Shown: in pieces, positions 1-43,704 of the stretch
How the letters are laid out: each line of letters begins with the position of its first letter
Position numbering within the stretch: position 1 is the stretch's first letter
Origin: Bacillota bacterium
GTDB lineage: Bacteria; Bacillota; Sulfobacillia; Sulfobacillales; JAIMBI01
NCBI GenBank assembly: GCA_021797815.1
Contig: JAJZYZ010000017.1
Location: 1 to 43,704 of the forward strand
Length of the DNA: 43,704 bases
Reading direction: 5' to 3'
Notes under the pieces: model-generated
Told to the model about the DNA's origin: nothing
Databases searched by the model: none
The model's input: the letters and a program-made list of their open reading frames with translations, nothing else
Program-made: the position numbers and the translations under genes

Positions 1-91
1 GACGGGCGGTGGTGTTCATGAGCGCACCGGTGTCCGTGGGGAAGGCCGAAGGCTGTCTCAATATCTTGACGCGGACCCGGTCGACGGCGCC

Positions 92-120
92 TTGAAACCC
101 GCTGCCGGTCTCAGGACTAT
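92..120 (+). promoter_or_regulatory. Candidate sigma-A-type promoter of the HAD gene
   Basis: TTGAAA at 92-97 matches the -35 consensus at five of six positions. It is separated by exactly 17 bases from GACTAT at 115-120, which matches the -10 consensus at only three of six. The site lies about 80 bases before the HAD start and no other gene intervenes. The weak -10 makes this tentative. Confidence 0.3.
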
Positions 121-134
121 GGGCAGGCAAGGAA

Positions 135-147
135 CGTGTCGGACACG
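135..147. promoter_or_regulatory. 13-bp palindrome downstream of the candidate promoter
   Basis: CGTGTC and GACACG flank a single G, giving a perfect dyad about 15-27 bases after the proposed -10. A repressor site in the 5' untranslated region is plausible. A related string (ACACGTGTCGGAC) occurs near 1717-1729 in the gene-free stretch after the next gene. Chance occurrence cannot be excluded. Confidence 0.3.
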
Positions 148-196
148 AACAGCACTGTAAGGAAGACAACACTTTAAGGAGGAGAAGGAGGAGACG

Positions 197-655
197 ATGT
201 CCGCCATCGAAATTCCGGGTCTCGGTCCGCTGTCGTTTCGTCACGTATTGATTGATATGAATGGAACGCTGGCCCGGGATGGCGTGCTGCTCCCCGGCAC
301 GGTCGAGCTTCTGACGGCGGTCTCGGACCGCTACCACTGCCTTGTGCTGACCGGCGACACGTTCGGCACCGCCGGGCGGCTGCGAGACGAGATTCCCTGC
401 GACTTGCAGATTGTCGTTCGGGGTGGCGACAAGGCTGCTGTCGCCCGCTCACTGGAAGGCGGCGTCGCGGCGATCGGGAATGGGCGCAATGACGTTCCTA
501 TGTTCGAGGCGGCGGTGCTGGCCATCGGCATCCTCGGTCCGGAGGGACTTGCACGCGAGGCCCTTCTGGCTGCGCACATCGTCGTGCCGGACATCGCGGC
601 GGCCATGGGACTCCTCCTTGAGGATCGGCGGATCGTCGGCACCCTCCGGCCCTAG
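197..655 (+). CDS. HAD-superfamily hydrolase, soluble P-type-ATPase-like phosphatase
   Basis: A 152-residue single-domain HAD protein. Motif I is D20-M-N22-G-T-L, with Asn replacing the usual second Asp, as in the soluble P-type-ATPase-like group (COG4087). Motif II is the Thr of LTGDT (51-55), motif III the Lys of GGDK, and motif IV the GNGRND segment. The cap is minimal or absent, so the protein is shorter than typical HAD phosphatases. In this group Asn at motif I often goes with altered or lost phosphatase chemistry, and the substrate is unknown. The start is set by AAGGAGGAG-type ribosome binding sites at 177-192. The alpha/beta hydrolase follows after 81 bases and may be co-transcribed. 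Confidence 0.85.
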   Translation: MSAIEIPGLGPLSFRHVLIDMNGTLARDGVLLPGTVELLTAVSDRYHCLVLTGDTFGTAGRLRDEIPCDLQIVVRGGDKAAVARSLEGGVAAIGNGRNDVPMFEAAVLAIGILGPEGLAREALLAAHIVVPDIAAAMGLLLEDRRIVGTLRP

Positions 656-736
656 GCGAGAGGGGTTCCTTCGCGTCCAGGGGATCGCAGTATGTACCAG
701 CGTCGGGGACTGACCGTGGAGAGAGGGTGACCATGC

Positions 737-1633
737 GTGAGTGCCCCCGAGCCCATCGAGCACATCCTGGTCCTGGCCGGTGCAAGGCTCCGCCTTTTGG
801 AGTGGGACGGTGCCGGGCCGGTGCTGGTCGGGTGGCCGGGCTTAGGGGGAACCGCAGAATACTTCGGTATGCTGCGGGATGTGGTGGCTAACCGCGTCAT
901 CGGGGTCGACCCCCCGGGAGTGGGTGCGCAGAGTGAAGGGCTTCCGAATCTCGAGACCCTAAGCCGGGTGTGGCCCGGAGTTCTAGGCTGGGCGGCAGAA
1001 AAGGGCCAGCCAGTCGTGGCCGTAGGCCACTCGTGGGGCGGGTATCTGGCCCGCCTTGCGCTTCGCCACCCCGAGCTCGGAGTGGTCGGCGCCGTGCTGC
1101 TTGATGGTGGATACGTGCCGTGGAATCAGCCGGGCCGGCCGGTGGAAGCCGAGATTGAAGAGGGACTCCGGTACATGGAAGAGCACCGTCCCTCTGATCG
1201 GAAAACCTTCGTCGAGGAAGCCCTGGCCCCTCTTCGTATCCGTGACATACCCATCACCCGGGCGGTCCGCGCCGCAGTTCAGGCCAGCATCCTCGATGAT
1301 GGGGCCGGCGGCCTTCGCCTGGCCATCTCCGAGGCGGCGTTTCAGTCTGTCCTCAGAACCATGACGGCCATACCCGAGCAGTGCTACCTGGAGGCACCGG
1401 GGCCGATATTGCTGCTTGCGGTCGTGCACGAGTCCGGCGGGACGCCCCCAGCAACTGAGGATGAGCTTCTTCTAACGGGCCTCCTTAAAGAAGGCCGGGA
1501 GCGCTTTGGTGCCGAGAAGGAGCATGCGTTGGTGGAGCTCTTCGGGGTTTCGCACGAGGTGCTTCCGGAAGCGGGAGATTCTGTCGGGGCAGCCATCAAA
1601 GACTGGCTGCTGCGGGTCGTGTCTAAGGGCTGA
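737..1633 (+). CDS. Alpha/beta-hydrolase fold protein
   Basis: A 298-residue cytoplasmic alpha/beta hydrolase. The oxyanion-side loop is GWPGLGG at 32-38, the nucleophile is Ser99 in GHSWGG (97-102), and the catalytic His is probably His273 in GVSHEV. The acid is not obvious; Asp123 or an acid near 231-242 could serve. There is no signal peptide. The GTG start at 737 is chosen because GAGGGTGA at 723-730 lies six bases upstream; the ATG at 733 is in another frame. Substrate cannot be told from sequence: esterase, lipase, haloalkane dehalogenase-like and peptidase members share this scaffold. A gene-free stretch of over 800 bases follows. Confidence 0.85.
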   Translation: MSAPEPIEHILVLAGARLRLLEWDGAGPVLVGWPGLGGTAEYFGMLRDVVANRVIGVDPPGVGAQSEGLPNLETLSRVWPGVLGWAAEKGQPVVAVGHSWGGYLARLALRHPELGVVGAVLLDGGYVPWNQPGRPVEAEIEEGLRYMEEHRPSDRKTFVEEALAPLRIRDIPITRAVRAAVQASILDDGAGGLRLAISEAAFQSVLRTMTAIPEQCYLEAPGPILLLAVVHESGGTPPATEDELLLTGLLKEGRERFGAEKEHALVELFGVSHEVLPEAGDSVGAAIKDWLLRVVSKG

Positions 1634-2475
1634 AGGCGGTGGGACGGCAGGGCGGACCTTTCCGGCGGCCCCCCAGACCTCCTCGTGCGCATGGTGCTCT
1701 TCTAGGGTGAAGCAGATAAACACGTGTCGGACGGGGGGCCCGCCAGCGCCTCCGGAGGCGAGCCAAATCCGCTTTCGCCGCGGTCCGTGCCCACAGCTCA
1801 GGGCGTAGCTCCATGACCCATGATTCTGTGGGCTGAACGGGCCCTCGCAGGAGGGGCCACGGGTCGGGAGTGGCGGAGGTGAACGCCGTGCGAACCAGGT
1901 CCACTTGTACACCGCCCATGTCCACCCGAAGTCTCGAGAGTACCCCCGGTGCTAATGCGTGTTGCGGACCCATCCTGCCCCGCCTGCGAGAGGATCGTCC
2001 GTATTCCGTCATCCGCCCCGCGAAGAGCCATCCGGGTTCGCCTGGCAAGAGCTTCCCCACGAAGACGCCGGCCACACCATTGGTCGGTGCCGGTGTTCCT
2101 TCGACCAGAGTCGGCCAGCACCGCTCCGGCCGGTTAAGACGCCTCCGTCAACGCCTTTGCCGCGTCCAGACGCTCTATGGCGGGCCGAGCGGCGTGGAAC
2201 GCGTCGGAGGGTCGGGACACAGACCGGGGGGCACCGACGCGTCTGGCGTGAGCTCAAGGGGTCGTGTCCCGACCGTGGGCGCCCCCTGCCCAACACGTTC
2301 AGCTTCGGGGAAACCGAGACTCCAGGCCGTTCTGGCGCGAGCCGAGGGGATCCCGGCGGTACCGTGTTCGGACCCTCGGATTCGGCAGGGGTGAACAACC
2401 TGGAAGCGAACTACAGTGACGAGCTCTCAACATGTCCGGTGGACACCGACAACCGTCGTGATGGGGAGGTGCCGG
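1634..2475. other. 842-base stretch without a recognisable gene
   Basis: No reading frame here resembles a known protein and translations are Arg/Pro/Ser-rich. The stretch holds a 12-bp perfect palindrome (GCCTCCGGAGGC near 1751-1762), a GGCCC/GGGCC stem near 1837-1859, a consensus Shine-Dalgarno at 1875-1882 before a GTG at 1888 that opens an unconvincing frame, and nested inverted repeats at 2166-2274. A structured untranslated leader for the following GNAT gene, or decayed DNA, would both fit. Confidence 0.5.
2166..2274. repeat. Nested inverted repeats in the gene-free stretch
   Basis: Three perfect inverted pairs interleave: CCAGACGC (2166-2173) with GCGTCTGG (2239-2246), GCGTCGG (2201-2207) with CCGACGC (2234-2240), and GGTCGGGACAC (2210-2220) with GTGTCCCGACC (2264-2274). 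The second pair overlaps the first and crosses the third, so all three cannot form simply together. This suggests alternative folds if transcribed. GC richness makes chance pairs fairly likely. Confidence 0.35.
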
Positions 2476-3180
2476 ATGCCGGGACCAGAGGCGGACTATC
2501 TCTCCCAACTTCGGGTCACGGTCCGCCCGGCCAATCAGGTGAGCTTCCAGGATGTCCAGACGGTCTTTGGCCCGAAGGGCGGGGAGGGCTCTGCCCATTA
2601 TTGTCAGTGTCAGCGCTTCAAAACCCCGTCATCGCAGTGGTGGGACGAGCAGCAAAGCCGTGTGCCCGTGCCTGCACGCGCACGTCGGTTGTACGACGAG
2701 AGCGGCTTTGCCGAGCCCGATGCCGCACAAACCAGTGGCCTTGTAGCATTTGCGGGCAGGGAACCGGTCGGGTGGTGCCGCGTGGGACCCCGTTCAACCT
2801 ATCTCCGTCTCGGCAGGGTGCCGTTTACGGGCCGAACCGAGGACCGGAAAGACGACCGTGTGTGGGCTGCTGTATGTTTCATTACCCGCGCAGAGTATCG
2901 ACATCACCGGTTGACGTACAGGCTTGTGCAGGCGGCCGTAGACTTCGCGCGCGCCCGCGGCGCCTCCGCCCTTGAGGGTTACCCCATGGTTCCGGAACCC
3001 GGTCGCGCGGTTACCTGGGGGGAACTTTCCGTCGGCAAGTACACGGCCTTCGTCGCGGCTGGGTTCAGAGAGGTGAGCCATCCGACCCTCCGCCGCGTTG
3101 TGATGCGCATCGATTTCGAAGGCGACACAAGGACAGCAAGCGAGCGCGCTGACGTGCGAGCAGCCGGAGATCCCGCTTGA
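2476..3180 (+). CDS. GNAT-family N-acetyltransferase
   Basis: A 234-residue GNAT-fold protein. The acetyl-CoA-binding part lies around residues 125-175 (a strand ending in CFITR, then YRHHRLTYRLVQAAVDFAR, followed by a segment beginning GASALEGYP). The N-terminal part carries a CQCQRF motif, like the Cys-x-Cys segment of a broad uncharacterised GNAT group often encoded in high-GC Gram-positives. The start is the ATG at 2476 because GGGGAGGTG at 2463-2471 sits five bases upstream; an earlier in-frame ATG (2416) has no such site. Substrate is unknown; small amines or antibiotics are typical for stand-alone GNATs. The next GNAT begins 201 bases downstream. Confidence 0.8.
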   Translation: MPGPEADYLSQLRVTVRPANQVSFQDVQTVFGPKGGEGSAHYCQCQRFKTPSSQWWDEQQSRVPVPARARRLYDESGFAEPDAAQTSGLVAFAGREPVGWCRVGPRSTYLRLGRVPFTGRTEDRKDDRVWAAVCFITRAEYRHHRLTYRLVQAAVDFARARGASALEGYPMVPEPGRAVTWGELSVGKYTAFVAAGFREVSHPTLRRVVMRIDFEGDTRTASERADVRAAGDPA

Positions 3181-3381
3181 GGAAGCGCCGGGGACGGACA
3201 AGCAGCAAGCGCCTTGATGCCGCCGGCTTCCGGAGCCGCCGATGTCCGGCGCTCTTGGGGCTTCTCCGGACATTTGGTGTCGACGCGGTGCATCCGGGTT
3301 CAGGACCCGATGGCTCCGCCGGGCCCGCGCCATGCTCGCGTCTGCGACGCCCAAGGATACGGGAGAGGGGAGAGCTGCCGC

Positions 3382-3855
3382 ATGGCCATGAAGATCCGAC
3401 GGCTTCGATCCGGCGATGAGGCCGTGATTCGGTGGCTTGCGGCCCGGGACGCCGATTACGACCTGGAGGGGCGCGGCCATCCTCGAACGCCGCTCAATCC
3501 CGAAGCGCTCCGTGCCTATCTCGCCAATCCGGCCGTGCTGCATTGGGCCGCACAGGAGCAAGAGCGCATCGATGGGTTCTTGCAGTGCGTTGTGATCCCG
3601 TTGAGAGCGGGGGCCGGAGAGGAACTTCTGCTCTACGAAATCGGCGTCCACCGCGATCACCGGCGCGAGGGCGTAGGCACCGCGCTGGTTGAGTCCATGT
3701 ACGTGTGGATGCATGAGCACCGTGTGGACGACGTGTGGGTCCTGGCCGACAACCCGGGCGCCGTGTCGTTCTACGAGTCGGTAGGATTTCGGGTGGCGGA
3801 CGAGATGTCCACCTACATGACGGCCAAGGCCGGGGAGCGCCGTTCCCGGCCATGA
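3382..3855 (+). CDS. GNAT-family N-acetyltransferase, AAC(3)-I-like
   Basis: A 157-residue GNAT. Motif A is the HRDHRREGVGTALVES segment (the R-x-x-G-x-G/A acetyl-CoA loop). Motif B ends in a run containing ADNPGAVSFYESVGF, which strongly resembles aminoglycoside 3-N-acetyltransferase I and related small-molecule acetyltransferases. The start ATG at 3382 follows a GAGAGGGGAG purine run at 3363-3372; the upstream in-frame extension to 3214 shows no domain and is left out. Actual aminoglycoside acetylation is not demonstrated. A second in-frame ATG at 3388 is also possible. Confidence 0.8.
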   Translation: MAMKIRRLRSGDEAVIRWLAARDADYDLEGRGHPRTPLNPEALRAYLANPAVLHWAAQEQERIDGFLQCVVIPLRAGAGEELLLYEIGVHRDHRREGVGTALVESMYVWMHEHRVDDVWVLADNPGAVSFYESVGFRVADEMSTYMTAKAGERRSRP

Positions 3856-4260
3856 GACATTGATGCGCATCCCGGGATCTGTGACAACTCGCCGCCGGCG
3901 GGGGTCGGGGCCCGCACATCGCAGCGACCTGAAAGAGAAAGAGGCGGTAGGCCCGTTGACGGTTCTCTTTCGCGAGGGCGTGGGAGCACGGCGCCCGAAT
4001 TCCGCCCGGAAGCACACATCATGAGGCACCCGAGGGGAATGGGAGCCCCTGGTTGGTGACGCTGCTCTGCAAGCGCTATGGTGGACGAACGGGTGCCTTC
4101 GGACGGTGCGGTTTGGACGGAGGGGCGGGGGCGCCAAGGCCGCCGGCGGGGAGACCAAAAGCTGCGCCCACGTCACCGAACGTAATCTCGCTGTCTGACA
4201 CCGCCTGCTGAGACAAGGACCCGGATGCGCGTTTCGCCATGAGCAACAAGGGGGCACAGC
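3856..4260. other. 405-base intergenic stretch before the phosphodiesterase gene
   Basis: No gene recognised. It contains a 9-bp perfect stem (3931-3939 with 3963-3971, described separately) and GC-rich blocks. TTGACG at 3956-3961 resembles a -35 box but no convincing -10 follows at 16-18 bases. It probably carries the promoter and a structured leader of the phosphodiesterase gene. Confidence 0.4.
3931..3971 (+). promoter_or_regulatory. Stem-loop GAAAGAGAA / TTCTCTTTC
   Basis: The arms at 3931-3939 and 3963-3971 are perfectly complementary over nine bases and A/T-rich compared with their surroundings, with a 23-base loop. There is no U-tract, so it is not a standard terminator. It sits 76 bases after the GNAT stop and about 290 before the next start, so it could be a leader element or a processing site. 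Confidence 0.35.
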
Positions 4261-5403
4261 GTGGAGGACACGAGACAGGCGGCGCTTCGGGTAACAGATC
4301 TGGTGCCGGCCCTGGTGAGTCGCGTAACGGGGGGCCCGCGGCCGGTGCCGTCACCGCTCGGCGATAACGACCCGGTTCGGCGGGTGGTCCTCATGGTTTT
4401 GGACGGCTTCGGCTGGGATCAGATGGAGCGCGCGCTGGCCGATGGACTGATGCCGAACCTTTCGGGTCTGATAGAGGAGGGGCGCGCCGCGGGCATGGCG
4501 GTGGACACCGTCTTTCCTTCGATGACGCCGGTGGTGCTTACGAGCATCCTGACCGGACGCGCGCCATCCGAGCACGGGATCGTAGGGCAGGTGGTAAAGC
4601 TCCCGTCGGGACCGGTCGACATCCTGCACGATCCCTGGCCCGAAACCGAGGCGCCCGCTCTCGCCGTAAAGGATCTTGCAGCTCAGCTCAGGGAGGCAGG
4701 TCTTGTCTACCGGGTGCTCCTGGAACACCGGCTGCTCTTTGGGCCCCTCACGGATATTCTGCACACGCGCGCCGCCCGTACCGACAGTGTGACCACCTTT
4801 GTGGCAGCCTCAGGCCTCCCTGTTCTCTTGGAGGACCTTCTGGACCAGCCAGAAGCGGGCGCCATCTATACGTATTGGTCCGCCATCGATGCCATCAATC
4901 ACCGCCGCGGAGCCTTCAATCGGGAATGGGCGGCCGAGGTTCGGGCCATCGACCAGTGGCTGGGACACCTTGGTCACACCCGGCGTCCCGAGACTCGCAT
5001 CTGGATCACGGCCGACCACGGGCACGTGAAACTTGAGCACCCTCTCGGGTATCAGGATCTCCAGCGTGCACTGCCGTTTTTGCCGGAGCGTCCGGCGGAG
5101 GTGGGAAACGGCATCGGACTCACGTTGGACCCGCAGGAACGCCACCGGGTGCAGGGTGCGGTCGATCGACTGTTTCCGGGACGGGTGGAGGTCCTGGACG
5201 TGGACGATCTGTTTGACCGCGGGATGTTCGGTCCACCGGGTCCCATCCAGTTTCGGGCTCGGGTGGGCTCCCATCTGCTGTGGGCGCCGCAGCTGGGGGA
5301 CCACTGGTGGATGGACCCGAAGAAAACGGCCAACCACTCAAGCCACGGGGGATTGAGCCGGGCGGAGATGGAGGTGCCGTGGCTCGAGATCCGGCTCGAC
5401 TAG
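4261..5403 (+). CDS. Alkaline-phosphatase-superfamily phosphodiesterase/nucleotide pyrophosphatase
   Basis: A 380-residue protein of the type I phosphodiesterase/nucleotide pyrophosphatase family. The two-metal site is complete: Asp48 (VLDGFG), nucleophile Thr89 (PSMTP), Asp210 and His214 (AIDAINH), Asp252-His253 (TADHGH) and His362 (SSHGG). Family members hydrolyse phosphodiesters or phosphomonoesters of nucleotides, or phosphonates. There is no signal peptide or membrane anchor, so a cytosolic enzyme is likely. The GTG start is supported by AAGGGGG eight bases upstream. The gene converges on the paiB-like gene with two bases between the stop codons. Confidence 0.85.
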   Translation: MEDTRQAALRVTDLVPALVSRVTGGPRPVPSPLGDNDPVRRVVLMVLDGFGWDQMERALADGLMPNLSGLIEEGRAAGMAVDTVFPSMTPVVLTSILTGRAPSEHGIVGQVVKLPSGPVDILHDPWPETEAPALAVKDLAAQLREAGLVYRVLLEHRLLFGPLTDILHTRAARTDSVTTFVAASGLPVLLEDLLDQPEAGAIYTYWSAIDAINHRRGAFNREWAAEVRAIDQWLGHLGHTRRPETRIWITADHGHVKLEHPLGYQDLQRALPFLPERPAEVGNGIGLTLDPQERHRVQGAVDRLFPGRVEVLDVDDLFDRGMFGPPGPIQFRARVGSHLLWAPQLGDHWWMDPKKTANHSSHGGLSRAEMEVPWLEIRLD

Positions 5404-5405
5404 GC

Positions 5406-6032
5406 TCAGGGCACGTCTTTCAGCGTGTTTCGCATCTGCCGCGCAATCGCGTCGGCATCTGCCCCGCCCTCGGCGCTCAAGCCCGCGGCGGCTCCCTCCC
5501 GATCGGCCTCGGGGCGATTCTGTCCGAGTTTGGCCTTGCCTTCTATGCGGTCGACGGTAATCTCGAAGCCGACGATGGCCGGCACCTCCGCCATATAAAA
5601 CGCGTGGTCCGGGTGGTCGGCGTTCTGGAGGGCCTCGGGAATGGGCGAGTCGGGCTCCATGAAGCGGCTCAGATCCTGCAGGAGCTGGAGCGTCGCCGGA
5701 CCTTCGGGCAGGAGGCGGCAGGTGCCGGTCACATGGACGGCGAGATAGTTCCAGGTGGGCACGTTCGGCATGCCCCCGTACCATTGGGGTGCGATATAGG
5801 CGTGCGGCCCGGTGAACACGGCCAGGACGCGGGCGCCGTCCAGCTGGTGCCAGTGGGGGTTGGCGCGCGCCATGTGCCCCACGATCCGCCCTGGCTCCGC
5901 GGCGATGAGAGGGAGATGGGTCGCGGCGGGTTCGCCGGCCGCGGTCGTGGAGACCAGAATCGCAAACGGATGCTCGTTGATGAAGCGCAGACTCTCGTCC
6001 GGCGGCATCCGGAACGTGCGGGGAATGTACAT
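5406..6032 (-). CDS. paiB: PaiB-like FMN-binding protein
   Basis: A 208-residue protein with the PaiB/flavin-reductase split-barrel signature: MYIP at the N-terminus, ATHLPL (37-42), GHMARANPHW (52-61), GPHAYIAPQWY (75-85) and VPTWNYLAVHV (91-101). Bacillus subtilis PaiB is described as a negative regulator of sporulation and protease genes, but the fold is an FMN-binding barrel and its biochemical role remains poorly defined. The start ATG has GGGAGG eight bases upstream. The acidic, Ala/Gly-rich tail (about 175-200) is a lineage-specific extension. No PaiA acetyltransferase is adjacent, unlike the Bacillus paiAB operon. Confidence 0.9.
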   Translation of the reverse strand: MYIPRTFRMPPDESLRFINEHPFAILVSTTAAGEPAATHLPLIAAEPGRIVGHMARANPHWHQLDGARVLAVFTGPHAYIAPQWYGGMPNVPTWNYLAVHVTGTCRLLPEGPATLQLLQDLSRFMEPDSPIPEALQNADHPDHAFYMAEVPAIVGFEITVDRIEGKAKLGQNRPEADREGAAAGLSAEGGADADAIARQMRNTLKDVP

Positions 6033-6143
6033 GATGGCCTCCCGGGCGCTCTTGGTGGCTTCAGTGTATCAGGCCGATGGGGACGGCCGTGGCCGGTGAT
6101 GCCGCCGCCTTCGGACAATGCCTGCAGGTTGCTGAGCGGCCGC

Positions 6144-6172
6144 TTGACAGCAGGAAAGAGCCGTGGGACATT
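6144..6172 (+). promoter_or_regulatory. Promoter candidate for the rsgA leader transcript
   Basis: A perfect -35 hexamer TTGACA (6144-6149) is followed by a 17-base spacer and GACATT (6167-6172), which matches the -10 consensus at three of six positions. Transcription would begin near 6180, giving a leader of about 175 bases that includes the short ORF at 6218 and the terminator at 6305 before rsgA. It is the best -35 match noticed in the window. Confidence 0.5.
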
Positions 6173-6217
6173 GATGGCCGACCGTCACGAGACGACGGCG
6201 AGACGGAGGTGAGGACT

Positions 6218-6277
6218 ATGCGGTGCGTCGACCTTCATGAGGTGTGCTCCGGATGGTCCCGCTCGAGCCGCGTCTGA
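6218..6277 (+). CDS. Putative 19-residue leader peptide upstream of rsgA
   Basis: An ATG at 6218 is preceded by GGAGGTGA (6205-6212), a full match to the 16S anti-Shine-Dalgarno, at an ideal five-base spacing. It opens a 19-codon frame ending in TGA at 6275-6277. The peptide begins MRCVDLHEV and contains two Cys, one Trp and a cluster of Ser/Arg codons (WSRSSR). An intrinsic terminator starts 27 bases after its stop, and rsgA starts 28 bases after the terminator. The arrangement resembles transcription attenuation controlled by a translated leader. The sensed signal, if any, is unknown: slow ribosomes over the Arg/Ser/Cys codons is one guess. Confidence 0.5.
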   Translation: MRCVDLHEVCSGWSRSSRV

Positions 6278-6304
6278 CCCGCCAGGTCACCCCGCGTTTC
6301 GGAC

Positions 6305-6328
6305 CCGGGCCATCGGCCCGGTTTTTTT
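6305..6328 (+). terminator. Intrinsic terminator (attenuator) in the rsgA leader
   Basis: CCGGGCC (6305-6311) pairs with GGCCCGG (6315-6321) across a three-base loop and is followed by seven consecutive T. It lies before, not after, a gene. Bases 6253-6256 plus 6258-6261 (ATGG, CCCG) can pair with 6306-6313 (CGGGCCAT) with one bulged T. That would sequester most of the left terminator arm and act as an antiterminator. Confidence 0.8.
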
Positions 6329-6355
6329 GTGTCCGAAAGGCGAGGGAGGAAACGG

Positions 6356-7420
6356 TTGAGCGATTTGACGAGTGTGGGGTTTGATGCAGGGTGGGAGCGC
6401 GTGTTTCGCGAGGGTGGCTTTCCCGGCCTGCCCTTCCGGGTGCGGGAGGAGCAGCGCGGCCTCTACGTGCTCACGGACGGAGAGAACGATTGCGAGGCGG
6501 AGGTAAGCGGCCGCTTTCGGTTTGAGGCCGGATCCGACCCTTCCGCTTACCCGGCGGTCGGGGACTTTGTCGCGGCCGTGTCGGCGAGCCGCCACCGCAT
6601 CGAGGCTGTACTCCCCCGCCGTACGGTGTTCGAGCGGAAAGTCGCGGGCAAGCGCGCTGACCGCCAGGTGACGGCGGCTAACGTGGACGTGGCCTTCATT
6701 GTGGAGTCGGCGGAGCGCGCCTTGTCTCCACGCCGCATCGAGCGCTACCTTACGCTTGCCTATGAGGGCGGGGTGAGGCCGGTGCTGGTGCTGAACAAGG
6801 CGGACCGGACCGACGACCCCGAGAGTCTTCTCAGCCGGGCGATGGAGTGCGCCCCCGGCGTGCCGGCGCATCTCGTGAGCGCTCTCGACCAACGGGGTCT
6901 CGGATCGCTGCAGGCGTACCTTCAACCGGGGCTCACCGCGGTGCTGCTGGGACTGTCAGGGGTGGGAAAGTCGACTCTCACAAACGTTCTCCTGCAGCAG
7001 GCGGTGCAGGAGACCGGTGCGGTGCGCGACGCTGATGGGCGTGGTCGTCAGACGACCACCAGCCGGATGCTCTTTAAGCTTCCGGGGGGCGCGCTGCTCC
7101 TGGACACGCCGGGCATGCGGGAGATGGGCATGGTCGACGCGGGAGACGGGCTCCAGGAGACCTTCGCCGACGTCGGGGAATACGCGGCCGCCTGCCGCTT
7201 CCACGACTGCCGCCACGAGGGCGAGCCCGGCTGCGCGGTGCTGGACGCCGTGGAGAGCGGCGAGCTCCCTCACGAGCGGTTGTTGGCGTGGCGCCACCTG
7301 GGGCGCGAGATGGCGTTTCAGGCCCGCAAAGAGGACCGCGTGATGAGAGCCGAAGAACGTCGGCTGTGGGCCCGGCGGAGCCGGGAGGGACGGGCAAACC
7401 GGCAGCGAAAGATGCGGTGA
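6356..7420 (+). CDS. rsgA: Ribosome small-subunit-dependent GTPase RsgA
   Basis: RsgA is a circularly permuted GTPase that helps late maturation of the 30S subunit and releases from it on GTP hydrolysis. Residues 1-90 correspond to the OB-fold region. The motif order is the permuted one: G4 NKAD (147-150), G1 GLSGVGKST (199-207), G2 Thr (around 233-235), G3 DTPG (250-253). The C-terminal zinc motif has Cys280, His283, Cys285 and Cys293, and the Arg-rich tail is typical. I use the TTG at 6356 because GGAGG lies about six bases upstream; an in-frame GTG at 6329 would place the start inside the terminator tail. The protein is then 354 residues. It heads a run of same-strand genes up to 10677. 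Confidence 0.93.
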   Translation: MSDLTSVGFDAGWERVFREGGFPGLPFRVREEQRGLYVLTDGENDCEAEVSGRFRFEAGSDPSAYPAVGDFVAAVSASRHRIEAVLPRRTVFERKVAGKRADRQVTAANVDVAFIVESAERALSPRRIERYLTLAYEGGVRPVLVLNKADRTDDPESLLSRAMECAPGVPAHLVSALDQRGLGSLQAYLQPGLTAVLLGLSGVGKSTLTNVLLQQAVQETGAVRDADGRGRQTTTSRMLFKLPGGALLLDTPGMREMGMVDAGDGLQETFADVGEYAAACRFHDCRHEGEPGCAVLDAVESGELPHERLLAWRHLGREMAFQARKEDRVMRAEERRLWARRSREGRANRQRKMR

Positions 7421-7466
7421 CAGCGAACACGGGCGAGAACCGCGCCGTGCCGGAGGGGGATGCCGA

Positions 7467-8471
7467 ATGCGTGAGACGCTGCGAGCGCTGGGGCTTACGG
7501 TCGGACGGATGCGGTCCGGCGCCACCGATACGATTCTTGACGTGCCGGGCTTTCGTGTCGGGCACCTGAGCCTGGTGCAGGGAGAAGGCCGACTGCGGGT
7601 GGGAGAAGGCCCGGTCCGCACCGGCGTCACCGTGGTGGCTCCGCCGGGACCACCGCCATGGACCGCCGCGGTGCATGTCATCAACGGGTTTGGCAAGACG
7701 GCGGGGCTCATGCAGGTGGCGGAGCTGGGAACCCTGGAGCATCCCATTCTTCTGACCAACACGCTCGGCGTGGGCGCCGTGCTGGACGGCTATCTGGCTC
7801 TCGTGCGGGACGGGGTGACCGGGGAGGCGGGATCCCTCCGCAACGTGGTGGTGGCCGAGTGCAACGACGGCTTTTTGAACGATCTGTGGGGGCTTCATGT
7901 GCGTCCGCATCATGTGCGCGCCGCACTGATGGATCTCTCCGACCGGGAGCTGCAGCAGGGTGCCGTGGGCGCCGGTACGGGTATGGCCGGTTTCGGCCAT
8001 AAGGGGGGCATCGGCTCGGCATCTCGGGTGCTGTCCTCCGGACACACCATCGCCGCCCTGGTCCTCCTCAATTGCGGCCGGCCGGAGGAATTAATTTTCC
8101 GGGGCGTACGGATTCTCGAATCTGGAGAGGAGCGCACACCGGACGGTTCCATCATCATGGTTCTGGCTGCCGATACGGGCCTTGACGCCTGGGACCTGAC
8201 CCGGGTGGCACGCCGCGCCACGCACGGACTTGCCCGCACCGGTGCCGTCTCCGCACCTGGCAGTGGTGATGTCGTTATAGCGGTGGATGTGGGAGAAGCC
8301 GGGCGGACGGGGGACCACCGGCTCGGCGAGTGCTTCGAGGCGACCGCGGAGGTGGTGGAAGCGGCCGTATGGAACGCGCTCCTGACTGCCGAGACCATGG
8401 TGGGCCAGGATGGGCACGTGCTCCGTGCGCTTGATGTCGATCGGGTCTTGAGGGCTGCGGGCTCAGTCTGA
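7467..8471 (+). CDS. P1 family peptidase (DmpA/BapA-type aminopeptidase)
   Basis: A 334-residue N-terminal-nucleophile hydrolase of peptidase family S58. These enzymes cut themselves at a Gly-Ser bond, and the freed Ser releases N-terminal D- or beta-amino acids from peptides and amides. The expected bond is Gly227-Ser228 in DGSIIMVLAADT. Other signatures are VPGFRVGH (26-33), GFGKTAG (74-80), the TNTLGVGAV segment (97-105) and GTGM...GHKGGIGSASR (about 170-187). The start ATG at 7467 has CGGAGGGGG upstream. No signal peptide is present, so it acts in the cytosol. It lies 46 bases after rsgA and 28 before a proline iminopeptidase. Confidence 0.9.
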   Translation: MRETLRALGLTVGRMRSGATDTILDVPGFRVGHLSLVQGEGRLRVGEGPVRTGVTVVAPPGPPPWTAAVHVINGFGKTAGLMQVAELGTLEHPILLTNTLGVGAVLDGYLALVRDGVTGEAGSLRNVVVAECNDGFLNDLWGLHVRPHHVRAALMDLSDRELQQGAVGAGTGMAGFGHKGGIGSASRVLSSGHTIAALVLLNCGRPEELIFRGVRILESGEERTPDGSIIMVLAADTGLDAWDLTRVARRATHGLARTGAVSAPGSGDVVIAVDVGEAGRTGDHRLGECFEATAEVVEAAVWNALLTAETMVGQDGHVLRALDVDRVLRAAGSV

Positions 8472-8499
8472 GCCGTCGCGGACAAGAAAGGGGCGGGAC

Positions 8500-9396
8500 A
8501 TGGCCCGGAGTGGACGAAGCCGCATTCTCGAGGTACCGGGCGGCCATCACGTATGGACGCGCCGCGTGGGTGACGGGCCCTTGCAGATGCTGACCCTGCA
8601 CGGAGGCCCGGGATCCACCCATGAATACCTCGAAGTGTTGGAGCGGCACCTGGATCCGGATCGGGGCGGCCCTGCGGTAGCGTTTTACTACTACGACCAG
8701 CTGGGGTCGTATTATGCGGACCAGCCGGAGGACTTGAGCCTGTGGACGGTGGAGCGATTCCGGGAAGAGGTGGAGGCGGTCCGCAAGGCTCTCGGCCTTG
8801 ACAGGTTTGTCCTCTACGGTCAGTCGTGGGGCGGCATGCTGGCCATCGAGTATGCCCTTGCCTATCAGGACCACCTGGCGGGCCTCGTCATCTCCAATAT
8901 GACCGCCAGCATCGCGTCCTACGTGGCGCACTTGAAAACGCTCAGGGCCGCCCTGCCAGCAGAGGTGGAGCGACGTCTGGTGGAATTCGAATCCCGGGAT
9001 GATTACTTCAACCCGATTTATGAAGAGCTCCTGGTGTCCAACCTCTATACCCGTCACCTCTGTCGACTTGATCCCTGGCCGGATGCTGTGGTGCGAGGAC
9101 TTCAACGCATGAGCATGCCCGTCTACACGACCATGCAGGGTCCCAACGAATTTGTGGTCACCGGCAACTTCGCGGGCTGGGACCGCTGGGACCGGCTTTC
9201 GGAGATTGAGGTGCCGACCCTTCTTCTGGTAGGCCGCCACGACACCATGGATCCGGCAGACATCGAGGAAATGGGCCGACGGATGCCTCGGGCTGAAGTG
9301 GCCGTGTTGGAGAACGGGAGCCATCTGGCCATGTGGGACGACGAGGATGCCTACTTCGAGGCCTTGGAAGGCTTCTTGATGCGGCTTGAACCATAA
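8500..9396 (+). CDS. pip: Proline iminopeptidase (S33 alpha/beta hydrolase)
   Basis: A 298-residue enzyme that removes N-terminal proline from peptides. The family signature HGGPG is at 34-38, a DQLGS version of the DQxGxG motif at 66-70, and the nucleophile Ser109 in GQSWGG (107-112). The remaining triad residues are Asp248 (GRHDTM) and His275 (NGSHLAM). The size matches the Bacillus-type proline-specific peptidases. The site AAAGGGGCGGG precedes the ATG. Together with the P1 peptidase just upstream it suggests end-trimming of short peptides. Related epoxide hydrolases and tricorn-associated factors have the same fold, but the HGGPG motif favours peptidase. Confidence 0.88.
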   Translation: MARSGRSRILEVPGGHHVWTRRVGDGPLQMLTLHGGPGSTHEYLEVLERHLDPDRGGPAVAFYYYDQLGSYYADQPEDLSLWTVERFREEVEAVRKALGLDRFVLYGQSWGGMLAIEYALAYQDHLAGLVISNMTASIASYVAHLKTLRAALPAEVERRLVEFESRDDYFNPIYEELLVSNLYTRHLCRLDPWPDAVVRGLQRMSMPVYTTMQGPNEFVVTGNFAGWDRWDRLSEIEVPTLLLVGRHDTMDPADIEEMGRRMPRAEVAVLENGSHLAMWDDEDAYFEALEGFLMRLEP

Positions 9397-9438
9397 AGCG
9401 GCGCCGACCCTCTCCCGGCAGGCGCGGGATCCGTCATC

Positions 9439-10677
9439 ATGACCGTCTCCACCCGGCACGCGCGGCCCGGGTCGTGGACCCGCCTCATCCTGGACGAGGC
9501 GTTCATGATGACCGGGGCGCAGTTTCGCGAGATTGCGCTCCCGCTTCTGATGGTCGCACTCTGGCCCGGGTCGCAGAGTTTCGCACTGGCGCTGGCCGCC
9601 GTTTATCTGCCAAGCGTGGTCCTGGCCCGTGCGGCGGGACGGCTCGCGGACGGCATGGAGCCGAAAACCCTCATTCTCCTGTCGTACGCCGTCCGCATCA
9701 TGGGCGTCTTAGGGCTTCTCCTGTCCCACCGAATGGTCTCGGCCATCGCCTCGGTGGTGCTGCTGGGTGTGGGCATGGCGATAAATGGACCGGCCCTGAC
9801 ACATTATCAGGCATCCACCGCCGCGCGCCTGAATCAGGTCTTGGTAAGCCGGCTTCGCCTCGTGGACAGTCTCTCGCAGGCCTTTGTGCCGGTGCTGGCG
9901 GGCGGCCTCATCGAGGCGACCGGCCGGGATCTGGGATTCTTGGTGAGCCTTGCCTGCTACGTGGCCGCATTCGGAGTCATGGCGGGCCTGCCCCGGGCGG
10001 GGCCCGCTCGGGTCCATCAACCAGGTGCGGCGAAGCCAACGTTCCGGCTGCCACGGGCGGTGCTGGAGCAGATGGCCGTGGGCGGAGCCATCGCGGCGCT
10101 GTCCTGGATGGCGAACGTTCTCTACACCGCCTATATGCTGGTGGACCTCCACTCCGGTGCCCTTCGCTACGGCCTCGCTCTTGGCATTTGGGGTGGGGCG
10201 GGGATCTTGTCGGCCGCCATCCTGCCGCGGCTCAACCCGGCCCGCCCCGAGCGGCTCATCACGGCCCTCATCGTCCTGATGGCGGTGTCGTGGGCCGTGA
10301 TGACGCGGCCGGTGGGTTACTGGGTAGTCGCCGGGCTCGGACTGCCCGAAGGTTTTGGCACGTTCTTGCTGGCGGATCTGGTCCAGTCGCGGGTGCTGAC
10401 GGAGGCGGGATCTGGGGAGCGGGGCCGCTGGGAAGCCACACGGGGCGCCTGGACGGCGGGCGGCCGCCTGACGGGGCTGGCCGTGGCGGCTTCCTGGCCG
10501 TGGCTGGCCCATGTTCACGCGACTTTCTTCGGCCTCGCGAGTCTCATGCTGCTTCTGGCTGTCGGCTGGGTGCGCCTGACCGGTCCACGCCTGCGAAGCG
10601 CCGCGGCCAGTTCCACGCCTGGTTCTCCTGCGGCCGGCCGGAATCATCCACCGGCAGGCAGCCCCGCGACCCCTTAG
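9439..10677 (+). CDS. Major facilitator superfamily transporter
   Basis: A 412-residue integral membrane protein with about 12 hydrophobic segments in two halves joined by a basic loop near residues 185-210. The loop after the second segment carries a degenerate MFS motif A (GRLADGMEPK). The overall look is that of the macrolide/multidrug efflux group (MefA-like), and substrate is unknown. Ribosome-binding sequence before the ATG is weak (GGCGCGGGA), so it may depend on translation of the peptidase gene 42 bases upstream. The Pro/Ala/Ser-rich tail after residue about 385 is probably disordered. Confidence 0.85.
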   Translation: MTVSTRHARPGSWTRLILDEAFMMTGAQFREIALPLLMVALWPGSQSFALALAAVYLPSVVLARAAGRLADGMEPKTLILLSYAVRIMGVLGLLLSHRMVSAIASVVLLGVGMAINGPALTHYQASTAARLNQVLVSRLRLVDSLSQAFVPVLAGGLIEATGRDLGFLVSLACYVAAFGVMAGLPRAGPARVHQPGAAKPTFRLPRAVLEQMAVGGAIAALSWMANVLYTAYMLVDLHSGALRYGLALGIWGGAGILSAAILPRLNPARPERLITALIVLMAVSWAVMTRPVGYWVVAGLGLPEGFGTFLLADLVQSRVLTEAGSGERGRWEATRGAWTAGGRLTGLAVAASWPWLAHVHATFFGLASLMLLLAVGWVRLTGPRLRSAAASSTPGSPAAGRNHPPAGSPATP

Positions 10678-11124
10678 CGCATGGCGGTCGGCGTCCTCCT
10701 GGGCCCGCTTACGACGTTGGCGGAGGCGCTCAGGGTGATGGCGGCGCCGGGCCGATTCTCGCCTTCTGGAGTCGGTCCCGGGGCAGCCAACCGGGGGATG
10801 GGCCATCACGCGTTGGCCAGCCGGCTGGTTCTTAGCAGTCGCCATGGTGGCTCGCGATGTGCCCGAGGGCCGGGGCACAGGCGCCCGTGGTCCGCGGGAG
10901 ATCCGCATCATCGGTTGCGGACGCCGGGCCGGCGTGCGTGCCTGTCCTCACCGGAGCAGGTTCCGGCCGCGTGGTGGTCGAATCGAGGCAGAGAAGCGGG
11001 CCGCTCAGGTCGACAACGCCGGCCGGCATGCCGCCGCCGCAGCCGGCCGTTCTATGATCGTTTTGCCCGGGTCGAGGTAAGACGACAATGGGCTCGTGGC
11101 CGCTCCTAGAAGTCGGGAGGCTCC
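10678..11124. other. 447-base intergenic stretch before the GrpB-kinase gene
   Basis: No gene recognised. A frame opening at 10681 right after the MFS stop has no homology that I recognise and no ribosome binding site. TATGAT at 11053-11058 is a five-of-six match to a -10 box but lacks a -35 partner. TTGCCC (11063) with GACAAT (11084) has a 15-base spacer, too short to trust. Promoter signals for the following gene are probably near 11050-11090. Confidence 0.4.
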
Positions 11125-12162
11125 ATGCGCGTCGTCGTTTCCCCCTACGATACAGAGTGGCCACGCCTCTTTCGCAAGGAGGCGCTTCGCATCGCCCCGG
11201 CCTTCGGGCCGGAACTCATCACGATCCACCATATCGGAAGTACGTCCATCCCCGATCTCGCCGCCAAGCCGGTCATCGATATGATGCCGGTGGTGCGGCG
11301 GATAGAAACGGTGGATGGCGAGACCACGCGCTGGCTCGCGCGTCTCGGATACGAGGGCCTGGGAGAGTTCGGACTCCCGGGCCGGCGCTACTTTCGCAAA
11401 GGCGGAGCCCGCCGGACCCACCAGCTGCACGCCTACGCCTTCGACAACCCCGAGACGCTGCGCCATCTGGCGTTTCGCGATTACCTCCGCGTCCGCCCGG
11501 GCGTTCGGGACGCGTATGGCGCGCTCAAGACCGGCCTGGCCGCAAGCTTTTCGCGTGACATCGAGGGATACATGGACGGAAAGGACCACTTCATCAAGGA
11601 GACGGAGGCTCTGGCGCTCGCCTGGTGGCGCCGGCTTCCGTGCCTCTTTCTCAATGGAACGGTGGGGGTGGGGAAGACCACCACCCTGGAGGCCGTGGCC
11701 GCCATGCTGGACGCACAGAATGTTCCCTATTTGGCCGTGGATTTGGACGGCCTCGGCCAGACCAACCAGAAAAGCCCGCATGACCCCTTCTCCCGTGGCT
11801 TGTCCCTGGCCAATTTAGAAGCGATGGTGCAGCGCGGACGGGCCTTGGGGATCCGCGTGGTGGTGTTGGCGGGCGTCATTGAGGGGGCCGAAGAGCGGGA
11901 AGCCTTTCGAGCCGCGATGGGAGGGGCGGAGATTTTCCTGGTTCGGCTGCAAGCGCCGGATCCGGTGGTGGAAAAGAGGCTTCGACAGCGGATGGTGCCG
12001 GGCCCCGCGCTTGACTGGCATCTTGAACGCCGGGGCGAGCTTCACCAAATCCTTGAGCGCGCCGGGCTGGACGACGCCGTGGTGGACGCCGCCAGCAAAT
12101 CGCCCGAGTTGGTGGCGGGCGAGATCCTCGACCGTTGGAACCTGTCGGCGATCATTGACTGA
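11125..12162 (+). CDS. GrpB-family nucleotidyltransferase-like domain fused to a P-loop kinase
   Basis: A 345-residue two-domain protein. Residues 1-165 are a GrpB/UPF0157 domain (HIGSTSIPDLAAKPVIDM at 36-53, the family's nucleotidyltransferase-like core; HQLHAY at 99-104). Residues 172-345 are a P-loop kinase-like domain with Walker A GTVGVGKT (178-185), a DLDGL acceptor-type loop (206-210), and an Arg-rich lid around 265-285. Free-standing GrpB proteins are about 170 residues. Actinobacterial fusions put CoaE before GrpB; here the order is reversed and the kinase looks more like small-molecule kinases of the adenylylsulfate/gluconate type than CoaE. The ATG is preceded by CGGGAGG. Function unknown; modification of a small molecule in two steps is a possible reading. 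Confidence 0.8.
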   Translation: MRVVVSPYDTEWPRLFRKEALRIAPAFGPELITIHHIGSTSIPDLAAKPVIDMMPVVRRIETVDGETTRWLARLGYEGLGEFGLPGRRYFRKGGARRTHQLHAYAFDNPETLRHLAFRDYLRVRPGVRDAYGALKTGLAASFSRDIEGYMDGKDHFIKETEALALAWWRRLPCLFLNGTVGVGKTTTLEAVAAMLDAQNVPYLAVDLDGLGQTNQKSPHDPFSRGLSLANLEAMVQRGRALGIRVVVLAGVIEGAEEREAFRAAMGGAEIFLVRLQAPDPVVEKRLRQRMVPGPALDWHLERRGELHQILERAGLDDAVVDAASKSPELVAGEILDRWNLSAIID

Positions 12163-12641
12163 CCGGTGCGCGATCAGGCAGAGCCGTCCTTGAGGCGACC
12201 GGATGCGGCCGCCCCTTTCGGCCGAGCTTGCGGTCATGCCTCGGGCGGGTCCACGAACTCCGGGTGCCCCGCCCTTAAGAACCACCAGAGAACGCCGTCC
12301 ATCGGGAATGCCTAGCGGCAGGACGTCACGACGACAGGGACCAGCGACACGGCACACCCGAACGACGGGGTGCAGCGTGGTGGACCATCCCCCGGAGCGC
12401 CCCCTCCCCTCAAGGAACCCTATCCTCGGGCATCTGGCGGCAAGACCTGGGGTACCCCGACGTGTTTCGAAGCCCGAAGCGGTCCCCCGGAGCTGGGGCT
12501 TTCGTATTCCGCCCGGTCGGAAAAGCTTACGGGCCACCGTTCACATGGCTTCGCCTACAGACATAGCCTCGCGCGCCTCCAACTCTAGACAGGGACGCGG
12601 ACGCCTATCGAGAAGTTCATGACAGGAGTCGGAGGTGGGAT
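12163..12641. other. 479-base intergenic stretch before the NUDIX-DapB-like operon
   Basis: No gene recognised on either strand. It contains a GGGGTACCCC palindrome (about 12449-12458) and a terminator-like stem at 12468-12504 (separate entry). A GGTGGACC string near 12380 recalls the T-box core but lacks the extra base that pairs with tRNA. Together these suggest a long structured 5' leader for the operon, class unknown. Confidence 0.4.
12468..12504 (+). promoter_or_regulatory. Stem-loop in the leader of the NUDIX-DapB-like operon
   Basis: CGAAGCCC (12468-12475) pairs with GGGC-T-TTCG (12496-12504) through eight base pairs with one bulged T. The loop is GC-rich and the downstream sequence is GTATTCC. 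It lies 138 bases before the first start codon. Without a clean U-tract I cannot say whether it terminates transcription. Confidence 0.35.
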
Positions 12642-13115
12642 ATGGAACCGGAGCACCGTCACAGGAGCGAGCCGGGTCTGGCGGAAGAGCTTCGCGCGAT
12701 ACGCGCTTGCGGCATGCTGGCGACGGTGGGGCTGGTCATCCGCCAAAACGGCGCCGTCCTTATTCTGAAACGCCGGGCGGACGACTTCATGCCCAATCTC
12801 TGGGAAGTTCCGGGAGGCCATGTCGACCCGGGTGAGTCGATAGAAGAGGCGGCGGCGCGGGAGCTTCAGGAAGAGACGGGGTGGCGCCTCTTGAGTCTCG
12901 GACCTCTTGTGTCCGTGTTTGAATACGACGGTGAAGGGGCGCGGACTCGGGAATGGAACTTCGAGGTGGCGGCGGCCATGAACACGCCGCTCCTGCACCC
13001 CGAACATCAGGCCTCCCGATGGGTCACGGCGGCCACCCTTCACCGCTACCGGATGACACCCGATATGCATGCGCTGCTGAAGCTGGCACTTGGCGGCGCC
13101 CTCGAGAAGGGGTGA
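12642..13115 (+). CDS. NUDIX hydrolase
   Basis: A 157-residue NUDIX pyrophosphohydrolase. The box G-x5-E-x7-REUxEExGU is intact at residues 59-81 (GGHVDPGESIEEAAARELQ then EETGW). Members cleave a nucleoside diphosphate linked to another moiety; this one has no specificity motif that I recognise. The start ATG follows a consensus GGAGGTG. It is the first gene of a compact six-gene operon, and the DapB-like gene starts four bases after its stop codon. Confidence 0.88.
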   Translation: MEPEHRHRSEPGLAEELRAIRACGMLATVGLVIRQNGAVLILKRRADDFMPNLWEVPGGHVDPGESIEEAAARELQEETGWRLLSLGPLVSVFEYDGEGARTREWNFEVAAAMNTPLLHPEHQASRWVTAATLHRYRMTPDMHALLKLALGGALEKG

Positions 13116-13119
13116 ACGT

Positions 13120-13917
13120 GTGAGCATCCGTGTGATCGTGGCAGGCGCTACAGGCTGGACCGGCGGGGCGGTAGCCCGCGCCGTCCTGGAGGATAGGCGG
13201 TTTGCGCTGGTGGGGGCGGTGGGCCGCCGTCACGCGGGGCAGGACCTCGGCGTTGCGCTGGGCCAGGGGGCCTTCGGGGTCAAGGTGTCCGGGACTCTCG
13301 CCGAAGCGCTCTCGGATCCTGCCGATGTGCTGGTGGACTACACACATCCGACGGCGGTAAAGGCTCATGTGCTGGAGGCTCTCGCAGCTGGAGTGCACGC
13401 GGTGGTGGGGACGTCCGGCCTAAATGCCCGGGATTTCGCGGAGATTGAGGAAGCGGCCCAGCGCGGCGGCCGGGGAGTCATTGCCGCCGGCAATTTCTCG
13501 CTCACGGCCGCACTCGCAAAGTCGTTTGCCCTGCAGGCCGCGCGCTATCTTGACGCCGTAGAGCTTGTGGACTATGCCGCCGCCGGCAAGGCCGACGCGC
13601 CGAGCGGTACGGTCATGGAATTGGCCGAGGCTCTCGGGCCGATGGTGGGAGGGCGAGCGCGTACCCCGTCCATCGGAGTTCCGGAGACCCGGGGCGGCGA
13701 GATCGCGGGAGTCAGCGTGCATGCGGTACGCCTTCCCGGATACGTGCTGGCATTTGAAGCGTTGTTCGGGCAGCCAGACGAGCGGCTCGTGATTCGCCAC
13801 GAGGCGGGATCTTCGGCCGCGCCGTATGTGGCGGGCACCCTCCTCGCGGTCGAGCGGGTGGGCACGGTGACGGGACTCGTGCGGGGACTCGATCATCTCC
13901 TGTTTCCGGCGGGATGA
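13120..13917 (+). CDS. DapB-like dihydrodipicolinate reductase family protein lacking the catalytic histidine
   Basis: A 265-residue protein with DapB architecture: N-terminal Rossmann fold with AGATGWTGGAV (8-18), VDYTHP (72-77), GTSGL (97-101), NFSL (125-128), and the substrate loop KADAPSGT at 157-164. In DapB the catalytic pair His-His precedes this loop (E-A-H-H-R-H-K in Escherichia coli); here the same positions read D151-Y152-A153-A154-A155-G156-K157. The Lys is kept but both His are Ala. That argues against ordinary tetrahydrodipicolinate reduction and for a paralogue with another substrate. The GTG at 13120 is chosen as start, with GAGAAGGGGTGA upstream. Its end overlaps the next start by four bases. 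Confidence 0.8.
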   Translation: MSIRVIVAGATGWTGGAVARAVLEDRRFALVGAVGRRHAGQDLGVALGQGAFGVKVSGTLAEALSDPADVLVDYTHPTAVKAHVLEALAAGVHAVVGTSGLNARDFAEIEEAAQRGGRGVIAAGNFSLTAALAKSFALQAARYLDAVELVDYAAAGKADAPSGTVMELAEALGPMVGGRARTPSIGVPETRGGEIAGVSVHAVRLPGYVLAFEALFGQPDERLVIRHEAGSSAAPYVAGTLLAVERVGTVTGLVRGLDHLLFPAG

Positions 13918-14783
13918 GTGAAGGAGACGCGCTTTTGCGCGTCCGCACAACGGTAAGCGCCTGGCCGGGCCGGACCGGTCTCCGCCTGGCGGGCCGGATC
14001 CCCTCGGGGGCCGAGGGGATCCTCGCCCGAGTAGTGGACGCGCGCGGGCGTCCTTTCGTCCTGAAGATAGGGGCGCCGACCCGGATCGCCGCGGAACTCA
14101 TGGCGCTACAGGCGCTTCGAGGTCCGGGGGTGGTGCGGGTTGAGGATGCCTGGACGGAGGCGGGAGCGCTCCTCTTGGAAGAGGTGAGACCGGGAACGCC
14201 GCTTTCGGAGGTGGAAGACGAGGAAGCGGCCCGGCTCCTATTCAGTACCGCCCTGAAACGACTCCGGGGCCGTGCGCCCGTGGGGACGTTTCCCAGCCTG
14301 GTGCGTTGGACGGCGGCGCTTACGACGTTTTCCGAGCGCCTTGTTCGCACCCGCCACGCGCGCGCCACCCTCATCGACCGCTGGCGCGCCGCGGCGGGAA
14401 AGCTTGTTGCCACGGCCCCGGCGTCCGCCCTTCTTCATGGGGACCTGCACGACGGCAATCTCCTCAGGCAAGACGGTGACGGGTACATCGCCATCGACCC
14501 CAAGGGGGTGGTCGGGGAGGCCGCCTACGAAACGGCTCCCTTTCTCATGAACCGGTGGACGCGTCGGGCGGACCTCCCCGGTTCGGCGATGGTTCTCGGA
14601 GCCGAGACACTGGCTTCGGATCTGGGACTCGCGCCGGCTCGCGTGCTGAGCTGGGCCGGCACCCACACCGCCCTGTCGCTCTGCTGGTCGTGGGAAGATG
14701 ACCGACGGGTGCCGGAGGAGGACGACCCCCGCTGGCGCCTTCTCGACCGCCTGGAAGCGGAGGTGCGACCCTTTGGACTTTAG
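13914..14783 (+). CDS. Aminoglycoside/hydroxyurea phosphotransferase family kinase (APH(6)-like)
   Basis: A 289-residue kinase of the streptomycin 6-phosphotransferase/hydroxyurea resistance family. Lys51 (VLKIG) and Glu61 (AAELMAL) correspond to the nucleotide-binding pair. The catalytic loop is HGDLHDGN at 175-182 and the metal-binding segment is IDPKG at 194-198, both typical of APH(6). Known members inactivate streptomycin or hydroxyurea, but many genomic copies have unknown natural substrates. The ATG lies inside the ATGA overlap with the DapB-like gene, so translation is coupled. The context (NUDIX, DapB-like, GNAT, TldD/E) is metabolic or peptide-related rather than a resistance island. 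Confidence 0.82.
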   Translation: MSEGDALLRVRTTVSAWPGRTGLRLAGRIPSGAEGILARVVDARGRPFVLKIGAPTRIAAELMALQALRGPGVVRVEDAWTEAGALLLEEVRPGTPLSEVEDEEAARLLFSTALKRLRGRAPVGTFPSLVRWTAALTTFSERLVRTRHARATLIDRWRAAAGKLVATAPASALLHGDLHDGNLLRQDGDGYIAIDPKGVVGEAAYETAPFLMNRWTRRADLPGSAMVLGAETLASDLGLAPARVLSWAGTHTALSLCWSWEDDRRVPEEDDPRWRLLDRLEAEVRPFGL

Positions 14784-14793
14784 GTTTCAGGTG

Positions 14794-15267
14794 ATGACAG
14801 ATCTGGACCGTGCCGACATCCGGCATTGGCACTACGCGGCTCCGTATGACTTTTATGATCTGGACGCCGACCCCGAGGATCTGGCCGAGTTCATGAGTCC
14901 GCCGCCCGATGAGCTCCAGCTTGCGGCCCTCGATGATGCCGGGCGCGTAGGGGGCTTCATGGTGTTCAGTGCTGTGCCCGGCCGCGCCGGCACCTTCGCG
15001 GTCGGGCTCGGCCTTCGCCCCGATCTGACCGGGCAGAAAGGGGGCGGCGCTTTTCTGGCCGACGGACTGGCCGAGGCGCGAGAACGGATTTTGGTTGACC
15101 GCTTCGTCGTGCGGGTGGCCGAGTTCAATAAGCGGGCGCTACGCGTTTACGAGCGGGCAGGCTTTAAGATTGTCCGCCGGTACATGCAGCCGACGAACGG
15201 GAGCCGGTATCGTTTCATCGAGCTGGAACGGGCCGCGGAGAGCGGACCGGAAAGGAGCATCGAGTGA
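14794..15267 (+). CDS. GNAT-family N-acetyltransferase
   Basis: A 157-residue GNAT. The acetyl-CoA-binding core runs from about residue 65 (VGLGLRPDLTGQKGGGAFL, with a Q-K-G-G-G pyrophosphate loop) to the NKRALRVYERAGF segment near 110-122. It resembles the RimI-like or YjaB-like stand-alone acetyltransferases; the target is unknown. I take the ATG at 14794; a GTG directly before it (14791) is equally in frame, and TAGGT at 14782 is the only ribosome-binding sequence. Its stop overlaps the tldD start by four bases (GTGA). Confidence 0.78.
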   Translation: MTDLDRADIRHWHYAAPYDFYDLDADPEDLAEFMSPPPDELQLAALDDAGRVGGFMVFSAVPGRAGTFAVGLGLRPDLTGQKGGGAFLADGLAEARERILVDRFVVRVAEFNKRALRVYERAGFKIVRRYMQPTNGSRYRFIELERAAESGPERSIE

Positions 15268-16541
15268 ATCTGTTGGAGACGACCAGAGAGCAGGCGCTGG
15301 CCGGCCAGTGGCTTTCGCGTTCGCGCGTGCGCCACCTGTCGATCCAGGCGGCCGCGTCCATTGCGGTCACGCAGTCGCCGCCGCGCGAGGGCACCGTGGC
15401 GCGGGTCGTGCAGGGCGGGGTGCAAAGAGAATGGGGCGTTCCGGGCTGGCATGACTGGATTCAACCGGCCACCGCCACCGAAGAGTTCCGGTGGCTCGGA
15501 CAGACGCCCGTGGCAGGCGTGTCCCTCGCGGACAAGATTGCCCGCGTGCGCGATCTGCAGGAGCGGGTCGCGGCTTCGGACCCCAGGATCGCCCAGGTGA
15601 TGGTGGTCTATGACGAACGCCTGGAGGAGAAGCGCATCACGACCGATTGCTTCGACCGCTCGTCCGAGATTGCCCGCATCCTGTTTGCCGTCGTGGTGCT
15701 GGTCCACGACCGCGGCCGGACCGAGCAGAACCTCGTTCTGCGGGGACGGGTGGGGGGCTTTGAGGTCACAGACCTGCCAGAGGAAGAAGTCCGCGAGGGC
15801 ATCGCGGCGGCCGTGCGAATGCTGGACGCGCGGCCGATCGAGCCCGGATCCTATCGCGTCGTGAGCGCGCCCGAGGTCTCGGGGGTGCTGGCGCATGAGG
15901 CGTTCGGCCATGGGGTGGAGATGGATCTGTTCCTGAGCGGCCGAACCCGGGCGGCGGAGTCGATGGGAGAGAGAGTGGGAAGCCCGTACGCTTCGATCGT
16001 CGACGATCCGACCCTGGCGCAGGGGTACGCCGGGTATCCCTTCGACGATGACGGGACCCTGGCGGCGCGCCACGTCATTCTGGACCGTGGCATTCTGCGA
16101 GGCGGTCTGGCCGACAACGAGGCCGCCCGGGCCCTTTCGGCCAGCGGCGGCAACGGACGCCGCCAGGACTACTCCCGCAAGGTGTACCCGCGCATGTCCA
16201 ATATCTTCTTCACACCCGGGACCGCCACTGTGGACGATCTTATCGCGGGCGTGGAGGAAGGCGTTTATCTGCGCCAGGTGGAGTCCGGGATGGAAGATCC
16301 CAAGAACTGGGGCCTCCAGGTCACGGTCCACAGCGGCGAGGAGATCAAAAACGGGGCACTCACGGGAAGGCTCTACCGGACTATGGCCATGACGGGATTC
16401 GTGCCGGACGTGCTGAGCAGCATCGACGGCGTGGCCGCCGACTTCGTCATGTGGCCGGGGATGTGCGGAAAGGGGCATAAGGAGTGGTGCACGAGTGGAA
16501 CCGGCGGTCCCCATCTCCGGATGACGGCGCGGCTCGGATGA
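15264..16541 (+). CDS. tldD: TldD-type metalloprotease subunit
   Basis: A 425-residue member of the TldD/PmbA (U62) family. TldD carries the active site of the TldD-TldE heterodimer, which degrades small unfolded peptides and processes leader peptides such as that of microcin B17. The HExxxH metal motif is HEAFGH at 211-216. The C-terminal cysteine motif is MCGKGHKEWC with Cys401. The usual GxCGKG-Q sequence has His in place of Gln here. It is slightly shorter than the 450-480 residues usual in enterobacteria. The GTG start lies in a four-base overlap with the GNAT gene, and the end overlaps tldE by four bases. Confidence 0.88.
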   Translation: MNLLETTREQALAGQWLSRSRVRHLSIQAAASIAVTQSPPREGTVARVVQGGVQREWGVPGWHDWIQPATATEEFRWLGQTPVAGVSLADKIARVRDLQERVAASDPRIAQVMVVYDERLEEKRITTDCFDRSSEIARILFAVVVLVHDRGRTEQNLVLRGRVGGFEVTDLPEEEVREGIAAAVRMLDARPIEPGSYRVVSAPEVSGVLAHEAFGHGVEMDLFLSGRTRAAESMGERVGSPYASIVDDPTLAQGYAGYPFDDDGTLAARHVILDRGILRGGLADNEAARALSASGGNGRRQDYSRKVYPRMSNIFFTPGTATVDDLIAGVEEGVYLRQVESGMEDPKNWGLQVTVHSGEEIKNGALTGRLYRTMAMTGFVPDVLSSIDGVAADFVMWPGMCGKGHKEWCTSGTGGPHLRMTARLG

Positions 16542-17812
16542 GCACAAACATGGACGGAGGGGGCCTGGGCGCCGAGTTGTCTCAGGCCTCCGAGTGGGTG
16601 GAGCACGCCACGCTGACGGCCGAACGCCAGGTGTATTGGCGGAAAGGTGAGCGGCACGCCGAGCGCGAGATCGGCACCAAGACGCGTGCCCTCCACGTCT
16701 TTGTCGACACGAACGACCAGCGCGGCGCCGCCGTCTGTTATCTGGAAGACCGGGATGGGGATCGCCTGCGGGTGAAAGACGCCCTGTCCGCGGCCCGCCT
16801 GGCGCTGAACCCGATTTACCGCCTGCCGGTTGGCGCCGTGACCTTTCCGACGATTCAACTGGGAGAGGAACTGGCCAATGGGGAGGTCCTGGCATCATTC
16901 GGTACAGAGCTTCAGGCGCGCGTGAGAGCCATGGGAGCCACCGTCTCCCACCTGGAACTCTTCGCCCGCCAGGAGGACGAGGAGATTGCGGGGTCAAATG
17001 GGCGCGTGACCCGCTGGCGGGGCACGCGGTACGAGATGGATTTAGTGCTGGCGGCAGGACCCGGGGATCGGTTTGAGCACCGGCTTCTCCGCCGGGCGCG
17101 GCGACTGTCGGAGCTTCTCCCGGCCGGGTCCCTGGAGGAGGCAGTGGAGGTGGTGCGGGACCGGGAGCGGGCAGTGCTGCCGCCGACCGGCCGGGTGGCC
17201 GTCATCCTGCCCGCCGCCGAGCTCTCGGTTCTGTTGGAGGTCATGCGGGCACGCGTGAGCGCAGAGGCACTCTACCAGAAGTTCTTTGCCCACAAGGTCG
17301 GCGACCGCCTCATCACGCCTCGGCAGGACAGCTTCTCCCTGGCGGCCGATGCGCTCCGCCCCTATGCGGTGGCGTCGGCCCCTACCGACACCTCCACCGT
17401 GCCGGCCGGGCGCGTGTCGCTGATTGAGGACGGGGTGGTGGTGGGCCTTCTTGCCGATCCGCAGTACGGCGCCTATCTCGGCGTGCCTCCGACCGGGCCC
17501 GCGGGAACGCTGGTGTGGGAGGCGGGACACACGGCGGCGGCAGATCTGCTGGGTGACGGGCCGGTCCTGGAGGTTGTGGCCTTTTCCGCCACCATGCCGA
17601 ACCCGGCCACCGGCGACCTCGCGGCCGAGATCAAGAGCGGATATCTGCACGAAGGCGGCCGACGCACGCCGGTCGCGCAGGGGAGTGTCTCGGGCAACGT
17701 CCTTGAGTTCCTGGCCAACTGCCGTGCCTCGCGGGAGACGGCCGCGGAACCCGGCTTCTTCGGCCCCGCGCGGGTGCGGTTCGAGGAGGTGCAGGTGGCG
17801 GGCGGCAGCTAA
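16538..17812 (+). CDS. tldE: TldE/PmbA-type partner subunit of the TldD protease
   Basis: A 424-residue TldD/PmbA homologue without the HExxxH motif. The corresponding region is AELSVLLEVMRARVSAEALYQ. It is therefore the TldE-like partner that forms the substrate tunnel with TldD. The C-terminal part shows the family's domain (for example VSGNVLEFLANC). The ATG at 16538 lies in the ATGA junction with tldD; a longer frame from 16484 would overlap more and is unlikely. It is the last gene of the operon beginning at 12642. No obvious peptide precursor gene was seen nearby. Confidence 0.85.
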   Translation: MSTNMDGGGLGAELSQASEWVEHATLTAERQVYWRKGERHAEREIGTKTRALHVFVDTNDQRGAAVCYLEDRDGDRLRVKDALSAARLALNPIYRLPVGAVTFPTIQLGEELANGEVLASFGTELQARVRAMGATVSHLELFARQEDEEIAGSNGRVTRWRGTRYEMDLVLAAGPGDRFEHRLLRRARRLSELLPAGSLEEAVEVVRDRERAVLPPTGRVAVILPAAELSVLLEVMRARVSAEALYQKFFAHKVGDRLITPRQDSFSLAADALRPYAVASAPTDTSTVPAGRVSLIEDGVVVGLLADPQYGAYLGVPPTGPAGTLVWEAGHTAAADLLGDGPVLEVVAFSATMPNPATGDLAAEIKSGYLHEGGRRTPVAQGSVSGNVLEFLANCRASRETAAEPGFFGPARVRFEEVQVAGGS

Positions 17813-18256
17813 ACGGTTGTGGCCGCGCCCCGTCCAGACTCGGATCCGGGGCGAGTGGCCGGGTGGAGACCAAAGGGCCTTTCCCGGCGGCACCGTTCTG
17901 TCGGTATCTGCGTGGGGATGAGGGCGACCTGCGTGGCCGCAGCCAGCGAGGCGCTGCCATCAAGAGAGGCCATACGGGAATCGTGGTCCCGCCAGCGCGC
18001 GGCACCTCCCGCGGCGTCGGGGGCCGGTTGGAAGCGGCGCTCCCACGGGCAGGCCGAACCTCAGGGGACCGTCCCGGTAGGGATTTGGGGTACGGACATT
18101 CGAAGTGGCCGGCTGGCCGTCCGAGAGCGTTCTGACGGATGCGGCACCGGAAGGGATACCGGGAGTGGGAGAGAAGAGCACTTTAGAGAACCGCCCGAAA
18201 GAGGCGGCGGCATCCGCCGCCCGGGACGAAGGGCGAGAAGCATTTAGGAGGACATC
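17813..18256. other. 444-base intergenic stretch between tldE and ggt
   Basis: No gene recognised. A GCCCCG/CGGGGC stem shortly after the tldE stop (about 17826-17851) may help terminate the operon, though it lacks a U-tract. The 3' part contains a strong hairpin (18203-18221, separate entry) close to the ggt start. A clear promoter was not found. Confidence 0.4.
18203..18221 (+). promoter_or_regulatory. Hairpin with a possible alternative partner before ggt
   Basis: GGCGGCGG (18203-18210) and CCGCCGCC (18214-18221) form an eight-pair stem with a CAT loop, 36 bases before the ggt ATG. The upstream CCGCC at 18191-18195 can instead pair with GGCGG at 18203-18207, so two exclusive folds are possible. 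There is no U-tract. It could modulate access to the ggt ribosome binding site, TAGGAGGA at 18245-18252. Confidence 0.35.
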
Positions 18257-19861
18257 ATGGCCGATCCGCTCTACCTCCCGTACCCATCACAGCGCGTGCC
18301 GGTTTACGCCCGCCGGGGCATGGTCGCCACCGCCCAGCCGCTGGCGGCGGAGGCCGGTCTTCGCATCCTGCGCGAAGGCGGTAACGCGGTTGACGCGGCC
18401 ATCGCCACGGCCGCTGCCCTGACAGTTCTGGAACCCACGTCCAACGGCATCGGGAGTGATGCGTTCGCCATCGTCTGGACACAAGGCCGCCTCCACGGGC
18501 TCAACGCCAGCGGCCCGGCCCCGATGGGCCTTACCCCGGCCGTCATGGCGGAGCGCGGCCACACCACCATGCCCGCGCGCGGCCTTATTCCCATCACGGT
18601 TCCCGGGACGCCGGCGGCCTGGGCGGTGCTGGTGGAGCGTTTCGGACGCCTGTCTCTGACGGAGGTCCTCACGCCCGCCATCGAGTATGCGACGGAGGGC
18701 TATCCCGTTTCCCCGCATGTGGGACGCTCCTGGCAGGCCGCCCACCGGGCGTATCGGGACACGTTGACGGGATCGGAATTCCGGGGCTGGTTTGAAACTT
18801 TTGCGCCCGGCGGCACGGCACCGGGTCCCGGACAAATGTGGCGGTCGCCCGGGCACGCCAGGACCCTGCGCCAGATCGCGGAAAGCGGCGCCCGCAGTTT
18901 TTATGAGGGAGAGATCGCGGAGCGAATTGATCGATTCTTCCGGGACGAGGGCGGCTACCTTCGGTTCGACGACCTCAAACGCTTCGAGCCCGAGTGGATC
19001 GATCCCCTTCGGGTCGGCTACCGCGGTTATGAGGTGGCGGAACTGCCGCCGAACGGTCAGGGACTCATCGCGCTCATGGCCCTGCAGATTGCCGACGGCT
19101 TTCACTTTGACGCGCGCGACGGCATAGAGACGTATCACCGCCAGATCGAGGCGCTGAAACTCGCGTTTTCTGATGGTCTTCGCTACATCGCCGACCCGAA
19201 GATGGCCGCGGTGCCGGTGGCGGAGCTCCTGAGCGAGGCCTACGCCGCCGTTCGCCGGCGGCAGATTGGCCCCCGCGCCCTCGATCCGGCGCCTGGCCGT
19301 CCACCGGGCGGCGGCACCGTGTATCTGTGCACGGGCGACGGGGAGGGCAATCTGGTCTCGTACATTCAGAGCAATTACGCCGGTTTTGGCTCCGGCGTGG
19401 TGGTGCCCGACACCGGCATTGCGCTCCAGAACCGCGGCGCTCTGTTCAGTCTCGACCCGGCTCACCCGAACTGCCTGGCGCCGGGCAAACGCCCCTACCA
19501 CACCATCATTCCCGGCTTCTTGATGAAAGGAGGCCAGCCGGTCGGGCCCTTTGGCATCATGGGAGGCTTCATGCAGCCGCAAGCGCACCTGCAGGTCATC
19601 TCGAACCTGCTGGACTTCGGTTTGAACCCCCAGGCGGCTCTTGACGCCCCGCGCTGGCAGTGGGTGGAAGGGCGGCGCGTGGACCTGGAGTACGGGTCCG
19701 GACAGCACATCGCCGAGGCGCTGCGTCTTTTAGGCCATGACGTCCGCTGGGCGATGGGGTCGGGAGGCTTCGGACGGGGCGAGATTATCTTCCGCGACGC
19801 CGAGGGGGTGCTCGTGGGAGCGACCGAGCCGCGGGCCGACGGCCATGTGGCCGCCTTCTAA
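18257..19861 (+). CDS. ggt: Gamma-glutamyltransferase, YwrD-type without signal peptide
   Basis: A 534-residue N-terminal-nucleophile enzyme that transfers or hydrolyses gamma-glutamyl groups from glutathione and related compounds. Signatures are GMVATAQPLAAEAGLRIL (21-38), GGNAVDAA (41-48) and the autoprocessing Thr354 in GGGTVYL, followed by GNLVSYIQS. A PYHTIIPGFL segment and an acidic C-terminal region follow. The usual HTTH at the cleavage site is GGGT here. Classical enzymes are secreted, but this one starts directly with the mature domain, as in Bacillus YwrD, implying a cytosolic role. The ATG follows TAGGAGGA. It converges on a phosphotransferase gene 251 bases away. Confidence 0.9.
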   Translation: MADPLYLPYPSQRVPVYARRGMVATAQPLAAEAGLRILREGGNAVDAAIATAAALTVLEPTSNGIGSDAFAIVWTQGRLHGLNASGPAPMGLTPAVMAERGHTTMPARGLIPITVPGTPAAWAVLVERFGRLSLTEVLTPAIEYATEGYPVSPHVGRSWQAAHRAYRDTLTGSEFRGWFETFAPGGTAPGPGQMWRSPGHARTLRQIAESGARSFYEGEIAERIDRFFRDEGGYLRFDDLKRFEPEWIDPLRVGYRGYEVAELPPNGQGLIALMALQIADGFHFDARDGIETYHRQIEALKLAFSDGLRYIADPKMAAVPVAELLSEAYAAVRRRQIGPRALDPAPGRPPGGGTVYLCTGDGEGNLVSYIQSNYAGFGSGVVVPDTGIALQNRGALFSLDPAHPNCLAPGKRPYHTIIPGFLMKGGQPVGPFGIMGGFMQPQAHLQVISNLLDFGLNPQAALDAPRWQWVEGRRVDLEYGSGQHIAEALRLLGHDVRWAMGSGGFGRGEIIFRDAEGVLVGATEPRADGHVAAF

Positions 19862-19910
19862 GTCTGCACGCTGTCTGTGACCGAGTCGAGTGTTGCCCAC
19901 AAGCGGCGGC

Positions 19911-19927
19911 TTTCACGTCTCACGTCT
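19911..19927. repeat. Short heptad repeat TTTCACG, copy 1
   Basis: TTTCACGTCTCACGTCT here matches TTTCACGTTTCACGTCT at 28373-28389 in 16 of 17 positions. Read on the other strand it is a double heptamer GTGAAAC-like motif. It lies between convergent genes, and its function is unknown. Confidence 0.4.
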
Positions 19928-19995
19928 TACTTTGATGGCCTCGCCGCGAGACCGGACGTGTCTTCGCCACGCCGGCTCCGGCCCTGGCACATACC

Positions 19996-20035
19996 GGGGG
20001 CGGACCGCCGTTAATCGCGATCCGGGCGGACCCCC
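19996..20035. terminator. Stem-loop between convergent ggt and phosphotransferase genes
   Basis: GGGGG (19996-20000) pairs with CCCCC (20031-20035), and CCGCC (20005-20009) pairs with GGCGG (20025-20029) inside it. The position between two converging genes fits a bidirectional transcription end. No U-tract is present on either strand, so efficiency is doubtful. Confidence 0.35.
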
Positions 20036-20112
20036 TTGTGACCGTGATGCCGGTAGACGAAGCCCGCACCCGGCCAGCTTGGCGACGAGATCGGGAAACC
20101 CTCGGGACGCCG

Positions 20113-21030
20113 CTACCGTCGCCCGGCGGCCACAAGCCAGTCGAGTGCTGGGCCAAGCGCCGCCCGTTGTCGAGCGGCAAAAGTTTGGTCCCCTTCGCCC
20201 GTGGCGGACCACCAGGTGTTGGCGGCCGTACTGAGAAGGGCGCGCGCCCGCACGGCCAGGAGAAAGTGCGGCCAGTCCCTCTCCACCGCCGGGAGGCTCC
20301 GGGCAGCTCGCCACAAGGGGCTTTCATCGCCTTCGAGAAGCCAGGCGTTTGTGACAAGAGAGGCCAGATCCCAGAATACGGGCATTGTGGACGCGTCCTC
20401 GAAGTCGGTCCAGTACCAGCCGCCGGGACCTGCCAGCAGGTTGCCCGCGTGAAGGTCGCCGTGGGCGGGGCGGAGCGTGGCCGGGTCCGCGGTTTCGAGC
20501 TCCCAGTTCGTCGCGCCCCACGCCTCGACCAGGGTGGCCACCGTGGGATCCGCGCGGTGCTCACGGAGAAAGCGAACTGCCGGCCGCGAGAAGCGCCACG
20601 CCCCGAGTCGCGGGAGAGGGCGCCGATAGGCGCCCATGGCCTCTTCCACGTCCACGGCCCGTGACACCAGCGCCGAGGGGGCAAGCGGCGACCGGGCTGT
20701 GGGCGGCACGTGCTGCCACAGTGTCACCACGGGGCCCCCTCCCAGTACGTGCGGTCCCGCATCCACGCCGGGTGCGGGCCGGACCACGGGAATGCCGCGG
20801 TCGGTGAGGTGGATCGCGACCGCCATCTCACGTCGTCCATCCGCCAGGGCGGCACGGAGCGACGACGGCACCCGCGAGACCCGCGCTACGATCGGGTATG
20901 GGTGGAGATGAAAGATGACATTGAAGTTGGCACCCAACAACACCGGCCGAGATCCCGGAAAGCCAAGGGTGCCCATGAGAGCCGTGATGCCTTCTCTAAG
21001 CGCCAGGGTGTCTGTCGCGTCGCTCTTCAT
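20113..21030 (-). CDS. Aminoglycoside phosphotransferase-fold kinase
   Basis: A 305-residue protein of the APH/choline kinase superfamily. The Brenner motif is HGDLHAGN (about residues 189-196), followed by the metal-binding DFED. The N-lobe contains GANFNVIFHL and IVARVSR in place of the usual Gly-rich loop and Lys strand; an Arg occupies the expected Lys region. The family phosphorylates antibiotics, choline, homoserine, fructosamine and other small molecules; I cannot pick one. The ATG at 21030 has no clear ribosome binding site, so translation may be leaderless or weak. It is divergent from the BNR-protein gene across 248 bases. Confidence 0.75.
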   Translation of the reverse strand: MKSDATDTLALREGITALMGTLGFPGSRPVLLGANFNVIFHLHPYPIVARVSRVPSSLRAALADGRREMAVAIHLTDRGIPVVRPAPGVDAGPHVLGGGPVVTLWQHVPPTARSPLAPSALVSRAVDVEEAMGAYRRPLPRLGAWRFSRPAVRFLREHRADPTVATLVEAWGATNWELETADPATLRPAHGDLHAGNLLAGPGGWYWTDFEDASTMPVFWDLASLVTNAWLLEGDESPLWRAARSLPAVERDWPHFLLAVRARALLSTAANTWWSATGEGDQTFAARQRAALGPALDWLVAAGRR

Positions 21031-21278
21031 GGACGTCGCAAGACAACGCGCCGGTGCCCGATGCGCGGAAAAAGCAAGCCCGGACTGTAATGCATGAAAG
21101 CCCCCTGCCTGTGCATGGTGGACCGATCACATTCGGCGCTGGGGTGCCGTACCCTGCAAGGCCCACTCGGTCCCAACGTGAGGAGGGTAATCTGGGGCCG
21201 TTGCCGCCTGATTTGCAGGATTCGAGCGCCGGTGCCCGGAAGGTAGTCCGTCCAACCGATAAAGCGGAGGGACAAGTA

Positions 21279-24200
21279 ATGAGCCAGGTACTGAGCTCGC
21301 TCAGGTGGCGCAATGTCGGCCCCCATCGGGGCGGGCGCGTGGTAGCCGTGGCCGGGCACCCGACAGAACTCACCCATTTTCTCATGGGCTCCACGGGTGG
21401 CGGCGTCTGGCGGACCCTTAACGCCGGTGTCACGTGGGAGAATATTTCAGACGGGTTTTTCCAGACAGCCTCGGTCGGGGCCCTGGCGTTTGCGCCCGGC
21501 GACCCGGCCGTCATCTACGCCGGCATGGGTGAGAGCTGTATCCGCGGCAACGTTTCCTATGGCGACGGCGTGTACAAGTCGACCGACGGGGGCCGCACAT
21601 GGAGCCAGACCGGGCTTGCCGATACCCAGCACATCGCGCGCATCCGGGTACATCCGCACGATTCCGACCGGGTGATGGTGGCGGCGCTCGGGCACGCGTT
21701 CGGACCCAACCCGGATCGCGGGGTCTACCGGACGCGTGACGGGGGTCGGACGTGGGATCTGGTCCTCTCCCGAAGCGACAACACCGGCGCCATAGACCTG
21801 GCGATGGACCCGCGAAATCCGCGAATCTGGTATGCCGCACTCTGGCAGGCGCGCCGCGGACCGTGGTCGATGTCGAGCGGGGGCCCCGAGTCGGGTCTCT
21901 GGCGGTCGGTCGACGAGGGTGACACGTGGACGGACATCACGCACAACCCGGGCCTGCCGGAAGGGGTCGTGGGCCGCATCGGCATCACGGTGTCGCCGGC
22001 GCGGAGCGAGCGTCTGTACGCCGTGATCGAGGCCCGGGACGGAGCGGTGTTCCGTTCCGACGACTGGGGTGACCACTGGGTCCGCCTGTCCGAGGCGCAG
22101 GGTCTGCGCACCCGCCCCTGGTACTACTCGCATATCTTTGCCGATCCGGTGGATCAAGACACGGTATACGTCTTGAACTCCACCTTCTTCAAGTCCATCG
22201 ACGGGGGGCGCACGTTCGTCCCGGTAGCGACGCCGCACGGGGACCATCATGACCTGTGGATCGATCCGAAGAACCCGGACCGCATGATTCACGGTGCCGA
22301 CGGGGGAGCGTCGGTGTCGCTCGACGGCGGCGAGAGCTGGTCGACCATCTACAACCAACCCACCGGTGAGTTTTATCATGTGGCCACCGATACCGCGTTT
22401 CCGTACCGCGTCTACGGCGCCCAGCAGGACAACACGACCCTGTCGCTGCCGAGCCGCACCCACCGCGTCGCGATCGGGCCGCGCGACTACTACGATGTCG
22501 GCGGCGCCGAGAGCGGCTACATCGCCGTCGACCCGCGCGACAGCAACATCGTGTATGCGGGAAGCTCCGGCGGCGGAGAAGGCGGGCGCATTACCCGCTA
22601 TGACCATCGTTCGGGCCAGCAGAAGGACGTGTCGCCGTGGCCGGAACGGACGGCCGGCATGGCCGCGGAGGAATATCGCTACCGTTTCCAGTGGACAAGT
22701 CCGATCGTGCTGTCGCCGCATGATCCGAGCGTCCTGTACGTCACCGGGAATCATGTCTTCCGAAGCCGCGACGAGGGGCAGAGCTATGAGATCATAAGCC
22801 CCGATCTCACCCGACACGTTCCCGAAACCTTAAAACCTTCGGGCGGCCCCATCACCCTCGACCATACCGGCGTGGAGGTATATGGCACCATCTTTGCCTT
22901 TGCCGAGTCGCCCGTGGCGGAAGGAGTGCTGTGGGCCGGATCCGACGACGGGCTCGTTCACGTGTCCGAAGACGGCGGCCGGAGCTGGACGAATGTTACG
23001 CCGCCGTCCGATCTGCTGGGAGAGTGGGGCCTGGTGAGCCTCATCGAGCCGTCGCGGCACGACGCCGACACGGCGTACATGGCGGCCAATCGATACAAGC
23101 AGGACGACTTTGCGCCCTACCTCCTGAAGACCAACGACCGGGGCCGGCACTGGACCCCCATCGTGGAGGGACTCCCGACCGACGAGTACATGCGGGCCGT
23201 CCGCGAGGACCCCGAGGTGGCGGGGCTGCTTTATGCGGCCGGTGAGCGCGGCGTGTACGTGTCCTTTGACGGCGGCGCCCTGTTTCACTCTCTGCGGCTC
23301 AATCTGCCGGTGGTGCCGGTGCATGACCTCGTAGTGGCCGGCGACGACCTGGTGGCGGCCAGTCACGGCCGCGGTTTCTGGATCCTGGACGATCTTACCC
23401 CGCTGAGGGCTCTGGCGGCCGACGGGGACATGAACCGACTCAGGCTCCTTCAGCCCGGTGACCGCGTGCGCATGATGGGCGGTGCCGGCCTGTTCGTCCC
23501 GAAGGGCACCACCTTCGAGCGTCATCGCGCGGCCATGGAGTTCCCGACCGGGACCAGTTACTACGTGAAAAAGCTGGGCGAACATGGGGAGCCGCCCGAA
23601 CTGCTGGACGCAGGGGCCAATCCCCCCACCGGAGTCGTCCTGCACTACGTGCTGCCGGAAGACCAGACCGAGCCCGTCACGATCCGCATCGTGGCCGATG
23701 AGGGAGCCGGGGTCCTCGTCCGCGAATATCGGAGCGACACGGCTGTGGAGGAAGAGCCGAAGCCGGCGACCGCCAAAGGCGCCCACCGCTTCATCTGGGA
23801 CTTGCGGGCGGCGCCCGCCGTCCGGGTGGAGGGTTCGGAGCCCAGTCCCTGGGAGGTGACGGCGCCGGTGGTGCCGCCGGGCCGGTACCAGGTGCTTCTT
23901 CAGGCCGGAGAGGCGACGGCCTCGGTGAACGTCACGATTCTGCCGGACCCGCGGGCGAGTGCCGACGGTGAGCACGCGGCCGAGAAAGCTCGCGAGGCGT
24001 TTTCACTCGCCATTCGCATCCGCGATGCGGTCAGCCATGCGCAGACCGCGGTCAACCACATCCGCGCGCTCCGGGCCGACATGGAGATGTGGGTCAAGCG
24101 GTCGACGGGCCATCCGGCCGCAAGTCGCCTGCAGGAGGCGTTTCAAGCAGCCAAGGAGCCGCTTGACCAGGTGGAAGGACGACTCATTCAGACGCGCGGG

Positions 24201-24437
24201 ACGGGTCCGGAGGACGACCTGCAGTTCCCGCCCCGCCTGAACGCGCAGCTCCAATACCTTATCGGGGTCATCGAGTCGGGTGACGGACCGCCGACGGCTC
24301 AGACCCGGGCCGCCTTCGAACACCTCTTCACAGAGCTGGAAGCAGCGTTGTCCGCGCTCGCGGATGTGGAGGCCGGACCGGTGGCGGCGTTTTCGCGTCT
24401 TCTGAAAGAAGCCGAGCTCCCACTGCTGCGAGAGTAA
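21279..24437 (+). CDS. BNR/sortilin-type beta-propeller protein, paralogue 1
   Basis: A 1,052-residue protein. Residues about 10-740 hold roughly ten Asp-box (BNR) repeats, such as STDGGRTW, TRDGGRTW, SVDEGDTW, SLDGGESW and SEDGGRSW, predicting two beta-propellers of the sortilin/VPS10 type. The next 230 residues look like beta-sandwich. The final 100 or so are helical with heptad-like stretches. Such proteins are often annotated as glycosyl hydrolases, but no catalytic residues can be assigned. The ATG at 21279 has CGGAGGG eight bases upstream. The chosen N-terminus, MSQVLSSLRW, is not a signal peptide, so a cytosolic protein is predicted. It shares its whole length with the inverted paralogue at 31364-34525. 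Confidence 0.82.
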   Translation: MSQVLSSLRWRNVGPHRGGRVVAVAGHPTELTHFLMGSTGGGVWRTLNAGVTWENISDGFFQTASVGALAFAPGDPAVIYAGMGESCIRGNVSYGDGVYKSTDGGRTWSQTGLADTQHIARIRVHPHDSDRVMVAALGHAFGPNPDRGVYRTRDGGRTWDLVLSRSDNTGAIDLAMDPRNPRIWYAALWQARRGPWSMSSGGPESGLWRSVDEGDTWTDITHNPGLPEGVVGRIGITVSPARSERLYAVIEARDGAVFRSDDWGDHWVRLSEAQGLRTRPWYYSHIFADPVDQDTVYVLNSTFFKSIDGGRTFVPVATPHGDHHDLWIDPKNPDRMIHGADGGASVSLDGGESWSTIYNQPTGEFYHVATDTAFPYRVYGAQQDNTTLSLPSRTHRVAIGPRDYYDVGGAESGYIAVDPRDSNIVYAGSSGGGEGGRITRYDHRSGQQKDVSPWPERTAGMAAEEYRYRFQWTSPIVLSPHDPSVLYVTGNHVFRSRDEGQSYEIISPDLTRHVPETLKPSGGPITLDHTGVEVYGTIFAFAESPVAEGVLWAGSDDGLVHVSEDGGRSWTNVTPPSDLLGEWGLVSLIEPSRHDADTAYMAANRYKQDDFAPYLLKTNDRGRHWTPIVEGLPTDEYMRAVREDPEVAGLLYAAGERGVYVSFDGGALFHSLRLNLPVVPVHDLVVAGDDLVAASHGRGFWILDDLTPLRALAADGDMNRLRLLQPGDRVRMMGGAGLFVPKGTTFERHRAAMEFPTGTSYYVKKLGEHGEPPELLDAGANPPTGVVLHYVLPEDQTEPVTIRIVADEGAGVLVREYRSDTAVEEEPKPATAKGAHRFIWDLRAAPAVRVEGSEPSPWEVTAPVVPPGRYQVLLQAGEATASVNVTILPDPRASADGEHAAEKAREAFSLAIRIRDAVSHAQTAVNHIRALRADMEMWVKRSTGHPAASRLQEAFQAAKEPLDQVEGRLIQTRGTGPEDDLQFPPRLNAQLQYLIGVIESGDGPPTAQTRAAFEHLFTELEAALSALADVEAGPVAAFSRLLKEAELPLLRE

Positions 24438-24460
24438 TCGCATCGTTCGTGGAAGGAAGT

Positions 24461-24492
24461 TAGCAAGGTAACAAGGTAGCGAGGAAGCACGG
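24461..24492. repeat. Degenerate octamer tandem repeat
   Basis: Consecutive 8-base units read TAGCAAGG, TAACAAGG, TAGCGAGG and AAGCACGG, followed by a partial unit AAACAGG that enters the hairpin. The array begins 24 bases after the BNR gene stop. Confidence 0.45.
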
Positions 24493-24523
24493 AAACAGGA
24501 CCGGCTTTGCCGGGCCTGTTTCC
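24491..24523 (+). terminator. Strong hairpin after the BNR gene
   Basis: GGAAACAGG (24491-24499) pairs with CCTGTTTCC (24515-24523), and CCGGC (24501-24505) pairs with GCCGG (24509-24513) around a TTT loop. That gives 14 pairs with one A/G mismatch. Flanking GCAC and GTGC could extend it. No U-tract follows on either strand, so it may mark RNA 3' ends or block read-through rather than act as a classical intrinsic terminator. Confidence 0.5.
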
Positions 24524-24833
24524 TTGCGTGCACGATCTCGCTCATATGGGCGGGCGTGCCGGCCAACACGTCCGATCCCGCGTACAGGGAGCGCTTGACC
24601 CGTGCGCGCGTGGAGCACGGTCTTCGTCCGGCGATAACCAACGAGCGGTCCCACGTCGCCAAGCAAGCAGACCGTTACGGCCCAGCAGGTACCGATGGGC
24701 CGCCGAGGACTGGCCGAACGACCCTGTGAGCGGGGAGCACCGCCCCTTACTGTTGAAAGGTGCCCGGGACAAGGGCGACTGCGGAGTCCTAAGACAGGGA
24801 GATCGGCGGATCCGAAGAAAGAGGTGGATGTTA

Positions 24834-24917
24834 ATGGCGGTTGGCGACATACTGGCAGGGGTAGCGATTGTGGTAACGTTTGTGGTGTTCCTGGCCTGGC
24901 CGGTGCATCACCACTGA
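24834..24917 (+). CDS. 27-residue single-span membrane protein, candidate small subunit of the bc complex
   Basis: The ATG at 24834 has GAGGTGG seven bases upstream, and the frame encodes 27 residues to TGA at 24915-24917. Residues 6-22 form one hydrophobic helix (ILAGVAIVVTFVVFLAW) after a short MAVGD start, and the C-terminus ends in three His. The cytochrome b6-like gene begins 32 bases later. Size and position recall the tiny single-span subunits (PetG, PetL, PetM) of cytochrome b6f, but no homology can be claimed at this length. Another ATG at 24828 is in frame but too close to the ribosome binding site. Confidence 0.6.
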   Translation: MAVGDILAGVAIVVTFVVFLAWPVHHH

Positions 24918-24949
24918 GGTTTCGCTCGTAAGGGAGGCAGCGTCGCCCT

Positions 24950-25588
24950 GTGAATTGGACCGATTATCTTCGCGACAAGATGGGGCAGCTGTTTTCCGTG
25001 GATGTTTGGCTCCCGCGTGACCTTCCCGAGTATGCATTCGGCGTACTCTACACCCTTGGTTCGCTTACCGCTTCCAGCTTTGTAATCCTGGTCGTGTCGG
25101 GCGTGGTGATGGCTGCCAACGGGCCCCAGTGGTGGGCTGTCTCCGCCATCGGCTTCTTCGTCCGCGGCGTGCACTTCTGGTCGGTGCAGGCCTTTTTCTT
25201 TTTCATGATCCTGCACCTGCTGCGGGTGTTCTTTTCGGGCGCCTGGCGAGGTGGGCGTGAGCGGACGTGGCTTCTTGGGACCCTGTCGCTTCTGATTGCG
25301 GTTCCGACGGCCTTTACCGGCTATCTCATGCGGGGCGATTTTTATTCTCAGTGGAACGCTGTTCAGGCCAAAGACGGGCTGAACGCCCTCGGACTGGCGT
25401 GGTTTAACGTGCTGGACGCCGGCCAGATGTACGGCCTGCACGTTGTGGTGCTGCCCCTGATTTTGGGTGTGCTGATCATGCTGCACATCATCCTGATCCG
25501 GGTAAAGGGCGTGGTGCCGCCCTATCCGAGCCGCGGCGAGACACCGACCGTCGGGGACGGGGAGGGCGTGCGCGATGCCGAATCCTAA
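24950..25588 (+). CDS. Cytochrome b6-like N-terminal cytochrome b subunit
   Basis: A 212-residue four-helix cytochrome b that binds two b haems and carries electrons across the membrane from quinol. The haem-ligand pairs are His75/His89 (13 residues between) and His164/His179 (14 between). The 14-residue spacing in the fourth helix is the b6/Gram-positive type rather than the bc1 type. There is no cysteine anywhere, so the covalent extra haem c of b6 and Bacillus QcrB cannot attach here. The usual GYLLPWD turn reads GYLMRGD (124-130). The GTG start has AGGGAGG 12 bases upstream. The gene overlaps the next by 14 bases. Confidence 0.88.
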   Translation: MNWTDYLRDKMGQLFSVDVWLPRDLPEYAFGVLYTLGSLTASSFVILVVSGVVMAANGPQWWAVSAIGFFVRGVHFWSVQAFFFFMILHLLRVFFSGAWRGGRERTWLLGTLSLLIAVPTAFTGYLMRGDFYSQWNAVQAKDGLNALGLAWFNVLDAGQMYGLHVVVLPLILGVLIMLHIILIRVKGVVPPYPSRGETPTVGDGEGVRDAES

Positions 25589-26531
25589 GATTGACCTCAC
25601 GCATCGGTACCGGTACGTGCCGTCCGACTTCGTCAAGCATCTCGGGATGACCACCCTGGTCATCGCGGTACTGGCGGTCGTGCTGTCGGCGGTGTTCCGC
25701 GAGCCGGTCCGTCCCGCGCTTAAAATCTCGACGATTGCCACCAAGACCCCGGTGCTGTTCGAGAAGGTGGCGATGGGGGATTTGACCGGCACGGGTCAAA
25801 TTGCTACCTATGGACCGCCCTACAATTCTTCCCAGGGCAACGTGCAGAGCCCCATGCAGAATATCGTGGGTGTGATTCACCCCGTCAATCCCAAGGTTGA
25901 CTTCGTCTTGACGCCGCTTAAAATGGCCGCGTCCCTCAATCCGGCCGTGGGGACCGCGCTTCACACCTGGGACGCCGCTCCGGCCTCACGGCAGACGGCG
26001 TGGGCAGACCGTTATCAGGCGGCCCTGGCCCACGCCCGTGTCGTCGGCGGGCAGGTGGTGGTGCCCGCCGGCGCCTACGGTCCCGTGCCCACAATGATGC
26101 GGGGCCTCTTGGAGCTCGGGCGCAGCGGCCTGATGACGGGTGCCCTCAACCGGAGCCCGGCCGACTACCAGTTTGACAACATGTACGGCCTGCTGTTTAT
26201 CCAGGGCGCGCCACTTCATAATGCGGCCAGCCGGCTGGAACTGCTGGGCAACCAGTGGGGCATCATCCACGAAGAAAACGCTCCGTATCCGGGACCGTGG
26301 TGGATGACGATTGTCACGGCCATCTACCAGATCCCCTTCGTGGCCCATGCGTCCTCCGGCGATGCCATGGCGCTCACGATCGGAATGCTCCTGTTTCTCG
26401 TCTTGATGTTCGCCCCCTGGATTCCCGGCATCAACCGGCTTCCTCGCCATCTCGGCGTATATCGCCTCATCTGGAAAAATTACTATCACGACCATGACGA
26501 TCCGAAGCCGGGTGGGGAGGCGTCTCCATGA
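25575..26531 (+). CDS. Subunit-IV-like cytochrome b C-terminal protein with a large extracytoplasmic insert
   Basis: A 318-residue protein. Helix one (about 22-42) ends in VFREP, like the start of subunit IV of b6f. The segment YPGPWWMTIV at 238-247 aligns in position with the quinol-oxidation-site PEWY motif, but the catalytic Glu is missing. Helix two (about 265-285) is followed by a PGINRLPRHLGVYRLIW segment (284-300), resembling the end of cytochrome b C-terminal domains in some acidophilic Bacillota and archaea. Between the helices lies a polar region of about 200 residues predicted outside the membrane, much larger than in normal subunit IV. It probably pairs with the b6-like protein. 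Assignment rests on these motifs and the operon. Confidence 0.7.
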   Translation: MPNPKIDLTHRYRYVPSDFVKHLGMTTLVIAVLAVVLSAVFREPVRPALKISTIATKTPVLFEKVAMGDLTGTGQIATYGPPYNSSQGNVQSPMQNIVGVIHPVNPKVDFVLTPLKMAASLNPAVGTALHTWDAAPASRQTAWADRYQAALAHARVVGGQVVVPAGAYGPVPTMMRGLLELGRSGLMTGALNRSPADYQFDNMYGLLFIQGAPLHNAASRLELLGNQWGIIHEENAPYPGPWWMTIVTAIYQIPFVAHASSGDAMALTIGMLLFLVLMFAPWIPGINRLPRHLGVYRLIWKNYYHDHDDPKPGGEASP

Positions 26532-26719
26532 AAGGCAGGCGCCGCATGCCGCTCCGGGTCGTCCTTCGTTTTGCCGCCGGCGCCATGCTTGGCATCTACG
26601 GGCTCGGCCGCATGGGCGACAGTCTCTTTCCGTTCCGTCCAGGATCGTTCGGACTCGGGATCGGTCTCCTGGCGGTCGGCGCCTTCACCCTCTTGGGACT
26701 CATGACCGCCCGAGGCTAG
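26528..26719 (+). CDS. 63-residue two-span membrane protein of the bc locus
   Basis: It starts in an ATGA overlap with the preceding subunit, with GGGGAGG six bases upstream, and encodes a basic N-terminus (KGRRRMP) and two hydrophobic spans (about 10-25 and 41-59). No family is recognised. Translational coupling to the cytochrome b genes makes it a likely accessory or assembly subunit of the same complex. No Rieske protein or cytochrome c gene follows; the next gene is on the other strand. Confidence 0.65.
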   Translation: MKGRRRMPLRVVLRFAAGAMLGIYGLGRMGDSLFPFRPGSFGLGIGLLAVGAFTLLGLMTARG

Positions 26720-26767
26720 CGGCGCCCGACCTTGCGATCGTGCCTCTCACGGCGGCGGCCAACTCCG

Positions 26768-27226
26768 CTAAATCGGAGGCCGAACCACCAGGACCGGGAC
26801 GCGCGCCAGCCGGATGACCATGTCGGTGACGCTGCCCATGACGAGACGCCCGAGACCACCACGGCCATGCGTGGACATGGCCACCAGGTCGGCTCCATGT
26901 TTCTCGACCGCGTCCAGGATTCCACGGGGCAGCGTCCCGACGTGAGCGTCCACCGTGATCCGGTCGTCGGCGACCTGCATCTGCGCCTTCACCGAGGCCA
27001 GGTACTCTTCGGTATCCCGGGTCTGCTCGTCAATCGGGGGCATCGCCACGTCCCAGGTACCCACCGGCCCCCAGCCGGCGGCCGCTCCGCCCCACGTGGT
27101 GGGAGTGGGCACTACCACACTCACCAGTACGATGCGGGCGTCCAGGTCGCGGGCAAGATCGAGAGCGGTGGGGATGATGGCCTCGGCGAGGGCCGATCCG
27201 TCGAGCGGGATCAAGATGCACTTCAT
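26768..27226 (-). CDS. Universal stress protein (UspA family)
   Basis: A 152-residue UspA-fold protein. It starts MKCILIPLDGS, and the nucleotide-binding segment is STHGRGGLGRLVMGSVT (118-134), close to the G-x2-G-x9-G-S ATP motif with Ser at its first Gly. It is therefore probably of the ATP-binding type that senses energy or redox stress. An insert rich in Gly/Trp/Pro (about 41-65) is longer than usual. The ATG has GAGGAGGAG upstream, overlapping the stop of the FAD oxidoreductase gene. The two form a two-gene operon with 15 bases between. Confidence 0.9.
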   Translation of the reverse strand: MKCILIPLDGSALAEAIIPTALDLARDLDARIVLVSVVVPTPTTWGGAAAGWGPVGTWDVAMPPIDEQTRDTEEYLASVKAQMQVADDRITVDAHVGTLPRGILDAVEKHGADLVAMSTHGRGGLGRLVMGSVTDMVIRLARVPVLVVRPPI

Positions 27227-27241
27227 GACACTTGCTCCTCC

Positions 27242-28360
27242 TCAGGTGGCGCTTTTGGAAGGGTCCGGGTCAAAGGAACGGTCCGGGCGGAACGCTGAAA
27301 AATCGGTCGGGATCGCGCGGCCGGCTATCTCGTCTGCCACAAGCGAGGCTGAATAGGGACCCAGAAGAAGTCCGCCGGGCCCATGCCCGGTCAGCACGTA
27401 AAGACCCGGCACATCGCCCATGGCCCCCATGAGGGGTCGGCCGTCGATGGAGGCGGGGCGAAGGCCGACGCGCCATTCACGGATGACCGCGGGCCGAACG
27501 CCGGGAGCAACCCGGAACAGTTCCGCCAGCACCTCGGCCTGCCCTTCCGCCGTCAGCCAGGGGGCGTAACCGGATCCTGCCTCGCGGGTGGCGCCTGCCA
27601 CGATGTGACCATCCGGCCACGGCAGCACGTAATGGCCGCGAAACCCTTCCAGGATCGGCCACACGGGACCCTGGGCCGGTGGATGGTCTACATGCACGAT
27701 CTGCCCACGGTGCGGCACCACCGGCACCGTGGGAGCGATGGCGTCCAGAAGGCGGGTCGACCAGGCACCGGCCGCCACCACCACGGCGTCGGCCTGCACC
27801 GCTCCCGCGGACGTATAGACCCCGCCGATGCTGCCGTCCCCGGCGTCAAGGGCCAGGACCTCGCGCTGCTCGAATCGCGCACCCTGCTCGATGGCCGCGG
27901 CCCGGAGGCGCGCTTCGAGGTAGCGACCGTCAACCCGCGCGGCCCGATCGTCAAACAGGACGCCAGTTACGGGTCCGAGCGCCGGAAACCGCCGACGGAG
28001 CTCCTCTGGATCCATGTCGCTGACGGCAGCCGACCTTCCTCGGAGGGCCTCCCGCGTCTTCTGGAACCGCTCCTCATCGCCCGCGAGCGCCACGAGGGCG
28101 AGCCCGCTCAGGCCGTAGGCGATGGCGTCGGCCCCCAGGGCGGCCACCAGATCCGTGTAGTAGGCGAACGCCCGCCGGGACAGCTCGTGATAGGGCGTGT
28201 CGGACACACCCGAGGTTTCGCCGGACAGAATCCCGGCGCCGGCCGAGGTGGCCCTTCCGGCATCGTGGCGATCAAACACCCAGGCTTCGATGCCGCGTTG
28301 GGCCAGTTCGTAGGCCAGGGCCGAGCCCATGAGACCGCCGCCCGCCACCACCACACGCAT
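27242..28360 (-). CDS. FAD-dependent amino acid/glycine oxidase-type oxidoreductase
   Basis: A 372-residue DAO-family flavoprotein. The dinucleotide-binding motif GGGLMG (7-12) ends at Asp30, and GAGILSGE (about 47-54) fits the ThiO/DadA subgroup. A C-terminal LTGHGPGGLLLGP segment completes the FAD site. It probably oxidises glycine, sarcosine or a D-amino acid. No thiamine genes are adjacent, so a ThiO role is not implied. The ATG at 28360 follows GAAAGGAAGG, while the longer frame from a GTG at 28378 would include that site. It is the first gene of the operon with the universal stress protein. Confidence 0.85.
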   Translation of the reverse strand: MRVVVAGGGLMGSALAYELAQRGIEAWVFDRHDAGRATSAGAGILSGETSGVSDTPYHELSRRAFAYYTDLVAALGADAIAYGLSGLALVALAGDEERFQKTREALRGRSAAVSDMDPEELRRRFPALGPVTGVLFDDRAARVDGRYLEARLRAAAIEQGARFEQREVLALDAGDGSIGGVYTSAGAVQADAVVVAAGAWSTRLLDAIAPTVPVVPHRGQIVHVDHPPAQGPVWPILEGFRGHYVLPWPDGHIVAGATREAGSGYAPWLTAEGQAEVLAELFRVAPGVRPAVIREWRVGLRPASIDGRPLMGAMGDVPGLYVLTGHGPGGLLLGPYSASLVADEIAGRAIPTDFSAFRPDRSFDPDPSKSAT

Positions 28361-28372
28361 GGACAGCCTTCC

Positions 28373-28389
28373 TTTCACGTTTCACGTCT
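28373..28389. repeat. Short heptad repeat TTTCACG, copy 2
   Basis: TTTCACGTTTCACGTCT differs by one base from the copy at 19911-19927. On the minus strand it is GTGAAAC-type and lies directly before the ribosome binding site of the FAD oxidoreductase gene, overlapping its possible upstream GTG. Confidence 0.4.
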
Positions 28390-28537
28390 GTGCCCGTCCA
28401 AGCCCCTCCCGCCCCGTCCGGCAACAAGGTCCCTGGCACGTCCGGCACCGGTGGCTCCCGTTTTCTTTACATTAGCAATTTCGCCGCTTGATGGGGGCGG
28501 CGCAGGGGAGGAGCCGCCGGACGCGAATCTCTGGCCC

Positions 28538-29782
28538 ATGCCGCATCCCACCTCCAGCACTCATCGCCGTTTCGGCCCGCGCGGTCCGAACGCCGTCGCC
28601 ATACTGTGGACAGAGCCGGCCTGGTCTCTGGCCATGGCCTGGCAGACCTCATACCTTACCGTCTATCTCGTGCGGATGGGGCTCTCACCGGCCGGTGTTG
28701 GGGCCGCGGTGGGCGCGGCGGCCGTGGTGCAGGTGGCGGGGCTGTTGATGAGCGGCTATCTGGTCGACCACCTCGGCCGCAAGACGGTCATCATGGCCGG
28801 GGACTTCATCGGGTGGGTCCTGGTGCTCGGGCTGTGGGTGATGGATCCGAGACCTCTCATGCTGGCTCTCGGGGTCGTGCTCCTAAACGGCTTCGCCTTC
28901 GTGACCCCGGCCTGGAACAGCCTGTTTGCCGAAGATGTGGAGCCGGCCCGCGTCTCCTACTACTTCCTCATCCTGCAGCAGCTCACCCTCTTCGGGGGAC
29001 TTCTGGTCCCCATCATGGCGCCGGTCGTGGCCCGGATGGGGGTGCGGGCGTCGGGTCACCTGGCCCTGTCCATATCCTGGCCGCTGGTGAGCGCGGCGTG
29101 GCTCTTGCGGGTTTTGTGGCTCCGGGAGTCGTCGGTCGGCCACGCACAGCGAGCCGCGCGTCGGGCCGGGACTCACCCGCCGCTGGGCGATCGCCTCCGT
29201 GCCGGACTCCACGGGGCGAATCTGGTTCTGGCTGGCCTCAGGGTGCTCATCCAGGTGGCGGTGGGACTCTGGGCCACCTTTGCGCCCCTCATTCTGGTTG
29301 CGCACCGCGCCGAGGCGCTCCCGCCCTCCACCTTGGCCTTCCTGCCGCTCGGCAGCACCGTGGCGGGAGGCCTTGTGCTGGTCCTGCAGCGCCGCTGGCG
29401 GAAGGCGGTGCCGGCGCGAGTCATGGGCGCCGCCCTGGTCATGATGGTGGCCGGAATGGCGACCGTCAGCCTGGCGCCGGCGGGCCGACTGGTTCCGGTG
29501 CTGGTTGCCTGGGCATTGGTAGCGGCCGGTCAGGCCCTCTTCTGGACCCTTCACACCACGCAATGGATGGCCGCACTGCCGGATGCCGCCCGGGTTGATG
29601 TGCAGGCCTGGGTAGGCGCCGTCTCCGCCATCCTGATGGCGGTGCTGGCGCCCCTTCTGGCCGGACTTATCCCTTATATGCCCCGGAGCATCAACGGAAC
29701 CTGGACCGTTCTGACCGCGGCCGGCCTCGTGGTGCTTGTGCTCGGCCGCGGACAGCTCAGGTCTTTATCCCGCAGATCGTGA
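28538..29782 (+). CDS. Major facilitator superfamily transporter
   Basis: A 414-residue, 12-span MFS protein. Motif A after helix two is GYLVDHLGRKTVI (an intact D-x2-G-R-K core), placing it with drug/metabolite:H+ antiporters. A basic, Arg-rich central loop lies near residues 200-225. The ATG at 28538 is preceded by GGGGAGGAG only about 25 bases upstream, so initiation is uncertain; no better in-frame start is visible. An open frame continues far upstream across the opposite-strand oxidoreductase gene but is non-coding in character. The gene converges on patB with ten bases between stops. Confidence 0.82.
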   Translation: MPHPTSSTHRRFGPRGPNAVAILWTEPAWSLAMAWQTSYLTVYLVRMGLSPAGVGAAVGAAAVVQVAGLLMSGYLVDHLGRKTVIMAGDFIGWVLVLGLWVMDPRPLMLALGVVLLNGFAFVTPAWNSLFAEDVEPARVSYYFLILQQLTLFGGLLVPIMAPVVARMGVRASGHLALSISWPLVSAAWLLRVLWLRESSVGHAQRAARRAGTHPPLGDRLRAGLHGANLVLAGLRVLIQVAVGLWATFAPLILVAHRAEALPPSTLAFLPLGSTVAGGLVLVLQRRWRKAVPARVMGAALVMMVAGMATVSLAPAGRLVPVLVAWALVAAGQALFWTLHTTQWMAALPDAARVDVQAWVGAVSAILMAVLAPLLAGLIPYMPRSINGTWTVLTAAGLVVLVLGRGQLRSLSRRS

Positions 29783-29792
29783 GTCGGTCGCC

Positions 29793-30977
29793 TCAGGCGT
29801 GAGCCCTGGCGCCGACAGCGTTCTTGATGCGGTCAAGCCCCTCGGCGACGAGAGAGCGGGGCATCGCCATGTTCATGCGCATGAAGCCCGAACCGCCGGT
29901 GCCGAAACCGGCTCCGTCGTTCAAGGCCACAGCCGCCTCCTGGTACATGAAGTGGGCGAGCCCCTGGTCGTCGAGCTCCAGACCGCGGCAGTCGAGCCAG
30001 ATCATATACGTGCCTTCAGGGCGGATCGCACGGATGCGCGGGATCTCCTCGGAAAACGTCTTCATGACCATGTCCCGGGTGCCGCCGATATATGCGAGGA
30101 GCTGGTCGAGCCACTCGGCGCCGTGACCGTAACCCGCCATCAGGGCGGCCATGCCGAAGGCCGACATGTGCCCGGCACCAAACGCGCCCTGGACCGCCGT
30201 ATATTGGGCGCGGCGCGCCTCGTCCGGTATCACCACCACCGATGACCGGAGGCCGGCGATGCCAAACGTCTTGCTGGGGGCGTACAGGGTGGCCGAGGAA
30301 GCGGCGAAGTCGGGCCCGAGGCTCGGGTAGGGCACGTGTTGGTACTCCGGGTACACAAGGTCGCTGTGAATTTCATCCGACAAGACGTAAACGCCTGCTT
30401 CCAGCAGGAGTTCGGCCGCCGGACGCAGTTCCTCCTCGGTCCACACTCTGCCCACCGGGTTGTGCGGGTTGCAGAGGATGGCCAGTTTCGGCTTGTGCTC
30501 CGCCAGCACCGTCCGCAGGTTGTCGAGGTCCATCCGGTACGTCGTGCCGTCAAAGACGAGCGGCGACTCCACGATCCGGCGGCGCTGGCCTTCGGTGACG
30601 CCGAAGAAGGGGTGATAAACGGGCGGGAACACCAGAATCTCGTCACCGGGGTCGGTGTAGGCGGCAATGGCGATGGCGATGCCCTGAACCACGCCGTTCG
30701 CATGCACCAGCCATTCGCCCTCCGGCTGCCAGCCGTGGCGGCCGTAGAGCCAGCGACGAATCACCTCTTCGTATCCGGCCGGACGGCCGGTGTAGCCGAA
30801 AATGCCGTGGCGCGCGCGGGTCTGGAGCGCCTCTTGAATGGCGGGCGCGGTCAGGAAATCCATGTCGGCCACCCACATGGGGAGGGCGTCTGGATTTCCG
30901 AAGTGCGAACCCAACATATCCCATTTGATGGCGTCCGTACCGCGGCGGTCGACCAATTCGTCAAAATTGTACGTCAC
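29793..30977 (-). CDS. patB: PatB/MalY-type pyridoxal-phosphate C-S lyase
   Basis: A 394-residue fold-type-I PLP enzyme. The PatB/MalY signature NFDELVDRRGTDAIKWD (4-20) is followed by MWVADMDF (34-41), FGYTGRP (60-66), CNPHNPVGR (169-177), DEIHSDL (201-207), and the Schiff-base lysine Lys236 in SKTFGIAG. Members cleave cystathionine or cysteine conjugates to a thiol, pyruvate and ammonia, or act as aminotransferases. The GTG at 30977 is preferred because GAGGAG lies seven bases upstream; the longer frame (to 31052) adds a sequence unlike the family. It lies downstream of the second BNR gene on the same strand, but a terminator separates them. Confidence 0.9.
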   Translation of the reverse strand: MTYNFDELVDRRGTDAIKWDMLGSHFGNPDALPMWVADMDFLTAPAIQEALQTRARHGIFGYTGRPAGYEEVIRRWLYGRHGWQPEGEWLVHANGVVQGIAIAIAAYTDPGDEILVFPPVYHPFFGVTEGQRRRIVESPLVFDGTTYRMDLDNLRTVLAEHKPKLAILCNPHNPVGRVWTEEELRPAAELLLEAGVYVLSDEIHSDLVYPEYQHVPYPSLGPDFAASSATLYAPSKTFGIAGLRSSVVVIPDEARRAQYTAVQGAFGAGHMSAFGMAALMAGYGHGAEWLDQLLAYIGGTRDMVMKTFSEEIPRIRAIRPEGTYMIWLDCRGLELDDQGLAHFMYQEAAVALNDGAGFGTGGSGFMRMNMAMPRSLVAEGLDRIKNAVGARAHA

Positions 30978-31363
30978 GTTGCTGCTCCTCTCTCTCTTCG
31001 AGGGACTCACTTTCCGTTCGCGACTGAGGCTTGGGATTCCTGTCACAAACATGAGAAGCGCCTTGCAAGTTTGGGCGACGGTCCCTTCGCCCGGCTACCG
31101 TTCGTGACGCTCACTGCCTGCGGACGACCGGCGTCAGGCTCAGCGCCCGCGCAGCACGCAGGGTGAGCAGGGGCCGCGTCCTCGCCCCGGGCCGGGATTC
31201 CTTCCATGGCGGGCTCGTGGCTTCATTCCCTTCTGCCGCCTGCTTACAGCATAAAGAAGCCGGGGCGTTGTGGACGCCCCGGCCTCCCGATTCGACATCT
31301 TTCTTCCTGTACCCCCGACGTTCTTTCGCCCCTACGCGTCGTGCGCGTCCGTATCTGCTGCCG
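30978..31363. other. 386-base stretch between the BNR paralogue 2 and patB
   Basis: On the minus strand it holds the terminator at 31251-31283, then about 270 bases of leader before patB. CTGACGC and GCGTCAC in that leader can pair. No promoter is convincing: TTGCAA (minus strand, 31069 to 31064) has no -10 box at the right distance. No gene was recognised. Confidence 0.45.
31251..31283 (-). terminator. Intrinsic terminator after BNR paralogue 2
   Basis: GCCGGGGCGT (31259-31268) and ACGCCCCGGC (31274-31283) form a perfect ten-pair stem with a five-base loop. Read on the minus strand, the stem is followed by TTCTTTAT. It lies 81 bases past the stop of the 31364-34525 gene, so it probably ends that transcript before patB. 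Confidence 0.72.
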
Positions 31364-34300
31364 TTACGGCGCAGACCTTGAAGACAGGAGCGGCAGGTTG
31401 ACCGCCGACAGGGCCCGTTCAAATGCGGCCACCTCACCCGTGAAAGCACTTTCAACCTCCGTCAGGAGGCCATCCATTCGGGCTGTCAGATCCTGGTGCA
31501 CGGCATGCATCTGAGCCGTCGGCGCGGCCTGACCCATGGCGACCGCTCCCGACAGGGACGCGAGGCGCTGGGCGAGCTTGCCCGGAACATTCAGCAGGTC
31601 CTTGGCGCTTCGCGCCTCTAGCTGGTGCAGTTCGCCTTCAAGCCCATGCAGCCGCTCGAGAACGGTCCGGGCAGAGTCTTGCAGCGACTCCCGCCCCGCG
31701 TCGCCGGCCAGCCCCTGATAGAAGCGAACGGCGCTTTCCGTTCGTCGGATCCGAAAGACCGTCTCGTGGACCCGGGTGATCTCGTCGCGAATCGCGAGCA
31801 GAAGGTCAAACTGGGCCTGGAGATCGGCGTCTGACGCCTCCATGCGGGGATCGCGCCGGATCTGGATGGTGCCCGTCGCACGGGCCTCGCCTGCCTGCAT
31901 TTCCACCGTGTAGGTGCCGGGAGGGGCCACGGGCCCCCGGATGCCGCCTCCGCGATAGACCGCCTTCGGCATGGCCAGCGCCTCCGGATAGCGCCCGTCC
32001 CAAAGAACCCGGTGAGCGCCCGCGGTCACGACCAGCGGCGGCTCGCGGCGAGCACCCTCGACCGGCTCCGGCGGGACACTCGAGAAGGTCTTGACGATCC
32101 GGCCGTCCGCGTCCGTGATAGTAAGGGTAGCCGGATGTTCGGTGTCGTCATGGGCCGTCTGAAGCCAGTAGTGGATCGGCACCCCGGCCGGCGGGTTGGA
32201 CGCGGCGTCGAGGTAGCGGATACGCTCCTCGTCGTCCCGTCCCCGATATTTTTCCCATGCCACCATGGTCATATCGGCGGTCATGACGCCGCTCGCACCC
32301 TCCCGGCGCCCGCCCTCAAAGCCGCCGCGCGGACGGAGGACCGGAGCGGCGGGGTAGATTCGAAGCGCCTCCTCCCCATCAATGGCGGGCAGCTGCCGGA
32401 CCGGCGTCAAGTCGTCCAGGAGGTAGAATCCGCGCCCGTGGGTCGCCAGCACCAGGCTGTCGTCATGAAACGCGATGTCCCACACCGGGACGACCGGGAG
32501 GTTCCATTTGGCGGCCGCCCAGCTGTCGCCGGCATCGAAGGAGACGTAGACGCCGCGCATCGTGCCGCATGCGAGGAGTCCCGGGTGCTTCGGGTCCTCG
32601 CGGACCACCCGCGTCGCCTCGTCGGCCGGGATGCCGCCCGCGATGCTTTCCCAGCTGGTTCCGTAGTCCCGGGTCCGGAAGAGAAGCGGATCCAGCCGGT
32701 CGCTCTTGTAACAGGTGGCGGCCACATACGCTGTCCCGGGATCGGCATGCGAGGGCTCGATGATGGCGATAAGCGCCCACTCGGGCAGCGAAGGCGGCGT
32801 GACGTTGGTCCAGGTGGCGCCCCCGTCCCGGGTGATGTGGATGAGGCCGTCGTCGGATCCGGCCCATAAGACGCCCCGTTCGAGCGGTGACTCGGCGAGC
32901 GCGAAGATGGTGCAGTAGAATTCGGCGCTCGTGTTGTCCTTCGTGACCGGTCCCCCGGAGGATTCCTGGCGAGACTTGTCATCCCGGGTGAGGTCCGGAC
33001 TTATCACATCCCAGTTCCTACCCTCGTCGCGCGATCGGAACACGACGTTGGCGGCCTGATAGAGGGTGTGGGGGTCGTGGGGCGAGATGAACATGGGGGA
33101 GGTCCACTGAAACCGGTAGCGCGCGTCCCGGGCTCCGGCTCCGGAGACATCCGCCGGCCACGGCGTGATGTTCCGCACCTCCCCGCTCCGGTGGTTGTAG
33201 CGGGTGAGGAGGTTGTAGCTGCCCGCGTAGACGATGTCCGGGTTGTCCGGCCGGACCGCGATGTAGCCGCTCTCGCCCCCGCCGACGGCGTAGGCGCTGG
33301 CCACGGTAATGGCGGCGCCATCGGTACGGCTCGGCACCGAGAGGGTGGAATTGTCCTGCTGGGCTCCGTACACGCGAAACGGCGTACTGGTGTCGGTGGT
33401 GACATGATAGAACTGCGCTGTCGGCTGATTCATGAGACTTGACCAGGTGTGGCCGCCGTCGTAGGTCACGGCCGCGCCCCCGTCGTGTCCGTTGATCATC
33501 CGGCGCGGGTCGGCGGCGTCTATCCACAGATCGTGGTGGTCGACGTGAGCGGCCGCCATCTTCTCGTAGGTCCGGCCCCCGTCCAGAGACCGGAAGCTTT
33601 CGAAGCTCAGGTAGTAGATGCGGTCGGCGTCCACGGGATCGGCAAACAGGTGGCTGAAGTACCAGGGCCGCTGGCGCAGCTCCGGGTTGTCCGTCATCTG
33701 CTCCCAGTGCCCGCCGAAATCGTCGCTCCGGTACACGCCGCCGGCCGAGCCCGTCATTTCCAGGGACAGGTATACGCGGCCGGCTGACGGCGCCGCCGCC
33801 ACCGAGATGCGGCCCTTCACACCTTCCGGTATGCCCGGCCGGACCGTGAGCTCATCCCAGTGGTCACCGCCGTCGGTGCTGCCGAAGACGCGGCTTCCCG
33901 GTCCTCCCGCCTCCAGCGAGTAGGGGGTGCGATGCGCCTCGTACGTGGCGGCGTACAGGATGCGGGGATTCAGGGGATCCATGCTGAGGTCAATGACGCC
34001 GCTCCGGTCGTCCACGTAAAGCACCCGCTCGAAGTGGCGGCCGCCGTCGCGCGAGCGATAAAGGCCTCGCTCCTCATTGGGCCCGAACGCGTGGCCGAAG
34101 GCGCCGACGTAAACCAGGTCGGGATCTTGGGGATGGACACGGATGCGTGATATCTGGCGCGTCTCGGCCAGGCCGAGGTGACTCCAGCTGCGGCCTGCGT
34201 CGGTGCTCTTGTAGACCCCGTCCCCGTGCAGCACGTTCTCCCGAATGCATGCCTCGCCCATGCCGGCGTAAATCACCGCCGGGTCGCTCGCCGCCACCGC

Positions 34301-34525
34301 CAGCGCTCCCACCGAGGCTGTCTGAAAGTAGCCATCCGAGACCGGCCGCCAGTGAAGACCGCCGTCTTCGGTCTTCCAGACCCCGCCCGCGCAGGCGCCG
34401 AAGTAAAACGTAGCGGGATCATGCGGATCTCCCGCTACGGAAGTTACCCGTCCCGCCCGAAACGGACCCAGAAGCCGCCACTCCAGTGATCCGAGCGCAT
34501 CTTGCACGCTCTCGCTTCTTGCCAT
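31364..34525 (-). CDS. BNR/sortilin-type beta-propeller protein, paralogue 2
   Basis: A 1,053-residue protein with the same layout as the one at 21279-24437. It carries about eleven Asp-boxes (TEDGGLHW, STDAGRSW, STDGGDHW, SLDGGRTY, TYDGGHTW, SRDEGRNW, TRDGGATW and others), a beta-rich middle, and a helical C-terminus. Shared strings such as DGYFQTASVGALA / DGFFQTASVGALA, FGHAFGPN, DHHDLWID and RVYGAQQDN show the two are full-length paralogues. The ATG at 34525 has GGAGGA just upstream, and the N-terminus MARSESVQDALG is no signal peptide. Ligand or enzymatic activity is unknown. A terminator follows. Confidence 0.82.
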   Translation of the reverse strand: MARSESVQDALGSLEWRLLGPFRAGRVTSVAGDPHDPATFYFGACAGGVWKTEDGGLHWRPVSDGYFQTASVGALAVAASDPAVIYAGMGEACIRENVLHGDGVYKSTDAGRSWSHLGLAETRQISRIRVHPQDPDLVYVGAFGHAFGPNEERGLYRSRDGGRHFERVLYVDDRSGVIDLSMDPLNPRILYAATYEAHRTPYSLEAGGPGSRVFGSTDGGDHWDELTVRPGIPEGVKGRISVAAAPSAGRVYLSLEMTGSAGGVYRSDDFGGHWEQMTDNPELRQRPWYFSHLFADPVDADRIYYLSFESFRSLDGGRTYEKMAAAHVDHHDLWIDAADPRRMINGHDGGAAVTYDGGHTWSSLMNQPTAQFYHVTTDTSTPFRVYGAQQDNSTLSVPSRTDGAAITVASAYAVGGGESGYIAVRPDNPDIVYAGSYNLLTRYNHRSGEVRNITPWPADVSGAGARDARYRFQWTSPMFISPHDPHTLYQAANVVFRSRDEGRNWDVISPDLTRDDKSRQESSGGPVTKDNTSAEFYCTIFALAESPLERGVLWAGSDDGLIHITRDGGATWTNVTPPSLPEWALIAIIEPSHADPGTAYVAATCYKSDRLDPLLFRTRDYGTSWESIAGGIPADEATRVVREDPKHPGLLACGTMRGVYVSFDAGDSWAAAKWNLPVVPVWDIAFHDDSLVLATHGRGFYLLDDLTPVRQLPAIDGEEALRIYPAAPVLRPRGGFEGGRREGASGVMTADMTMVAWEKYRGRDDEERIRYLDAASNPPAGVPIHYWLQTAHDDTEHPATLTITDADGRIVKTFSSVPPEPVEGARREPPLVVTAGAHRVLWDGRYPEALAMPKAVYRGGGIRGPVAPPGTYTVEMQAGEARATGTIQIRRDPRMEASDADLQAQFDLLLAIRDEITRVHETVFRIRRTESAVRFYQGLAGDAGRESLQDSARTVLERLHGLEGELHQLEARSAKDLLNVPGKLAQRLASLSGAVAMGQAAPTAQMHAVHQDLTARMDGLLTEVESAFTGEVAAFERALSAVNLPLLSSRSAP

Positions 34526-34718
34526 GACGATCCTCCTCCAGCCGCAACCGAAAAAGCGCCGATACATGATCTGCTTCAGAATTCCAGGATTTCACCCGGG
34601 ACTTCCATCGTCCCCAACTTCGTGCCCCATCTTCGGCTTCCACTTTGGACTTCCACACTGCGCGGGGTGATCCTTTGCCGGGGTGTCCGGCCATTGCGTG
34701 GAGGCGTAGCATAGGCTC

Positions 34719-35738
34719 ATGGGAACAGAGCGGGATGTTCGGAGGCAGCCGAAGCTGCGTATTGGGGTGGCGGGGGCAGGCACCATGGGCCGGGTCCATG
34801 CTGCGGCCGTGGCCGCATCGCGCCGGGGAGAGATGGTCGCGGTCGTCGACGCCGACCCGGCGGGTGCGCGGCTCGCGGCGGAATGGGGCGTGGCGGCTTA
34901 CCGGGACGTGGAGGATCTCCCCTCCGACGAGGTGGACGCCCTCATCGTCGCGGTACCGACCGATAGGCACGCGGCGCTCACCGAGGCCGCGGCCGCACGC
35001 GGCTGGCACGTACTGGTCGAAAAGCCGATGGCGCGAGAGCGCGACCAGGCGCAGGCGATGATGAAGGCCTGCGCCGAGGCCGGGACCCGCCTCATGGTGG
35101 GGCAGGTCGTGCGCTATTTTCCCGAGTACGTCCGGGCGCGAGACGTGGTGGAGGCGGGCGGAATCGGACAGGTGGCGGTAGCGCGGACCTTCCGCGGCGG
35201 CCCGTACCCCCGGGGACAGGATGACTGGTACGGGGATGCGGCGCGGAGCGGTGGTCTCTTCGTGGATCTCCTGATCCATGACTTTGACTTTCTACAATCG
35301 ATGTGGGGCCGCCCGGAGGAAATTACCGCCCGGGTCCGGGCTGTGGAGGGGAGGCCCCGTCACGCCGCCGCCCTCGTGCGTTTCCCGGGGGGTCTCGCGG
35401 CCGAGGTGGTCGGAAGCTGGCTTCATCCGCGTTTTCACACCCGGTTTGAGCTGGCCGGCAGTGCCGGCCTCCTCGAGCACCACAGTCTGGAGCGGGCGAC
35501 CCTGGTGGTGGAGGTGGATGACCAGCAAGCGGCGGCGGTGGCCGTGCCCTCGAGTCCGGCTCACCGCTCGCCGTATCAGGACGAGGTGGACGACTTCATC
35601 GAGGGGGTGCTGGAGAACCGCCCGTTTCAGGCGGAGCCGGCCGACGCCCTTCTGGCGCTCGACTGCGCCCTATGGGCCCAGCGAGCGGCCGAGATCGGTG
35701 AGGCCCTGACCCGGCGCGACTGGGAGGCGACTTCGTGA
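34719..35738 (+). CDS. Gfo/Idh/MocA family oxidoreductase
   Basis: A 339-residue NAD(P)-dependent sugar or inositol dehydrogenase-type protein. The Rossmann motif GAGTMG is at 19-24, the nicotinamide-side signature is VEKPM, and the substrate-side helix is GGLFVDLLIHDFD with the family's Asp and His. Substrates in this family are mostly cyclitols, sugars and sugar acids. The ATG at 34719 has GGAGG 14 bases upstream, a long spacing. TAGCAT at 34707-34712 just before the start could instead be a -10 box of a nearly leaderless transcript. It overlaps the next gene by four bases. Confidence 0.88.
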   Translation: MGTERDVRRQPKLRIGVAGAGTMGRVHAAAVAASRRGEMVAVVDADPAGARLAAEWGVAAYRDVEDLPSDEVDALIVAVPTDRHAALTEAAAARGWHVLVEKPMARERDQAQAMMKACAEAGTRLMVGQVVRYFPEYVRARDVVEAGGIGQVAVARTFRGGPYPRGQDDWYGDAARSGGLFVDLLIHDFDFLQSMWGRPEEITARVRAVEGRPRHAAALVRFPGGLAAEVVGSWLHPRFHTRFELAGSAGLLEHHSLERATLVVEVDDQQAAAVAVPSSPAHRSPYQDEVDDFIEGVLENRPFQAEPADALLALDCALWAQRAAEIGEALTRRDWEATS

Positions 35739-36745
35739 GCGGAGAGATCCGGGTGGGGGTGGTCTCGACCGCCCACGTGCATGCGCGCAGTTATCTGGAG
35801 CGTCTCCGCGCACATCCGGCCGTTGTCATTACGGCCATCGCGGGCGACGCGCCGCGAGACCGGGAAGCGGCCGAGGCGCTGGGGGTGCCCTGGCGGCCAG
35901 AGGCCGAAGGACTCGGCGCCGAGACCGATGCGATCGTGATCTTGTCGGAGAATGCCCATCACCGGCGGGATCTGGAGGCCGTCGCCCGGCCGGGCCTGTA
36001 CGTGCTGTGCGAGAAACCGCTCGCCCCGACACCGGAGGACGGCGTACGGATGCTGGCGGCGGCGGACGCGGCGGGCGTCCACCTTTTCACGGCGCTGCCG
36101 GTGCGGATGCTCGGAAGCGTGACGGCCCTGCGGCTGACGGTGGCCACCGGGCGCCTCGGCCGCATTGTGGCGATGGCGGGCACCAATCACGGCACCCGCC
36201 CACCGGGGTGGTTTCTGGACCCTGTTCTGGCCGGGGGTGGCGCGGTCATGGATCACGTGAGCCATGTGATCGATCTCATGCATCTCACCATCGGTGGTGA
36301 GCCGGAAGCGGTGAGGTGTCTGGGCGGGAGCCGCCTCTACGGCGGCGCGGTCGACGATGCGGGACTCCTCTTGCTCGACTGGGAGGGCGGGGTCACGGCC
36401 ACGCTCGACCCCTCCTGGTCCCGCCCGCCCGGCTATCCCACCTGGGGCGATGTGACCCTGGAACTGGTGGGCGAGCGGGGGGTGGCGCGGCTTGACGCCA
36501 TGAACGGCCATCTGGACTTCTACGGTGGGGCGCAGGACGCTCCCGCCCACCGGCACCTGGGATACGGAGAAGACATGGATGCGCTGCTCCTCACGGCCTT
36601 CCTGCAGGCGGCTCGCAGCGGCCGCGCCCCCGAAGTGCTCGCCGACGCCCGCGACGGTTTTCGCGCCGCGGCCGTCTCCTGGGCCGCGTATCGATCCTGG
36701 CGGACGGGACGCGTGGAGAAAGTGCCGACCCCGGAAAGGCTGTAG
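35735..36745 (+). CDS. Gfo/Idh/MocA family oxidoreductase, second copy
   Basis: A 336-residue homologue of its upstream neighbour. The nucleotide-binding turn is altered to GVVSTAHVHARSY (8-20), a variant seen in some family members. The CEKPL motif and GGAVMDHVSHVIDL helix are intact, so it is likely catalytically competent but with different cofactor contacts. Its GTG start is inside the GTGA overlap with the first gene. The two probably work on one substrate, for example oxidation and re-reduction at different carbons as in scyllo-inositol or sugar epimerisation pathways; this is inference. It converges with the next gene, two bases between stops. Confidence 0.86.
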   Translation: MSGEIRVGVVSTAHVHARSYLERLRAHPAVVITAIAGDAPRDREAAEALGVPWRPEAEGLGAETDAIVILSENAHHRRDLEAVARPGLYVLCEKPLAPTPEDGVRMLAAADAAGVHLFTALPVRMLGSVTALRLTVATGRLGRIVAMAGTNHGTRPPGWFLDPVLAGGGAVMDHVSHVIDLMHLTIGGEPEAVRCLGGSRLYGGAVDDAGLLLLDWEGGVTATLDPSWSRPPGYPTWGDVTLELVGERGVARLDAMNGHLDFYGGAQDAPAHRHLGYGEDMDALLLTAFLQAARSGRAPEVLADARDGFRAAAVSWAAYRSWRTGRVEKVPTPERL

Positions 36746-36747
36746 AC

Positions 36748-37044
36748 TTACCCGTCCAGGGCCTCGTGCATCTCAAAGACGTTCGGCCGGGCAAAGAGGT
36801 CGGCCGGCGGGCGCGTATTGTGCGCTTCGTGGAACGACGGGCTCTTGACCCAGGCTTCAAATGACGGCCGATCCGCCCAATGGGTCATGACGACGTAGGG
36901 AGCCCCCTCCGTGATAGGTTTCAACACCTGGTTGCTGATAAATCCGGGAGCCGTGTCCACCAGATGAGCGCGTCCGGCAAAGCGGGCCTCAAACTCCGCC
37001 TCGCGGCCTGGCGTGACGAAGATGCGGTTTTGCACGACAATCAT
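36748..37044 (-). CDS. IsdG/HmoA-type haem-degrading monooxygenase family protein
   Basis: A 98-residue dimeric alpha-beta-barrel protein of the antibiotic-biosynthesis-monooxygenase fold. It carries the IsdG triad in the right places: Asn6 (VVQNRI), Trp65 (FEAWVKS) and His75 (FHEAHN), compared with Asn7, Trp67 and His77 in IsdG. IsdG-type enzymes open haem to release iron. The ATG at 37044 follows AAGGGAG at good spacing. The long frame from an upstream TTG includes that site and is rejected. It lies 114 bases downstream of the glycosyltransferase on the same strand. Confidence 0.85.
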   Translation of the reverse strand: MIVVQNRIFVTPGREAEFEARFAGRAHLVDTAPGFISNQVLKPITEGAPYVVMTHWADRPSFEAWVKSPSFHEAHNTRPPADLFARPNVFEMHEALDG

Positions 37045-37158
37045 GGGCCATCTCCCTTGCAAACGACGGTGACGGCAGGAACTCTACCAATGATCATAGC
37101 AGGCGAGCCTCGGCCTGCGGATTTATGGCCGTGCGGTCCCATCCAGGCGGGCGGCTGG

Positions 37159-37881
37159 TCAGACGCCTCCGGTCTCGGGGAGTCCCTCTCTCGCCATGCG
37201 GGCAAAGTTCGTGACAGGCAGGTCGCCCAGGCGGTGACGTTCGGCAAACCGTGTGAACATCGCGGCCATCTCCTCGACGTCGGCCGAACTGGACCGGCTC
37301 GAGAAGCGATAGCGGACGCTCACCCCGGGCACTCGCGAGAGAGGAAGGGCAAGCGCGGCCGCCCGCAGCAACAGGTCCCAGTCCTCATAGCGGGGGAGGT
37401 CCTCGGAGAAGCCGTTGAGCGCCGAGAAGGCTGCCCGCGTCATCACCAGAGACGACAGAACGACCGGATTGGTGCGGCGAAGGAGTTCCGGCCGGAACGG
37501 GATGATAAGGGCCCGCTCCCATCCCTCGTCCAGCTGTTGCACCAGCACATCGGTGAATACCAGACCGCCGGCGGCCAGGACGGTCGGCACGGTTTGCTGC
37601 AAGTGTCCAGGGAGCCACAGGTCGTCGTCATCCAAGAAAGCCAGGATATCTCCCCGGGCTTCGGCGACGGCCCGGTTTCGGGCCGCGGAGGGGCCAATGC
37701 GGGCCGCGCTGCCGGAGACGGTTAAAGATAACGGCGCGGTGAGGTCTGGTACCGCCGTCCCGGCCACCCCGTCCAAAAATACGACGACTTCGCAGGGACC
37801 GTCCCAGCTCTGCGCCTCAACGCTTCCGAGGGCGGCCCGAAGATGGTCAGGGCGGGTGCTGGGGATAATGACCGAGACCAT
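37159..37881 (-). CDS. Family 2 glycosyltransferase
   Basis: A 240-residue GT-A glycosyltransferase. It starts MVSVIIPSTRPDHLRAALGS (nucleotide-sugar-binding strand and helix). It carries the SAARNRAVAEARGDILAFL segment, a DDDDLW metal/sugar-binding motif near residue 88, and an EDWDLLLR acceptor/catalytic region. There is no membrane segment. Donor and acceptor are unknown. The ATG at 37881 has only a weak GGAG upstream. The frame stays open for another 125 codons upstream through a repeat-rich, Arg-rich stretch that does not look like protein. Confidence 0.82.
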   Translation of the reverse strand: MVSVIIPSTRPDHLRAALGSVEAQSWDGPCEVVVFLDGVAGTAVPDLTAPLSLTVSGSAARIGPSAARNRAVAEARGDILAFLDDDDLWLPGHLQQTVPTVLAAGGLVFTDVLVQQLDEGWERALIIPFRPELLRRTNPVVLSSLVMTRAAFSALNGFSEDLPRYEDWDLLLRAAALALPLSRVPGVSVRYRFSSRSSSADVEEMAAMFTRFAERHRLGDLPVTNFARMAREGLPETGGV

Positions 37882-37992
37882 TGGCTGACCGCTCCGGCCC
37901 CGACCGCCACCCGCACTCGTGGAGCGCACGGCGCGGGACCGGGCAGCTCCTCCCCGCGCATCATGCGGCGCGTTGGTCGCCAAGAGCGTGCT

Positions 37993-38093
37993 CCTTCCTC
38001 TCGCATGCGCGCGCGACACCCGCGCACGGGCACGGGCACGGGAACGGGCACCCGGCACGGGCCTTCCTCTCGCATGCGCGCGCGACACCCGCG
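37993..38093. repeat. Exact 32-bp direct repeat (two copies, 69-bp period)
   Basis: Positions 37993-38024 and 38062-38093 are identical over 32 bases. Each copy begins CCTTCCTCTCGCATG and includes an alternating purine-pyrimidine core GCATGCGCGCGCG that could adopt Z-DNA. The 37-base space between them is a run of GGGCAC-like hexamers. Only two copies exist and no cas gene is near, so it is not a CRISPR. Replication slippage or recombination is the likely origin. Confidence 0.85.
38025..38061. repeat. GGGCAC hexamer tandem run
   Basis: Between the two 32-bp repeats, units GCACGG, GCACGG, GCACGG, GAACGG and GCACCC, followed by GGCACGG, follow each other, a simple-sequence run prone to length change. 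Confidence 0.7.
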
Positions 38094-38257
38094 TCTGGCA
38101 TCCGCGCCTGGCGGCACTCCCGGCCGAGCTTCCAGGTCCCGGCCGTCCCCGGACGGCTGCGCGGAACCGGCACCGAGGGTCGGTCAGCGTCGATCCCACG
38201 TATTGTAGCGTGGACGTGGGAAGGCGAGCGGGACCCGATCCGGTGAGAGGACCGACC

Positions 38258-38877
38258 ATGAGGCCGCGGGTGTCCGCGCAGCGAACCGGGTCTCAGCTGG
38301 CGGTCATCGTCATCGGCGGGCTTATCGCGTCCGTTGACACCACCATCGTCATCCTGGCCGTACCCACGACGCGGAGCGATCTGCACGTCGGGTCGGCGTC
38401 CATCGTATGGGTGGGGCGGAGTGGGCTTGGTGCTCGCCATCACACTTTTGGGCACGCCGGTGGGGCGTCTCGGAGATATGTTCGGGCGTCGGAGGATGTG
38501 CGAGGCAGAGTTTCTCGTTCTTGTCCTGGACCCGGCGCTATGCGCGCTGTCCTGGAACGAGGCGTCCATCGCCGCTGGGCGGCTCATTCGGGGTGGGGAG
38601 CACTCATCTCCGTCAACAGCGGAGCCCTTATCGCCGACATCTATTTCTGCGCGGTGCGTGGCCGCGCCCACGACGACACCTCCATCGGCTGCAGCGGGGG
38701 GGCCGTGCCGGGCATCTTCGCGGACGGGCCCTGGTCACGTGCCCCGACTGGCGGTGGACCTTCTGGAAGAACGGCCCTATCGGCGAGGTTTGTTTGGTGC
38801 TGGCCGTCAATGTGCTGACTCCGACCCGAGCGGCGGACACGGCACTTCGTGGATGCAGGATTCTCACCGGCCAATAA
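38258..38877 (+). pseudogene. Decayed DHA2-type MFS transporter gene
   Basis: Fragments of the 14-span drug:H+ antiporter family appear in order but in different frames. VDTTIVILAVPTTRSDL is in the frame of the ATG at 38258. GLVLAITLLGTPVGRLGDMF and GRRRM follow in the next frame from about 38425. GWGALISVNSGALIADIYF returns to the first frame near 38595. DWRWTFWKNGPIGEVCL is in the third frame near 38745. Homology then fades, and about half the usual length of 450 or more residues is missing. At least three frameshifts plus the 3' loss make a functional product very unlikely. A GAGAGGA ribosome site and start are still present, so decay may be fairly recent. Sequencing error could explain one shift but hardly all. 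Confidence 0.8.
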
Positions 38878-39054
38878 CCGAGCCGTAATCAAGGTGTCGC
38901 CGTCCGGGGGTTCGCTGTGGCATCGACGATGCCGCGGACCATTCCGGCCTTTCGCATGCTTCTCTCGTTTGGGATGGCGGTGGTCCTGGCAGCCACCTGG
39001 CGGACCGGGTAGTCGACCGGCCAGTCCCACCGATCCCGGTTACCGTTCAGGCTT

Positions 39055-39465
39055 TTACGGGCGGCGCGGCCAGAGGCCGGCGACCAGGCTGACGAGGCCG
39101 GCGGGCAAGAACGGCCAAGAGATGCCGAGGGTTCCGACCAGGACAAGCACGGTCGCGAGCCCGAAGACGATGAGAGAGGCGCGGACGCGATACCGAAAGA
39201 AGAGACCGCCGGCCACCAGGCCCACCGCGGCCACGATTACCGTCATCAACCAGACCGGCAACGGGTCCGCCACCGGCACCGCACGGCAGACGGGAGACGC
39301 ATTGAGGGAGTCGACGCAATACGTATAGCCAGTCTCAAAGTACAGGGTCGCGACCGCCCCACCGGCCAACAGCAGCCCCGCCAGGGCCGCCAGCCAATCC
39401 CATGTTCGCGCCAGGCGCCAATGCTGCCACGCGGATCGGCTGTCCCCGGAATCCGACGCGCTCAC
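39055..39465 (-). CDS. Four-span membrane protein of unknown function, coupled to a GbsR-type regulator
   Basis: A 136-residue protein with hydrophobic segments at about 22-42, 70-90, 93-110 and 112-130. The extracytoplasmic loop between the first two contains two Cys (YCVDS and PVCRA), which could form a disulfide. No family is recognised. Its GTG start overlaps the stop of the regulator gene by four bases, so the two are co-translated. Regulator-membrane protein pairs of this sort often form auto-controlled stress or efflux modules; that is inference. Confidence 0.72.
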   Translation of the reverse strand: MSASDSGDSRSAWQHWRLARTWDWLAALAGLLLAGGAVATLYFETGYTYCVDSLNASPVCRAVPVADPLPVWLMTVIVAAVGLVAGGLFFRYRVRASLIVFGLATVLVLVGTLGISWPFLPAGLVSLVAGLWPRRP

Positions 39466-39995
39466 GGCTTCCCACCATCTGGGGATGACGGTGGCAGGGG
39501 CCCGACGGCCCCGAGCAGGCGCTCGATGTCCGCCGGGCTCGTTTCCACCAGCATAGCGGCCAGCCGGTCGAGGAGGCTGTAGAACCGCTGGAGCGCCCGG
39601 AGACCGTCGGTGAGAGACCCGTCCGCATCCTGTTCGGCCCGGGCGAGTGCCTCGGAAACTAGCTCAAATGTGCGGGCAAAGGCCGGTTCGTAGCGCCGGC
39701 TCAGGAACTGGCGGGCGATTTCCCAGAAATCCACCATGGCCACAAAGAACACCCGCCTATCGGCAGGCTGATGCTGGCGTCGTACCATCCGCAATTCTTC
39801 GAGTCGACGGATGCCGACGCTTACGGCCCCTTTAGTTACTCCGAGGGCGTCGGCGAGCTGGGCGAGACTGAGGGGGACCGGGGCGCAGTAAAGAACCGCG
39901 TACAGTTGCCCCGTCATCCGGCCGAGGCCCCAGAACTCGCTCTGGATGCCCAACGCCTCGATAAGGAGCGGCCGGGCGGTGCCGGAATCGGTCAT
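39462..39995 (-). CDS. GbsR/MarR-family transcriptional regulator
   Basis: A 177-residue winged-helix protein. The LGRMTGQLYAVLYC opening (about 24-37) and the SLAQLADALGVTKGAVSVGIRRLEELR recognition region (about 43-69) are typical of the GbsR group (COG1510) of MarR-like repressors. In Bacillus subtilis these govern choline/glycine betaine genes. The C-terminal half is helical (dimerisation and effector binding). The ATG has GAAGGCG upstream. A palindromic site overlaps its own promoter (separate entries), implying autorepression. It is transcribed together with the membrane protein gene. Confidence 0.88.
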   Translation of the reverse strand: MTDSGTARPLLIEALGIQSEFWGLGRMTGQLYAVLYCAPVPLSLAQLADALGVTKGAVSVGIRRLEELRMVRRQHQPADRRVFFVAMVDFWEIARQFLSRRYEPAFARTFELVSEALARAEQDADGSLTDGLRALQRFYSLLDRLAAMLVETSPADIERLLGAVGPLPPSSPDGGKP

Positions 39996-40015
39996 CGGGG
40001 CGCCTTCTCTTTGTT

Positions 40016-40044
40016 CGTTTACTTCATTCTAAACGATAATGAAG
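40016..40044. promoter_or_regulatory. Probable operator of the GbsR-type regulator
   Basis: Two interleaved inverted repeats lie just upstream of the regulator: CGTTTA (40016-40021) with TAAACG (40030-40035), and CTTCATT (40022-40028) with AATGAAG (40038-40044). The AT-rich island stands out from its GC-rich surroundings and covers the -10 box of the minus-strand promoter, the classic place for an autorepressor. Confidence 0.6.
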
Positions 40045-40055
40045 ATAGGATCCAA
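40026..40055 (-). promoter_or_regulatory. Promoter of the GbsR-type regulator operon
   Basis: On the minus strand, TTGGAT (40055-40050) and TAGAAT (40031-40026) are separated by 18 bases. The -10 matches consensus at five of six positions, the -35 at three. The -10 lies inside the palindromic operator, and the regulator ATG is 30 bases downstream. Confidence 0.5.
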
Positions 40056-40456
40056 GGGAAGGCGTGTCCGATGCACTCAGGCCGTGCCGCGGGGGCATCA
40101 TCGACGGTGCGGCTTTGATGGGTTGGCGAGGTGCGGACGCGGCCCGACACTCGTCCGCCAGACCGTTTGCATCCCCTATGCAACCCGGCAGCAGACCGCG
40201 CCCGAACGGCGTCCGCCGGACAGGCGGAAGGCCGCGTTGCGTGTGCCCCAATGTCCGTGACCCCGGACGGATGTGTCCGCTACAATGGCGCTGACGGCGA
40301 CCGTACTGTCGGTGACGGGGCGTTCGGCGTGGCCGCCCTGGTCGGCAGGCCGACGGGCCGGCCGTTTTGTGTGTCTCCCCGCCAGTCTGGCGGCGCTTAG
40401 GTGCGATGGCCGGCGCACGAGGCTGTGGGGAGAAGGGGTAGGGAGGAGTCTCGGAG
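40045..40456. other. Long upstream region of the RimJ-like acetyltransferase gene
   Basis: No gene recognised. It contains the promoter candidate at 40257-40286. Beyond that are a GTCGGC/GCCGAC stem near 40350-40363 and a CGCCAG/CTGGCG stem near 40380-40392, giving about 165 bases of leader before the start codon at 40457. Confidence 0.4.
40257..40286 (+). promoter_or_regulatory. Promoter candidate with an inverted repeat in the spacer
   Basis: GTGACC (40257-40262) and TACAAT (40281-40286, five of six to the -10 consensus) are 18 bases apart. The spacer carries CGGAC (40264-40268) and GTCCG (40275-40279), with a further GTCCG directly before at 40253-40257, so the spacer is dyadic as in MerR-type promoters. 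The regulator, if any, is not in the window. Confidence 0.4.
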
Positions 40457-41023
40457 ATGAAAAGGACACCGGCCCGGGAAATCCTGTCCGGCCGCTATCG
40501 TGTGCGGCCGGTGCGTCTGGACGACGAGGCGCGCTACCTTCGCTACCGGTTGGAGAATCAGGAAGCTTTCCGACCTTTTGAACCGCGGCACCCGCCCGAG
40601 TACTATTCGGCCGCACAGGTCCGCGGGTTCATCGATGCGGCTTTGCTGGACTGGGAGAAAGACCGCCGGTACTGTTTTGTCGTTGACGACGGGGCTGGGG
40701 AGATTGTGGCCCATGTGAACCTCAATAACGTGGTGTGGGGAGCGTTTCAGAGTGCCCAAATCGGTTACTCCACGGCATCACGCCACTGGGGCCACGGGAT
40801 CATGACGGCCGCCGTGGGGGCGGTCGTCGAGGTTTCGTTTTCGGATCTAGACCTGCACCGGGTCGAGGCGGCCGTGCTGCCCGACAATGCCCCGTCTATC
40901 GCGGTCGTTGTCCGCAACGGGTTCCAGGAGGTGGGTCTCGCCCGCTCCTATCTCGCCATCGACGGTGCGTGGCGGGACCACCGCATCTTTGCCCGCACCA
41001 ATCCCGACCATCTGGCTCCCTGA
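40457..41023 (+). CDS. RimJ/RimL-type GNAT acetyltransferase
   Basis: A 188-residue GNAT of the ribosomal-protein-alanine acetyltransferase type. Features are the N-terminal YRVRPVRLDDEARYLRYR segment, a GYSTASRHWGHGIMTAAV acetyl-CoA loop (about 108-125), and a LHRVEAAVLPDNAPSI...VRNGFQEVG segment (about 135-160), a signature of RimJ/RimL/SpeG relatives. The target may be a ribosomal protein N-terminus, a polyamine or a drug. The ATG is preceded by GGGAGGAG. Confidence 0.85.
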   Translation: MKRTPAREILSGRYRVRPVRLDDEARYLRYRLENQEAFRPFEPRHPPEYYSAAQVRGFIDAALLDWEKDRRYCFVVDDGAGEIVAHVNLNNVVWGAFQSAQIGYSTASRHWGHGIMTAAVGAVVEVSFSDLDLHRVEAAVLPDNAPSIAVVVRNGFQEVGLARSYLAIDGAWRDHRIFARTNPDHLAP

Positions 41024-41124
41024 ATATCCACACCAACTGGATCTTTACGGAACCAGATACTCATGTTTTGCTCAGCGGGAGCCGTACCCCGGCCACGGCC
41101 GGGAGTCAGGGAGGAATCACTATC

Positions 41125-41772
41125 ATGGCCGCGAAACCGCCCGCTCAGATCCGCGTCCGCCGCCACCCGGAGCGGGGACATTACGATCACGAGACCGTGT
41201 ACGCGATCCTGGACGAGGCAACCGTCTGCCACGTCGGGTTTCTGCGCGAGGGGATGCCGGTCGTGCTGCCAACCCTGCACGTACGGGTGGACGACCGGCT
41301 GTACCTCCATGGGGCGGTAGCGTCCGGTCTCCTTAAATCCATGGCCAAAGGAGTCCCGGTGTGCGTGACGGTGACGGAGCTGGACGGACTGGTTCTGGCG
41401 CGGTCGGTCTACAATCACTCGCTAAACTATCGGTCGGCCGTCGTCTTCGGCCAGGCCTATGAGGTTACCGATGCGGAGGAAAAACTGCAGGCGCTGCGAG
41501 CGCTCGTGGAGAAAGTGCAGCCGGGACGCTGGCAAGACGCCCGCCAACCGAATGCGGTCGAGTTTCGCACCACGCGCGTGACGGCGCTTCGTATCGAGTC
41601 GGCGTCGGCCAAGGTCCGAAGCGGTCCGCCCGTGGACGATGCGGAGGACATGGGTCTTCCGGTGTGGGCCGGCGTCATACCGATACAGACGGTGCGCGGA
41701 GCGCCCGAGGCGGATCCGGGCCTGCCAGCCGGCGTGACCGTTCCCCCCTACATCCTCGGCCGGACCGACTAG
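41125..41772 (+). CDS. Pyridoxamine 5'-phosphate oxidase-related flavin-binding protein (NimA-like)
   Basis: A 215-residue split-barrel flavoprotein of the COG3467 type. Typical strings are ATVCHVGFL (33-41), VLPTLHVRVDDRLYLHG, SVYNHSLNYRSAVVFG and VWAGVIPI. The conserved NYRS stretch and C-terminal WAGVIP favour the flavin-nucleotide-binding subfamily that includes nitroimidazole reductase NimA relatives, rather than true PdxH. Physiological substrate unknown. The ATG has AGGGAGGA nine bases upstream. It follows the GNAT gene after 101 bases and may be co-transcribed with it. A strong hairpin lies just after its stop. Confidence 0.85.
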   Translation: MAAKPPAQIRVRRHPERGHYDHETVYAILDEATVCHVGFLREGMPVVLPTLHVRVDDRLYLHGAVASGLLKSMAKGVPVCVTVTELDGLVLARSVYNHSLNYRSAVVFGQAYEVTDAEEKLQALRALVEKVQPGRWQDARQPNAVEFRTTRVTALRIESASAKVRSGPPVDDAEDMGLPVWAGVIPIQTVRGAPEADPGLPAGVTVPPYILGRTD

Positions 41773-41788
41773 ACCACCGCCGGTCAGG

Positions 41789-41834
41789 GACGACGGTCTG
41801 CCTCCCGCACGGCGGCCGGAAGGCATCCGTCGTC
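41789..41834. terminator. Bidirectional hairpin between convergent genes
   Basis: GACGACGG (41789-41796) pairs with CCGTCGTC (41827-41834), and TGCCT (41799-41803) pairs with AGGCA (41821-41825), giving 13 pairs with a small internal loop. It sits between the stops of the flavoprotein (plus) and the DsrE-like gene (minus). There is no long U-tract, but symmetry and position suit a shared transcription end. Confidence 0.5.
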
Positions 41835-41841
41835 CGAGCGC

Positions 41842-42177
41842 TCAGACGCCGATGACCTGAAAGCCTGCCTCCGTCCATTCGACGAGCGTAGCGCTGGCCG
41901 TCTGGTCGAGATTCACGCCACGGTCCAGGAGAAGTTCATGGGCAATGCCCTGGTGGGTGGCATTGTACGGACACGCCTGAACCCGGGCCACGCCTTTCAG
42001 GGCACGCACGGCCTCTTCGCCCTCTCCGCCGTCTACCGCGACTTCAAGCCCCGGCCCGTACAAAAAGACCCGGACATCCTGCCCGGTGCTCTGCAGGCGG
42101 CCTGCCAGCCGGAGACCGGTCAGCGCTTTTTTCTCCTGGTCGGCTCCCGCGGTGATCCAAAATGCTATCCGGGCCAC
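41842..42177 (-). CDS. DsrE-like family protein
   Basis: A 111-residue Rossmann-like protein of the DsrE/DsrF/peroxiredoxin-like group. The typical start AFWITAGADQEKKALTGLRLA (5-25) is followed by VRVFLYGPGLEVA (35-47). A single conserved Cys69 (VQACPYN) could carry a persulfide in sulfur relay, as in DsrE and TusD. The closest known architecture is the stand-alone DsrE proteins of unknown role in Bacillota and archaea. The GTG start has GAGAGGGGG upstream. It lies 18 bases downstream of the aspartic protease gene on the same strand, probably one operon. Confidence 0.8.
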   Translation of the reverse strand: MARIAFWITAGADQEKKALTGLRLAGRLQSTGQDVRVFLYGPGLEVAVDGGEGEEAVRALKGVARVQACPYNATHQGIAHELLLDRGVNLDQTASATLVEWTEAGFQVIGV

Positions 42178-42195
42178 GTACGTCCCCCTCTCCGG

Positions 42196-43320
42196 CTAAA
42201 TATACCGCGCGGCGCGCCCTTCAGTGGAGATCGTGGCTCCACCGCGCCTGACTTCGAAGTGGAACGGCCGCCCCTCGGGCGCTGACAGGAGTTCGGTGAC
42301 CTCATGGTGTTTCAGCCCGGAGACCGGGGTGCCATTCACCGACAGCAGGAGGTCTTCAGGCCGGAGCGCGGCGATGGTGGTGGAGTCGTTGGTCGCGAGG
42401 ACACCCTTCACGTGCCATCCCCCACCGGCGTATGCCGCCCGGATGCCGATGCCGCACCCCGGGTCGGACGCCGGACCCGGCGCCGGACGGGCATAAAGCC
42501 GTCCCGTCGCGTAGTCAAGCCGCCATAGGCCATGTCGGAGGACGTTTCCGGCCAGGGCTCCCACCACCGGCTCGGATGTGTAGCGGGAAAGTCCCTCCTC
42601 GAATCGTCCGCGCGGCCGCGTGACAAAGAGGGGCGCGTCCACCGTCACCGGCCCGATCCGAACCGATGGTGGCCGCACGAGGGCCTCCGCATCAGCGGAT
42701 CCCATGTCCGCGTGCCCGGCCGACCCGGAAGCCCGCGGCCACGCCGGATGTCGTCGCATCCACTCATCCGCCACCGCCTCCGAGATCATGCTGACGCTGG
42801 CGCCAGAATCGAAGAGCATCGGGTAGGACACGCCCCCAATCTCCGCCATGACGCGGGGAAACCGGCTATCCGGGTGAAAGGCGGCCGGCACCGCGTCTAG
42901 GCCTCCGTCCGAGCCGTCAGACGGGGACAGCCAGATGGCGGGATGAGAATACTCAAGCGTAACGACTCCTTCCCCCAGCGCCGAAGCCCCGGCGACGCCT
43001 TCAAAGGGCCGTCCGGCAAAGATGCCCGCGCCCGGGACCGCCCACAGGAGTGTTGATCCGGGGAGTGCCCGGTCGCCTATCGCGAGCGATTCGACCCAGT
43101 CTGACGCCACGATGGACAGGGCTCCTTCCGGCCCCTCCTGGAGATGGTCCGTCCATGCCTCCGGGAGGCTTTCAAGACTCACCGTCAGCGACGCGGCACC
43201 GGTGTCGAAAAACATCGAAAAAGACCGGACCGTGCCGTTTCTCACCCGAACCCTCAAGGGAACCCGCAGCCGATGCTCGACGAGCGCCACGTCTCCAAGC
43301 CTGTCCGATGCGCTGGCCAC
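42196..43320 (-). CDS. Tandem-lobed retropepsin-like aspartic protease with C-terminal PDZ domain
   Basis: With the GTG at 43320 (AAGGGGA nine bases upstream) the protein has 374 residues. It contains two retropepsin-like lobes: FFDTGA (37-42) with a GVAGASALGEGVVTLEY flap-to-core segment (108-124), and LFDSGA (169-174) with GALAGNVLRHGLWRLDY (254-270). A PDZ domain follows at about 286-374 (LRPEDLLLSVNGTPV at 319-333). Bacterial members usually have one lobe and dimerise; here both halves are in one chain, as in pepsin. No signal peptide or membrane segment is seen from this start, though frames beginning at 43437 or 43452 are possible. It may act on cytosolic or peripheral substrates. Confidence 0.75.
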   Translation of the reverse strand: MASASDRLGDVALVEHRLRVPLRVRVRNGTVRSFSMFFDTGAASLTVSLESLPEAWTDHLQEGPEGALSIVASDWVESLAIGDRALPGSTLLWAVPGAGIFAGRPFEGVAGASALGEGVVTLEYSHPAIWLSPSDGSDGGLDAVPAAFHPDSRFPRVMAEIGGVSYPMLFDSGASVSMISEAVADEWMRRHPAWPRASGSAGHADMGSADAEALVRPPSVRIGPVTVDAPLFVTRPRGRFEEGLSRYTSEPVVGALAGNVLRHGLWRLDYATGRLYARPAPGPASDPGCGIGIRAAYAGGGWHVKGVLATNDSTTIAALRPEDLLLSVNGTPVSGLKHHEVTELLSAPEGRPFHFEVRRGGATISTEGRAARYI

Positions 43321-43699
43321 GACATATCGTCCCCTTGCCGCATGCGCTCGATGTTCCTGCCCTGACCAAAATGGGGCGGACAGGATGCCGCTCGGCCACT
43401 TCGCGATGCCGGGGCGCTTTCCTTTCTGATGTGGCATCGGGTAGCGGACCATACGTGCGTCGACGCGGTCACAGCGCCCCGGCGGAGGACCCGTGAGGCC
43501 GGCTCATTTCAGGGGCTTCCCCCTCCGGCCGGGACCGCAGCGTGGCGCGGCTCGAGCCGGGGCGCAGGCAGGCCAACAGCCGCCGTCCCGCGCTGACGTC
43601 CTTCTCGGTCAGGTCCATGCCGTGGCAGGCAGGGGCTTCATCATCCGCTCGCGAAGGTTCGTGGGGATGGCAGGCGGCGCTTAAATGGAGGTGCGGCGC
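43321..43699. other. 379-base stretch upstream of the aspartic protease and of the last gene
   Basis: No gene recognised with confidence. The aspartic-protease frame continues through 43321-43452 but looks non-coding. The right end, from 43687, holds a consensus ribosome binding site for a gene that starts at 43700. No clear promoter box was found on either strand. Confidence 0.4.
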
Positions 43700-43704
43700 A
43701 TGAG
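43700..43704 (+). CDS. Start of a gene cut by the window end
   Basis: GGAGGTG at 43687-43693 is followed after six bases by ATG at 43700, two bases before the sequence ends. Only the start codon and part of the second codon are visible, so the product is unknown. Confidence 0.6.

Follow-up and report, generated by a model that had tools for sequence, protein, structure and literature searches.

The locus at positions 24834-26719 of the window (the whole stretch of DNA analyzed, 43,704 nucleotides in length; contig C133 of a source assembly of 2.9 Mb that is 97.75% complete) probably encodes a complete stand-alone membrane complex of four subunits, which would derive from a cytochrome b6/subunit IV core and have lost the Rieske protein and the cytochrome c. 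On comparative sequence grounds, the four genes travel together, the ligands of the two haems are kept, and the P-side quinol-oxidation motifs are swapped for other strongly conserved motifs. The sequence-only reading of this DNA had described four small and large frames in a row with short gaps or overlaps, and all of its coordinates were reproduced. The genes lie on the forward strand. A sequence resembling a Shine-Dalgarno element, AGAGGTGG (24820-24827), is spaced by 6 nt from the ATG at 24834, where the ORF of a 27-aa one-span subunit, MAVGDILAGVAIVVTFVVFLAWPVHHH, begins (24834-24917). After a gap of 32 nt follows the gene of a 212-aa b6-like diheme cytochrome b (24950-25588), which has a GTG start and overlaps by 14 nt with the gene of a 318-aa subunit-IV-like protein (25575-26531). 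The latter overlaps by 4 nt (ATGA) with the gene of a 63-aa two-span subunit (26528-26719). It was also confirmed that no Rieske or cytochrome c gene adjoins the four-gene locus and that no CxxCH protein is encoded there; the neighboring genes encode a Sortilin/BNR protein, a Usp protein, and a ThiO-like oxidase. Promoter and terminator scans of the locus gave no useful signal, and a search for plasmid carriage gave no match.

The b6-like protein was found to match the Pfam families Cytochrom_B_N_2 (1.8e-19) and Cytochrome_B (6e-13) as well as solved b6 structures (2.9e-14). Its four haem-ligand histidines, H75/H89 and H164/H179, are invariant in the alignment of the divergent b6 sequences, canonical b6 included. 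The second pair has the b6-type spacing of 15 residues, which is a known feature of b6. A b6 fold with two haems b in series implies quinone-linked electron transfer across the membrane. The position of the haem-cn Cys is occupied by Thr, Met, or Ser in the divergent b6 sequences, whereas that Cys is present in the canonical b6 of this genome. The PW[DG] motif of the cd loop is absent from the divergent b6 (RGD-FYSQWNAVQAKD versus LLPWDEKAYF in canonical b6). In place of the PWD loop on the P-side, the divergent members share a conserved QWN-VQ-KD, which in the window is QWNAVQAKD (25349-25375, located by alignment with canonical b6).

The subunit-IV-like protein has two predicted membrane helices flanking a large conserved extracytoplasmic domain of ~195 residues (residues 44-240, encoded by 25704-26294), which contains an invariant GPPYN (YGPPYN in the window). 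This domain, in which no Cys is conserved, appears from its position to fill the Rieske-head docking loop of bc complexes. At the position of the PEWY/PDWY Qo motif, the members carry PG[PA]WW (PGPWW or PGAWW; PGPWW at 26289-26303 in the window), while canonical paralogues in the same order carry PDWY. The two tryptophan residues, W242 and W243, are present in 58/60 and 60/60 members, respectively. The window protein has no Cys, no Cys is conserved across the 60 members, and H232 is conserved in 57 of them but is isolated; thus, a role as a redox protein was rejected. Gene order, topology, and the WW motif tentatively suggest that the 318-aa protein is a subunit IV homologue. An hhalign comparison of the divergent and canonical subunit IV profiles gave a marginal result (probability 12%, 23 columns at TM E, the first helix). 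The subunit-IV-like, one-span, and two-span proteins matched no Pfam or NCBIfam family, and no solved structural relatives of the subunit-IV-like protein were found. The AlphaFold models are of moderate confidence (67 and 75, the latter being the pLDDT of the inserted domain, whose model is mostly helical). Fold searches with the full-length and inserted-domain models gave no Foldseek match at E<1 and no VIA Z >2.8, from which novelty of the fold does not follow. Separately, the class-level relatives L055 and L056 (G047, G044) have more distant b6/IV pairs, and the inserted domain of the L056 subunit IV is shorter and may represent an intermediate form.

Is this arrangement found in other genomes? 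Relatives of the subunit IV are present in 36 of the 61 related genomes and in 6 of the 398 genomes sampled across the phylum, and a pattern scan yielded 146 confirmed places, 80 of which were retained. The carriers include Sulfobacillus species, Alicyclobacillus tolerans, A. montanus, A. mengziensis, Ferroacidibacillus, Sulfoacidibacillus, and an Antarctic Chloroflexota MAG. The order of all four genes recurs in Sulfobacillales, in Alicyclobacillaceae and, more distantly, in the Chloroflexota MAG. Beyond close relatives, no flanking genes are shared, and no conserved neighbor indicates a partner, a cupredoxin, a multihaem cytochrome, or another reductase. A second, paralogous unit, complete with one-span and two-span genes, lies on contig C142 of the window genome. 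On a MAG contig, a second, divergent copy of the b6 and subunit IV genes (L147, 5134-6712, minus strand) lies directly downstream of the first copy on the opposite strand.

The locus had been interpreted as a divergent quinol-oxidising complex. A divergent complex of the bc family is what was found, but quinol oxidation in the bc sense is unsupported because both Qo motifs and the Rieske protein are absent, the latter genome-wide in several genomes. A normal bifurcated Q-cycle is unlikely in a complex of this predicted composition because there is no Rieske protein and no PEWY, and the docking loop is occupied. Electron flow through the two haems would rather connect a cytoplasmic-side quinone site with an extracytoplasmic partner, and the transfer would proceed without Q-cycle bifurcation. 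The partner would bind the inserted domain; alternatively, a rebuilt P-side quinone site would lie beneath that domain. I infer that the complex most likely works in iron or sulphur metabolism, since the carriers known by name are acidophiles that oxidise iron or sulphur and reduce Fe(III) (PMC8790237 for Fe(III) reduction). More tentatively, the Rieske-independent complex might take the place of the bc complex in acidophilic Firmicutes as their main quinone-linked unit of transmembrane electron transfer, paired with an extracytoplasmic carrier linked to iron or sulphur; its role would then extend to the uphill flow from Fe(II).

A blue copper protein (sulfocyanin or rusticyanin) might have replaced the Rieske protein as the P-side one-electron carrier, and the rebuilt Qo site might then perform quinol oxidation or the reverse flow from Fe(II) to quinone. 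SoxE-type sulfocyanins are indeed found in 30 of the 61 genomes, with many carriers of the complex among them, and published work (PMC6803676 among others) proposes sulfocyanin or rusticyanin in iron oxidation and reports no bc1 for the uphill path. However, the near-complete genomes G007 and G009 have the complex without a SoxE match, as do G013, G025, and others, and the cupredoxin genes are not linked to the locus, so that this explanation is doubtful. Sulfocyanin as an obligate partner was rejected, since the complex is present in genomes without a SoxE match. The complex might also act in dissimilatory Fe(III) reduction at low pH as the step that draws on quinol, with electrons passing via the haems to an extracytoplasmic ferric reductase. 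Anaerobic Fe(III) reduction is documented for S. thermotolerans, S. benefaciens, S. harzensis, S. acidophilus, and A. tolerans, all of which are named carriers (PMC8790237), but these species are oxidisers of iron and sulphur as well, which makes the correlation unspecific, and the locus has no linked gene for a multihaem cytochrome or another reductase. I consider this explanation unlikely.

It was revealed that the window genome also has ordinary bc genes, which coexist with the divergent unit. Contig C80 (L038) encodes an ordinary b6 and a subunit IV that carries a fused c-type haem domain (PDWY, CATCH), with no adjacent Rieske gene, and a Tat-type bc Rieske protein was located on contig C81 (L003). 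With a bc-type Rieske protein and a b6/IV-c pair in the same genome, the locus might belong to a normal Q-cycle bc complex that recruits its Rieske protein and cytochrome c in trans from genes at other sites. This is improbable. In the relatives G007, G008, and G011, the ordinary Rieske, b6, and IVc genes form one operon, and thus the Rieske protein goes with the canonical pair; a bc-type Rieske protein is missing from several of the genomes that carry the divergent complex; and the complex itself has neither PEWY nor PW-D but a domain of ~195 residues in the docking loop. In seven unit-carrying Sulfobacillales genomes (G017, which is S. thermotolerans, G009, G012, G015, G022, G024, and G003), the Rieske-domain matches are of the ferredoxin/oxygenase type, with one weak G012 match that has no Rieske motif. 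Sulfoacidibacillus (G454) and A. montanus (G458) have Rieske-domain matches solely of non-bc types. In Alicyclobacillus SP_1 (G457) and Ferroacidibacillus (G459), all Rieske motifs examined are non-bc, while one match in each lies outside the examined set and one G457 match has no motif. The only cytochrome b/b6 matches of G009, G454, G457, G458, G459, G461, and G462 are of the low-scoring, divergent kind. In summary, S. thermotolerans Kr1, S. benefaciens AMDSBA1, Sulfoacidibacillus, Ferroacidibacillus, A. montanus, Alicyclobacillus SP_1, and G009 have no bc-type Rieske protein among the examined matches, and every cytochrome b match in these seven is of the low-scoring, divergent kind. These carrier genomes suggest that the divergent unit is independent of a bc-type Rieske protein. 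The sequence-only reading had allowed that ordinary bc genes elsewhere might account for the locus; such genes are present in the window genome, but they do not explain the locus away because relatives retain solely the divergent complex. In several cultured species, it is the only bc-family complex found.

The two small subunits proved to be genuine. An ORF with the one-span family pattern ([D/N]..F..P..H/R/K, with F16 invariant) is found upstream of b6 in 50 of the 63 related loci versus 0.11% of 6,300 shuffles, and the two-span gene, in which G22/G25/G44/G51 are invariant, occupies the same position in relatives. The pN/pS ratio of the one-span gene is 0.30 for 27 clade-B sequences and 0.36 for 13 Alicyclobacillaceae-type sequences, and that of the two-span gene is 0.54 (clade-B) and 0.51 (Alicyclobacillaceae-type); by this measure, both small genes are under purifying selection. 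One could take the short frames for chance ORFs next to an orphan cytochrome b, as the one-span frame is missing at some clade-A loci, but this is hardly credible: the shuffle comparison and the pN/pS ratios well below 1 led to its rejection, and the cross-family alignment also speaks against it. It had been suggested that the small subunits arose independently, but this does not hold in the sense of a local invention, as each of them is one conserved lineage in the family, alignable across groups and with invariant residues. The one-span gene is absent nearby in several clade-A copies and in one S. thermotolerans copy; thus, it is not indispensable everywhere. The subunit IV tree consists of one Alicyclobacillaceae-type group and two Sulfobacillales paralogue groups, and since the one-span gene is present in all three, with patchy absences, it is probably ancestral in the family. 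The one-span subunit has a size similar to those of PetG/L/M/N of b6f, and its very short sequence gave no Pfam match even at E 10. By analogy with the small subunits of b6f, it may brace the b subunit, while the two-span protein may supply the missing last cytochrome b helices (G and H).

The divergent complex resembles cytochrome b6f and the Bacillus-type QcrABC in its split b6 and subunit-IV-like genes and in its four haem-b histidines with the 15-residue second spacing, and it shares with b6f the presence of a small one-span subunit. Unlike b6f and QcrABC, it has no Rieske protein and no cytochrome c or f, it has PG[PA]WW for PEWY/PDWY and QWN-VQ-KD for PW-D, and its subunit IV is missing the third helix and has the extracytoplasmic insert of ~195 residues. 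It further differs from b6f in having Thr/Met/Ser for the haem-cn Cys. Among the NCBIfam models, the window b subunit matches ExtP of Geobacter (ExtO/ExtP/ExtQ, selenite/tellurite cluster) best, although far below the cut-off (77.6 versus 290 bits). Kinship of the window subunit IV with ExtQ was rejected, as the ExtQ model gives no match. In Geobacter, the ext cluster includes genes for a Rieske protein (ExtO) and for multihaem cytochromes (PMC5877670), whereas neither is encoded at the window locus.

According to the available text of Justice 2014, Sulfobacillus petB homologues lie in operons without an Fe-S protein and a cytochrome c (PMC4378227). Likewise, the available text of Panyushkina 2019 reports a cytochrome b without bc1 in S. 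thermotolerans Kr1 and counts two copies, while three copies of the divergent b-type unit were counted in this study (PMC6803676). These orphan "petB-like" cytochromes b are the same genes as those of the divergent complex. In the same portions of the two papers, the function of the petB-like b is left open, and no inserted domain, small subunits, or wider distribution is described (PMC4378227, PMC6803676). The literature covered treats the link of iron/sulphur oxidation to the quinone pool in Sulfobacillus-type organisms, and their uphill electron flow without bc1, as an unsolved question. Thus, the orphan petB-like b was already known, while no prior description of the four-subunit complex or its small subunits was found in the literature searched, the coverage of which is incomplete. 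With its four subunits now defined, the complex may be a candidate for the quinone-linked step in acidophiles that live on iron or sulphur and have no ordinary bc complex. A cytochrome b core that can persist without a Rieske protein while the quinol-oxidation site is rebuilt would bear on the evolution of bc complexes. The exact residues and the small proteins are now available as test targets.

As for the surroundings of the locus, a gamma-glutamyltransferase gene (18257-19861, plus strand) has no relation to the four-gene complex. Long proteins are encoded on both sides, at 21054-24437 on the plus strand (the product with the Sortilin-Vps10/BNR repeat domains) and at 31364-34567 on the minus strand. 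Both of them match one protein of another genome (L045, 15143-18301), whose gene is separated by ~5 kb from a clade-B copy of the complex.
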